DNA of 47,127 bases from contig JAADGJ010000133.1 in NCBI GenBank assembly GCA_013152435.1, positions 1 to 47,127 on the forward strand, written 5' to 3'. Position numbers and translations under genes: made by a program. The stretch comes from Chloroflexota bacterium (GTDB lineage Bacteria; Chloroflexota; Anaerolineae; DUEN01). Shown here one piece after another: positions 1 to 47,127 of this stretch (positions are counted from its first letter, which is position 1; every line of letters begins with the position of its first letter). The notes beneath the pieces were generated by a model that was not told where the DNA came from, did no database searches, and saw only the letters and a list, made by a program, of their open reading frames with translations.

Positions 1-219
1 GAGAACGCGATGATCCTGCTCATTATCCAGGAGCCGGATGGCGACTTCGTCCCGCTACAGGCCATCTCCGACGAGTACGGATACGCCGTCATCCGGTATC
101 GTATCCCCCGACGCGCGCCGACGGGCACCTATGGGGTCCGGCTGGTGGATGTGGTCGGACAGAGCATCCAGCTTGACTGGGAGGATTCCGTCACGGAGAC
201 ATCTTTCATCGTCCGCTAA
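1..219 (+). CDS. C-terminal fragment of an unknown, probably extracytoplasmic beta-domain protein
   Basis: The reading frame is open from base 1, so the start lies outside the window. The 72 visible residues end at a TAA. The sequence alternates hydrophobic and polar residues and contains a GTYGVRLVD stretch, which resembles the last strands of an immunoglobulin-like or macroglobulin-like beta sandwich found in secreted proteins. No catalytic motif is visible. A methionine codon at 10 is in frame but has no ribosome-binding site, so I treat it as internal. The function is not known from what is here. A 30-bp perfect palindrome 57 bases after the stop probably ends the transcript. Confidence 0.6.
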   Translation, partial: ENAMILLIIQEPDGDFVPLQAISDEYGYAVIRYRIPRRAPTGTYGVRLVDVVGQSIQLDWEDSVTETSFIVR

Positions 220-275
220 CCTCCACCCGGCATCTCCCAGCCGAGGTGCCCGACGGAAGACACACACGAAATTCA

Positions 276-305
276 GAGGGGCGGCTAGTCGACTAGCCGC
301 CCCTC
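276..305. terminator. 30-bp perfect palindrome, probable terminator of the first gene
   Basis: Bases 276-290 and 291-305 are exact reverse complements with TCGA at the centre, so RNA from either strand folds into a 13-bp GC-rich stem with a four-base loop. No long T tract follows on the plus strand, while the minus strand has a short TTT. It lies 57 bases after the upstream stop codon, as expected for a terminator. Its perfect symmetry would also fit a protein-binding site. Confidence 0.5.
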
Positions 306-573
306 ATCACATCTCATCCTATCGTCTCCCACGCCCCACATCCGATGCGCACCTTTTCCCTTCGGTCAGTGTTATAAAGCCACGAGTAACCCATTCGACC
401 ACAAGGTCCCTCGCCAGGGAAACGGCCCCTACCCAACAAGAATCCAAAGTAGGGCGTTGCTCGCGGCGAGGGGCGGGCTTATGGAGCGGGCCTCCGATGG
501 GACGGTCGTCCCTCGCATGCCCGGGAATCCGCACCTCACACGAGACAACCGTGCTTACCAGGAGTGACACAGA
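306..573 (+). promoter_or_regulatory. Intergenic region upstream of fabF, possible structured leader
   Basis: There is no gene here. A TATAAA at 373-378 could be a -10 box, but no good -35 lies 16-18 bases upstream. Downstream of it are several local stems: TCCCT/AGGGA (407-420), CCCTAC/GTAGGG (427-454), CTCG/CGAG (460-470), and a two-tier stem of CGGGC/GCCCG (487-523) enclosing GGGAC/GTCCC (499-512). In GC-rich DNA some of these will be chance. No known riboswitch consensus was recognised. Confidence 0.35.
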
Positions 574-1830
574 GTGATGATGAAGGATACACGCGTGGTG
601 GTAACCGGCTTGGGCGCAGTCACGGCATTGGGCCTGGACGTGCCGACGACCTGGTCCGGCGTCCTGGCCGGGCGATCCGGCGTCGACCGGATCACCTCTT
701 TCGACCCAAGCCCCTACAAGACTCAAATCGCCGCCGAGATCAAGGATTTCGATCCCACACGATATCTGGACCGCCGAACGGCGCGCCGCCTGGACCGTTT
801 CACCCACTTCGCCGTGGCGGCCAGCCAGGAGGCCGTGCAGGATTCAGGACTCAACCTGGCGAACGAGGATCCGCGAGCCGTGGGAGTGATCATCGGCTCC
901 GCTCTGGGCGGGCTCGGGACGCTGCTGCGGGAACAGGAGATCCTCCGCACCCGCGGCCCCCGGCGTGTGAACCCGTTCTTCGTCCCCGCCATCCTGATCG
1001 ACACCGCCGCCGGACAGGTGGCCATCGAGCTGGGAGTGCGCGGCCCGAACATGGCCATCGTCTCCGCCTGTGCGACGGGAAACGGGGCGATCGGGGAGGC
1101 GGCGGAGATCATCCGCCGCGGGGACGCCGAGGTCATCCTGGCCGGAGGCAGCGAGGCGGTCATCCATCCGATCACGCTGGCCGGGCTCAACGTCATGGGC
1201 GCCCTCTCCACCCGAAACGAGGATCCCCCGCGAGCCTGTCGCCCCTTCGACGCCCAGAGGGATGGCTTCGTCATGGGCGAAGGAGCAGCCGTGCTCGTCC
1301 TGGAATCGCTGGATCACGCCCTGGAGCGCGGCGCGCACATCTACGCCGAGATCCTGTCCTACGCGGCCACAGCCGACGCCTTCCATCTGGCCCAGCCGGC
1401 CGAGGACTCCGCCGGGGCCGTGGAGGCCATGGAAAAGGCCCTGCAGCGGGCCGGGATCCAGCCCACCGAGGTGCAGTATATCAACGCGCATGGCACCTCG
1501 ACCGCGCTCAACGACCGCAGCGAGACGGCCGCCATCAAGCAGGTCTTCGGCGAGCACGCTTACCGGCTGGCCGTCTCCTCCACCAAGTCCATGACCGGAC
1601 ACCTCCTGGGAGCGGCGGGTGCCCTGGAGGCGGTGCTGTGCGTCAAGGCCCTTCAGGAGCGCGTTCTGCCGCCCACCATCAACTACGAACATCCCGATCC
1701 CGAATGCGATCTGGATTACGTACCCAACCAGGCCCGCCCCGCGCCGGACCTGAACGTGGCGATGTCCAACGCGTTCGGCCTGGGCGGACACAACGCCTGC
1801 CTGATTATGCGCCGATGGGAGGGTTCCTGA
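574..1830 (+). CDS. fabF: 3-oxoacyl-[acyl-carrier-protein] synthase II
   Basis: This condensing enzyme elongates acyl-ACP with malonyl-ACP in the cytosolic type II fatty-acid pathway. The 418-residue length is normal for FabF. The thiolase-fold catalytic triad is visible: Cys166 in SACATG, His306 in NAHGTST and His343 in SMTGHLLGAAGA. Three start codons lie in a row (GTG 574, ATG 577, ATG 580). AGGAG at 560-564 is nine bases before the GTG, so I keep 574, though 577 is possible. fabH follows 151 bases later and a Nudix gene after that, which suggests one fatty-acid operon. No fabD, fabG or acpP is present in the window. The fatty-acid role is known from the family; membership of one transcript is inferred. 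Confidence 0.95.
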   Translation: MMMKDTRVVVTGLGAVTALGLDVPTTWSGVLAGRSGVDRITSFDPSPYKTQIAAEIKDFDPTRYLDRRTARRLDRFTHFAVAASQEAVQDSGLNLANEDPRAVGVIIGSALGGLGTLLREQEILRTRGPRRVNPFFVPAILIDTAAGQVAIELGVRGPNMAIVSACATGNGAIGEAAEIIRRGDAEVILAGGSEAVIHPITLAGLNVMGALSTRNEDPPRACRPFDAQRDGFVMGEGAAVLVLESLDHALERGAHIYAEILSYAATADAFHLAQPAEDSAGAVEAMEKALQRAGIQPTEVQYINAHGTSTALNDRSETAAIKQVFGEHAYRLAVSSTKSMTGHLLGAAGALEAVLCVKALQERVLPPTINYEHPDPECDLDYVPNQARPAPDLNVAMSNAFGLGGHNACLIMRRWEGS

Positions 1831-1981
1831 CGCACATGGGAAGCAGCCCTCCGGTCACCGACAGGATCGTATGCGATAGATAGAGGCGGGGGAGAGCACG
1901 GCCGCGTCGACGGGCTTCTCAAAGGAGCGGGAGCGCGCGTGGCCGTGAAAACCTCGCGAAAGTCGCACGGAGTGAAACGCT

Positions 1982-3217
1982 GTGAGACGGTATGCGCAGA
2001 TCATCGGCTGGGGCAAGAGCCTCCCGAATCACATATTGACGAACGACGACCTCGCCCGCATCGTGGACACCAGCGATGAGTGGATCCGGACACGCACCGG
2101 CATCCGCCAACGCTACATCGCCACCGATCCTCGGGAGACCACGGCGAGCCTGGCCATCAAGGCGGCCCAGGAGGCGCTCCGGGTGGCGAACGTACCGGCC
2201 AGCCGGGTGAACATGGTCATCGTCGCCACGTCCTCTCCGGAGCACATCTTCCCCTCCACCGCATCCCTCGTGCAGGACGGGATCGGCGCCACTCGCGCCG
2301 GCGCATTCGATCTGAGCGCCGCCTGCTCCGGCTTCGTGTACGCGCTGAGCATCGCCCGGGGCCTGATCGCCAGCGAGTCCGCCGAATATGTCCTGGTCAT
2401 CGGGGCGGAGACCCTCTCCCGTTTAGTGGACTGGTCCGACCGCAACACCTGCGTGCTGTTCGGCGACGGGGCGGGAGCCGTCCTGGTCGCCGCCAGTGAG
2501 GTCCCGGGGGGGATCCTCTCCACCGTGTTGGGATCCGACGGATCCGGCGGGGATCTGCTCATCGTGCCGGCGGGAGGGAGCCGCCTTCCGGCCAGCCTGG
2601 AGACCGTGGCGTCCGGCCAGCATTATCTCAAGATGGACGGCCGCGGGGTGTTCCGCTTCGCCACGCGCGTGATGGCACGGGCCACGCAGGAGGTCGTGGA
2701 GCAAGCGGGGCTCACCATGAGCGATATCGAGCTGGTGATCCCACACCAAGCCAACCGTCGAATCATCGAGTCCGCCGCCAAACAACTCGGGCTCGATATG
2801 GACCGCATGTACACGAACCTGGACCGCTACGGCAACACGTCCACGGCCTCCATCCCCATCGCGCTGTGTGAGGCCATCGAGGAAGGCCGGATCCGGCAAC
2901 ACGATCACCTGGTCATGGTGGGATTTGGCGCCGGGCTCACCTGGGGCGCGACCGTCGTTCAGTGGGGAGTGCCCCTGCCCCTTCCCGAGACGCCCTGGTG
3001 GCGAAGCGCGCAGTACTCCGGCTCGTTCCACGTGGCCCAGGCGCGATCTTTCGGGCGCCGGGTGCTCCGCCGCCTGTACGATGTGGTCATCGGGCCGCGC
3101 GAGGAGAACGGACACGCGCCACGCGGGCTATGGCGCGGCGGCGTGGAAAAGCTGAGAGGCCGTCGACAGGAGCCCGATCACGGGTCTCCCACGGACACGT
3201 TTGAGAAGGACAGCTGA
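1982..3217 (+). CDS. fabH: 3-oxoacyl-[acyl-carrier-protein] synthase III with a C-terminal extension
   Basis: FabH starts fatty-acid synthesis by condensing an acyl-CoA primer with malonyl-ACP. The Cys-His-Asn triad is clear: Cys115 in AACSGF, His255 in IPHQANRR and Asn285 in YGNTSTAS, close to the E. coli spacing. The start is a GTG with GGAG nine bases upstream. Typical FabH proteins have about 320-330 residues; this one has 411. The normal fold ends near residue 330 at GAGLTWGATVVQW. The last 80 residues are basic, proline- and arginine-rich and low in complexity, with no domain I recognise. The stop overlaps the Nudix start by one base (TGATG), so the two are probably translationally coupled. 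Confidence 0.93.
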   Translation: MRRYAQIIGWGKSLPNHILTNDDLARIVDTSDEWIRTRTGIRQRYIATDPRETTASLAIKAAQEALRVANVPASRVNMVIVATSSPEHIFPSTASLVQDGIGATRAGAFDLSAACSGFVYALSIARGLIASESAEYVLVIGAETLSRLVDWSDRNTCVLFGDGAGAVLVAASEVPGGILSTVLGSDGSGGDLLIVPAGGSRLPASLETVASGQHYLKMDGRGVFRFATRVMARATQEVVEQAGLTMSDIELVIPHQANRRIIESAAKQLGLDMDRMYTNLDRYGNTSTASIPIALCEAIEEGRIRQHDHLVMVGFGAGLTWGATVVQWGVPLPLPETPWWRSAQYSGSFHVAQARSFGRRVLRRLYDVVIGPREENGHAPRGLWRGGVEKLRGRRQEPDHGSPTDTFEKDS

Positions 3218-3888
3218 TGGATTCCCAGGGGACCTCACCCTCATCCGCTTCCGATGCGTACCCCCGGCCGTCCGTCACCGCAGACGTGGTCGCCTGGCTG
3301 GTGCGCGATGGCGCTCCGCACGTGCTGCTGATCCGACGACGATACTGGCCATATGAGGGGCATTGGGCCCTCCCCGGCGGGTTTATCGACATCACCGAGA
3401 CGCTGGAACAGGCCGCCCGGCGTGAGCTGGCCGAGGAGACGGGGCTGACCGACGTCCCCCTGGAGCCGATACGGCTCTTTGATGCGCCGGGTCGGGACCC
3501 GCGCAGGCGCGTGATCACCATGGCCTACCTGGCGCTTCTGGGAGAACGCGGGGACGGCTGGCGACCACGGGCCGGCGACGATGCGGCCGACGCTCGCTGG
3601 TGGCCGGTGGCGGATTTGCCCTCCCTGGCCTTCGACCACGGCCAGATCATCGCCGCCGCGAGGGCCCACCTGCGCCGCCGGCTGCTGGGCGACGACCTGG
3701 GACGCCACCTTCTGCCCGATCCGTTCACCGCGCGGGAGCTGCGAAGCGCCTTCTCATCCGTCCTGGGCGAGCCGGTGTCGACCCGCTCCGTGCTGCGCCT
3801 TCTCCGGGCCGCCGGCGTGATCGAGGGCCTGCCGGGGGGCCGCTATCGCTACCGTCCAATCGCCCAAGGGACGTGGCCCTACTGGTGA
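3217..3888 (+). CDS. Nudix hydrolase with C-terminal winged-helix domain (NrtR-like)
   Basis: The Nudix box is intact around residues 50-73, matching G-x5-E-x7-R-E-x2-E-E-x-G. Such proteins cleave nucleoside diphosphates linked to another group, often ADP-ribose or NADH. The last 60 or so residues (from DPFTARELRSAF to the YRP near the end) look like the winged-helix domain of NrtR-type proteins. It may therefore be an ADP-ribose pyrophosphatase or an ADP-ribose-responsive repressor of NAD-related genes, and the sequence alone does not decide. It is coupled to fabH by a one-base overlap. No NAD gene is adjacent, which weakens the NrtR reading. Length 223 residues. Confidence 0.85.
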   Translation: MDSQGTSPSSASDAYPRPSVTADVVAWLVRDGAPHVLLIRRRYWPYEGHWALPGGFIDITETLEQAARRELAEETGLTDVPLEPIRLFDAPGRDPRRRVITMAYLALLGERGDGWRPRAGDDAADARWWPVADLPSLAFDHGQIIAAARAHLRRRLLGDDLGRHLLPDPFTARELRSAFSSVLGEPVSTRSVLRLLRAAGVIEGLPGGRYRYRPIAQGTWPYW

Positions 3889-3912
3889 TCCCGTCAGCGG
3901 GGATACCTCTGG

Positions 3913-3950
3913 AAAAAAGTACGGGCTGGATACCGTGGCATCCAGCCCGT
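3913..3950 (-). terminator. Intrinsic terminator of the disulfide oxidoreductase gene
   Basis: An 11-bp perfect stem (3921-3931 with 3940-3950, 8-base loop) is followed on the minus strand by AC and six T residues. This is a textbook Rho-independent terminator 21 bases past the minus-strand stop. Read on the plus strand, the same stem could weakly end the fabF-fabH-Nudix transcript. Confidence 0.85.
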
Positions 3951-3971
3951 TCGCTTGGAGGGGGGACGGGG

Positions 3972-4643
3972 TCAGGCGACGGATCTCTGGGCTTCCACCG
4001 CCTGCAGCACACGCTCCAACAACATCGGTTCAGGAACCGCACCCTCTAGGTGGTAATCCTCATTGATGACGGTACGCGGCACGCCCATCACCTGGTATTT
4101 GTTGGCCAGATGGGGGAACTCGATCGCCTCCACCATATCCGCGGTGATGAGATCGCTCTCCAGCGCCAACTGATGGGCCAGCCGCACGGCCATCGGGCAG
4201 TACGGGCATGTGGGCGTCACGAACACCTGGATGTGCACGGGCTCATTGATCTGAGCCACGGCCTGCTTCGTCTCCTGCGACAGGCCCGATTCGCCCTGGG
4301 AGACCATCAGGATATCCTCGATCAGAGAGCTGAACTCGTACCCTGACGGGATCCCGAAATAGCGAATCCCGTAATCCTTCGGCTCATCACCCCCCCGCAC
4401 GATCGCGATGGCCGGGATCTTATCGATCTTATAGGCCTCCACGGCCTCCTTATCCGTCACAAAGTCGCGCACCTCGGCCGTGATCTTATCCGATAATTGC
4501 GCCAGCTCTTCCACAATCTGTCGGGTCTCGCGACAATACTGACACTCCGTCTCCTGAGTAAACATAACCAGCTTCACCGGTGCCACCAGGTTCTGGAATT
4601 CCTCTCGCAGAACCTGTTGATCCTGCTTGCCAATCAACGGCAT
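3972..4643 (-). CDS. Protein disulfide oxidoreductase with two thioredoxin folds (PDO/glutaredoxin-like)
   Basis: The 223-residue protein has two thioredoxin-fold halves, each with a CxxC site: CQYC at 34-37 and CPYC at 146-149. Each is followed by a cis-proline motif (KIPAIAI near 77, GVPRTV near 190). This tandem arrangement is the PDO family of thermophilic archaea and bacteria, which oxidises, reduces or isomerises protein disulfides in the cytosol. No signal peptide is seen. The start is ATG 4643, with AGGAGGAA ending eight bases upstream; a longer open frame extends to 4826 but would run through the promoter and a terminator. It has its own terminator and an ECF-type promoter almost identical to that of the sigma gene at 7034, so it is probably a target of that sigma factor. 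Confidence 0.9.
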
Positions 4644-4741
4644 GATACGCTTCCTCCTGAAAGTCTGCGACCCTTTCGGCCACATGGGATGGGATGCCTG
4701 CTCTGGATCCAAAGGCACGGATCCTTGAAATCTCCACCCGT

Positions 4742-4770
4742 TTAGATGCGAGGGAGGGGGATACGTTACA
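4742..4770 (-). promoter_or_regulatory. ECF-sigma-type promoter of the disulfide oxidoreductase gene
   Basis: On the minus strand TGTAACG (4770-4764) is followed after 14 bases by GCATCTAA (4749-4742). It lies just past the terminator of the upstream operon and about 90 bases before the start codon. A 23-base stretch running from the spacer through the -10 matches the corresponding region upstream of the ECF sigma gene at 20 positions. ECF promoters usually have an AAC-containing -35 and a CGTC/CATC-type -10, which fits. Confidence 0.65.
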
Positions 4771-4779
4771 TCCGAACAC

Positions 4780-4821
4780 AAAAAAACGGGACCGGCCCCC
4801 GGTCTCACGATGGCCGGCCCC
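4780..4821 (-). terminator. Intrinsic terminator of the sigma-redox operon
   Basis: On the minus strand a 10-bp stem (4821-4812 with 4797-4788, one G-U pair) is followed by G and seven T residues (4786-4780). It sits 33 bases beyond the stop of the small coiled-coil gene and separates that operon from the oxidoreductase gene. Confidence 0.88.
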
Positions 4822-4853
4822 GCCACGCACGTTCCATGTCCACCGGGCGCGCC

Positions 4854-5039
4854 TCACGGCTTCGCTTTTCGCATGCGCGCCCGCGCGGCCTCCAGCTCCT
4901 CCTCCAGCTCCTCCAGCTCGATCAGCAAGGCGGGCGGCACCGAGTGCGCGGGTAGCCGTCGGCGCAGATCCTCCACCCGCGCCTCCAGCTCCGCGACCCG
5001 GCGGGCCACCTCCTCCTCGCTCAGTTCACGCTCGCTCAT
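4854..5039 (-). CDS. Small charged coiled-coil protein, function unknown
   Basis: This 61-residue protein is almost entirely predicted helix. Heptad-like Leu/Val spacing and runs of Glu and Arg occur on both sides of a proline-containing break near residues 30-36, which suggests an antiparallel helical hairpin. No cysteine or known motif is present. Its ATG overlaps the stop of the OsmC-family gene by four bases (ATGA), and a terminator follows directly, so it is the last gene of the sigma-redox operon. The operon position supports it being real. I cannot assign a function. Confidence 0.7.
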   Translation of the reverse strand: MSERELSEEEVARRVAELEARVEDLRRRLPAHSVPPALLIELEELEEELEAARARMRKAKP

Positions 5040-5458
5040 GCAGGCTCAATACGATAGCTGCTCGTGATGCGCGCCACGCCACGAATCGTGGCCTCGACGG
5101 AGCAATACTTCTCCTCAGAGAGCTGGATCGCCCGCTCGACCGCCTGGGGCGAGATGTCCTCCCCGCGCACCACATACTCCACATGAATGTCCGTGTACTT
5201 GTGCGGGTGCGTGTCCGCCTGCTCCCCCCGGACGTTGATCTCGAATCCCGTCACCTTCTGTCGCTTCTTCCGCAGGATCGAGATCACATCCATGGCGGTG
5301 CAGCCGGCCAGGGAGATCAGCAGCAACTCCATCGGGCGAAAGCCCGCGTTCCGGCCCCCATGCTCGGCCGAGCTATCCATCACCACCGTATGCCCCGAGG
5401 CGGCGGTGCCCGCAAACTCCATGCCGTCTCGCCACGTAACCTTCGCTTCAACAGCCAT
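5036..5458 (-). CDS. OsmC/Ohr-family peroxiredoxin-like protein
   Basis: OsmC-family enzymes reduce organic hydroperoxides with two cysteines. Here Cys53 lies in the conserved helix start LAGCTAMDV and Cys119 in EKYCSVEAT, the positions expected for the peroxidatic and resolving cysteines. Length is 140 residues, normal for the family, and the protein is cytosolic. The subgroup looks nearer to YhfA-type OsmC proteins than to Ohr. The gene begins three bases after the groES stop and overlaps the next gene by four bases, so it is cotranscribed. Its place in a sigma/anti-sigma/glutaredoxin operon supports a peroxide or thiol-stress role. The substrate is unknown. Confidence 0.88.
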   Translation of the reverse strand: MAVEAKVTWRDGMEFAGTAASGHTVVMDSSAEHGGRNAGFRPMELLLISLAGCTAMDVISILRKKRQKVTGFEINVRGEQADTHPHKYTDIHVEYVVRGEDISPQAVERAIQLSEEKYCSVEATIRGVARITSSYRIEPA

Positions 5459-5461
5459 TTT

Positions 5462-5728
5462 CTATTCCTTCACACGCGCCAAGATATCGCCGACATCCAG
5501 GATCAGATAGTCGGCGCCGTTCAGACGGATCTCCGTGCCGCTATACTTTGCATACAGGATCTGATCGCCTACGCTCACTGGGATATCCTCCCCGTCACCC
5601 ACGGCGACCACCTCGCCGCGCTGCGGCTTCTCCTTGGCCGTCTCGGGCAACAGGATCCCAGAAGCCGTCCGCGACTCTTCCTCGATCACCTTCACCAACA
5701 CTCGATCTCCCAACGGCTCTACCTGCAT
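5462..5728 (-). CDS. groES: Co-chaperonin GroES (orphan, no groEL beside it)
   Basis: GroES forms the heptameric lid of the GroEL chaperonin. The 88-residue protein shows the family pattern: PLGDRVLVK at the start, the mobile loop around [24 protein letters not shown], and the C-terminal [12 protein letters not shown]. The start is ATG 5728 with AGGAGG eight bases upstream; the open frame continues to 5776 but has no better signal. groEL does not follow, which is unusual. The gene instead sits between a glutaredoxin and an OsmC protein in a sigma-controlled operon. No CIRCE element (HrcA site) is visible. Expression may therefore follow redox stress rather than ordinary heat-shock control; that is inference. 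Confidence 0.92.
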
Positions 5729-5749
5729 CGGTCTTATCCTCCTCTTCTT

Positions 5750-5784
5750 CCAAAAATTGGCACACCCGGCGCACAATCGCCGGG
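5750..5784 (-). terminator. Hairpin with T tract between the glutaredoxin gene and groES
   Basis: On the minus strand a perfect 7-bp stem CCCGGCG/CGCCGGG (5784-5778 with 5771-5765, 6-base loop) is followed by TGTGCCAA and five T residues. The T run is displaced from the stem, so it is at best a leaky terminator or an mRNA-processing hairpin that could tune groES relative to the upstream genes. Confidence 0.4.
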
Positions 5785-5815
5785 GCTCTGAACCTATACA
5801 GAACGCTCGCCCCCC

Positions 5816-6067
5816 TCAGTTCCGCAGTCCCAACAGCCGATCGATCTTGGGGCGATCAAAGCCGATCACGATCTTCCCACCGATGTCCACGACGGGCACT
5901 CCCATCTGGCCCGTGCGACGCACCACATCTCGCGCCGCCCGCTCATCCCGGGAGATGTCCACATCCTTGAACTTGATCTTATGCTGACGCAGATAGCGCT
6001 TAAGCGCATTGCAGTACCTGCACGTCGGCGTTGTGAAGACGATGACCCGAGGTTGCTTCGAGACCAT
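5816..6067 (-). CDS. Glutaredoxin-family protein
   Basis: This single thioredoxin-fold protein of 83 residues has the redox site CRYC at positions 16-19 after a short beta strand (VIVFTTPTC), and the cis-proline motif GVPVVDIGG near residue 57. It belongs to the small NrdH/YruB-like glutaredoxins, which pass electrons to reductases or reduce protein disulfides and mixed disulfides in the cytosol. The start ATG 6067 follows GGGGAG by about seven bases. It is the third gene of the sigma/anti-sigma operon, 63 bases after the anti-sigma stop. No ribonucleotide reductase gene is nearby, so a general thiol-repair role is more likely than an NrdH role. Confidence 0.9.
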   Translation of the reverse strand: MVSKQPRVIVFTTPTCRYCNALKRYLRQHKIKFKDVDISRDERAARDVVRRTGQMGVPVVDIGGKIVIGFDRPKIDRLLGLRN

Positions 6068-6130
6068 CAGATAGCTCCCCTCTCCCAGATGTGCTGTTCT
6101 CGTGGTGAGTGCGAACGCGCTCGATGAGCC

Positions 6131-6418
6131 TTACGCGTCCTCATCAGGCTCGGCCAGCGGCTCCTTCCGCAGATACGGCTCCAGGTCCAGCGCCTTGAAC
6201 AGCCGAAGCTCCACATCCTCCGGCAGCTCGGGCGGGTCTGGCATCTGATACAGGAGCACCGTCTTGCGCAACGTGTCGATGACGATGCGGCAGTTCTCGC
6301 AGTCGGCCAGGTGCGCCTCGATCTCCTCACACAGCCGGGCCTCCAGCTCGCCGTCGATGTAGTCGGAGAGCATTCCCAACAATTGGCGGCAGTCCTCATG
6401 ACTATGGACGTGCGTCAT
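6131..6418 (-). CDS. ZAS-type zinc-finger anti-sigma factor
   Basis: The 95-residue protein carries a zinc-binding anti-sigma domain (zf-HC2). The core His-x3-Cys-x2-Cys motif lies in HLADCENC (residues 36-43), with HEDC near the N terminus supplying further ligands. No membrane segment is present, so it is a soluble anti-sigma factor of the RsrA/ChrR kind. In those proteins oxidation of the zinc thiols, or another cytosolic signal, frees the sigma factor. Two ATGs lie in tandem (6421, 6418); GAGGAG fits 6418 better. It overlaps the end of the ECF sigma gene, the usual sign of coupled stoichiometric expression. Redox sensing is inferred from the motif and from the operon's thiol enzymes. Confidence 0.88.
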   Translation of the reverse strand: MTHVHSHEDCRQLLGMLSDYIDGELEARLCEEIEAHLADCENCRIVIDTLRKTVLLYQMPDPPELPEDVELRLFKALDLEPYLRKEPLAEPDEDA

Positions 6419-7034
6419 CATGATCTCCTCGCTCAGCGACGGATGCCCGATGGGCGGCGAAATATTCGGTCAGATACTCCCGCAGCCGCATCCTCGCCCG
6501 ATGCAGACGCACCTTCGCGGCCGACTCTGAGATCCCCAGCGTCTCCGCCGTCTCCGCCGTGGACAGCCCCTCGATGTCTCGCAGGATAAAGGTCGCACGC
6601 AGCGTCTCCGGCAGGGCGGCGATGGCCTCGTCCATCACGCGGCGAAGCTCCTCATTCAGGGCGTGCTTCTCGGGATTCCACCCCCAATCGATCAGCTGCC
6701 GGGGGGCGACCTCGCCGTCCTCCAGCTCCACCGGGTCGTCGATGGACACCGTCTCCAGCTTGCGGCGACGCAGCCGCATCAACCCCGCATTGGTGGCGAT
6801 GCGATATAGCCACGTCCCCAGGCTGGAGCGGCCCTCGAAGTCCCGCACGTGCTGGCACGCGCTGATGAACGTCTCCTGCAAGACCTCCTCGGCCTCGTCC
6901 GGGTCGCCCATGAGCTTCAGGGCTACCCGATAGATGCGCGGGGAAAAGCGCTTGACCATCACCGCACATGCGGCTCGGTCCCCCGCCTTGAGCGCAGCCA
7001 CCAGCGCCTGCTCATCGAGATCGTTCGATCCCAC
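6402..7034 (-). CDS. ECF-family RNA polymerase sigma factor
   Basis: Region 2 (from about residue 30 to 95, including LQETFISAC and the WLYRIATN stretch) and region 4 (LPETLRATFILRDIEGLSTAETAETLGIS, then the recognition helix KVRLHRARMRLREYL) are both intact. Region 3 is absent, as expected for ECF sigma factors. Length is 210 residues from GTG 7034, which has AGGAGG five bases upstream. The open frame continues to ATG 7088, but that start lies upstream of a candidate ECF promoter (7048-7077). The gene overlaps its anti-sigma partner by about 17-20 bases. The matching promoter before the disulfide oxidoreductase gene argues for autoregulation and a redox regulon. Confidence 0.93.
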   Translation of the reverse strand: MGSNDLDEQALVAALKAGDRAACAVMVKRFSPRIYRVALKLMGDPDEAEEVLQETFISACQHVRDFEGRSSLGTWLYRIATNAGLMRLRRRKLETVSIDDPVELEDGEVAPRQLIDWGWNPEKHALNEELRRVMDEAIAALPETLRATFILRDIEGLSTAETAETLGISESAAKVRLHRARMRLREYLTEYFAAHRASVAERGDHDDARP

Positions 7035-7047
7035 GACTTCCTCCTGT

Positions 7048-7077
7048 TCAGATGCAAGGGAGAGGGATTTGGTTACA
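7048..7077 (-). promoter_or_regulatory. ECF-type autoregulatory promoter of the sigma-redox operon
   Basis: On the minus strand TGTAACC (7077-7071) and GCATCTGA (7055-7048) are separated by 15 bases. The same arrangement occurs at 4742-4770 before the disulfide oxidoreductase gene, with 20 of 23 bases matching across the -10 and adjoining spacer. Transcription would begin about 7041, only some 7 bases before GTG 7034, giving an almost leaderless mRNA that includes little of the AGGAGG. Confidence 0.65.
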
Positions 7078-7140
7078 CGTATCCTCATGGATCCCTGCTC
7101 ATGATATGCCAGACCCCCTCCCGCGTCAACCCCTCGACCG

Positions 7141-7170
7141 TTGGACGTTCGCCCGCTTCTGCGCTAATAT
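7141..7170 (+). promoter_or_regulatory. Candidate sigma-70-like promoter for the hydantoinase-like gene
   Basis: TTGGAC (7141-7146) and TAATAT (7165-7170) are 18 bases apart, with the predicted start about 58 bases before the TTG start codon at 7235. Each box matches consensus at about four of six positions, so this is only a moderate call. It is divergent from the sigma operon promoter. Confidence 0.45.
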
Positions 7171-7234
7171 TCCCCCCGGACACACGCACGCGCACAGAGG
7201 CCTTCTTCCGCCTCTGTCCAGGAGGAGCAAACCC

Positions 7235-9253
7235 TTGACGTGGATGTTGGGCATCGACACGGGTGGCACATACACGGACGCCGTGATCCTGGACCCCGAG
7301 CAGGGCCGGGTGCTCACCAGCGCCAAAGCCCTCACCACCCACCACGATCTCAGCTACGGCATCGACGCCGCCATCACGATGCTGACAGGGATCGACATAA
7401 GCCGGATCGGCCTGGTGGGACTCTCCACCACGCTGGCGACCAACGCGCTGGTGGAAGGACGAGGCGGGCGCGTCGGACTGATCCTCATCGGCTACGATCC
7501 ACAGCTCATCGAGCGATGGGGCTTTCGACGTGAGCTGGTCACCGATCAGGTGATCTTCCTACGCGGCGGGCATGATCTCAACGGCCGGGAGGCAGCACCC
7601 CTGGACGTGAGCGCGCTGCGGGAGGCCGTGCTCCGACACGAGGGCCAGGTGGATGCATGGGCCATCTCGGGATACTTCGGCGTGCGGAACCCGGACCACG
7701 AACGACGCGCCCGGGACGTGGTGGCCTCGCTCAGCGACCTGCCCATCACCTGCGCCCACGAGCTCACAGGCGAATTGAACGCCATCCGCCGGGCGACCAC
7801 CGTCGCCCTGAACGCCCGCCTGATCCCCTTGATCCAACGGCTGATTCAGGCCGTCCAGCACACCTTGCGGCGGCATCACATCCCGGCCACGCTCATGGTC
7901 GTGCGCGGCGACGGGGCGCTGCTCCGGGCCGACGTCGCGCTGCGACACCCCGTGGAGACGATCCTCTCCGGCCCGGCCGCTAGCATCGTCGGCGCCCGAT
8001 ACCTGACGGGTCTGGACGACGCGCTGGTGATCGACATGGGCGGGACGACGACGGACGTCGCCGTGCTGGAGGGCGGGCGCCCCATCATCCGGAACGACGG
8101 GGCCCAGGTGGGGGGCTGGCGCACCCTGGTGCGCGCTGTGGACGCCCAAACCACCGGCCTGGGCGGGGACAGCCACATCCGATGGAAGAACGGCCGTCTG
8201 CGGATCGGGCCGGAACGGGCGATCCCGCTGTCCATGGCCATCGCCCTATACCCACAGGCCGCCGACGAGTGGAGGAACGGCGGAGGACGCTCGGACCCTC
8301 CCGAGCTCTTCGCGCTCGTCGAGCTGACGCCACGATGGGAGACGACGAGCCTGGAACGCCAGATCCTGGACGCGCTGGGAGATGGGCCGCTCTCGTTGGA
8401 GCGATTGGAGCAGAGGATCCCTCGCGCCCGCCTGTACCTGAGCCGCCCCAACCGACTGGAGCGATACGGCCTGATCCGGCGCGTGGGATTCACCCCAACG
8501 GACGCGTTGCACGTGGAGGGGATCTACCGGGCATGGGACGTGCAAGCGGCCCAGGCCGCGGCCGCCGCTCTGGGCGAGCGAATGGGATGCTCCGCCGCGC
8601 GGCTGAGCCAATACGTCCACGAGCGGGTGGTGCGAGAGCTGGTGATCGCCATCCTGAACCGCCTGGTCTCGCTGGAGGGGACGGCGGAGGACGTAATGGC
8701 CGCGCCGGTGGCTCGCCTGCTGGTGGAGCGCGCCCTGGGCGATCACCGCCTGCCCGACCTGGAGGTCAACCTACGGCTGCGCCGTCCCATCGTGGCGCTG
8801 GGAGCCCCCGCGGCGGCCTACTTCCACCGCGTCGCCGAGCGGCTGAGCACGGAGGTGATCATCCCGGAACACGCGGGCGTCGCCAACGCGGTGGGAGCCG
8901 TCTCCGGTAGCATCATGCACACGTGTGAGATGCACATCACCGCCCAGTACGACGTGACCGGAATCACCGGCTACGCGCTGCATTCCACGGCCGGGCTGTG
9001 GGAGTTCGAGAGCCTGGACGAGGCGCTGACGTTCGCCCGAGAGCGAGGGCGCGAGCTGGCTGCGGCCGGGGCGCGTGCGGCCGGAGCCACCGAGATCGGG
9101 ATCGAGGAGGAGATCGAGGAGGAGAAGGCGACCACGTCATGGGGCGGAGACGCGCTGTATCTGGGAACGCGCCTGCGCTTCACCGCCATCGGACGCCCGG
9201 ATCTACAGGAACCACCCTCATCGGAAGAGGGCCCCTCAGCGCGCCCGGGATAA
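7235..9253 (+). CDS. Hydantoinase/oxoprolinase family protein (HyuA-like)
   Basis: Residues 6-15 (GIDTGGTYTD) and the later MGGTTTD motif near residue 270 are the two phosphate-binding loops of the ASKHA-like hydantoinase A/5-oxoprolinase family, which opens cyclic amides with ATP. LSTTLATNALVEG and LSGPAASIVGA are also typical. Between about residues 365 and 430 there is a winged-helix-like stretch containing LERQILDALGDGPLSLERL. The start is TTG 7235, nine bases after AGGAGG; an ATG at 7244 is the alternative. The open frame extends upstream to 7052 without translation signals. No hyuB partner is adjacent; mobB follows 61 bases later. The substrate is unknown, and acetone carboxylase-type or methylhydantoinase roles cannot be told apart here. 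Length 672 residues. Confidence 0.85.
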   Translation: MTWMLGIDTGGTYTDAVILDPEQGRVLTSAKALTTHHDLSYGIDAAITMLTGIDISRIGLVGLSTTLATNALVEGRGGRVGLILIGYDPQLIERWGFRRELVTDQVIFLRGGHDLNGREAAPLDVSALREAVLRHEGQVDAWAISGYFGVRNPDHERRARDVVASLSDLPITCAHELTGELNAIRRATTVALNARLIPLIQRLIQAVQHTLRRHHIPATLMVVRGDGALLRADVALRHPVETILSGPAASIVGARYLTGLDDALVIDMGGTTTDVAVLEGGRPIIRNDGAQVGGWRTLVRAVDAQTTGLGGDSHIRWKNGRLRIGPERAIPLSMAIALYPQAADEWRNGGGRSDPPELFALVELTPRWETTSLERQILDALGDGPLSLERLEQRIPRARLYLSRPNRLERYGLIRRVGFTPTDALHVEGIYRAWDVQAAQAAAAALGERMGCSAARLSQYVHERVVRELVIAILNRLVSLEGTAEDVMAAPVARLLVERALGDHRLPDLEVNLRLRRPIVALGAPAAAYFHRVAERLSTEVIIPEHAGVANAVGAVSGSIMHTCEMHITAQYDVTGITGYALHSTAGLWEFESLDEALTFARERGRELAAAGARAAGATEIGIEEEIEEEKATTSWGGDALYLGTRLRFTAIGRPDLQEPPSSEEGPSARPG

Positions 9254-9314
9254 TGGCCGCCCTCGAACGTCAGCGGACTGCCCACTTTCATTCGAACAAC
9301 GGAGGAATCCTTCC

Positions 9315-9818
9315 ATGCCCCCGATCATCGCCATCGTCGGCCGCTCGGACAGCGGCAAGACCACGTTCCTGGAGAAGCTAATCCCCGAGTTGAAGGCACG
9401 CGGGTGGCGGGTTGGCGTCATCAAGCATCACGGCCATCCCTCGCCCCTGGACCAGCCGGGCAAGGATACCTGGCGGCACGCCGAGGCGGGCGCAGATCGC
9501 GTCGTGGCCGCGTCATCGGTCGAGCTAGCGTTGTTTGAACGGCTGACGGAAAAGCCCTCGCCCAGGGAGATCGCCCGGCGCTTCTTCACCGATGTGGACA
9601 TCGTGCTGACCGAAGGGCACAAACGCAGCGACCTGCCCAAGATCGAGATATGCCGGGCAGCGCGCAGCCGAGAGCTGCTCTGCACGCCCGATGAACTGCT
9701 GGCGGTCGTGAGCGACCTGCGCTTCCCGATCCCCGTGCCCCACTTCGATCTGTCGGACGCGAAGGGGATCGCGGATCTCATCGAGGAACGCTACCTCTCC
9801 CCGGAAACCGCTCAATAG
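9315..9818 (+). CDS. mobB: Molybdopterin-guanine dinucleotide biosynthesis adaptor protein B
   Basis: MobB is a P-loop GTPase that assists MobA in adding GMP to molybdopterin. The Walker A motif GRSDSGKTT is near residues 9-17, followed by VGVIKHHGH and the LTEGHKRSDLPKIEI segment typical of MobB. Length is 167 residues. The start is ATG 9315, nine bases after GGAGGA; a longer frame to 9075 overlaps the previous gene and lacks a ribosome-binding site. No other molybdenum cofactor gene or molybdoenzyme is in the window. The last seven bases overlap the end of the convergent CHAT protease gene. Confidence 0.93.
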   Translation: MPPIIAIVGRSDSGKTTFLEKLIPELKARGWRVGVIKHHGHPSPLDQPGKDTWRHAEAGADRVVAASSVELALFERLTEKPSPREIARRFFTDVDIVLTEGHKRSDLPKIEICRAARSRELLCTPDELLAVVSDLRFPIPVPHFDLSDAKGIADLIEERYLSPETAQ

Positions 9819-11560
9819 TGAACCCGCTTGAACCGGGTTTCCCGTTGGACCAGGAACCAATGCCGTCGTGACGACACACCCCCCGGCCGAGCCATCGCCA
9901 CCAGCCGGCGATAGATCGTCCGCTCCGCCTCCAACTGGCCGCCCGAGCGACGGACGACTCGATCCCAATATTCGGGGTACGTCGTCTGCAGCCAGCGAGC
10001 CAGGTCCGCGGCATAGAATGCCCGCTCATACGGCTGCTGTGCGACGGCCTCCTCCAACACGGCCTCGGTGAGCACGCCAGCCTCAAAATCCTCAGGCGAG
10101 ACCTCCTCGGGGGCTCCCGCATCATCTAGCGCGGTCACCAGCGCTCGCACCGCGGCCAGCTCCGCCTCATCATCGGCCAACTCATCCCCCAGGACGTGAA
10201 TCTGCTCCTGCAGATGCAAGGGCCGCTCAGCCGGGGTGTAAACGGCCATCTGTTCCTGAAGCGCGTCCAGATGACGCTGCCGCTGCGCCACGCGATCGGC
10301 CAGAGCACGCATCCGATTCCTCAGATCCCGCAGGGGTTGCCTCCGCAGATACTCCCGCTCGGCCTCAGGGAGCTCCCTCGGCCGCTCCTCTACCTGGACG
10401 GCCGCCTGTCCCTCCTCCCCAACCAGTGTGAAGATGCGGCCATGTTCGGCGTTGAGGAAGAGCACGGGGGTGGCATAGCCCTGATGATCGGGCCATCGGG
10501 CTTCCAGCTCGGCGCGAGCGTCAGCCACGGCGGCATCAACCCGGCCGGGATGCCGCGATCCCAGCAGGGAGCGATATAACGCGTGGGCAAAGGCGATGGC
10601 TACATCATCCCGGATCTCATACTGCATGCCGATCACCGCCGGCACCCCCGCCTGAATCAGCGCCGGCCCCAGCCCGGCCAACAGCCTGCCCTCTGACAGA
10701 GGCCGGGAGGAAGTCTGGGCACCCTTGCACGTGGCCAGCACCACCAACCGCACGCTCTCCCCACGCGCGTTCAACAGCGTGCGCATCTGATCGGAGCGCA
10801 CCCAGGTCAGGCCATCCTCCGTGAAGCGATCCTCCGGGGAGGCGGTGAACATCAACTGCCCATACGTGCCGTCGAACTCGCCGTGGGTGGCGAAATGAAG
10901 GACGTGAGGCTGCCATTCCCCCAGGAGCTCGCTGAACGCGGCGAAAGTGGCCTGTCCGGTCAGCGTCCGCAACTCGGCCCGGTCGCCCAGCTGCTTCAGC
11001 GCCCCCCGCACAATCTGCAACTCCCGCTCCCAGTTCAGGCCGGTGTCTTCCGGGGCAATGAAGAGCACGCGCAATGGGAGGCGAATCGAGATCGGCCGAC
11101 GAGGAGGCACCTGTCCCACACGCCCCACCGCGCGCACCAACGGATGTCGGCTGCGACACGCGATCGACCGGCCGATCCTCTCGTCGTACAGCAGCTCCCA
11201 GGGCAGGGCAGCGATGGCCGGGGGGTCGATGGCTAGGCGGACTCGCACTCCGGGGACGCGCCCGGAGTCCAGATCGGCCTGGGCGATGGTCCACAGCCGC
11301 TCTACCTCACCGGTGAAGAGCTTTTGATACAGGGCCCATCCCACCTCATGCAGGAAATCGGCCCCCACATCCCGCACGACCTCGGTCAGTCGCTCCTGCC
11401 ACTTCATCCACTGCGGCCTCATGGGGTCCAGGCGCAGCACGGAAGAAGCGCGCGGCTGTCCGGGATAGAAGGCGAGGACGGGATAGGCGTGCGTCTGCGC
11501 GGCCGACTCCTCGGCTGCAGGCTCTTGGATGATGATCTCCAGATCGGCGTAGTCGTCCAT
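9812..11560 (-). CDS. CHAT-domain cysteine protease with helical C-terminal region
   Basis: CHAT proteases are caspase-like enzymes. The catalytic His226 lies in LHFATHGEFDG and Cys278 in VVLATCKGAQTSS. The upstream LPWELLYD motif and the downstream GLGPALIQAGVPAVIGMQ strand-helix are typical of the fold. After the domain (to about residue 385) comes a Glu/Arg-rich coiled coil (about 390-480), then an acidic-to-basic helical C terminus (about 490-582) containing YERAFYAADLARWLQ, which I do not recognise. No signal peptide or TPR array is present. The start is ATG 11560 after GAGGGG; the frame could extend to 11626. The gene appears solitary, between convergent mobB and a prepilin peptidase on the same strand. 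The substrate is unknown. Confidence 0.85.
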   Translation of the reverse strand: MDDYADLEIIIQEPAAEESAAQTHAYPVLAFYPGQPRASSVLRLDPMRPQWMKWQERLTEVVRDVGADFLHEVGWALYQKLFTGEVERLWTIAQADLDSGRVPGVRVRLAIDPPAIAALPWELLYDERIGRSIACRSRHPLVRAVGRVGQVPPRRPISIRLPLRVLFIAPEDTGLNWERELQIVRGALKQLGDRAELRTLTGQATFAAFSELLGEWQPHVLHFATHGEFDGTYGQLMFTASPEDRFTEDGLTWVRSDQMRTLLNARGESVRLVVLATCKGAQTSSRPLSEGRLLAGLGPALIQAGVPAVIGMQYEIRDDVAIAFAHALYRSLLGSRHPGRVDAAVADARAELEARWPDHQGYATPVLFLNAEHGRIFTLVGEEGQAAVQVEERPRELPEAEREYLRRQPLRDLRNRMRALADRVAQRQRHLDALQEQMAVYTPAERPLHLQEQIHVLGDELADDEAELAAVRALVTALDDAGAPEEVSPEDFEAGVLTEAVLEEAVAQQPYERAFYAADLARWLQTTYPEYWDRVVRRSGGQLEAERTIYRRLVAMARPGGVSSRRHWFLVQRETRFKRVHY

Positions 11561-11668
11561 ACATCCCCTCACGGTCGCCGCCAAGCCGGACACGAGGCCG
11601 GCGTGTGATCGCCCACCCTCCCGCACTCGAAATGCGATACGCTTTCACGAGATGGCCTGCATGCCATC

Positions 11669-12430
11669 TCATCCCCACAGCAAGGCTATCGCCGCCCCCA
11701 GGGCCAGATAAGGCCCATAGGCCATGGCCGCAAACGGCCGATAACGTCCCCGGGCTAACCGCCAGACGATCCATCCCAGGGCGACGACGGCGCCGATGAC
11801 GGCTCCCAGGAAGAGGGCCAACACCACCCCGGGATAACCGACGGCCAGGCCGATGAAAAGCGCCAGCTTCACGTCCCCCGCGCCCAAAGCGGGCCCGTGA
11901 ACGCCCTTCCCCCGGCTCACGAGCCTCAGAAACAGCTCGCCCAAACCGTACACGGCCAGGAACAGGCCGAACGCGAGCACGCCGCCGATCAGAGATCGCC
12001 GGACCCCCGGCGGAATGCCCAGGGCGGAGAGGCCCAATGCCACGGCCGCGGCCGGCAAAACGATCACGTTGGGGATCCGGCGCGTGGCCAGGTCCACCAC
12101 GCTGATCAGCAGGAGAACGAACAGATAGCCAGCCGCCACGACCGCATATGTGGTCGCGCCCAGGCGTATGACTGCCAACGCAAACAGGGCGGGCAAGGCC
12201 GCCTCCACCAACGGTGGACGCACCATCAGCCGGGCACCGCATCCCGGACAACGGCCCCGGAACCGCAGGAACCAGGCCATCGTCGGCCAGGCCGAGGGGT
12301 AGGTCCACCCGCAGCGCCCGCACGTGCTCCGGCCAGCCCATCGATCGGCGAGAGCGTTAAGTACCCAGGCTGCTCCCCATCCCAGCCATACGGCAGCGAG
12401 AACAGGGCCAAATCCGGCGTCAATTGACAA
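11669..12430 (-). CDS. Prepilin peptidase (type 4 leader peptidase, A24 family)
   Basis: This membrane aspartic protease cleaves and often N-methylates type IV prepilins and pseudopilins. Both catalytic aspartates are visible: Asp113 in VVDLATRRIPN and Asp186 in the hallmark GAGDVKLA. The cytoplasmic loop has two CxxC pairs (Cys37/40 and Cys61/64) for zinc, as in full-length PilD/TcpJ enzymes. About eight hydrophobic segments span the 253 residues. The start is TTG 12430 with GGAGGGG six bases upstream. No pilin or secretion genes are in the window. Its stop lies inside a small 8-bp hairpin (11649-11670). Confidence 0.92.
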   Translation of the reverse strand: MSIDAGFGPVLAAVWLGWGAAWVLNALADRWAGRSTCGRCGWTYPSAWPTMAWFLRFRGRCPGCGARLMVRPPLVEAALPALFALAVIRLGATTYAVVAAGYLFVLLLISVVDLATRRIPNVIVLPAAAVALGLSALGIPPGVRRSLIGGVLAFGLFLAVYGLGELFLRLVSRGKGVHGPALGAGDVKLALFIGLAVGYPGVVLALFLGAVIGAVVALGWIVWRLARGRYRPFAAMAYGPYLALGAAIALLWG

Positions 12431-12550
12431 ACCACACCCCTCCAGTTAGAATTCCGTCGTCCCGCCGAGCACGAGGGGTCGCTCTGCACGGAGCCGCGGC
12501 CATAAGGAAAGCGCACGGAAGGGCCGTATCCAACGAGATCCCTCCATGAG

Positions 12551-13375
12551 ATGGAGCATATGCCGGACTATCGAGATCGCATCAGCATCACGGGCTGGGT
12601 GGCCCTGTTCATCCTCGCCGCCGGGTCCCTGGTCCCCTGGCCGGAGCGAACCTTCACCTGGCAGGTGCTGGGGTCCCCCATCACCCTGGCCATCGATCGA
12701 ACGGTCATCCTATCCGCCCTGTTGATCCTCGTCGCGTACAGCGGCACGGAGTCCATCCTGCAGGCCCACCCGCTGGCCCTGAGCGGCCGCCTGCGACACA
12801 CCTGGGTGCACTGGGGTCTACCGGCCTCCATCCTGGTGCTGGCGGAGATGCTCATGCCGGTGATGCCCACCCGCATCTACGTGGTCGGTGGGATCCTCCT
12901 CGCCGGGCTGTTACTGGCCATCGCGGAGATCGGCGCCTACCACACCGTCGCTCCCAACGATCCCCACTACCGACTGGCCCGCATCGCCCTGAACGTCGTC
13001 GCCTACACCGTCGCCATGGTGCTGTTCCTGCTGGTATATCGCACCCGCGCCCGCAGCCTGGTATCCGCCACCCTGATCGCCGTCATCAGCGTCCTCCTGG
13101 CCCTGGAGCTACTCCGCGGCTCCCAGCAGCGCCTGGGCGACGTTCTCCTGTACGCCGGCATCACGGGTGCCCTGCTGGGCGAGGCCACCTGGGCGCTCAA
13201 CTACTGGCGGACGAGCAGCTACACGGCCGGATTCCTCCTGCTCCTCATCTTCTATCTGACCGTCGGCCTGGGACAGCACGCCCTGATGGAGCGGCTGACC
13301 CGTCGCGTGCTCCTGGAGTACGCGGCCGTAGCCGTGGCCGGGGTGCTTTTCATCCTCCTCTGGCTGGCGCCATGA
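12551..13375 (+). CDS. Polytopic membrane protein of unknown function
   Basis: The 274-residue protein consists largely of hydrophobic helices, about eight by eye, joined by short loops. Charged loop residues such as RTRARS and ERLTRR are intracellular candidates. No conserved catalytic or transport motif is recognised. The start is ambiguous: ATG 12551 or ATG 12560, neither with a strong ribosome-binding site. It diverges from the prepilin peptidase gene. Its last 26 bases overlap the end of the convergent EamA exporter gene. The steady coding pattern and the absence of a better frame support it being real. Confidence 0.75.
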   Translation: MEHMPDYRDRISITGWVALFILAAGSLVPWPERTFTWQVLGSPITLAIDRTVILSALLILVAYSGTESILQAHPLALSGRLRHTWVHWGLPASILVLAEMLMPVMPTRIYVVGGILLAGLLLAIAEIGAYHTVAPNDPHYRLARIALNVVAYTVAMVLFLLVYRTRARSLVSATLIAVISVLLALELLRGSQQRLGDVLLYAGITGALLGEATWALNYWRTSSYTAGFLLLLIFYLTVGLGQHALMERLTRRVLLEYAAVAVAGVLFILLWLAP

Positions 13376-14288
13376 CGTCCGCTGGCGCCTCACGGGGGCG
13401 CAACAGGACGGCAGCGATGAGGACAAGCCCCACCCCTATCCACTGAGGCGGATCCAACACCTCCCCAAATCCCAGGTATCCCATCAACACGGCCAGGGCT
13501 GGCTCCAACGTGGCCAGCAGGCTGGCGACGCTGACGCGAATGCGCTGCACCCCGGCCGCATAGGCGAGCCCGCCTCCCAGCGTCGGCCCCACGGCGATGA
13601 AGATCAGCAGGCCCAACACAGGAAGCGATCGCAGCGGCGCGAGCAAATCGCGAGGCGGCTGCAGGGCCACGAGGAGGAAGGCGCCGATGGCGAAGCCGTA
13701 GAATTGCACAACGGCCGGCGAATAGCGGCGCACCGCCAGCTTGTTAAAGATGCTGTACAGGCCATATCCGATTCCCGCCCCCAGCCCCCACAGCACGCCC
13801 AACACGTTGAACCGAAGCGCCGTCACGTCGTATGCCTGGGCCACCAAAGCACATCCCAGGAATGCCAGCACCAGCGCGATCCCCCGGCGCAGGTCCATCC
13901 CCTCTCCCAGCCATCGCCAGGCGATGAGCGCCACCCAGGCGGGCGCGGTGTACATCAAGACCACCGCCATCGCGATGCCCGTGAGATGGATCGCGTACGC
14001 GTAGGCGATGTAAAAGAGCGCCACGCCGACCACCCCATAGGCCAGCATCAGCGGCCCATCCCTCCGGGAGATGCGCAGCCCGGCCGGGAAATCTCCCCGG
14101 ATGACCATCCAGATCGCCAGGGCACAGGCAGCTCCCCCCGCCCGATAGGCGACCAACGTCAACGGGGGTACGCCGAGCCCAAGCACGGCCTTGTAAAACA
14201 GCGCCAGGCTGGCCCACAGCACGGCGGCGAGCCAGATGAGCAAATACCCGATCAGGGCATCACCGAAGCGCCCAGAGCGCCGGGACAT
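13350..14288 (-). CDS. EamA/DMT-superfamily transporter
   Basis: The protein has ten hydrophobic helices arranged as two five-helix EamA repeats (about residues 12-140 and 155-297). Each repeat ends in the typical PALAVLMGYLGFGE / APAWVALIAWRWLGE pattern. Family members export amino acids, metabolites or nucleotide sugars through the inner membrane. The length of 312 residues is normal. It starts four bases after the panE stop, so it is the last gene of the long glp operon. The substrate cannot be told from sequence. A link to pantoate or pyruvate-family compounds is only suggested by the neighbour. Confidence 0.88.
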   Translation of the reverse strand: MSRRSGRFGDALIGYLLIWLAAVLWASLALFYKAVLGLGVPPLTLVAYRAGGAACALAIWMVIRGDFPAGLRISRRDGPLMLAYGVVGVALFYIAYAYAIHLTGIAMAVVLMYTAPAWVALIAWRWLGEGMDLRRGIALVLAFLGCALVAQAYDVTALRFNVLGVLWGLGAGIGYGLYSIFNKLAVRRYSPAVVQFYGFAIGAFLLVALQPPRDLLAPLRSLPVLGLLIFIAVGPTLGGGLAYAAGVQRIRVSVASLLATLEPALAVLMGYLGFGEVLDPPQWIGVGLVLIAAVLLRPREAPADVMAPARGG

Positions 14289-14292
14289 CGGG

Positions 14293-15396
14293 TCAATCCC
14301 GGGTGTCCAGGATCGATAGCGCAGGACGTCCCTCCCGCACCGCCTCCACCGCGGCGATCAGACGGTCAGGACGATGGGCAAAGGCTTCCCAAGGCACCTG
14401 TCGCTTGACCAGAGCGACCAGGACATCATGCAGCGCCTGGTTGACAGGCGTCGGCACCCCAGCTTGACGCCCATATCGCACCACGGCGCCGTTCAGCCAT
14501 CCCACCTCGGACCGATCCCGGCCTCGATGGAGGTCGATGTGCAGGGAGGGCATCTTGCCGCCACGCCCGCCCCCCGCCATACGACGCACGATGGGCTGGA
14601 GGGCCACCACCGGCAGGAAGCGTATGAACGGCACGTACAGCGGCCATCGATAGCGTCCCAGGCGGACCGGACGGATCCCCAAAGCACGCATCACCGCGAT
14701 GGCCTCCCGCCAGGCGGCCACCTCCAACGCGGCCAGCCGTCGATCGCCGAGCAGCCGCTCCGGCGGCCAATCCAGGATGGCCGAGCTGGCGTTCGCCGTC
14801 AGGTTCATGAGCAGCTTCGTCCACTTCAATCCTCGATAGTCGGGATAGCGCTCCACATGGAACCCTGCCTCGGACAGAGCCTGCTGCACATCATCCAATA
14901 CGCAGGTACGATCCACAGGGGACAGGCCGATCACACCGCTCCGGGCGATGACGATATGCCCGGGCTCGGGCACGGCCACCGGCGTGGTAATCGCCCCCGC
15001 GATCACCTGTCGGCGTCTGAAGTGCTGGAATAACGTCTCCTCATTGCCCACGCCATTCTGCAGGGAGAGAATGCGCAACGTCTCCGTCGGCGCCGGGCCA
15101 TGCGCGCTGAGGGCCATCCGAAGCCCCCGGGCCGCCTCGGCCGTGTTATATGACTTGACCGCGATCAGGGCCAGGTCAAAGGAGCGCTCCCCCGCCAGCG
15201 CCTCGCCGATCGAGGTGGCGACCCGGACATCCGGGATCACGGTCTCCTGCCCCTCCTCCGTCAGCCGAAGCCCTCGCTCACGCACGGCCTCCGCCAGCCA
15301 TGGACGACCCAGCAAGGTGACCGCATGGCCGCCCTGTTGGAGCTTCGCCCCGACCATGGCGCCGATCGCGCCGGCGCCCACCACGAGAACCCTCAT
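14293..15396 (-). CDS. panE: 2-dehydropantoate 2-reductase (ketopantoate reductase)
   Basis: PanE reduces ketopantoate to pantoate with NADPH in coenzyme A synthesis. The N-terminal Rossmann motif VVGAGAIGAMVGAKL is at residues 5-19. The catalytic lysine region (KWTKLLMNLTANA, about residue 190-200) and the following helical C-terminal domain fit ApbA/PanE. Length is 367 residues, slightly long. ATG 15396 overlaps the glpC stop by four bases (ATGA), which argues against the longer frame to 15408. Related family members act on other 2-keto acids, so pantoate is the likely but not certain product. Its place in a glycerol-3-phosphate operon is unusual. Confidence 0.85.
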   Translation of the reverse strand: MRVLVVGAGAIGAMVGAKLQQGGHAVTLLGRPWLAEAVRERGLRLTEEGQETVIPDVRVATSIGEALAGERSFDLALIAVKSYNTAEAARGLRMALSAHGPAPTETLRILSLQNGVGNEETLFQHFRRRQVIAGAITTPVAVPEPGHIVIARSGVIGLSPVDRTCVLDDVQQALSEAGFHVERYPDYRGLKWTKLLMNLTANASSAILDWPPERLLGDRRLAALEVAAWREAIAVMRALGIRPVRLGRYRWPLYVPFIRFLPVVALQPIVRRMAGGGRGGKMPSLHIDLHRGRDRSEVGWLNGAVVRYGRQAGVPTPVNQALHDVLVALVKRQVPWEAFAHRPDRLIAAVEAVREGRPALSILDTRD

Positions 15397-16703
15397 CTCG
15401 ACGCACACAACAATCGGGCCGGCGAATCGTCCACCGCGATCCCGTACGCCAGGGCCAGGACCTCCACCGGATGGACGGAGGGACGCCCCGTCCCATGGGA
15501 GATCTGCCAGCGGCAGGTCTCGCTATCACACACAGCCACCGGGCCACCGGTCTCCAGGATCTGCCGGAACAGCGGCTCGCCGACGGCCATGGCGATGTCG
15601 TATTTCTCGTGCTTGTAGCCATACGTGCCGGCGATGCCACAGCAATCCGCGTCCATCTCCACGACCGTCAGGCCGGGGATCAGGCTCATCAGGTCGAAAG
15701 CCGGGCGCCCCATCCCATGAGCCTTCAACTGGCACGGCGCGTGATAGGGCACGGTGGCCTCGAGGGGGGCGAAGCCCGTGTCCAGCTCATCGCGCTCCCA
15801 TAGCAGCCGCAGGAACTCGCAGATGTCGTACGTGTGCTCCGCCACCAGGCGGGCGTCCTCATCATCGATGTCCAGGATGGCCCGGTAATCGTGCTTCAGC
15901 GTCAACGTGCAGCTGGTGGAGGTGCCGACGATCAGATATCCGCGGCGCACCCACGGCGCCAGTTTGCGCAGATTGCTATACGCATACCTGCGAGCCCCCG
16001 TGAAATCGCCCTGGGACATGATGGGAAGGCCACAGCAGTTCTGATCGGGCACCACGACCTCGAATCCGTTTCGCTCCAGGACGGCTACCGCCGCCTTGCC
16101 CACACGCGGCTCGTAATACTGGGTGGAACATCCGTGGAAGTAGAGCACCTGCCCACGATCGCCGGGGCGCGCCGGACCCGGCGATGCGGGCTGATCGAAC
16201 GAGAAGGGGCGTCCCGGCATGACCCGCCGGCCTCGATACCAGTCGCGAAACGTCTGCCGAGCAATAGGAGGGAACGGCGCTCGATGATCGATCCCCAATA
16301 CCGCCTCGGCGGCCAACCGGAAGGGGGAGAAGTGCATCGCCCAATTGGCCAGGGGCGCCACCGGATGCGCCAGCTTCCCCAGCCATTCGGAACGGCTGAT
16401 GAGGAGGTTGCGCAGAGGGATGCGCTCCGTCTCATACAGCTTCGCCCGGGCCTTGGCATTGATCTCCATGATCTTGACCCCATGGGGGCAGACCATGTCG
16501 CAGACGCCACAGCCGGAGCAGTAATCCACCGATCGATCCACCGTCGGCGCCCTGGGATCACGGAAGCGCTGCGCCTGCGGCCCGACGTACTTCGGGCCGG
16601 GGAACCGCTCCGGTGCCACCGTCGCCACCGGGCACGCCGTCGTGCAAATGTTGCACTTCATGCAGTGGTCCAGAGTGAGCCGAACGTCCTGTGATCTCGT
16701 CAT
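15393..16703 (-). CDS. glpC: Anaerobic glycerol-3-phosphate dehydrogenase subunit C
   Basis: GlpC is the iron-sulfur subunit that passes electrons from GlpAB to the membrane quinone pool. Two [4Fe-4S] sites are visible near the N terminus: Cys14/17/20/24 and Cys62/65/68/72. Two CCG domains follow, with QNCCGLP and DADCCGIAGTYG, plus STSCTL and CDSETCRWQI segments much like those of E. coli GlpC. The start is uncertain: ATG 16703 matches the family start best but has a weak ribosome-binding site, and ATG 16742 is possible. It is 117 bases after glpB, with a 6-bp hairpin in the gap. Length 436 residues. Confidence 0.92.
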   Translation of the reverse strand: MTRSQDVRLTLDHCMKCNICTTACPVATVAPERFPGPKYVGPQAQRFRDPRAPTVDRSVDYCSGCGVCDMVCPHGVKIMEINAKARAKLYETERIPLRNLLISRSEWLGKLAHPVAPLANWAMHFSPFRLAAEAVLGIDHRAPFPPIARQTFRDWYRGRRVMPGRPFSFDQPASPGPARPGDRGQVLYFHGCSTQYYEPRVGKAAVAVLERNGFEVVVPDQNCCGLPIMSQGDFTGARRYAYSNLRKLAPWVRRGYLIVGTSTSCTLTLKHDYRAILDIDDEDARLVAEHTYDICEFLRLLWERDELDTGFAPLEATVPYHAPCQLKAHGMGRPAFDLMSLIPGLTVVEMDADCCGIAGTYGYKHEKYDIAMAVGEPLFRQILETGGPVAVCDSETCRWQISHGTGRPSVHPVEVLALAYGIAVDDSPARLLCASR

Positions 16704-16777
16704 CCGATATCCATTCGTCTGCCTGTGAACGGCCGATAACATCGGCCATGTACCCTTTCGGCGGAAATGATATGAGA

Positions 16778-16792
16778 CACGGCGCCGCCGTG
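16778..16792 (-). other. Intercistronic hairpin between glpB and glpC
   Basis: CACGGC and GCCGTG form a 6-bp perfect stem with a three-base loop in the 117-base gap. No T tract follows, so it is more likely an mRNA-stability or processing element than a terminator. Chance occurrence cannot be excluded. Confidence 0.3.
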
Positions 16793-16820
16793 CCTTCCCC
16801 CAACGGTCTGTACGGATCGG

Positions 16821-18065
16821 CTACCCCAATATGGCCCGCGCGGCCGCGTAGCCGGTGGCGATAGGAACGCCATCGCCGATGCCCGCCCGGGGATCCGCGC
16901 CGCCCGCCAGCAAAGCTCCCGCCACATGCACGTTCTCCAACACCGGCCGCCCTCGCTCGTCGATCGGCTGCATCCGCTCGTTCACCGCCACCCCCGCCGC
17001 CAGAATGGGATGCGGGCCATACGGGTGCGGGGCACTCCACGCCTCCGGATCGGGCACGTTGCGCAGGGGCAGACCGAGGATGGGCTCCTCGACGGCACCT
17101 GTATGATCCGTGACGAGCCCGTGCCCGTAGATGCCTCCGGTGGCCAACACGAAATGGTCGGCGGCAAAGCGCACGGGCCGCGTCGTCGATTGCACGTACA
17201 CCGCGTGGACCCGTCCCCCCTGCCTCTCCGCGCTCACCACGGGAAAGCCGACCTGCCAGCGCCCCCCGGCCTGTCGGAAGAGCTGACGCCAGGCCTCGAA
17301 CAACCGGAGCCCCGGCGCCGACGGCGGCAACGTGGGGATCTCGAAGATGGGACGATCGATCTCGGCGCTCACCTCGCGCCAGGCGTCCCGATCGCGCAGG
17401 CCGAGCACGGCCGGGAACCCCACCCGTTTGGCGTCACCCAGGAGGGGTTTCAGCGCCCGCAACACCTGGGCCCGGAAATCCGGATCATCGAACGCCCGGG
17501 CCAGCTCCACGGGGGTGATGTTGTCCCGCCCCCGCAGAGCGGGCACGTCCAGATAGGCGCCGCGGGCCTCCAGCCCGTATACGCGGGAGAGGTTCGCCGC
17601 CGCGTACTGGGGATAGAAATCGCGCAGCTCCCGGAATCCCACCAACAACATCGGCTCCGAGCGGCGCACGTCCCCCTCGACCATGGATGCCGGCGCCAGG
17701 CAGGTTGGGCGCGCCGCCCCCGCGGCCGTGGGCAGCTGCCAGTTCGCATCCAGGCCGCCCTCGTAGGGCCATCCCGCCCGATCGGTCTCCCGGCGGAAGT
17801 AGTCTAAGGCCTCGGCCAACAGCCCCATTCCCACACGCGCGTAGGGATGCTCCGGATAGCCCGACATGAAGGCGGGCAGCGCCTCCCCAGGCGAGGATAC
17901 GTCCTCACCACCGGCCCTTCCCAGCACATCCACACACCCCGAGCTCAGGTGCGTGCACCCCGCTCCACGGGCCAGAAGCAACACCCGTTTCCCCGCCTGC
18001 GCCAGGGCAGTGGCGGAGACCAATCCGGCCAATCCGGCGCCGATCACGATCACATCGTATGTCAT
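16821..18065 (-). CDS. glpB: Anaerobic glycerol-3-phosphate dehydrogenase subunit B
   Basis: GlpB is a flavoprotein partner of GlpA and GlpC. The FAD-binding motif VIGAGLAGLVSA lies at residues 7-18, followed by a THLSSGCVDVLG segment matching the HFSSGSLDLL of E. coli GlpB. The C-terminal LATGGIYGHGL and AGGADPRAGIGDGVPIATGYAA complete the flavin site. Length is 414 residues. The start is ATG 18065 (AGGTGG close upstream) or GTG 18071 (GGAG eight bases upstream). The upstream small membrane protein ends at 18072, so the genes are contiguous. Oxidation of glycerol 3-phosphate to dihydroxyacetone phosphate is the family role. Confidence 0.9.
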   Translation of the reverse strand: MTYDVIVIGAGLAGLVSATALAQAGKRVLLLARGAGCTHLSSGCVDVLGRAGGEDVSSPGEALPAFMSGYPEHPYARVGMGLLAEALDYFRRETDRAGWPYEGGLDANWQLPTAAGAARPTCLAPASMVEGDVRRSEPMLLVGFRELRDFYPQYAAANLSRVYGLEARGAYLDVPALRGRDNITPVELARAFDDPDFRAQVLRALKPLLGDAKRVGFPAVLGLRDRDAWREVSAEIDRPIFEIPTLPPSAPGLRLFEAWRQLFRQAGGRWQVGFPVVSAERQGGRVHAVYVQSTTRPVRFAADHFVLATGGIYGHGLVTDHTGAVEEPILGLPLRNVPDPEAWSAPHPYGPHPILAAGVAVNERMQPIDERGRPVLENVHVAGALLAGGADPRAGIGDGVPIATGYAAARAILG

Positions 18066-18071
18066 GCCCAC

Positions 18072-18473
18072 CTACATCTCCGGGACCAAAGGCGGGAGTC
18101 GATTCCAGCCCAGCATGCCCAGGATGAGGACCGCCAACAGCACGATCCCCATGAGGATATGATCCATAGCCATGCCCTGCTCGCCCGCGCGCAGATGCGG
18201 CACCACCCGCACGGTCGATTCCACAATACATCCGATGCCGGCCAAGGCGATGGTCAGGCCGAACGCCCAATGGGTCTGCATCACCAACCCGATTCCCAGG
18301 ATCACCATCGCAATCGCGCCGGCGATCGCCACAAGGGGACGGTCACTTCGAGGGATACGAGGCCGAGAGAAGGCCCGAGCCCATCTCTGCACCGAGCGCA
18401 GATGTCGCAGGTTCAGGCCGCTCCATATGAGCAATCCCACGAAGGCCCCAAGCCCTGCCTGCAAAGCGGTCAT
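18072..18473 (-). CDS. Small four-helix membrane protein inside the glp operon, function unknown
   Basis: The 133-residue protein has hydrophobic segments at about residues 6-20, 47-64, 68-86 and 104-122, with basic residues clustered between the first two. No haem-binding histidine pair or cysteine motif stands out. Its ATG overlaps the glpA stop by four bases, and glpB begins right after its stop, so it is embedded in the glpA-glpB-glpC unit. The classical GlpABC complex has no such subunit. A membrane anchor or assembly factor for the dehydrogenase is a reasonable guess, but nothing in the sequence proves it. Confidence 0.8.
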   Translation of the reverse strand: MTALQAGLGAFVGLLIWSGLNLRHLRSVQRWARAFSRPRIPRSDRPLVAIAGAIAMVILGIGLVMQTHWAFGLTIALAGIGCIVESTVRVVPHLRAGEQGMAMDHILMGIVLLAVLILGMLGWNRLPPLVPEM

Positions 18474-20062
18474 TCGCCCTCCCTCTGATCAGACCCGGGG
18501 AGCCGATCGACCGCCAGCAATCCCTCGAAGATCCATCGATCCAGATAAGCCTGGCGGAGCTGATCTCCCCAGAGCACGGGACGCATCCCCTTCCACCGCT
18601 CGGCCAGGAAGGATGTAAGCGCCCGGTTGGCCTGCTCCACAGGCGTATCCAGGGCCTCGTGGAGCAACGCGGCGGTCCGATAGACGCAGAAACCGCCCTG
18701 ACACGGCCCCATACCCACGCGCAGCCCTCGCCGAACGTCGTCCAGATCGCGCGTCCCGGTCTCTCGCACGAACGACTCGATCTGGTCCCGGTGGACCAAC
18801 TCGCATTCGCAGATGAGCTGTCCACGTCGCCCCCCTCGCTCACGCTCCTCCAGACGCCGCCCCAACGCGTGGTAGCGGCCATCTTCAGAGCCAGGGACGG
18901 GCTCCTCGGCGGTACGACAGGGCCGCTGCGTTCCCAACCGGCGGCACACGAGGTCCACCGTGTGCTCCGCCATCAGGCGATAGGTGGTGAACTTGCCGCC
19001 GACAACGGAGACGAAGCCTGCGACGCCATCACGCTCCTCGTGGTCCAGCACGACATAGCCGCGAGTCACGGCCCGCAGGTCCTGCTCCTCGCGTTCGTCC
19101 GCCTGAGGACGCTCCTCGTAGAGGGGGCGCACCCCCGCCCAGGCGCGCAGCGCCCTCGTCTGCGAGAAGCCTGGGACCAGCTTCTCGCCCTCTTCCAACA
19201 GCTTCTCGACCTCCCACCGCTCGATGGGATAGCGATCCGGATCATCCACGGGAACCGAGGTGGTCCCGATGATGGCCACCGTGTGCACGGGGACCAGGAT
19301 ATCGCCATCGCTGGGAGGATGACAGCGGTTCAGGATGGTGTTGACGAACCGATGGTTCATGGCCACCAGCGTGCCCTTGGCCGGGCGCATGAGCACCTCG
19401 ATGCCCGCCATGGCCGCGATCTGTCCGGCCCACGCCCCGGCCGCGTTGACCACGCAATCGGCGTGAACGACGATCTCCTCCCCCTTGCGCTCATCGTATA
19501 TCCGGGCGCCCACAACGCGGTCGCCCTGGCGCAAGAGGTCCAACACGCGATGATAGGTCCAGACCTTCGCCCCGTACGCCCGGGCCGAGGCCGCGTTGGC
19601 CGCCACCGCCTCAAAGGAATCACAGGCGGCGTCCGGCACGCGAAACGCCCGGCTGATCCTCGGGTTCAGAAGCGGCTCCTCCCGCAGCGCCTGCGCCGGG
19701 CCGACCTCCTCGATGGGGATCCCGCACTCCCAGCAGGCGGCCACCCACTGGTCGGCGTAGTCGGGGTCATCCCAGGGGGTCACCACAAAGAGCCCGTCCA
19801 GATCCTCCAGGCAATGGGGGATCACCTGACGCAAGATGAGGTTCTCGGTGATGCACTCACGGGCGGAGACCGGGTCCCGTACGGCATAGCGGGCGCCGGA
19901 GTGCAGCAGGCCGTGATAACGACCGGTGGTGCCGTTCGCCAGGTCGGCCTTTTCGACCAGGATGGCCCGGAAGCCGCGCATGGCCAGGTCACGCACCACG
20001 CCGGTGCCGGTGGCGCCGCCGCCGATGACCAGAACCTCCGTATCCTCTCGTCTCACACCCAT
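18470..20062 (-). CDS. glpA: Anaerobic glycerol-3-phosphate dehydrogenase subunit A
   Basis: GlpA is the catalytic FAD subunit oxidising sn-glycerol 3-phosphate. The dinucleotide-binding motif VIGGGATGTG lies at residues 12-21, followed by NGTTGRYHGLLHSGARYA, the DAO-type substrate region. The last quarter holds a BFD-like [2Fe-2S] domain with Cys418, Cys420, Cys454 and Cys459, which separates GlpA from the aerobic GlpD. Length is 530 residues. The start ATG 20062 has GAGG five bases upstream and lies 44 bases after the predicted transcription start of a strong promoter. The downstream order is small membrane protein, glpB, glpC, panE, EamA exporter, with mostly overlapping or near-overlapping junctions. 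Confidence 0.93.
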   Translation of the reverse strand: MGVRREDTEVLVIGGGATGTGVVRDLAMRGFRAILVEKADLANGTTGRYHGLLHSGARYAVRDPVSARECITENLILRQVIPHCLEDLDGLFVVTPWDDPDYADQWVAACWECGIPIEEVGPAQALREEPLLNPRISRAFRVPDAACDSFEAVAANAASARAYGAKVWTYHRVLDLLRQGDRVVGARIYDERKGEEIVVHADCVVNAAGAWAGQIAAMAGIEVLMRPAKGTLVAMNHRFVNTILNRCHPPSDGDILVPVHTVAIIGTTSVPVDDPDRYPIERWEVEKLLEEGEKLVPGFSQTRALRAWAGVRPLYEERPQADEREEQDLRAVTRGYVVLDHEERDGVAGFVSVVGGKFTTYRLMAEHTVDLVCRRLGTQRPCRTAEEPVPGSEDGRYHALGRRLEERERGGRRGQLICECELVHRDQIESFVRETGTRDLDDVRRGLRVGMGPCQGGFCVYRTAALLHEALDTPVEQANRALTSFLAERWKGMRPVLWGDQLRQAYLDRWIFEGLLAVDRLPGSDQREGE

Positions 20063-20112
20063 CCAGTCCTCGATCTCCGCCTGAGCGGCAGGGGGGATGC
20101 ACAGCTGCCGCC

Positions 20113-20141
20113 ATTATACCACGTGGATGGTCGCCGTTCAA
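20113..20141 (-). promoter_or_regulatory. Strong sigma-70-like promoter of the glp operon
   Basis: On the minus strand TTGAAC (20141-20136) is separated by 17 bases from TATAAT (20118-20113). The predicted start at about 20106 gives a 44-base leader before glpA. No clear operator palindrome for GlpR was recognised around it. Confidence 0.85.
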
Positions 20142-20313
20142 CTAAGAATTCGTACATGTTTACCCACCCTTTCAACGGGCTCCGGCGGCCCAGACCATTG
20201 CCGTGATCATCCGGGAGGGGCCTCTCGCTCCGTCCCCCCGGGGATGGATCGACGGCGGCGCAGCGTTCCCGTCCACGCTTCGGTGCGGCGCTGCCCCGAC
20301 CCTGATCCACACG

Positions 20314-20348
20314 CGAAAAGGGCCCGCCTCCTGGGCGGGCCCTTTTCG
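20314..20348. terminator. Bidirectional intrinsic terminator after plsY
   Basis: A 15-bp perfect stem (20314-20328 with 20334-20348, five-base loop) has AAAA on one arm and TTTT on the other, so it can terminate in both directions. It lies 12 bases past the plsY stop and isolates the glp promoter from plsY transcription. Confidence 0.92.
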
Positions 20349-20360
20349 GCGATCACCGGT

Positions 20361-20972
20361 TTACCACAACGTGATGCGTCGTTCGTTTCCGTGGATCAGC
20401 CGCTGAATATTCGGGAGGAGCGCCACCACGATGGCGGCTGCCGTGATGGAAGCGAAGATCGGATGGGCGATCGACGCCGTCTGAGGCGCCGCGATCAGCA
20501 GGATCGTGACCACCACCAGCCCCCCGATCCCAACCGTCAGCGTCCCCACGGACGCGAACCGACTGAGATACAGCGTGAGCACGGCCAACGGAGCCGTGAT
20601 CAGTCCCGCAATCGGGTTCAACGCCAACAACGCCGAGATCGCCGTCATGCCGCCGGCGCCGCCGCGCAGCCGCAGGAACAAACTCCAGTTGTGCCCTACC
20701 ACCGCCATACTACCCGCCAGCGCGGCGCCGTACTCCCCTGAGTTCAGCACATATCGCGCCAAACACACAGCTGCAATGCCCTTCAATGCATCTCCTAATA
20801 CCGTCAAAATCGCCGGTCCCAGTCCCAGGGCGCGCCATACGTTCGTCCCGCCCGTTCGACCGCTCCCGTGCTGGCGGATATCAATGCCATGGGCACGCCC
20901 CACAAGATATCCTACCGGGATCGATCCCAACAGGTAACCCAGGACCGCCGCGATTACAACCCGCAACCACAT
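20361..20972 (-). CDS. plsY: Glycerol-3-phosphate acyltransferase (acyl-phosphate dependent)
   Basis: PlsY moves the acyl chain from acyl phosphate to glycerol 3-phosphate at the inner membrane, the first step of phospholipid synthesis. Its three family motifs are present: GSIPVGYLVGR with HGSGRTGGTNVWRALG near residues 16-50, GHNWSLFLRLRGGAGG near residue 95, and LPNIQRLIHGNERRI at the end. In most PlsY proteins the second motif reads KGGKG; here it is RGGAG. Length is 203 residues with several membrane helices. The start ATG 20972 follows AGGAGG. It consumes the metabolite handled by the glp operon immediately downstream, but a terminator separates them. The acyl-phosphate synthase PlsX is not in the window. 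Confidence 0.93.
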   Translation of the reverse strand: MWLRVVIAAVLGYLLGSIPVGYLVGRAHGIDIRQHGSGRTGGTNVWRALGLGPAILTVLGDALKGIAAVCLARYVLNSGEYGAALAGSMAVVGHNWSLFLRLRGGAGGMTAISALLALNPIAGLITAPLAVLTLYLSRFASVGTLTVGIGGLVVVTILLIAAPQTASIAHPIFASITAAAIVVALLPNIQRLIHGNERRITLW

Positions 20973-21293
20973 TCCTTCGGACCTCCTATCCTTGAAATCC
21001 CGACCAGGCCTTTACGCCTGACTTCTCTACTCGAGCGGACAAGCTCCTATCCGCCTCATCCGAAACAACAACTACGCAAGAGCTTTACCCAACGATTCGC
21101 TCCACCCCCTTCCCAAGCAAGGTGGTAGAGAAACCAGATAAAACCTGAACAACGAACCCCTCACGGCAGGCCCACGCATCGGCGAGTCGAGAACGAACGC
21201 TCCACCCACCGTCGGATTGTCCAGCTTTTAGCTGATTTCCCTACGTGCTTTCACGCCTGGCGTGATGAGATACGAGCCCTCCCCCCGTGCCAG
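20973..21293. other. Intergenic region between the UroD-like gene and plsY
   Basis: This 321-bp stretch has no convincing gene. It contains two small hairpins, CAGCT/AGCTG (21222-21234) and TCACGCC/GGCGTGA (21251-21265), neither with a T tract on the minus strand. The plsY promoter should lie here, but no good -35/-10 pair was found. The segment is somewhat richer in A and T than its surroundings. Confidence 0.5.
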
Positions 21294-22256
21294 CTATATA
21301 TAACCCCGTTCCGCCCGCAAGGGTACGCCCAATCGCCTGGAAGTGCCCTCCACCGCGGCCCAGATGGCATCCAACCGCTCCACCTCCCGCAGGTCCATCT
21401 CCTCGGTCAACCCATTACGAGTGCCCAGAATGGCGGGGATGCCGGCGGGGCCGGAGTGCCAGGCGCGCAGATGTTCCACCAGCCAGACCTCCACATCAGG
21501 CAGGGAGAGGAGGGTCGCATCCACCCCGCCCCACAGGCAGAAGTGTCGCCCCACCACGGAGCGCAGGTCCGACAGGCTCCCCCGGTCCCCTTCGCAGAAG
21601 CCCTGCAACCCATCCACCTCCGCGGCCACCACATCCTCGAAGACGGGGGAGAGCGCCCCCGGGGCCCGGAGGAAGAAGAGCAACCCCTGCTGGTGGACCA
21701 CATGCGCGAGCAATGTCAGGAACGGGAAATACACCTGTCGCAGCCGCTCCGGAGGCCACCGCAGCCCGCTGCGCCCGGCCAGCGGATCGCTGATCATCAG
21801 GGCATCGGCGCCCGCGTCCGCGATCTGACGAGCCAGATGCTGCAGGTCCAACACGCACTCGGCGAAGAGGGAGGAGATCTGCGAGGAGGCCTGGGCCATA
21901 TGCTCGCGCGTGGCGGTCGTCCCCCAAACCCGCATGGCCCGGATCAAAAGGCCAGAGGCCAGTGCCACGACGAAGAGATCGGTCTCAGACCGCCACTGCC
22001 GTATCCAGAAGAGGGCATCATCCGAGGACTGGTCGATGAAGGAGACCGTGACCACATCATGTCCCAGCCGCTCGATGACGGCGCGTCGGGCGGCCCACGG
22101 TACCGGTTGATCCTGATGAAGCCCCACCAGCTCACGCACCAGGCGATCGGACACGACGATCTCGCCGATAGGGGTACGATCTACCGGGTATCCGGCCAAC
22201 AGGTCATGCACCCGGTCGCGCCGTCTGACGGGTGACAAGCGAGATTCAACTTTCAC
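21294..22256 (-). CDS. Uroporphyrinogen decarboxylase-fold protein, probable methyltransferase-like
   Basis: The 320-residue protein resembles the UroD/MtaA superfamily, whose non-haem members move methyl groups between corrinoid proteins and thiols. Family traits include DALMISDPLAG (near residue 150) and HFCLWGGVDATLL (near 238-250). The last segment gives a His238-x-Cys240 pair like the zinc ligands of MtaA-type methyltransferases, but the third cysteine expected further on is not seen where the sequence reads AILGTRNGL. It is therefore unlikely to be HemE and may have altered metal binding. GTG 22256 overlaps the methyltransferase stop by 11 bases. The substrate is unknown. Confidence 0.75.
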   Translation of the reverse strand: MKVESRLSPVRRRDRVHDLLAGYPVDRTPIGEIVVSDRLVRELVGLHQDQPVPWAARRAVIERLGHDVVTVSFIDQSSDDALFWIRQWRSETDLFVVALASGLLIRAMRVWGTTATREHMAQASSQISSLFAECVLDLQHLARQIADAGADALMISDPLAGRSGLRWPPERLRQVYFPFLTLLAHVVHQQGLLFFLRAPGALSPVFEDVVAAEVDGLQGFCEGDRGSLSDLRSVVGRHFCLWGGVDATLLSLPDVEVWLVEHLRAWHSGPAGIPAILGTRNGLTEEMDLREVERLDAIWAAVEGTSRRLGVPLRAERGYI

Positions 22257-23127
22257 GGAGCACCTGAGAGATCGCACGAATATGGTCCGGCGTGGTGCCA
22301 CAACACCCGCCGATCACCTTGAACCCTTCGGCCGCCCACTGCCGCGCATAGGCGGCCAGCGCCTCCGGCGTCATATCATAGACCGGCTGCCCTCCTTCCA
22401 TACGCGGCAGCCCCGCGTTGGGCTTGACGATCGTAGGGATCTCCGGTGCCACGGAGCGCATCGCACGCGCGGCAGCGGCGGTCTCCTCGACCTCACGCCC
22501 GCAATTGGCCCCCATGGCCGTTACCCCCAGCGACTTGAGCAATTCGGCGGCCTCCTCCGGGCGGACTCCCATCATCGTACGCCCGCCGCTGTCGAAGCTC
22601 ATGGTGGCGAAGATGGGCACGTCCGGCGCGGCGCGGCGAACGCCCTCCACGGCCGCGCGCATCTCCTCCAGATCGCTCATGGTCTCGATCTGAAAGAGAT
22701 CTACTCCCACCTCCGCCAACGCGGCCGCCTGCCGATGGAAGACCTCCACGGCCTCCTCGAAGGAGAACGTCCCCAGCGGGGCCATCATCTCCCCGGTGGG
22801 GCCGATATCCCCCGCGACGAACGCCCGATCGCCGGCCGCCTGCCTGGCCAGCTCCGCAGCGCGACGATTGATCTCGTCGGCATGGGCGTCAAGTCCCCCC
22901 CTGGACAGACGCGGCAACGTGCCCCCAAACGTGCACGTCAGGATGATCTCCGCCCCAGCGTCCAAATAGGCCTTGTGTAGCTTCGTGATCTCCTCCGGCC
23001 GCTCCCACACCCAACGCTCCGGCGGGGTCCCCACGGGCAATCCCGCCCGCTGAAGCATGGTCCCCGTCGCACCATCCGCGATGATCACCTCAGGGGCGCG
23101 TAGGCGCTCCAACAACCGATCCGACAT
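22246..23127 (-). CDS. Homocysteine S-methyltransferase family protein
   Basis: This is a (beta-alpha)8 barrel of the BHMT/MmuM/MetH-N family, which activates homocysteine or another thiol on zinc and methylates it. The zinc cysteines are present: Cys209 in MGANCG and Cys275-Cys276 in VIGGCCGTTPDHI. DGATGTMLQ at residues 18-26 is the typical opening. Length is 293 residues, so the protein carries no MetH-type folate or B12 domain. The methyl donor is not evident; S-methylmethionine, betaine or a corrinoid partner are all possible. It lies 45 bases after the ABC ATPase gene and overlaps the UroD-like gene, which suggests a joint function in one operon. Confidence 0.88.
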   Translation of the reverse strand: MSDRLLERLRAPEVIIADGATGTMLQRAGLPVGTPPERWVWERPEEITKLHKAYLDAGAEIILTCTFGGTLPRLSRGGLDAHADEINRRAAELARQAAGDRAFVAGDIGPTGEMMAPLGTFSFEEAVEVFHRQAAALAEVGVDLFQIETMSDLEEMRAAVEGVRRAAPDVPIFATMSFDSGGRTMMGVRPEEAAELLKSLGVTAMGANCGREVEETAAAARAMRSVAPEIPTIVKPNAGLPRMEGGQPVYDMTPEALAAYARQWAAEGFKVIGGCCGTTPDHIRAISQVLRES

Positions 23128-23172
23128 GAAACGACTCCTCGATGATTTGTCCGTGTGATGCCACCGGCTTGA

Positions 23173-23899
<727 letters not shown>

Positions 23900-23910
<11 letters not shown>

Positions 23911-24727
23911 CGATGCTCCACCTCCTCTCGATCCACCGCACCAGCAGGGAGAGCATCAGCGTCATCGCCAGGTACAAAAGGGCAACGGAGTTGTACCCCT
24001 CGAACGCGCGAAACGTGCGCGAGATGTAGAGTCGCCCCATCTGCAACAGATCCGGGATCGCCAGCACGGCCACCAGGGACGAGTCCTTGAGCATGGCGAT
24101 GAAATCGTTGCCCAAAGGGGGCAGGATCACCCGGATCGCCTGAGGCAACACCACGTAGCGCATGGCCTGCATGTAGGTCATGCCCAAAGAGCGGGCCGCC
24201 TCCATCTGTCCGCGGTGAATGGACTCGATGCCGGCGCGATACACCTCCGCCAGGTATGCGCCGTAGCCGATGGCCAGGCCCAGGATCGCCTCCTGGATAT
24301 CGCTCAGCGTGATGGCCCCGCCGGTGGAATCGCGCAGTCGTGGAGAGATGACGAACCCCGCATAGAGCAAGATGACGAGCATGGGGATGCCCCGGATGAT
24401 TTCGACATATAACGTGGAGACGGCGTACAGCACGGGGTTGCGGGACACCCGCATGAGCCCGGCGACCAGCCCAATGATCAGCGCCAACCCGTAAGCCGTA
24501 AAGGTCGCCTGCAACGTGACGCGCAGCCCCGGGATGATGAACTGAAAGACGTCACGATACTGCGGGGAGGTGAGCACACCGATGGTCACGTACAGCCCGA
24601 CCACCACGACGATCAAGACCCACCAGGGGAAGGTGGACACGTCGAACTTGGTCCACACCCCGCCCCGCGACGCGTCCTCGGCCAGGCCGCCCGTCGGCTG
24701 AGTCAGATCACCCGTTCCCGATTCCAT
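23900..24727 (-). CDS. Polar amino-acid ABC transporter permease (HisMQ family)
   Basis: The membrane subunit has about five to six helices and the conserved EAA loop [33 protein letters not shown], which docks on the ATPase. [14 protein letters not shown] is typical of the HisMQ group. The first 35 residues form a hydrophilic leader before the first helix. ATG 24727 has AGGAG seven bases upstream; TTG 24730 is an alternative. One permease gene is present, so it probably works as a homodimer. It lies 120 bases after the binding-protein gene and overlaps the ATPase gene. Length 275 residues. Confidence 0.92.
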
Positions 24728-24761
24728 CAACTCACTCCTCCCACAAGATGAGCCAACATCA

Positions 24762-24808
24762 GCACGGCCATCCGACCATACCCGTAGGGGATGGACGGAC
24801 GGCCGTGC
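24762..24808 (-). other. Intercistronic hairpin between binding-protein and permease genes
   Basis: GCACGGCC (24762-24769) pairs with GGCCGTGC (24801-24808), and CATCC/GGATG pair inside it. No T tract follows on the minus strand. Stable hairpins after binding-protein genes commonly protect the upstream mRNA and partly limit readthrough, giving more binding protein than permease. Confidence 0.5.
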
Positions 24809-24847
24809 ACTTCCTACCCACCTCTCAGCGCTCTGCGCCGGACGGTA

Positions 24848-25651
24848 TCAGCTGCCGAACCACTTCTCGTAGATCTTGTCGTACGTGCCATCCGCCTTGA
24901 TTTCCTTCAACGCCTTGTTCAAGGCGTCTCGGATCTCCGGCTTGTTCTTGTTGACGGCGATCCCATAGAACTCATCGGTGAAGGGCTCACCCACCAGCTT
25001 GGCATTGAGCTCCGGGTTCGCCTTGATGATCTCCGCCGAGGTGGGCGTGTCGTTGACCACGGCATCCACATCCCCGTTGGCCAACGCCTGGAAGGCGATG
25101 GTGATCTCCTCGTAGCGCTTGACCTCGGCTCCCTCGATCTTGGAGGCCTCGATATCCCCGGTCGTCCCCAACTGGACACCGATCCGCTTCCCCTTCAGAT
25201 CCTCAACGCTCTTGATCTCATCATTGGTCGCCAGCACGGCGATGCTCTGGCCCGCGTTGAAGTAAGGATCGGTGAAGTCGACGATCTGGGCGCGCTCCTC
25301 CGTGATCGTCACCGCGGAGCAGACGACATCGAATTCCCCGGAGGCCAGCGCGGCGAAGATCCCATCCCACTTCGTGTTGATGAGCTCGTAGTCGAACCCG
25401 GCCCGCTTCGCCAGCGCATCGATCAGATCCACGTCGAAGCCGACGATGTTCCCGGACTCGTCCACGAACTCAAAGGGCGGATACTCGGCGTTCATGCCGA
25501 CCTTAATCTTGACCTTGGCCGTTTCCCCCGCGGGCGCCGCCTCAGACTCCGCCGGCGCCACAGGCGTCGCCGGCGGGGCGCAGGCGGTCACCACCAACGC
25601 CAAGATCAGTGCCACGATGATCCAGCTGAATCGATGAAAAGTACGCATCAT
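24848..25651 (-). CDS. Polar amino-acid ABC transporter substrate-binding lipoprotein
   Basis: A lipoprotein signal peptide is clear: basic start, hydrophobic stretch, lipobox VVTAC with Cys24, then a Pro/Ala/Glu-rich linker. The mature part is a family 3 (SBP_bac_3) periplasmic-binding fold, with KVGMNAEYPPFEFVDE, the FDVDLIDALAKRAG helix and the C-terminal DGTYDKIYEKWFG. It captures a polar amino acid outside the membrane and delivers it to the permease encoded next. Tandem ATGs at 25651 and 25648 both suit AGGAG upstream. The ligand could be a basic amino acid or glutamine by family resemblance. The methyltransferase genes downstream hint at a methylated amino acid, but that is speculation. 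Confidence 0.92.
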   Translation of the reverse strand: MMRTFHRFSWIIVALILALVVTACAPPATPVAPAESEAAPAGETAKVKIKVGMNAEYPPFEFVDESGNIVGFDVDLIDALAKRAGFDYELINTKWDGIFAALASGEFDVVCSAVTITEERAQIVDFTDPYFNAGQSIAVLATNDEIKSVEDLKGKRIGVQLGTTGDIEASKIEGAEVKRYEEITIAFQALANGDVDAVVNDTPTSAEIIKANPELNAKLVGEPFTDEFYGIAVNKNKPEIRDALNKALKEIKADGTYDKIYEKWFGS

Positions 25652-25829
25652 CCCTCACTCCTCCTGAGAGAAATATTCGGGCTCATCCACGGGGCGTGTA
25701 TCGCCGGTAGAGGTCCAGCATGCTGAACCCCGCGAAACTGCGCATCTCCGGGAGATGAGCCAATATTCAGAGCCTGAGCACTAGCAGGCTCCATCCGGCC
25801 ACCAACCATCCAAACCCCAGGGGCCTTCC

Positions 25830-26729
25830 TCACGCCCCCTGGAGCTGCCACACGGCTCGGTTCGCTACGACGGTCACCGCCGCCTCACCGGCGGACTGCA
25901 GGACGCTCAAACACGCCCGGATGGTGGTCAACGACAGATAATAGATCGCCGGGGCGGTGATGGAGATCCCCATAGCTCGTGCCACGGAGGCGAGGACCTC
26001 CGTCGCCTCCGCGGGCGTCTCCAGGGCCGCCCGCACCAGATCCAGGATCCGCTGAATGCGCTGGAGGTTCGCCTCCACCACGGGCGCGATCTCCTGAAGG
26101 GCCGCGCCATGCCCGGGCACAAACCAGGCAAACCTCTCCGCCAGGGAGGCCAGCCGCTCCAAACTCTCCCGGGCCTGCCCCACATGCACATAAAAGGGGA
26201 TGCCGTACTTCTCCAGCACCTCCGGTTGAAAGAAGGCATCCCCGGCGAAACAAACGTCCCGCCAGGCGACCATCATCTGATTCTGGGCGTGCCCGGGGGC
26301 GGGAATCGCCTCCACAACGAACCCGGCGATCTCCTGCTCTCCAGGCTCCAGCCGGCCGTCCACGGCACATCCCGGCGCCAGGATAAACTTGTGGCGCAAC
26401 TCCGCCGGCGGGTAGGCCCCCGAGAACAGGTAGTACCCCTCCAGCTCCGGATGTTCGACGATGGCCGCCTCGAAATCCGGCGCGTACACGGCCGCCCCGG
26501 TCCGGCGCTTGACCTCGGCGGCGCCCCCAAAGTGGTCCGCGTGGGCATGCGTGATCACCACCGCCTCGATGTCCACCCCCAGCTGTCGGGCAGCCCGGGC
26601 GATGCGACGGCCCGCGTCCCGATCGAGCCCGGCGTCGACGACCAGCGCCCGCCCGTCCTGGACCACCAGGCCGACGTTGGTGCCGCCTCTCAACTGGTAG
26701 ACCGCGTCGGTTAGCTGGATCCGCTCCAT
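25830..26729 (-). CDS. MBL-fold metallo-hydrolase
   Basis: The metallo-beta-lactamase motif THAHADHFGG gives the zinc ligands His61, His63, Asp65 and His66. GHAQNQ near residue 150, GDAFF near 165 and GHG near 210 supply the rest of the two-metal site. The C-terminal 85 residues are helical and resemble the C-terminal part of lactonase- or glyoxalase II-like hydrolases. Length is 299 residues. ATG 26729 is nine bases after GGAG; the frame extends to a TTG at 26747. It lies 41 bases after livF on the same strand, so it may be cotranscribed. The substrate is unknown. Confidence 0.87.
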   Translation of the reverse strand: MERIQLTDAVYQLRGGTNVGLVVQDGRALVVDAGLDRDAGRRIARAARQLGVDIEAVVITHAHADHFGGAAEVKRRTGAAVYAPDFEAAIVEHPELEGYYLFSGAYPPAELRHKFILAPGCAVDGRLEPGEQEIAGFVVEAIPAPGHAQNQMMVAWRDVCFAGDAFFQPEVLEKYGIPFYVHVGQARESLERLASLAERFAWFVPGHGAALQEIAPVVEANLQRIQRILDLVRAALETPAEATEVLASVARAMGISITAPAIYYLSLTTIRACLSVLQSAGEAAVTVVANRAVWQLQGA

Positions 26730-26770
26730 GCGCCGGGCTCCGCTCAAGAGGCGCCGCGCCAGGGGACGGG

Positions 26771-27496
26771 TTAGTGTCCGCCCAGGTACGCCTCAATCAC
26801 CTGCGGATTGTGGAGGAGATCGTCTGCCGGCCCCTCCAGGACGATGCTGCCGGTCTCCAGGACATAGCCGCGATGCGCGATGGAGAGCGCCAACCGGGCG
26901 TTCTGCTCCACCAACAGGATGCTGGTCCCCTGCTGGTTGATCTCCTGAATCACGCTGAAGATCTCCTCGACCAGCAACGGGGCCAACCCCATGGACGGCT
27001 CGTCCAACAACAGGACCCTCGGGCGAGCCATCAACGCCCGGCCGATCGCCAGCATCTGCTGCTCGCCACCGCTCAGCGTGCCCCCGATCTGACGCCGCCG
27101 CTCCCGCAGGCGAGGGAAGATCTGAAACACTCGCTCCATATCCTCCCGGATACCATCCGAATCCTTGCGGGTGTACGCGCCCATCTCCAGGTTCTCCTGG
27201 ACCGTCAACCGGCTGAAGATCTTGCGGCCCTCCGGCGCCTGCGAGATCCCCTTCTTCACGATCTCATGCGGCGGGAGGTGATCGATGCGCTCCCCCTGCA
27301 ACCAAACCTCTCCCTCACGAGGCTGCAGGATGCCGGAGATGGTGTTCAACGTGGTCGTCTTCCCCGCCCCGTTGCTGCCGATCAACGTCACGATCTCGCC
27401 GCGGTTGACCTTCAGGGAGACCCCACGGAGTGCCTGGATGTTCCCGTAGTATGTGTGAATGCCCTTGACCTCGAGCATGCTTTCGGCTGCGCTCAT
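26771..27496 (-). CDS. livF: Branched-chain amino-acid ABC transporter ATP-binding protein
   Basis: LivF is the second ATPase of the high-affinity branched-chain amino-acid importer. Walker A is GSNGAGKTT, the signature is LSGGEQQMLAIGRAL, and Walker B is LLLDEPSMGLAP, the form typical of LivF. Length is 241 residues. ATG 27496 is just past the livG stop, with AGGTG six bases upstream. It is the last transporter gene of the livKHMGF operon; the MBL hydrolase gene follows. Confidence 0.93.
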   Translation of the reverse strand: MSAAESMLEVKGIHTYYGNIQALRGVSLKVNRGEIVTLIGSNGAGKTTTLNTISGILQPREGEVWLQGERIDHLPPHEIVKKGISQAPEGRKIFSRLTVQENLEMGAYTRKDSDGIREDMERVFQIFPRLRERRRQIGGTLSGGEQQMLAIGRALMARPRVLLLDEPSMGLAPLLVEEIFSVIQEINQQGTSILLVEQNARLALSIAHRGYVLETGSIVLEGPADDLLHNPQVIEAYLGGH

Positions 27497-27499
27497 GGC

Positions 27500-28306
27500 T
27501 TACACCTGAACCTGTGAAGATGTCGCCTGCGATAGCGCGTTGGCTGCGCCACGTCCCAGGTACGCCTCGATGACGCGAGGATCCCTCTGGATCTCCTCCG
27601 GCTGCCCTTCCGCGATCTTGACGCCGTAGTCCAGCACCGTCACCCGATCCGACACGCCCATCACCATGCGCATGTCGTGCTCGATGAGCAGGATGGTCAA
27701 CCCCCGCTCATCGCGCAGCCGACGGATAAAGTGGCGCAGTTCGTCCGTCTCCCGCGGGTTCATGCCGGCCGTGGGCTCGTCCAGGAGCAACAGCTTCGGA
27801 TCGGACGCCAGCGCACGGGCGATCTCCAACCGCCGCTGGTCGCCATAGGGCAGATTCCTGGCCAGCATATCGCCCTTGCCCCGCAGCCCGACGAAGTCCA
27901 ACAACTCCAATCCCTTGCGAAGGGCCTCCTGCTCCTCCTCCATGGTGCGCCGATCGCGCAGGATGGCGCCCAACACGCCGCTATGAAGCCGGGTATGCTG
28001 CCCCACCAGCACGTTCTCGATGGCCGTCATGCTGCCGAAAAGGCGGATATTCTGATAGGTGCGGGCGATCCCCAGCGCGGTGATCTGATCCGGAGCCAAC
28101 CCGACCAGGGAGGTGCCATTGAACAGGATGGTCCCCTCCTCCGGACGGTAGAAGCCGGTGATGCAGTTGAAGAAGGTCGTCTTCCCGGCGCCATTGGGGC
28201 CGATGAGGCTGGCGATCATCTGCGGCTCGATCTCGAAGTCGAGCTCGCTGACGGCAGTGAGCCCGCCGAACCGTTTCGTGACTCTGCGCGCTGTCAGCAA
28301 GGCCAT
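27500..28306 (-). CDS. livG: Branched-chain amino-acid ABC transporter ATP-binding protein
   Basis: LivG carries Walker A GPNGAGKTT near residue 38, the FNCITGFYRP segment, the signature region NLPYGDQRRLEIARAL (the divergent form usual in LivG) and Walker B LLLLDEPTAGMNP. The C terminus has the extra helix that marks the LivG branch. Length is 268 residues. It starts one base after the livM stop, so translation is coupled. Partner of LivF in driving import. Confidence 0.93.
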   Translation of the reverse strand: MALLTARRVTKRFGGLTAVSELDFEIEPQMIASLIGPNGAGKTTFFNCITGFYRPEEGTILFNGTSLVGLAPDQITALGIARTYQNIRLFGSMTAIENVLVGQHTRLHSGVLGAILRDRRTMEEEQEALRKGLELLDFVGLRGKGDMLARNLPYGDQRRLEIARALASDPKLLLLDEPTAGMNPRETDELRHFIRRLRDERGLTILLIEHDMRMVMGVSDRVTVLDYGVKIAEGQPEEIQRDPRVIEAYLGRGAANALSQATSSQVQV

Positions 28307-28307
28307 G

Positions 28308-29990
28308 CTATGTCTCGCCTCCCGCTATTTCCAGTCCATCCTCGCGAAGCTCCAGGCGGCGCCTGGCCGCGGGCCAGAAGCCCTCGGGGCGCACCAGCAT
28401 CATGATCACCAACAACGCCCCGTACATCAACAGGCGATACTCCGCGAACTCACGCAGCACCTCCGGCAGGCCCACCAGGATCAGCGCGCCCACGATGACG
28501 CCGGGGATGCTCGCCATCCCGCCCACGATGATCAAGCTCAACACGTTGATGGAGATGAGGAGGTTGAAGCTGTGCGGGAAGATGGAGCTGAGCTTGGTGG
28601 CGAAGATGGCCCCGCTCATGGCCGAGAAGGTGGCGCCGATGGCGAACGCCAGCAGCTTGTACTTGATCAGGTTGATGCCCATCGCCTGGGCCACATCCTC
28701 GTCCTCACGCATGGCGATCCAGGCGCGCCCCACCCGGGAGTCGCTTAACCGCCAGGAGACGAAGATGGCCACCAAACACCCGAGCAGGATCAGGTAGTAG
28801 AGCTGCTGCGAGGTGATAAGCTGAATGCCTGCAATGCTGGGCTTGGGAATTTGTAGGATCCCCTGGGCACCCCCGATGTACGGCTTCAGAAGGTCAGAGT
28901 TGGCCAGCACGCGGATGATCTCGCCGAATCCTAGGGTGACGATGGCCAGGTAGTCGCCGCGCATGCGCAGCACGGGGATGCCCAACAGCACCCCCGCCAG
29001 GGCACCCACCACCATGGCGACAGGCCAGGCCACCCAGAAGGAGAGCCCCCACCCCAGTGAGGAGGCAGGCGAGGTCAGCAGCCCGGTGACGTACGCCCCG
29101 ATGGCGAAGAAGGCCACGTATCCCAGATCCAGCAGCCCTGCAAAGCCCACCACGATGTTCAACCCCAGCCCCATCAGGATGAACAGGCCCACGTTATCGA
29201 TCACGTCCGTCCAATAGAGCTGGAAGAGATCGGGGATGAACAGCAGAAAGGCCAGCAGGGCGATGAAGGTCAATAGCCGCACGGAACGTCTCTGCCGCGG
29301 GGGCAGACTGCTCACTCGCTGGTTGACCCGGCTCCGCGCGATGGGCCACAGAACGGATAGCGAGGCCAAAAGCACGAAGCTGATCAACGCGCCGGCAGGC
29401 GTCAGCCCCTTCCGGGCGAATAGGAACCGGATGAACCCTCGCGGGAACCCCAGGCTCTTGAACAGGACGGCGATCAACTCGTGCAGCACGCTGATCACGA
29501 GCACGCCGGCCACCCCGGTCAGCAACGGCCGCCGCACACGCTCCGGCACCATCTTCAAGAGCCCACCCAACAGGCCGACGATCGCGCCGGCGGCCAACAG
29601 GAGCACCACGCCCACACCGGTGGATTGGCCAAACGTCAGCAGCCGCATCAACGCCGGGGTGGCGTTCACCAGCACGGAGCGCAGGTTCACGGCGGTTCCG
29701 AGGACCACCAGGATCCCTAGCAGGACCGCCGTGACCAACCCGGCGATGGCGCCGCTGACACCCCCGAGCAAATAGCGACGTTCCGCCTTATATCGAGCGG
29801 CGGCGCTATATCCGGCTCCCCCCATGACCAGCCACAACACCGTGTAGCTCATGGAGACGACGCCGTCGATCACCTCCCGCTCGCTGAACACCTCGATGAT
29901 GCCCACCAGCGTCAGGAACAAGGCAACGCCGCCGAAAATAAGCCCCGTCCTCAAGCTGGGCCGCAAAACGGAGCGACGGAAATCGGTCAT
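28308..29990 (-). CDS. livM: Branched-chain amino-acid ABC transporter permease with extra N-terminal membrane domain
   Basis: Residues from about 235 to 545 form the usual LivM permease: GLNIVVGFAGLLDLGYVAFFAIGAY, VLRMRGDYLAIVTLGFGEIIR and the WIAMREDEDVAQAMGIN coupling loop. The first 230 residues add some five or six membrane helices with little similarity that I recognise. Total length is 560, against about 300-430 for most LivM proteins. No frameshift or internal start with a good ribosome-binding site was found at the junction, so it appears to be one fused polypeptide. It lies between livH and livG on the same strand. Confidence 0.9.
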   Translation of the reverse strand: MTDFRRSVLRPSLRTGLIFGGVALFLTLVGIIEVFSEREVIDGVVSMSYTVLWLVMGGAGYSAAARYKAERRYLLGGVSGAIAGLVTAVLLGILVVLGTAVNLRSVLVNATPALMRLLTFGQSTGVGVVLLLAAGAIVGLLGGLLKMVPERVRRPLLTGVAGVLVISVLHELIAVLFKSLGFPRGFIRFLFARKGLTPAGALISFVLLASLSVLWPIARSRVNQRVSSLPPRQRRSVRLLTFIALLAFLLFIPDLFQLYWTDVIDNVGLFILMGLGLNIVVGFAGLLDLGYVAFFAIGAYVTGLLTSPASSLGWGLSFWVAWPVAMVVGALAGVLLGIPVLRMRGDYLAIVTLGFGEIIRVLANSDLLKPYIGGAQGILQIPKPSIAGIQLITSQQLYYLILLGCLVAIFVSWRLSDSRVGRAWIAMREDEDVAQAMGINLIKYKLLAFAIGATFSAMSGAIFATKLSSIFPHSFNLLISINVLSLIIVGGMASIPGVIVGALILVGLPEVLREFAEYRLLMYGALLVIMMLVRPEGFWPAARRRLELREDGLEIAGGET

Positions 29991-30018
29991 CTTACTCCCT
30001 AGCTCTCACAGATTTGAT

Positions 30019-31080
30019 TTACGCCTTCTTCTCCGTCAGCACCTCGCCGAGGAGTCCCGTAGGTCGGAAGATGAGGACCAACACCAGCATGGAGAAGGCG
30101 ATGACGTCCTTCAACTGATTGGGGCTGGGAACGCCCAACCCGGTGAAGAACAGGGGTGGGCCGATGGACTCGAAGATACCCAGGAACAGCCCCCCGAACA
30201 TCGCCCCGGGGATGTTGCCGATCCCCCCCAGCACGGCGGCGGTAAAGGCCTTGATCCCCGGGATGAACCCCATCGTATGGATCACCTGCTTGTTATACAG
30301 GGCGAAGAGCACGCCGCCTGCGCCCGCCAGAGCGCCGCCCACGATGAAGGTGTTCACGATCACGCGATCCACATCGATCCCCATCAAAGCGGCGGCATCC
30401 TTGTCCTCCGCCACCGCGCGCATGGCTTTCCCCATCTTGGTCCGCTGCACCAGCCAGTACAGCCCCGCCATCATCAGCACGGCACACACGAAGACGATCA
30501 CATGAATGCGCAACACCATCACCCCGCCGATCTGCCAGCTGCCCTTCAGGATCTCCACATCGGGGTATACCTTAATGCCCGTGCCGAAGAGCCCACGAAA
30601 GCTGTACTGAAGGAACAGAGAGGCGCCGATGGCTGTGATGAGGGGAACCAGACGGGGGGCACGTCGCAGCGGCCGATACGCGATGCGCTCCAGCGCGACG
30701 GCCATACTGATGGAGACGCTCATGGCGACCAGGAAGATGATGGCCAACGCCAGAATCGGATTGCTATCCAGAAATCCCGACTCGTCGAAGGCCCGCGCCA
30801 CGAAATAACCGATATACGCTCCGCCCATGAAGATCTCCCCATGGGCGAAATTGATCATGAACAGGATACCGTAAACCAACGTGTAACCGAGGGCGATGAG
30901 GGCATAGACGGCGCCCTGCGCAAGCCCGAAGATGAGAAATGAGACCCAGTCACTCGAGGTATAAAGCCCCTCACGCAACGTGGCGATTGTACCCCACAGG
31001 GCGATTCCACCGATCAGGAATCCGATGCCCCAGATGATCAAATCGGTGGCTGAGACCCGCCATACCCGGATCCGTTGCAT
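30019..31080 (-). CDS. livH: Branched-chain amino-acid ABC transporter permease
   Basis: LivH is the other membrane subunit. The family core is clear: FLIFGLAQGAVYALIALGYTLVYGILFMINFAHGE at about residues 46-81, the coupling loop GKAMRAVAEDKDAAALMGID, and the C-terminal GGIGNIPGAMFGGLFLG. It has 353 residues, with about 45 extra at the N terminus forming one more hydrophobic helix than usual. The start is ATG 31080 with AGGAGG close upstream. A 15-bp imperfect hairpin separates it from livK. Confidence 0.93.
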   Translation of the reverse strand: MQRIRVWRVSATDLIIWGIGFLIGGIALWGTIATLREGLYTSSDWVSFLIFGLAQGAVYALIALGYTLVYGILFMINFAHGEIFMGGAYIGYFVARAFDESGFLDSNPILALAIIFLVAMSVSISMAVALERIAYRPLRRAPRLVPLITAIGASLFLQYSFRGLFGTGIKVYPDVEILKGSWQIGGVMVLRIHVIVFVCAVLMMAGLYWLVQRTKMGKAMRAVAEDKDAAALMGIDVDRVIVNTFIVGGALAGAGGVLFALYNKQVIHTMGFIPGIKAFTAAVLGGIGNIPGAMFGGLFLGIFESIGPPLFFTGLGVPSPNQLKDVIAFSMLVLVLIFRPTGLLGEVLTEKKA

Positions 31081-31108
31081 CTATCCTCCTCAGACAGATG
31101 GTCAGTAA

Positions 31109-31145
31109 GGGATGAGGCAAGGGCATCACACCCTTACCTCATCCC
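31109..31145 (-). other. Long intercistronic hairpin between livK and livH
   Basis: GGGATGAGG pairs with CCTCATCCC and, past one mismatch, AAGGG pairs with CCCTT; the loop is seven bases. The minus-strand sequence after it lacks a T tract. Position and form suggest an element that stabilises the livK mRNA and lowers downstream expression. A comparable hairpin follows the other binding-protein gene at 24848. Confidence 0.6.
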
Positions 31146-31184
31146 AATCACGTGCACTATCGGCTAAAGCGGGATGTGGGCCCG

Positions 31185-32420
31185 TCAGTCGGACACCACC
31201 ACCCACTTGCCATTTTCTACCTTGGAGATCGCGACGGAGCCGACGCCACAGTCGCCGTTCTCATCGCACGACAGCGTGCCGGTCAGCCCCTGGTACCCCT
31301 TCGTGTTGGCGATGGCGTCACGCAGCGCCTTGCGGCCGATGTGCAGATTGCCCTCCGGGTCCACCTTGGCGACCTGCTCGATGGCGTTCAGGATCAACAT
31401 GGTGGCGTCATAGGCGTGTGCATGGAACGGGGCGATGGGATCCTCGCCATAGGCCTCCTTATAGGCCTTCAGGAAGTCCTCCATGCCAGGGCCGGCCTCG
31501 CCCGGATTGGCCGCGCTGGCGTAGACGCCCTCAGCAGCATCCCCGGCGGCCTCGATGAAGGCATCCGCCCGGATCCCGTCCGCGCCCATGAAGTAGACGT
31601 CCTCCATGCCCACGTCGGCGCGCTGCACCGCCAGATAGGCGCCCTCTGCGACGAAGCCACTCCAGTAGATGAGGTCGGGATCCTCCGCCTTGATCCGGGT
31701 CAGGACGGGGCGCATATCGGTGTCACCCACATTGACGGCCTCGCGGGCGACGATCTGACCACCCAGCGCCTCAAACGCCTTGGCGAACTCCTGGCCCAAC
31801 TGCTCCGCATAAGGGCTGCCATCATGGATGGTCGCCACCTTGCGGACGCCCAGGACATCGTACGCGAACTTGGCCGCGGCCGGCCCCTGGATCTTGTCAT
31901 TCCAGGCCGTCCGGAAGAAGATGGGCTTGTGGGTCGCGGGGTCCGTCAGGCTGGGGGCCGTGCAAGAGGGAGACACCATGCTGTAGTGATTCTGGTCATA
32001 GATGTCAGCAGCCGGGATACAGGAGCTGGAGCACATGTGCCCCACAACAGCGACGATCTCCGGATCTGCCACCAGCTTGTTGGCCACCGTCTGGCCGCCC
32101 TCGGCATTGCACTGCCCATCCTCGACCTGGAGCTCGATGGGGAAGCCCAACACCTCTCCCTTGTCCTTGACGGCCAGCTCCGCGCCGCGCTTCTCATCGA
32201 GGCCCAGGACGTCGATGCCGGCGCCGGATAGGCCAGCCACGAACCCGAGGCGCAGGGGCTCACCAGCGGGGATCACGACGACGCCCCACTCATCCTCATA
32301 GGTGAACTCCTCCGCCGGAGCAGCCTCCTCCTTGGGCGGTGGCGCGGCCGGCGCCGCACATGCCGACACGATGAGTGCCAACAAAGCGACGATGCTGATG
32401 AGTAGATAACGGGACCGCAT
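31185..32420 (-). CDS. livK: Branched-chain amino-acid ABC transporter substrate-binding lipoprotein
   Basis: The N terminus is a lipoprotein signal with lipobox IVSAC (Cys21) and a Pro/Glu linker. The mature protein is a type I periplasmic-binding fold of the Leu/Ile/Val family: LGFVAGLSGAGIDVLG, VGHMCSSSCIPAADIYDQ and SPSCTAPSLTD are typical. It has 411 residues. ATG 32420 follows AGGAGG at a normal distance; the frame extends to 32492 without signals. Two tandem promoters lie far upstream. The ligand may be Leu, Ile or Val, but related proteins bind urea, amides or aromatic compounds. Confidence 0.92.
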   Translation of the reverse strand: MRSRYLLISIVALLALIVSACAAPAAPPPKEEAAPAEEFTYEDEWGVVVIPAGEPLRLGFVAGLSGAGIDVLGLDEKRGAELAVKDKGEVLGFPIELQVEDGQCNAEGGQTVANKLVADPEIVAVVGHMCSSSCIPAADIYDQNHYSMVSPSCTAPSLTDPATHKPIFFRTAWNDKIQGPAAAKFAYDVLGVRKVATIHDGSPYAEQLGQEFAKAFEALGGQIVAREAVNVGDTDMRPVLTRIKAEDPDLIYWSGFVAEGAYLAVQRADVGMEDVYFMGADGIRADAFIEAAGDAAEGVYASAANPGEAGPGMEDFLKAYKEAYGEDPIAPFHAHAYDATMLILNAIEQVAKVDPEGNLHIGRKALRDAIANTKGYQGLTGTLSCDENGDCGVGSVAISKVENGKWVVVSD

Positions 32421-32661
32421 TTCGCATCTCCTCCTTTCATTGTGTAAAAATGGATGAGCCATTGTGACGCAAAGAGAGTTCCCTGGCGGCAATCTTGGGA
32501 TCCAGGAGGGCTTCTACACCTTCCGATAAGAAAACACCCCCCGATCGCGGAGCAAAAGAGAACGTCGCCGCGTCTTCGCATGCGAACAGGGGGTATCCAC
32601 TTCTAAGTCCCAGAGCAAGGGGTCGCGATGAGACATCAATCGTTGGGGTAACTGGCTGCTG
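32421..32661 (-). promoter_or_regulatory. Long 5' leader of the liv operon
   Basis: From the predicted start near 32655 to ATG 32420 there are about 235 transcribed bases without a convincing gene. A 78-codon open frame (32437-32673) starts upstream of the predicted transcription start. A 5-bp CGCGG/CCGCG stem and a CCTGG/CCAGG stem are visible, but no T-tract terminator or known riboswitch was recognised. Confidence 0.4.
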
Positions 32662-32719
32662 ATTATACGGCAATCCTGTGCCTTTGTCAACTATGCCGCG
32701 ATTCTTTACCCTATGTCAA
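32662..32719 (-). promoter_or_regulatory. Tandem sigma-70-like promoters of the liv operon
   Basis: The downstream promoter is a perfect consensus on the minus strand: TTGACA (32690-32685), 17 bases, TATAAT (32667-32662). A second, TTGACA (32719-32714), 18 bases, CATAGT (32695-32690), ends where the first begins, so the two overlap by one base and probably exclude each other at any moment. Confidence 0.9.
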
Positions 32720-32789
32720 GTTATTGTGACTATAAAATGGAGAGAAGAGAAGAGGAATCGATGCGCCCTTCACGGCACAAGAGGCCGGA

Positions 32790-33392
32790 CTATCCCCTGG
32801 CCCTCCGCGCCAGCTCCCGGCCCCAGGTACGCAATCGCTCCGCCACGATCTCCCTGCGCCGCTTCAAAAGGGCCTGCATCTCGGCCAGGGATAGCGAGGG
32901 CGTCGTCATGATCAGGGCATCCTCGCCGGAGTCCCGATAGTATCGGGGACGGATCCCCACCTGGCGAAAGCCCGTGCGCTGGTAGAGTCGCTGCGCCGTC
33001 TCATTCCCCGCCCGCACCTCCAATGTGGCCACATCCGCCCCCACCTTCTTAGCCAGGTCCAGTAGGTGCAGAAGCAACCATTCCCCCAAGCCGCGGCCCC
33101 GATAGTCGGGATGGACGGCGATGGTGCAGATGTGCGCTTCGTCATGCAATAGCCAAAACCCGCCGTATCCCAACAAGGGGGGCAGCCGAGCATCCCGCAG
33201 GAGCGCGAGCACCGGGCGAAGGGCCAGATAGTATCCGTAGGGGTTGCGGGCCAGCTCATAGCGATACGCGCTCTCCGGCCAGGGGAGAGGGAAGCTCACA
33301 CGCTCGATCTCCATGAGATGGTCCAGGTCGTCCAGGCGCAGCGACGTAACGACCACGGGAAGGGCGGATTCGATTCCCTTCGATCCGTTCAT
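32790..33392 (-). CDS. rimI: Ribosomal protein S18-alanine N-acetyltransferase
   Basis: This GNAT-fold enzyme acetylates the N terminus of ribosomal protein S18. The acetyl-CoA loop is ICTIAVHPDYRGRGLGEWLL near residues 89-108, followed by LEVRAGNETAQRLYQRTGF and the GIRPRYYRDSGEDALIM end of the fold. It has 200 residues, some 40 more than E. coli RimI, mostly a basic C-terminal helix. ATG 33392 overlaps the tsaB stop by four bases. The tsaE-tsaB-rimI order is common in bacteria. A longer frame to 33755 lies in another reading frame of tsaB and is rejected. Confidence 0.9.
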   Translation of the reverse strand: MNGSKGIESALPVVVTSLRLDDLDHLMEIERVSFPLPWPESAYRYELARNPYGYYLALRPVLALLRDARLPPLLGYGGFWLLHDEAHICTIAVHPDYRGRGLGEWLLLHLLDLAKKVGADVATLEVRAGNETAQRLYQRTGFRQVGIRPRYYRDSGEDALIMTTPSLSLAEMQALLKRRREIVAERLRTWGRELARRARG

Positions 33393-34090
33393 GGAGCCTT
33401 TCCAGGCGGCGGCTCGTGCAGGTAAATGGGGCTCAGCGCGGCCGGGTCGTCCACATCCCCGGCCTGGTAACGCGCCCAGCCCAGCTCGGCCAGGATGCCC
33501 GCTCGCCGCAAGCGCATGGCCGGAGGCGCCAGCCGGAATCGATCGCCTAACAGGTCCTGCAGCAGCGCCGCATTTCGGGGCAACAGCTCCCCGCTGAACA
33601 GCGTCGGACCCTCGATCTCCCTCGCGACGGCCTCCACCTCGCTCAAGCGATATCCCGAGACAGGTCCCCACCCGTCCGGACCATGCCGATATAGCGCCCA
33701 GCACAAGCGCCCACGCCCGGCCTGGATCACGGCACACACCGGCAGGGGCTGCCATCGATGAGGGTACGCGACGACATCCAGGGTCGGGATCCCCAACAGC
33801 GCCGCCTCGGTGGCCAGGGTGAGTCCCTTAGCGAAGCTGAGCGCAACGCGAAGGCCGGTGAAGGACCCCGGCCCCAACGCCACCGCCACGCCTGCCACCA
33901 GGGAAGGCTTCACGCCAGCCTGCCGGAGCAGCGCATCCACGTTGGGGGCCAGCTCAACGGTGTGCCGCCGATTGGAGTGCCAGCTATGCTCGGCGATCAC
34001 GCGCCAGCCATCATACAAAGCGATGCTGGCCAGGTCCGTCGCCGTGTCCAGAGCCAGCAAAAGGGAAGCCGCAGGGACACTCTCAGCCAT
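33389..34090 (-). CDS. tsaB: tRNA threonylcarbamoyladenosine biosynthesis protein TsaB
   Basis: TsaB is the non-catalytic ASKHA-fold partner of TsaD and TsaE in making t6A37 of ANN-decoding tRNAs. LLALDTATDLASIAL at the start and ALGPGSFTGLRVALSFAKGLTLA near residue 75-97 are family marks. Length is 233 residues. ATG 34090 has AAGGA eight bases upstream and overlaps the tsaE end by eight bases; GTG 34096 is less likely. tsaD is not in the window. Confidence 0.93.
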   Translation of the reverse strand: MAESVPAASLLLALDTATDLASIALYDGWRVIAEHSWHSNRRHTVELAPNVDALLRQAGVKPSLVAGVAVALGPGSFTGLRVALSFAKGLTLATEAALLGIPTLDVVAYPHRWQPLPVCAVIQAGRGRLCWALYRHGPDGWGPVSGYRLSEVEAVAREIEGPTLFSGELLPRNAALLQDLLGDRFRLAPPAMRLRRAGILAELGWARYQAGDVDDPAALSPIYLHEPPPGKAP

Positions 34091-34622
34091 GTTCACGTCC
34101 TTGGGAACGATGCCATTCCTGCCTCAGGGCACGGATCAGGGAGACATACCGCTGGCCCCGCCCCGTGACCTCCAGCCGACGCTCGCGAGGGTCCAGCCAG
34201 ATCAACTTCACCTCCAGGCGCTCTGGAGGCAGCAACGCCAGAAGCCGATCCGCCCACTCGATCACGCAGACGCCATCGCCATACAGGACCTCCTCCAGGC
34301 CGATCTCCACCGCCTCGGCAGCGGCATCCGTCAGGCGATAACAGTCGACGTGATAGAGAGGCGGCGCCGAGGGATACTCGTTCATGAGGATGAAGGTGGG
34401 GCTGGTCACCGGCTGGGTGATCCCCAACCCGCGGGCGAGGCCCTGCACCAGCGTCGTCTTGCCAGCGCCGAGGTCACCCATCAGGGCGATCACATCACCC
34501 GGCTGCACCAGGGTCGCCAACAGCGCGCCGAACGCGGCCGTGTCCCCCGGAGCCCAGCTCACCAGGTTCCATGTCTCCAGCTCTCGCGCGTCATGCCCGC
34601 TACCACCCACCACACCGTCCAT
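34083..34622 (-). CDS. tsaE: tRNA threonylcarbamoyladenosine biosynthesis ATPase TsaE
   Basis: TsaE is a small P-loop ATPase that resets the TsaB-TsaD complex during t6A synthesis. Walker [10 protein letters not shown] lies at residues 49-57; [19 protein letters not shown] and VIEWADRL follow in the family order. It has 179 residues, a little longer than usual, with about 20 extra N-terminal residues. I choose ATG 34622 because a TATAAT box ends seven bases before it, so earlier starts (34658, 34631) would not be transcribed. This leaves no room for a ribosome-binding site, which implies a leaderless mRNA. First gene of tsaE-tsaB-rimI. Confidence 0.9.
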
Positions 34623-34629
34623 GGGCAGC

Positions 34630-34658
34630 ATTATACTTCGAAGCCACAAGGCGCACAA
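34630..34658 (-). promoter_or_regulatory. Promoter giving a leaderless tsaE transcript
   Basis: On the minus strand TTGTGC (34658-34653), 17 bases, then TATAAT (34635-34630). The A of ATG 34622 is the eighth base after the -10 box, where transcription normally begins. The -35 is only half-conserved. Confidence 0.75.
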
Positions 34659-34721
34659 TTGATGACCGATCTGAGGAACGTCCTCTCGTTTTCTCTCATG
34701 CGAGGGTTCGCAAAGCGAGGA

Positions 34722-35165
34722 TCAATTCGAGGGGGAGAGATCCGACCCGGTTCGCCACTGTTGCACAACCAACTTAAAGATATCCGACTCGGTGATCATG
34801 CCGATCACCTGACCGCCGTCCACCACCGGCAAACCGCCGATCTTGTGTTCCAACATGAGATTCGCTACTTTCCACAGAGGGGTGTCCGGCGTCACCGTGA
34901 CCACGTTCGCGCTCATCACGTCCGAGACGGTCAGCCACTGCTCCTGCGCCTCCGGCGCGTATGGGTTCTGGGTGGCGCTGGCGCTCATCCCCTCCCGGAT
35001 ATCGCCATAACTGACGATACCGACCAAACGCCCTTTCGCATCGATGACCGGCAGCCGGCGCACCCCCTTCGCCTCCATCAGCGCCTCCGCCTCGGCCAAC
35101 GAGGCGTCGGGATCGATAACGATGGGTGGGCAACTCATCAGGTCTCGCACCAACGTATTCTGCAT
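34722..35165 (-). CDS. CBS-domain-pair protein
   Basis: The 147-residue protein is two CBS motifs (about residues 5-62 and 78-137) with no other domain. Each begins with a DLM/DVM signature and ends with IVSYGDI or MITESDI. CBS pairs bind adenosine nucleotides or S-adenosylmethionine and report energy state to partner proteins. The start ATG 35165 has a GGGGAGG site about nine bases upstream and a 27-base leader after a good promoter. A second CBS pair lies upstream on the same strand, and the two may be an old duplication. The ligand and partner are unknown. Confidence 0.9.
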   Translation of the reverse strand: MQNTLVRDLMSCPPIVIDPDASLAEAEALMEAKGVRRLPVIDAKGRLVGIVSYGDIREGMSASATQNPYAPEAQEQWLTVSDVMSANVVTVTPDTPLWKVANLMLEHKIGGLPVVDGGQVIGMITESDIFKLVVQQWRTGSDLSPSN

Positions 35166-35198
35166 AGCAGACAGCCTCCCCAGGCTCCGGGTATCGCT

Positions 35199-35227
35199 AT
35201 TCTAACACAAAGCACGCCTCGCCTCAA
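35199..35227 (-). promoter_or_regulatory. Promoter of the first CBS gene
   Basis: On the minus strand TTGAGG (35227-35222), 17 bases, TAGAAT (35204-35199), about 27 bases of leader before ATG 35165. The two CBS genes are therefore separate transcription units, or this is an internal promoter. Confidence 0.7.
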
Positions 35228-35441
35228 TCGTCCTCTTCAGCGGGTCGGGACCCCGATCAGATACCCTCAGCGACAAGATCGTGAGTCCGAAAGGAGGGGG
35301 AAATGTGAGAAGCCCGTGAGAGGATCCACTCTCGCTGGCCCGCGCCGCGCGGCCCTCGCGCGAATACGATACCGACCGGTGAACCCGAACGCAAATCGCC
35401 GTCGCGAATGACCTCCCGATTGAGGATCAGGTCGCGTTCGC

Positions 35442-35939
35442 TCAGGTGACGACCGTTTCTTCCTCTTCCAGGAGATCCAGGAGAAAGTTTAAGAGGTCCG
35501 TCTGCGTCACGATCCCCACCAACCGGCCCTCTTCCACCACGGGGAGCCCGCTGATCTTGTGGTCCCGCATCAGACGAGCCGCCTCGGCGATGGGGCTATC
35601 CGGGGCGATGGTGATGGGATCAGGAGTCATGTAATCGCCCACAGCGATGTGCTGGAGGATGTAGTTGTTATACCAACGCTCACGGACGATCGAGGGAGCA
35701 TTGGAGGCGAGGCGCAGATCCCGGGCGGTGACGATCCCCACCAAGCGGCCGTTTTCCACGACGGGCAAGCGGCGGAAGCCGCCCGCCCGCATCAGGGAGA
35801 TCGCGGTGTCGATCGCATTGTTAGGAGCCACCGTCACCGGATTGGGAGTCATGATATCCGCAACACATTTGCGCTGCTTCTTATCACCCTTGCGGCCGGC
35901 ATCATCAGAAATATGGTGATCTCGGTTCCCCACGCTCAT
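35442..35939 (-). CDS. CBS-domain-pair protein (second copy)
   Basis: The 165-residue protein has a charged 25-residue N terminus and two CBS motifs (about 28-82 and 98-155), each with an IMTP/YMTP opening and an IVTARDL or IVTQTDL ending. It is similar in plan to the CBS protein at 34722 but not close in sequence. ATG 35939 has AGGTG four bases upstream; GTG 35945 is the alternative. The C terminus is acidic (LEEEETVV). A nucleotide-sensing role is the family expectation and the partner is unknown. A TAATAT at 36054-36059 could be its -10 box, but no good -35 accompanies it. Confidence 0.9.
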   Translation of the reverse strand: MSVGNRDHHISDDAGRKGDKKQRKCVADIMTPNPVTVAPNNAIDTAISLMRAGGFRRLPVVENGRLVGIVTARDLRLASNAPSIVRERWYNNYILQHIAVGDYMTPDPITIAPDSPIAEAARLMRDHKISGLPVVEEGRLVGIVTQTDLLNFLLDLLEEEETVVT

Positions 35940-36245
35940 GTTCACCTACTTGGCGTTCGGCATCCACCGCCTGGGACAAGGAAAGGCGGATAGGCCAGGG
36001 ACCGATAGCCCAGCCGCCCCACACCGTTTCCCACGGTCCTTGCTTACGGAACCATATTAGTGAGCACTTCGCTTTTTTCATATGATGCCGGTCATAAATA
36101 TTCCCTCAGGCCTCCCTCCCATGGGCTCACGCGGCGCCTGACCGGGATCATCGAGGGCCACGCACGCGAGAGAAACACCCGCCAGGTCCTCCCCGGCCGT
36201 GTCCCCCGCACACCGTCACGCGCACACATCGTGCCGTCCCCCCCG

Positions 36246-36285
36246 CAAAATAGCAGAAATCCCCACCCGTGTGGATGAGGATTTC
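36246..36285 (-). terminator. Possible terminator of the small membrane protein gene
   Basis: On the minus strand GAAATCC and GGATTTC pair, with CCAC/GTGG inside and a four-base bulge, followed by TGCTATTTTG. It lies shortly after the stop at 36313. The bulge and short T run make it a weak candidate. Confidence 0.4.
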
Positions 36286-36312
36286 GCGGCCGGTCTCAAC
36301 CCGTTGATGGCG

Positions 36313-36519
36313 CTATCGCGTCTCATCCCATCGCCAGAGGCTGATAAAGGCCAAGCCGGTGGACAGCAGCCCCGTTACATTGAAAACGAGGTCCGCATTG
36401 TACCCGCCCCGCCATGCCAGCGCTGCCAGCAGTGTTGAGACCACGATGCCGGTGACGACGCTGATGATCACCACGCAGACGAAACGCGTGATCTGCGCCG
36501 TCAGCTGTAGGCCCCACAT
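36313..36519 (-). CDS. Small two-helix membrane protein, function unknown
   Basis: The 68-residue protein has two hydrophobic segments (about 11-35 and 44-62) around a short loop WRGGYNAD, and ends in charged residues. No motif is recognised. AGGAGGAGGG directly before ATG 36519 is one of the best ribosome-binding sites in the window, and a promoter lies 78 bases further up. These make a real gene likely despite its size. It is divergent from corA; no functional link is evident. Confidence 0.75.
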   Translation of the reverse strand: MWGLQLTAQITRFVCVVIISVVTGIVVSTLLAALAWRGGYNADLVFNVTGLLSTGLAFISLWRWDETR

Positions 36520-36603
36520 CGTCCCTCCTCCTAAGCTCGCTTGACGGCTCAGCTACGTTCTTAGGAATTAGGAATTTGGCAGATATGCCCCACTCCGTTG
36601 CAT

Positions 36604-36633
36604 AGTTTAATTTATTAGACGGCCTTTCGTCAA
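36604..36633 (-). promoter_or_regulatory. Promoter of the 68-residue membrane protein gene
   Basis: On the minus strand TTGACG (36633-36628), 18 bases, TAAACT (36609-36604). The leader of about 78 bases includes a tandem TTAGGAAT repeat (36559-36574 region). Surrounding DNA is AT-rich compared with the rest of the window. Confidence 0.6.
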
Positions 36634-36811
36634 CCCGCATTAGCTTACAGTTCGCTTACGGGGCATGACAGGCAAAACCACACGCCGCCACACAAGATGT
36701 CACATCCCGTTTCACTGTCCGCAATTGGGGATCAAGATGCCGCCGAGACGAGAGGCAGCCCCGTCCGACATCATATAACACGGCCGAAGCCCCTGCACGC
36801 CGGCAGAACGT

Positions 36812-36840
36812 TTGACATCTTCATCGACCAGCGGCATAAT
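36812..36840 (+). promoter_or_regulatory. Promoter of the corA-rnd-nuclease operon
   Basis: TTGACA (36812-36817), 17 bases, CATAAT (36835-36840), with a predicted start near 36847 and a 50-base leader. No M-box magnesium riboswitch fits into so short a leader. Confidence 0.85.
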
Positions 36841-36896
36841 GACATCATGTTTGACCACCACTCGATCTCGATCACCTAACGCGGGAGGTGCCTGGC

Positions 36897-37811
36897 GTGA
36901 CGATCGCGACCGTTACACACGGCCAGGTCACCTGGGTAGACATTCGACATCCGACGGAGGAAGATGTTCAGTATCTACGCGCCCACTACTCCTTCCATCC
37001 CCTCGATCTGGAAGACTGCCTGAGCCGGGTTGAACATCCAAAGATCGACGAATACGAGGATTACCTTTTCCTCGTCATGCATTTTCCCTTATTCGACCGC
37101 CAGCGCCAGGTCACGCGTCCCAGCGAGGTCGATTTCTTCATCGGGGCGAATTACCTCATCACCATTCACGACGGCGTCCTGAAGCCGCTGATCCAGCTCT
37201 TCGACCGATGCCAGGAGGATGAGGAAGTCCGCCAACGCTATATGGGCAAGGGCGCCGGCCATCTGCTCTACTCGATCCTGGACATCCTGGTCGACTCCCT
37301 CTTCCCTATGCTGAACAAGATCGGCGGTCACCTGCGCCAGATCGAAGAGGATATGTTCACCGAGAACGTGCGAGAGATCGTACAGCGCATCTCCTTTGTG
37401 CGACGGGACATCATCGCCATGCGCCGTGTGATCCGGCCCCAACTGTCCGTGGTCGTCGCGCTGGAGAAAGGGGAGCGTCCGTTCCTACAGGAGGACCTGG
37501 AGGTATACTGGGGCGACGTCGCCGACGCCTTCCGGAGGGCCTGGGACATCCTGGAGAACTATAGCGAGGTCATCGAGGGCCTGGCGGACACATCGGATTC
37601 CGTCACCTCATACCGGATCAACGAGGTCATGCGGACGCTCACGGTGATCTCCGTCATCATGCTCCCGCTGACGCTCCTCTCCGGCATCTACGGGATGAAC
37701 GTCATCCTGCCGCTCGCCACTTATCCCTGGGCGTTCTTCCTCATCCTGGGGATGATGGCAGCAACCGCCCTGGTCATGTTGTGGGTCTTCCGGCGGAGGG
37801 GTTGGCTGTGA
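36897..37811 (+). CDS. corA: CorA-family divalent metal ion transporter
   Basis: CorA forms a pentameric Mg2+/Co2+ channel in the inner membrane. A long soluble N-terminal domain is followed by two C-terminal helices with the signature YGMN near residue 266. Length is 304 residues, and the basic C terminus RRRGWL is normal. GTG 36897 is eight bases after GGGAGG, which makes it a better start than GTG 36888. The stop overlaps the start of rnd by four bases. The ion selected could be Mg2+, Co2+ or, as in some CorA-like proteins, Zn2+. Confidence 0.93.
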   Translation: MTIATVTHGQVTWVDIRHPTEEDVQYLRAHYSFHPLDLEDCLSRVEHPKIDEYEDYLFLVMHFPLFDRQRQVTRPSEVDFFIGANYLITIHDGVLKPLIQLFDRCQEDEEVRQRYMGKGAGHLLYSILDILVDSLFPMLNKIGGHLRQIEEDMFTENVREIVQRISFVRRDIIAMRRVIRPQLSVVVALEKGERPFLQEDLEVYWGDVADAFRRAWDILENYSEVIEGLADTSDSVTSYRINEVMRTLTVISVIMLPLTLLSGIYGMNVILPLATYPWAFFLILGMMAATALVMLWVFRRRGWL

Positions 37812-39007
37812 GCTCTCGACACGGCCATCGCAGCGACACACGGGCCTCCTCCCCTCACGTTTCCCATGAGCTACCACCCCCCAAATTGGTCCGGACCGCC
37901 ACAGAGCTGGCCGAGATGCTCGACCGGCTGCAGGCAGAGCCGATCGTGGCCGTGGACACCGAGGCGGATAGCCTGTTCGCCTACCATTATAAGGTATGCC
38001 TGATCCAGTTCTCCATCCCGGACGTCGACTACCTGGTCGATCCGCTGGCCCTGGAGGATCTCCGCCCCCTGGAGACGCTATTCGCGGATCCGCACATCGA
38101 GAAGGTGTTCCACGCGGCTGATAACGACATCCTGATGCTCAAACGGGATTACGGGTTCCACTTCCATCACCTCTTCGACACCATGATCGCCGCCCGCATT
38201 CTGGGCTGGCCGCGCGTGGGCCTGGCTGCCCTCCTGGAGGACCATCTGGGCGTGCATCTGGACAAACGCATGCAACGCACCAACTGGGGCAAGCGTCCGC
38301 TGAGCCCGGAGCAGCTGGCCTACGCCCGCCTGGACACCCATTATCTGCTCCCCCTGCGCGATCTCCTCTATCGGGAATTGGTGGCCCGGGGCCGCTGGGA
38401 GGAGGCACAGGATGCGTTCGCCGCCCTGCCACACATCGAGTACACGGAGAAGCCGTTCGACCCGGACGGCTTCTGGCGGATCGGCGGCGCGCGGGATCTC
38501 ACCGGCCACCAGTTGGCGGTCCTGCGAGAGCTCTACCTCTGGAGAGAGGAGTGCGCCCGCCGGATGGACCGTCCTCCCTTCAAGGTCCTGACGGATCGCA
38601 CCCTGGTGATGCTCGCGGAGCGACAACCGACCACGCTAAAGGCCCTGAGCCGTCTCCCGGGTGTCGCCGCCGTGCTCCGGAATCGCTGCGGCGGGGCGCT
38701 CCTATCCGCCATCCGACGCGGGCAGCGGGCGCCTACTCCCACTCCTCCCCCGCGCACGTCCAACGGGAACGCCCGCCCGGACGCGATCACGATGGCCCGA
38801 TATGAGGCGCTGCGCTCCTGGCGCACCCAAAAGGCCGCTCAGCGGGGCGTGGACCCCGACATGGTCCTGACCAACGGAGTTCTGCTTCGCCTCGCCCGGG
38901 AGAACCCGCACTCCCTCAAAGAGATGGAGCAACTTGGCCTGCTGAGCCCGTGGAAGCTCCACACCTACGGAGAAGAGATCCTAGATGTGCTATCGCGATA
39001 CTCGTGA
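37808..39007 (+). CDS. rnd: Ribonuclease D (3'-5' exoribonuclease with HRDC domains)
   Basis: RNase D trims the 3' ends of tRNA and other small RNAs. The DEDDy exonuclease motifs are visible: VAVDTEAD with Asp50 and Glu52, HAADNDILML near residue 100, and YARLDTHYLLPL near residue 170. Two HRDC-like helical domains follow (about 215-290 and 315-395), the second containing MVLTNGVLLRLARENPHSL. Length is 399 residues. GTG 37808 overlaps the corA stop by four bases, with GGAGGGG upstream; the frame to 37781 lacks a start signal. The second and third genes of this operon both encode nucleases. Confidence 0.92.
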   Translation: MSSRHGHRSDTRASSPHVSHELPPPKLVRTATELAEMLDRLQAEPIVAVDTEADSLFAYHYKVCLIQFSIPDVDYLVDPLALEDLRPLETLFADPHIEKVFHAADNDILMLKRDYGFHFHHLFDTMIAARILGWPRVGLAALLEDHLGVHLDKRMQRTNWGKRPLSPEQLAYARLDTHYLLPLRDLLYRELVARGRWEEAQDAFAALPHIEYTEKPFDPDGFWRIGGARDLTGHQLAVLRELYLWREECARRMDRPPFKVLTDRTLVMLAERQPTTLKALSRLPGVAAVLRNRCGGALLSAIRRGQRAPTPTPPPRTSNGNARPDAITMARYEALRSWRTQKAAQRGVDPDMVLTNGVLLRLARENPHSLKEMEQLGLLSPWKLHTYGEEILDVLSRYS

Positions 39008-39016
39008 GGTGATCCC

Positions 39017-40420
39017 GTGAGATTGACCTTTCTCGGGGCAGCGCGCACCGTAACCGGATCCATGCATCTGCTAGAGGTCAACGGGGCGCGCATCCTGTTG
39101 GACTGTGGGCTATTCCAGGGACGTCGTGCGGAGACATACGAGCGCAACCTGAACTTCCCCTTCAAACCGTCCGAGATCGACGTCCTGATCCTCTCCCACG
39201 CCCATATCGACCACTCCGGCAATATCCCCAACCTGGTCAAGCAGGGGTTCCGGGGCAACATCTGGACCACGCCGGCCACGCGGGATCTGTGTGCGGCTAT
39301 GTTGCAGGACAGCGGCCATATCCAGGAGAAGGATGTGGAGTACGTCAACAAGCGGCGCGCACGACGAGGACTGCCGCCGGTGGAGCCGCTGTACACCCGG
39401 GAGGATGCCACCAAGGCGCTGCCCTACTTCATCAGCCTGAGCTACAACCGACCGTTCTTGGTCGCGCCCGGCGTTCAGGCGACCTTCCTCGACGCCGGAC
39501 ACATCCTGGGCTCCGCCATGGTCCTGCTGGAGATCACGGAGAACGGGAAGTCACGTCGCCTGCTCTTCTCCGGCGACGTCGGACGCAAGGGACTGGACAT
39601 CCTGCGAGACCCCACCCCGGCGCCCCCGGCCGATTACATCATCATGGAAAGCACCTATGGGGGCCGCCACCACGAGAGTCGCGCCGAGGCGCGAGCGACC
39701 CTGCGGCGGGTCATCAACGACGCCTTCCAACGACGCGGCAAGGTGATCATCCCCGCCTTCGCCGTGGGACGCACACAGGAGATCGTATACGAGCTCCACC
39801 AATTGACGGTGGAGCAGAAGATCCCCTCGCTTCCTATCTATGTGGACAGCCCGCTGGCGGTCAACGTGACGGAGATCTTCCGTCTACACCCCGAATGCTA
39901 CGATGAGGAGACGCGAACCTTCCTGACCGAGTACCAGCGGAAGGATCCCTTCGGCTTCTACCGGCTTCGCTATATTCGCGACGTCGAGCAATCCAAGGCA
40001 TTGAACTTCCTGCGAGACTCCGCCGTGATCATCAGCGCTTCGGGGATGTGCGAATCCGGGCGCATCCTGCACCATCTGAAGAACAACATCGAAAGCCCCA
40101 ACAACACGGTGCTGTTCGTGGGATTCCAGGCGGAGCATACCCTGGGACGCCGCCTGATCGACGGATGGAAGAAGGTCCGCATCTTCGGGGAGGAATACGA
40201 CGTGCGCGCTCGCATCGAGAGGATCGATGGGTACAGCGCGCACGCGGACCAGGACGAGCTGATCGATTGGGTGCGCCCCGCCCTTCAGCAGGGCTCACCG
40301 CGCATCTTCCTGGTACACGGCGAGCTGGAAGCCGCACAGTCCCTCGCCTACGCCCTGCATCAGGAAGGCGCACAGGAGATCGAGATCCCCGAGAAGGGGG
40401 AGCGCTTCTCCCTGCCGTAA
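39017..40420 (+). CDS. MBL-fold beta-CASP ribonuclease (CPSF/RNase J-like)
   Basis: The metallo-beta-lactamase zinc motif LSHAHIDHSGN is at residues 59-69 (His61, His63, Asp65, His66). The beta-CASP insertion, with MESTYGG, AFAVGRTQEIVYEL, ASGMCESGRILHHL and VGFQAEHTLGRRL, follows, and GYSAHADQDEL supplies the last His. Length is 467 residues. The set matches the YSH1/CPSF73-like branch found in bacteria and archaea rather than RNase J, so it is a predicted endo- or exoribonuclease acting on mRNA or rRNA. GTG 39017 is ten bases after the rnd stop, with GAGGTGATC upstream. Confidence 0.92.
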   Translation: MRLTFLGAARTVTGSMHLLEVNGARILLDCGLFQGRRAETYERNLNFPFKPSEIDVLILSHAHIDHSGNIPNLVKQGFRGNIWTTPATRDLCAAMLQDSGHIQEKDVEYVNKRRARRGLPPVEPLYTREDATKALPYFISLSYNRPFLVAPGVQATFLDAGHILGSAMVLLEITENGKSRRLLFSGDVGRKGLDILRDPTPAPPADYIIMESTYGGRHHESRAEARATLRRVINDAFQRRGKVIIPAFAVGRTQEIVYELHQLTVEQKIPSLPIYVDSPLAVNVTEIFRLHPECYDEETRTFLTEYQRKDPFGFYRLRYIRDVEQSKALNFLRDSAVIISASGMCESGRILHHLKNNIESPNNTVLFVGFQAEHTLGRRLIDGWKKVRIFGEEYDVRARIERIDGYSAHADQDELIDWVRPALQQGSPRIFLVHGELEAAQSLAYALHQEGAQEIEIPEKGERFSLP

Positions 40421-40618
40421 GTCATATCCCGGAGGCCCTCTCCGGAAAGAGGAAAGCCCCGGCTCAGCCGCCGACGGCGCACGACGATCCACTATCGGGG
40501 ACCGCGGAGAATTCCCTCCTCCCTCTGGGGTCTCCATGTCTCGCGTTTCCACGCAAATCCGCCAACGCCCAAGCGATTCCGCACGGACGGGCCACGCTAC
40601 TCCTCACAGGCAAATGCC

Positions 40619-42460
40619 CTATTCATAAAGATAGTAGGGCACATCGACGATGATCTCGTTGTGCTCCGTGCGCCGGTAGAGCAAGGCCGCCTTGAGCATG
40701 AGCGCCGTTTGGTTGTGCAACAGATAATGCCACGAACGTCGGGGGACGAACTCCGGCAACACGATCGTCAGCGCATCCCCCTTCTCCAGGGAGGCGCTCA
40801 CCTGGTCGATATAGGACAGCAAGGGCCCCTGCACAGAGCGGTAAGGAGATGGGAGCACGACCAGAGGCACCGGGGTGTTCAACTGATTCCAACGCTCACG
40901 CACGCGCTCCGTGCGCTCCGGCTCTACATCCACCATGACGGCCGTGACATCGTCCGAGACCGACTGGGCATAGTGAAGCGCCTTCAGCGTGCCCCGATGT
41001 ACCCCGGAGATGGGCACGATCACCCGGTGGCGGCGTACCGGTTGCGGAAGCGGCAGGTCCGGCGTCTTGATGGAAAGCTGTCGGCGCACCAAATCGTAAT
41101 GGTGGCGAATGGCCAGGAACACCCGCACCATCAGCGGGATGAGCAAGACCACGATCCAGGCACCGTGCGCGAACTTGGTCGCGGCGATCACCACCAGGAC
41201 GACGCCGGTGGCGACGGCGCCAATGCCATTGATCACGACGTCTCGCTGCCAACCCGGCTCGCGCAGCCGCAGGCTATGACGCACCAACCCGGCCTGGGCC
41301 AGGGTGAACGAAAGGAAGACGCCTACCGCGTACAAGGGGATCAGCGCGTGTGTGCTCCCCCGGAAGAGGGCCAACAGCAACGCCGCCACCCCTCCCAGGA
41401 TCAGGATCCCGTTGGAGAAGACCAGCCGGTCTCCCAGGTTCGCCAGCTGTCTCGGGAGGAAACGGTCCACAGCCATCAGGGAGGCCAGGCGCGGGAACCC
41501 GTTGAAGCTCGTGTTGGCGGCCAGGACCAGGATGAAGGCCGTGGTGGCCTGAATCAGATAGTAGAGCGGGCTTCCATTCCCAAATATCGTTCGGGCAAGC
41601 TGCGAGACAACCGTCTCCCCCTCCACCGGGACGATCCCATACGCCCGGGCCAGCCAGGTGATGCCCAGGAACATGGTGACCAGGAGCACCGCCATGGCCG
41701 CCAGCGTATGGCTGGCGTTGCGATCCTCGGGCGGCTCGAAGGCCATCACGCCGTTGCTGATCGCCTCGATGCCCGTCAGCGCCGTGCACCCGGAGGAGAA
41801 GGCTCGCAGGACCAGGAACATCGTCAGCGCCTGGACCGGCTGCACCGTCTCCCGCACCGGGGGCGGGGAGACATGCCCGGTGACGGCCTTGGCCAGCCCG
41901 GTGCCGATCATCATCAGAAAGCTGACGATGAACAGGTATGTGGGGATGGCGAAAATGGTCCCGGACTCCCGCACGCCGCGCAGATTCCCCCACGTGATGA
42001 GCATGATGAAGAAGACGCCCAGGCCGACCCGGTGATCGTACAGGGCCGGAACGGCGGAGGTGATGGCGGCGACCCCCGCGGACACGCTCACCGCGACGGT
42101 GAGCACGTAATCGATCAGCAAAGCCGCCCCGGCCACCAGCCCGAACATGATGCCCAGGTTTTCCTTAGAGATGATGTACGCGCCGCCGCCGGAGGGATAC
42201 GCGTGAATCCCCTGGTAGTAGGATGTGGCCACAATGGTGAGCAGCGCGGCGATGGCCAACGCGATGGGCCATGACAAAGCCAGCGCCCCTGTTCCGGCCA
42301 ACACCAACACCAACAGGATCTCCTCCGTCGCGTACGCGACGGAGGAGAGGGCATCACTGGAGAATACCGCCAACGCCTTGACCTTGGTCAGCCGCTCGTG
42401 AACCGCCTGACTGGTCTCCAAGGGGCTTCCCACCAGCAGGCGTCTGACGTTTACCCCCAT
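40619..42460 (-). CDS. APC-superfamily permease (KimA/YdaO-like potassium or amino-acid transporter)
   Basis: The protein has about twelve membrane helices and a cytosolic C-terminal domain of about 150 residues (after the last helix near 440). The opening KVKALAVFSSDALSSVAYATEEIL and PSGGGAYIISKENLG match the KimA/YdaO branch, some of which import K+ with protons, while others carry amino acids. The C-terminal part resembles a universal-stress-like fold with HRVIVPISGVHRGTLKAL. Length is 613 residues from ATG 42460, which follows AGGGGGGATGAG. A GTG at 42556 would extend it in frame by 32 residues through a leader hairpin but has no ribosome-binding site. Confidence 0.87.
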   Translation of the reverse strand: MGVNVRRLLVGSPLETSQAVHERLTKVKALAVFSSDALSSVAYATEEILLVLVLAGTGALALSWPIALAIAALLTIVATSYYQGIHAYPSGGGAYIISKENLGIMFGLVAGAALLIDYVLTVAVSVSAGVAAITSAVPALYDHRVGLGVFFIMLITWGNLRGVRESGTIFAIPTYLFIVSFLMMIGTGLAKAVTGHVSPPPVRETVQPVQALTMFLVLRAFSSGCTALTGIEAISNGVMAFEPPEDRNASHTLAAMAVLLVTMFLGITWLARAYGIVPVEGETVVSQLARTIFGNGSPLYYLIQATTAFILVLAANTSFNGFPRLASLMAVDRFLPRQLANLGDRLVFSNGILILGGVAALLLALFRGSTHALIPLYAVGVFLSFTLAQAGLVRHSLRLREPGWQRDVVINGIGAVATGVVLVVIAATKFAHGAWIVVLLIPLMVRVFLAIRHHYDLVRRQLSIKTPDLPLPQPVRRHRVIVPISGVHRGTLKALHYAQSVSDDVTAVMVDVEPERTERVRERWNQLNTPVPLVVLPSPYRSVQGPLLSYIDQVSASLEKGDALTIVLPEFVPRRSWHYLLHNQTALMLKAALLYRRTEHNEIIVDVPYYLYE

Positions 42461-42507
42461 CTCATCCCCCCTTGCGCGCAATCGAAAGGATCGCGTCGAA
42501 AGCACGC

Positions 42508-42533
42508 ACAGAAAGGCCCCGCCTGGCGGGGCC
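42508..42533 (-). terminator. Terminator-like hairpin in the permease leader (possible attenuator)
   Basis: On the minus strand GGCCCCGCC and GGCGGGGCC pair almost without a loop (42533-42525 with 42523-42515), followed by TTTCTGTG. It lies about 40 bases after the predicted transcription start and 50 bases before the start codon, where a terminator would block the gene unless relieved. Confidence 0.55.
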
Positions 42534-42579
42534 ACATCATCATCGTCTCTTGCCACAGCAAAGCGAACGCTTACGCCCC

Positions 42580-42608
42580 TTTATAGCGCAGCCCATCGCT
42601 TCTGTCAA
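42580..42608 (-). promoter_or_regulatory. Consensus promoter of the APC permease gene
   Basis: On the minus strand TTGACA (42608-42603), 17 bases, TATAAA (42585-42580); the start is predicted near 42573. The -35 box is nine bases from the direct repeat that flanks a MITE-like element, so sequence upstream of the promoter has probably been replaced by the insertion. Confidence 0.88.
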
Positions 42609-42617
42609 AATGACCCT

Positions 42618-42900
42618 CGGGTCATCCTAGGGCCTTTTCAAAGGCCAACGTCCATATTGGCATACATGGCGCCTGCAGGGGCGAGGCAAGGTGTCGTGTC
42701 TGTATACGCGTCTTCTCGGTTTCCCCCACCACCCACCGTTGAGCCCCCTTCTCCCGGGCTCGGGAGAAGGGGGGTTGGGGGATGAGGGCTGTTTTCCCTC
42801 GGTCGATGATCAGGAGAATGTCTTGCATCGGGCGACACGCGGGGTGTTCCTACCACCCCGATTTCCATCACTGACTTTGAAAAAGCCCTGCGGGTCATCC
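42618..42900. mobile_element. MITE-like element with flanking 10-bp direct repeats
   Basis: Exact copies of CGGGTCATCC lie at 42618-42627 and 42891-42900. One base inside each are inverted ends: AGGGCCTTTTCAAAG (42629-42643) and CTTTGAAAAAGCCCT (42875-42889), which match at 14 of 15 positions when one is reversed. The 263-bp interior has a 13-bp hairpin (42744-42773) and a 7-bp hairpin (CGGGGTG/CACCCCG near 42840-42860), and no credible gene. This is the structure of a non-autonomous miniature transposable element with a 10-bp target duplication. The parent family was not identified. Confidence 0.7.
42744..42773. repeat. 13-bp hairpin inside the MITE-like element
   Basis: CCCCCTTCTCCCG and its exact reverse complement flank the four-base loop GGCT. 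The purine-rich tail that follows (GGGGTTGGGGGATGAGGG) resembles interspersed spacer repeats often seen in Chloroflexota genomes; that resemblance is from memory, not a search. Confidence 0.65.
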
Positions 42901-43161
42901 CCATCAGGAGAAGCGCGCAGGAACCCGGCTTGCTTCCGCCTCGCGCTCGCCCTTCCGGAAGAAGCCTTTCTCCCGCCTCCGACCTGCCCGGCCTCGGCCC
43001 AGATCCTCGCGGAAAGGGCCGAGAAAGGCAGACAAGCTGGGAAAGTAGGATTTCTGTGGAGGGGCCCCCTCCACACCTCCCCCTGTGAAGCACGCAGAAG
43101 GAAGCTCAACGGATCAGGATCACCGATGAATCAGGATCCACTACCTTGTAAGAAAGGCAGC
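42901..43161. repeat. Palindrome-rich non-coding segment
   Basis: No convincing gene lies here. Several inverted repeats occur: CTCGGCCC/GGGCCGAG (42993-43023), GCCTTTCTC/GAGAAAGGC (42964-43029, competing with the previous stem), and GTGGAGGGG/CCCCTCCAC (43056-43074). A direct repeat ATCAGGATC occurs twice near 43112-43140. It may be a decayed second element or a structured spacer. Open frames crossing it (42638-43093, 42691-43290, 42810-43109) look spurious. Confidence 0.5.
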
Positions 43162-43191
43162 TTGACGGCTTCTCTCACTTCATCTTATAAT
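43162..43191 (+). promoter_or_regulatory. Promoter of the B12-binding subunit and meaB genes
   Basis: TTGACG (43162-43167), 18 bases, TATAAT (43186-43191). The predicted start near 43198 leaves a 25-base leader before ATG 43223 and rules out the in-frame ATG at 43193. Confidence 0.82.
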
Positions 43192-43222
43192 CATGTCACA
43201 CCGATTTCCGATGGGAGACCCT

Positions 43223-43633
43223 ATGTCCGACCGCAAGATCCGAGTCCTAATCGCCAAACCCGGCCTGGACGGCCACGACCGCGGCGCTAAGGTGGTAGCG
43301 CGGGCGCTACGCGACGCGGGGATGGAGGTCATCTACACGGGCATCCGACAAACCCCGGAGATGATCGCCGAGGCCGCCCTGCAGGAGGACGTGGATGTCG
43401 TCGGGTTGAGCATCCTCTCCGGCGCCCACATGACGCTATGCCCTCGCGTTGTGGAGCTGCTGCGACAGCAGGGTATGGACGACATCATCGTGCTCGTCGG
43501 CGGGATCATCCCGGAGGAAGACAAGGCGGCCCTGGAGGCCGCCGGAATCCATGCCGTATTCGGCCCCGGAACTCCTCTACAAGAGATCATCGACTTCGTC
43601 CATCGCGCGGTGAAGGCACCGACTGAGGCATAG
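43223..43633 (+). CDS. B12-binding subunit of methylmalonyl-CoA mutase (C-terminal domain protein)
   Basis: The 136-residue protein is a stand-alone cobalamin-binding domain: DGHDRG at 16-21 with the lower-ligand His18, GLSILSGAH near 64-72 and GGIIPEED near 93-100. It matches the small B12 subunit of two-part acyl-CoA mutases, which rearrange methylmalonyl-CoA and succinyl-CoA or related acyl-CoAs. ATG 43223 has GGGAG five bases upstream. The catalytic large subunit is not adjacent and must be encoded elsewhere. meaB starts four bases after its stop, so the two are cotranscribed. Confidence 0.92.
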
Positions 43634-43637
43634 CGAA

Positions 43638-44642
43638 ATGGATATCGCCGATCGCTTGCTGGCGGGGGACCGACGGGCGCTGGCCCGGACGATCACCCTG
43701 ATCGAGAACGGTGACCCTGAGGCCCGGTCCATCCTGCAGCGGCTCTACGCGCACACCGGCCACGCCCATATCGTCGGCGTGACCGGCGCTCCCGGCTCCG
43801 GCAAATCCACTCTCGTCAGCGCGATGGCACGCGCGTATCGGGAGCGCAACCAGGCCGTGGGCATCATCGCGGTCGATCCCACCAGCCCCTTCACCGGCGG
43901 GGCGCTCCTGGGCGACCGCGTGCGCATGCGCGATCTGGCAGGGGACCCGGGCGTGTTCATCCGGAGCATGGCCACACGCGGCCACCTGGGGGGACTGGCC
44001 CGCGCCACATCCGAGGTCATCATGGCGCTGGACGCGGCGGGCTACCAGAGGATCCTGGTGGAGACGGTGGGCGTGGGACAGGCGGAGGTCGACATCGCCC
44101 GGACGGCCCACACCACCATCGTCGTGCAGGCACCCGGCATGGGCGACGAGGTCCAGGCCATCAAAGCCGGCGTTCTGGAGATCGCCGACGTCCTGGTCAT
44201 CAACAAGGCGGATCGGGACGGCGTGGAGCGCACCGAGTCAGCCCTGCGGATGGCCCTGGAGGCTGGGGAACAAGTCTCCCATCACGGCCGCTTCATGAGC
44301 ATCGAACCCCTGAAACCACCCTCGCCGGGATGGCGTCCCCCCATCCTCCGCACGGTGGCCACCGCACAAGAGGGCATCTCGGGGCTGGTGGACGCGGTGG
44401 AACGACACGCCGCATACCTTCAGGAGAGCGGCCGTTGGCACGAAAGGGAGCGCACGCGCGTGGAACTCACCCTTCGGGAGATCCTGCGCGATGAGCTGAT
44501 GGCGCTGTTGATGACGAGGCTACCTCGCCACCTCGTGGAGACGCACCTGCAGCAGATCGTAGCGCGCGCCCTCGACCCCTACAGCGCAGCTGTGGCGCTG
44601 CTGACAGCGACGATGCGAACGGATGAGGGAACCGTTGGCTGA
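43638..44642 (+). CDS. meaB: Methylmalonyl-CoA mutase-associated GTPase MeaB
   Basis: MeaB is a G3E-type P-loop GTPase that loads and protects the B12 cofactor of acyl-CoA mutases. Walker A GAPGSGKST lies at residues 50-58. IIAVDPTSPFTGGALLGDRVRM (switch region) and VETVGVGQAEVDIA follow, then NKAD for guanine recognition near 194. The C-terminal helices mediate dimerisation. The length of 334 residues is standard. It follows the B12 subunit gene by four bases, which supports its role. Confidence 0.95.
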   Translation: MDIADRLLAGDRRALARTITLIENGDPEARSILQRLYAHTGHAHIVGVTGAPGSGKSTLVSAMARAYRERNQAVGIIAVDPTSPFTGGALLGDRVRMRDLAGDPGVFIRSMATRGHLGGLARATSEVIMALDAAGYQRILVETVGVGQAEVDIARTAHTTIVVQAPGMGDEVQAIKAGVLEIADVLVINKADRDGVERTESALRMALEAGEQVSHHGRFMSIEPLKPPSPGWRPPILRTVATAQEGISGLVDAVERHAAYLQESGRWHERERTRVELTLREILRDELMALLMTRLPRHLVETHLQQIVARALDPYSAAVALLTATMRTDEGTVG

Positions 44643-44870
44643 TCCTCAATGGCCGAGCCAGACGAAGGAAACACGAGGTGAAAACCTCCCTTATAAACAC
44701 CCCACAAATTCTCGCATGAAGCGACTTCCTCCCTTCCACAGACGACCTGCATTCCCTCCCTATATGGCGGCCCGGTATAGTACGGCGTCGATCCGGGGGC
44801 AACGCCGTCTCAAGCCACATACGCATCTTGCAACACGCGCGATGACCACCCATAACCCGGAGAGCACAAG
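44643..44870 (+). other. Intergenic region between meaB and prs
   Basis: No gene is seen. A small GAGGT-GAAA-ACCTC hairpin (44675-44688) follows meaB without a T tract. TATAGT at 44776-44781 may be the prs -10 box, but the -35 is poor. Confidence 0.4.
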
Positions 44871-45833
44871 ATGGATCGCATGTACGGTGAACTGACCATT
44901 ATCAGCGGCACCGCCAACGAGCCTCTCGCACAGGAGATCTGCCGGTACCTGGGCATCCAGCCGACGTCCGCGGACGTCTTCCAGTTTCCCAACGAGAACA
45001 TCTTCTGCAAGCTCCATCAGAGCGTGCGAGGGAAGGACGTATTCCTGATCCAACCCACCTGCTCGCCTGTGAACAAGAACATCATGGAGCTGCTCATCAT
45101 GATCGACTGCCTCCGGCGTGATTCGGCCGGACGCATCACCGCCGTCATCCCCTATTACGCCTACGGGCGAACGGACAAGAAAGATCAACCCCGGGTCCCC
45201 ATCACCGCCCGGCTGCTGGCCGATCTGATCACCGTCGCCGGGGCCGATCGCTTCCTCTCCGTCGACCTGCACGCCCAGCAGATCCAGGGGTTCTTCACGA
45301 TTCCGGTGGACGAGCTCACCGCGTTGCACATGTTTGTAGACTATTTCGCCGGGAAGAAGCTCCCCAGCCTCACCGTCGTCGCCCCGGATATCGGGGCCGC
45401 CCGGAGAGCCCGAAATTTCGCCGAACGGCTGAACGCCTCTCTGGCCATCATCGAGAAGCGCCGGACACTGGACGGCTCATCCACGGCCATGTTCAGCCTG
45501 ATCGGCGACGTGCGCGGGCGTCCGGTCATCATCGTGGATGACGAGATCGACACGGCTGGGACGCTCTCCCGCGCCGTCCACTTCCTGTGGGAGCGCGGCG
45601 CCCAACAGGTGTACGCCTGCGCCACGCACCCGATCCTGTCCGGGTCCGCCGCGGACCGCATTCGCGAGAGCAACCTGACGGAGCTGGTGGTCACCAACAC
45701 CGTGCCAATCCCTCCGGAGAAGATGGAGCGCCTGGGCGGCTGCGTGACCGTGCTCTCCATCGCCCCCCTGCTGGGCGAGGTGATTCGGCGCATCCACGAG
45801 GGCATCTCCGTCGGGGAGCTGTTCGACGAATGA
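44871..45833 (+). CDS. prs: Ribose-phosphate pyrophosphokinase (PRPP synthase)
   Basis: The enzyme makes phosphoribosyl pyrophosphate from ribose 5-phosphate and ATP for nucleotide, histidine and tryptophan synthesis. The ATP-loop segment YYAYGRTDKKDQPR (near residues 93-106), VDLHAQQIQGFF with the metal-binding His, and the ribose-phosphate loop IIVDDEIDTAGT (near 219-230) are present. Some residues, such as DKKD in place of the usual DRK, resemble eukaryotic PRPS more than E. coli Prs. Length is 320 residues. ATG 44871 has GGAG eight bases upstream. Its stop overlaps the start of the deacetylase gene by four bases. Confidence 0.93.
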   Translation: MDRMYGELTIISGTANEPLAQEICRYLGIQPTSADVFQFPNENIFCKLHQSVRGKDVFLIQPTCSPVNKNIMELLIMIDCLRRDSAGRITAVIPYYAYGRTDKKDQPRVPITARLLADLITVAGADRFLSVDLHAQQIQGFFTIPVDELTALHMFVDYFAGKKLPSLTVVAPDIGAARRARNFAERLNASLAIIEKRRTLDGSSTAMFSLIGDVRGRPVIIVDDEIDTAGTLSRAVHFLWERGAQQVYACATHPILSGSAADRIRESNLTELVVTNTVPIPPEKMERLGGCVTVLSIAPLLGEVIRRIHEGISVGELFDE

Positions 45834-46765
45834 CCCGGCCCCTCTTCTGGCCATCGATCCTCCTCCTCGTCTGGATGCTGGCCGGATGCCGGGCGTCGCC
45901 GCGCACCTATGAGCCCGCCATTCCAACGGGCGCGGAGACGCCCCGCCCCACGGCGACATTCACCTCGACGCCGCAGCGAACCTCCACAGCGATGCGACCA
46001 CGCGCCACATCGCCATCGCCATCCGCAGCGACCGCCACCCGGAAGCCCCTCCCGCCCACCGAGGAGCACTCCACCCCCACGTCGATTCCCACACCCAGCC
46101 GTGTCTCGACGCCCTCCGCCGGGGGGAGCGAAGCACCCCTCCCCACCCCCAGCCCGGAGGAGATCCTGATCGGCCGCCGCGAGGGCCGAATGGTCCACAT
46201 CGGATTCGACGTGGAAGGCGATCCCCGCATCCTGGACGAGCTCCTCGCCGTATTAGAGGAGGAAGGCTACCGCACCACCTTCTTCCTGCAAGGGGAGTGG
46301 GTCCAGTATCATCCCGAAGCCACGAAACGCATCGCGGCGGCCGGCCACGAGCTGGGCAATCACTCCTGGAGCCATCCGGACATGCGGACCCTGGATGAGG
46401 CTGGGATCGAACGGGAGATCCGGGACACGGAAGCCCTCGTCTGGAAGCTCACCGGGCGCAGCACGAAGCCGTTCTTCCGCCCGCCCTACGGGCTGCGCAA
46501 CGCGCTGGTCCGAGAGGTGGCGTATCGGCTGGGGTACACCACGGTGATATGGACCTTCGGCGCGCAGGACTGGGAGCCCAACGCCGATGAGAACTCAGTA
46601 TATCGTAATCTGGTGGATCACGCGGCCCCGGGCGTGATCTTCTACCTGCACACCAGCCACAACTTCAACCCGCCGGCGGTTCGACGGGCCATCCGGACGC
46701 TGCGCGAGCGAGGATTTCGGCTGGTATCCCTCAGCGAGCTGGTCACCTCGCCCTCCGAGCCGTAG
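45830..46765 (+). CDS. Lipoprotein polysaccharide deacetylase (NodB/CE4 family)
   Basis: A lipoprotein signal (LLLVWMLAGC) is followed by a Thr/Pro/Ser-rich linker of about 95 residues, then a NodB domain. Metal and catalytic motifs are His178 and His182 in NHSWSHPD, RPPYG near 218 and LHTSH near 270. The first motif reads FDVEGD (Asp127) rather than TFDDG, so the usual metal-binding second Asp is replaced. Members remove acetyl groups from peptidoglycan or other glycans outside the cell. ATG 45830 overlaps the prs stop by four bases. Length 311 residues. The polysaccharide target is not known. Confidence 0.88.
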   Translation: MTRPLFWPSILLLVWMLAGCRASPRTYEPAIPTGAETPRPTATFTSTPQRTSTAMRPRATSPSPSAATATRKPLPPTEEHSTPTSIPTPSRVSTPSAGGSEAPLPTPSPEEILIGRREGRMVHIGFDVEGDPRILDELLAVLEEEGYRTTFFLQGEWVQYHPEATKRIAAAGHELGNHSWSHPDMRTLDEAGIEREIRDTEALVWKLTGRSTKPFFRPPYGLRNALVREVAYRLGYTTVIWTFGAQDWEPNADENSVYRNLVDHAAPGVIFYLHTSHNFNPPAVRRAIRTLRERGFRLVSLSELVTSPSEP

Positions 46766-46893
46766 CGGGGCGGGAACGGAGCCGGCCCGACGTCGGAGTG
46801 GGTGCGGCCCGGCCTCCCATCCCCCTCAAAAGCCCACCCTCCATCAGAGAGTACATCTCCTGCGGAGGCCGCACGCTGGTATGCACAAACAAC
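46766..46893 (+). other. Intergenic region after the deacetylase gene
   Basis: No gene or clear terminator is seen in these 128 bases. GC-rich partial inverted repeats near 46780-46820 may form a weak stem. A short open frame on the opposite strand (46743-46970) is not supported by codon pattern or start signals. Confidence 0.4.
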
Positions 46894-46922
46894 TTGATTT
46901 TTCCCCTCGGATGGTGTAAACT
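46894..46922 (+). promoter_or_regulatory. Candidate recA promoter
   Basis: TTGATT (46894-46899), 17 bases, TAAACT (46917-46922), with a start near 46929 and a leader of about 83 bases. I see no SOS box of the CTGTN8ACAG or GAACN4GTTC type next to it. Confidence 0.6.
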
Positions 46923-46940
46923 AAAATCGCCAGTATCTGT

Positions 46941-46991
46941 ACTTTCTCTCTTGGAGAGACCAGGTCGCACAAATTTTAGGGAAGAGAAAGT
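46941..46991 (+). promoter_or_regulatory. recA leader with two competing stems
   Basis: TCTCTC/GAGAGA (46945-46959) can form a local hairpin. ACTTTCTCT (46941-46949) can instead pair with AGAGAAAGT (46983-46991), which ends eight bases before the ribosome-binding site. The two folds share bases and exclude each other. Confidence 0.4.
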
Positions 46992-47011
46992 TTCAGCGGA
47001 GGAACGAGCGG

Positions 47012-47127
47012 ATGGAAGCCGGACGTCGGAAAGCTCTGGACACGACCTTGGCGAACCTGCAGAAGCGGTTTGGGGAAGGCGTGATCATGCGGTTGGGGGA
47101 GGCGACGCATCTGCAGGTGGACGTGAT
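47012..47127 (+). CDS. recA: Recombinase RecA, N-terminal fragment
   Basis: The window ends 38 codons into this gene. The visible residues include KALDTTLANLQKRFGEGVIM and RLGEATHLQVDV, which match the N-terminal helix and first strand of RecA (KQFGKGSIMRLG in E. coli). RecA forms filaments on single-stranded DNA for strand exchange and triggers LexA cleavage. ATG 47012 has GGAGGA nine bases upstream. The catalytic core and Walker motifs lie outside the window. Confidence 0.9.
   Translation, partial: MEAGRRKALDTTLANLQKRFGEGVIMRLGEATHLQVDV

Follow-up and report, generated by a model that had tools for sequence, protein, structure and literature searches.

A 263-bp non-coding element beside a permease promoter in a Chloroflexota genome: a probable type I MITE with ISAs1-family ends

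A repeat that lies immediately upstream of a promoter may be a regulatory site of the neighbouring gene or the trace of an insertion, and in the latter case the question is which transposase moved it. We considered such a repeat in a 47,127-nucleotide stretch of DNA (the window) from a Chloroflexota bacterium, between a permease gene and a divergently transcribed gene, which an earlier note had read as a MITE-like insertion. Comparison of the sequence with its copies and relatives points, with a probability of about 93%, to a type I MITE with ISAs1-family ends that would have been moved in trans by an ISAs1 transposase and amplified in this lineage.

Anatomy and copies of the element

The element is 263 bp long (42628..42890, + strand), as defined by genome copies and alignment to their consensus. 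The component features given in the earlier note were all recovered, namely perfect 10-bp direct repeats (CGGGTCATCC at 42618..42627 and exactly again at 42891..42900, neither with a strand), inverted ends complementary at 14 of 15 positions (42629-42643 against 42875-42889), a 263-bp interior in which an ORF check found short overlapping frames and no credible or gene-like ORF (42628-42890), and internal hairpins. The bounds alone were revised: comparison with other copies and the parent IS places them at the T of 42628 and the G of 42890, one base outside the inverted ends noted earlier, so that the duplication directly abuts the element. The left end (IRL; 42628..42646, + strand) reads TAGGGCCTTTTCAAAGGCC, with a family consensus of TAGGGCCTTTTCAAAGTCC and CAGGGCCTTTTCAAAGTC in the parent IS, and the right end (IRR; 42870..42890, - strand) reads CAGGGCTTTTTCAAAGTCAGT from the outside in, with CAGGGCTTTTTCAAAGTCAGG in the parent IS. 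The pattern of these terminal inverted repeats (TIR) matched four times in the window with up to three mismatches, compared to 0.26 matches expected. At the centre is a hairpin (42744..42773, no strand) with 13-bp arms (CCCCCTTCTCCCG at 42744-42756 and CGGGAGAAGGGGG at 42761-42773), which forms a core together with the adjoining TTGGGGGATGAGGGC. A single strand of the whole element folded better than all 200 of its dinucleotide shuffles (z -4.8).

The genome of origin (4.97 Mb in 149 contigs) was searched with positions 42600-42910 and carried the family at about 40 places. End patterns (a left 18-mer and a right 20-mer) were found at tens of sites compared to 0-3 for reversed-pattern controls, and the tally of family ends was about 37 left and 45 right. 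Intact copies lie on contigs C10, C17, C81, C4, C54, C64 and C6, the last containing a run of N, with partial copies elsewhere, many of which terminate at contig ends. By our own tally from matches and contig ends, 45 of the 298 contig ends fall inside the MITE, so that about 15% of the breaks between contigs in this assembly are due to it; its duplications offer a means of joining contigs again. A 287-bp consensus was built from an alignment of the full copies; young copies diverge from it by 0.8-4.3% in a star-like manner, and one older copy by 11%. The window copy differs by seven substitutions over 263 compared positions and lacks a 24-bp internal stretch (GCACACGACGTGGCCAGACGTACC) found in other copies. 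The TIR 20-mer had no match in viral contigs. A 143-bp pair on C104 was set aside as a fold-back at a contig end. Two copies, on C116 (L039) and C50 (L052), are interrupted at one and the same position within the central hairpin, beside CTGGAGTTTGGCC, which suggests that a further repeat was inserted there.

For the analysis of target sites the element was defined as [T/C]AGGGCC...AGCCCTG, and every left-end flank was compared with every right-end flank. Twelve left/right pairs had an exact 9-11-mer in common at a fixed offset, against 0.15 per trial with shuffled flanks. Five of these pairs each flank a single intact copy (C133, the window's contig; C81; C4; C54; C6), six link ends on different contigs, which were split within the repeat during assembly (C114-C62, C29-C4, C125-C19, C28-C109, C75-C145, C64-C54) and one joins two tandem ends on C2 that have a duplication in common between them. 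The full copies on C10 and C64 had no matching duplication in their flanks; the left end on C64 re-pairs with the right end on C54, which suggests that the C64 copy was recombined or misassembled. The dozens of copies with differing 9-11 bp flanks, together with an IS bearing the same ends, support the MITE reading of the earlier note.

A candidate driver and its decay

A complete transposase element with the same ends, which the earlier note had proposed as a check, was present in a related genome. Among 396 genomes of the class, the TIR 16-mer CAGGGCYTTTTCAAAG occurred 38 times in the genome of origin, five times in Anaerolineae bacterium isolate AUK314 (G002; same family), five times in G091 and rarely elsewhere, and no such ends were found in the congener G001. 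In AUK314 the 16-mer bounds an ISAs1-family transposase gene (NCBIfam NF033564 transpos_ISAs1, E 2.5e-66; Pfam PF13808 and PF01609). The left (CAGGGCCTTTTCAAAGTC) and right (CAGGGCTTTTTCAAAGTCAG) ends of this IS match the corresponding ends of the MITE over 17-20 bp and differ from each other at position 7 (C/T) in the same left/right sense; the first base of the MITE left end is T. Its left end on C445 and its right end on C305 are flanked by a common exact 10-mer (TTGATAGAGC), which indicates that it makes 10-bp duplications. Other ISAs1 relatives from named genomes have ends of the same style ([CT]AGGG...TCAA(A)GT), and a copy on an Ornithinimicrobium plasmid lies between exact 10-bp repeats (CCTTCTTCCC). 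ISAs1 duplications are generally 8-10 bp long, and the length at the window element fits the 10 bp of both the AUK314 and the plasmid copies.

IS4 elements generate duplications of 10-12 bp, so another DDE family of this kind could be proposed as the driver, and a duplication of about 10 bp with AGGG ends would by itself fit such a family; the genome of origin also holds a second DDE_Tnp_1 element, on C12. However, the C12 element, unlike the MITE, has AGCTCGACTTTGTACG at its ends, the element with exactly matching ends belongs to ISAs1, and the AUK314 IS scores 21 bits against a cut-off of 115 bits for the IS4 model. A driver from another DDE family is thus improbable.

No intact transposase with the MITE ends was found in the genome of origin, where an IS of 1.3-1.5 kb could be missing from the 149-contig assembly, and its two PF01609 transposase matches were rejected as drivers because both have the wrong ends. 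The same genome did once contain the putative driver: a relic of the same IS extends on C61 from 54521 to about 53979, with segments of 86% and 76-77% identity, a left end at 54521 and an N-terminal transposase fragment (54113-53979) of 78% identity. As the present assembly holds only this broken relic, the MITE family is probably immobile now. The locus is a clean case in which the driver family of a MITE can be named from asymmetric ends and duplication length despite decay of the driver in the host.

The C61 relic is split by a copy of a second non-coding repeat family, still more abundant than the first (more than 40 scored matches among 304 candidates), a fragment of which forms the right flank of the MITE in the window (42949-43091). 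Fuller copies (L042 and L072) have apparent inverted ends like AGAGCGTGTCTGA...TCAGACACGCCCT. The different DDE element of C12 (L072; C12:129395-132919), which is about 1.4 kb long with perfect 16-bp ends, sits inside a copy of this second family.

The central hairpin in other elements

The core of the MITE (window 42737-42792) was also observed in MITE-like elements with unrelated ends (L075, L079, L081 and L083-L086). Core-bearing elements have GTAACTGTTCACCGTT ends in AUK314 and ATCAAGTTAACGATGCTGAG ends in G001, and the L086 copy from G001, about 290 bp long, folds back on itself almost perfectly. With up to three mismatches the core hairpin was counted 33 times in G000, 11 times in G001 and 58 times in G002, and rarely elsewhere; the reversed pattern gave 26, 4 and 23 matches in the same three genomes, so that for this low-complexity motif the counts are approximate. 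Tentatively, the core GAGCCCCCTTCTCCC..GGGAGAAGGGGGnnTGGGGGATGAGGGC could be an exchangeable module acquired by unrelated MITE families of one bacterial family, a doubtful proposal that, if true, would perhaps mean that it helps such families to spread or be tolerated. Among the features of the MITE, it is this hairpin module common to relatives that merits closer attention. Three consecutive hairpins with stems CCCCCTCCC, TGGGTATTTGCGCGGCGGC and CCCCCTTCTCCC were observed in L076 (G014), and a related multi-hairpin module occurs in L074 from G001, parts of which recur in MITE variants, such as L015, of the genome of origin.

The occurrence of the core hairpin in G001 and G002 without the MITE ends would also fit a REP-like (type II) element, in which a Y1/RAYT transposase moves the hairpin and the inverted ends are incidental. 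This is very unlikely, since ends and 10-bp duplications accompany the entire 263-287 bp unit from copy to copy, and no core hairpin was found near the Y1_Tnp genes of G000, G002 and G014.

Insertion beside the permease promoter and relation to known MITEs

The permease gene (40619..42463, - strand) belongs to the amino-acid-permease family (PF13520), with a weak K_trans match. Its promoter lies outside the element (42580..42608, - strand), with a -35 hexamer TTGACA (42608-42603) and a -10 hexamer TATAAA (42585-42580) separated by 17 bp. The promoter scan misses this site because it demands a T at the last -10 position, and the promoter was instead read directly and compared in relatives. Nine bases (42609-42617) separate its -35 box from the left duplication, in agreement with the gap noted earlier. 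The divergent gene on the other side has a promoter-like site, TTGACG-18-TATAAT, at 43162-43191.

Orthologues of the permease in G001, G002 and G003 (87, 83 and 54% identical) have the same promoter hexamers and 17-bp spacer, the sequence upstream of the -35 box is different in each, and there was no sign of the MITE upstream of any of the three. Conservation of the promoter in relatives that do not carry the element indicates that the MITE arrived beside a pre-existing promoter and did not create it. The intergenic flanks cannot be aligned between species, so an identically flanked empty site cannot be read directly from these loci. The outcome that the earlier note had set against its own reading, a lone copy with the interior kept in relatives that lack the repeats, was the reverse of what was found.

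Could the element be an operator or attenuator of the permease/methylmalonyl-CoA mutase intergenic region that merely resembles an insertion? It lies between two divergent promoters, and the left duplication forms a palindrome (ATGACCC-TC-GGGTCAT) beside the -35 box. However, dozens of copies occupy unrelated loci and the element is absent upstream of the permease in the three relatives, one of which (G003) has the same divergent neighbour, so that a regulatory origin has hardly any probability left and was rejected. A regulatory role that the MITE acquired later may exist; any effect on permease transcription, as suggested in the earlier note, would be expected to be small. The locus is a caution against reading an upstream repeat of this kind as a regulatory site.

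Separate from the element, the permease leader contains a stem, GGCCCCGCCAGGCGGGGCC-TTTCT, between promoter and start codon (window 42515-42533, - strand), and comparable G+C-rich stems, each with a T-rich run after it, occur in the leaders of the orthologues in G001, G002 and G003, possibly as a conserved attenuator. A search of 42200-43300 against Rfam gave nothing near the gathering threshold.

On the preferred reading, in which ISAs1 drove a type I MITE, the following course can be proposed. An ISAs1 transposase supplied in trans would have bound both ends, of the CAGGGCCTTTTCAAAGTC and CAGGGCTTTTTCAAAGTCAG types, excised or copied the MITE and inserted it at a new target that had been cut in a staggered manner, where gap repair would leave a duplication of about 10 bp. 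Amplification to about 40 copies would have followed the split of the lineage from its sequenced congener. At the permease locus, where the empty site would have read ...ATGACCCTCGGGTCATCCCCATCAGG..., the MITE would have landed in the gap between the divergent promoters, with the permease promoter nine bases past the duplication, and left the core promoters undisturbed. Mobilisation in trans by the ISAs1 IS is what we infer from the matching ends and duplications and from the general definition of MITEs as IS-derived non-autonomous elements (PMC3852290).

Text searches of the open-access literature found no ISAs1-linked MITE in the Anaerolineae. We take the family to be new and lineage-specific and its kind, an ISAs1-driven type I MITE, to be known. 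Bacterial MITEs of the type I class (PMC3542288) are likewise short, non-coding and multicopy, with IS-like inverted ends and target duplications (PMC3852290, PMC3542288); the present family falls within their size range (263 bp against about 50-600 bp, with no transposase), has terminal inverted repeats, dispersed copies and copy-specific target duplications, and has its ends in common with an autonomous ISAs1 IS in AUK314, but differs from them in that no intact copy of its driver was found in the assembly that carries it. The ISAs1 IS of AUK314 (JAGHDS010000238.1; L093/L159) has the same two ends, left/right asymmetry and 10-bp duplication, whereas it encodes a transposase and the MITE does not. 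Likeness between the two is confined to the terminal 17-26 bp and the interiors are dissimilar, which indicates that the MITE did not arise from the sampled IS by a simple internal deletion. An internal-deletion derivative of ISAs1 does occur in Anaerolineae bacterium CG2_30_64_16 (L167), a 342-bp element with CAGGGCTGTTTCAAGTTG ends on both sides; it resembles the MITE as a short element with ISAs1 ends, but it keeps about 94 transposase codons and was seen as a single copy with no visible target duplication.
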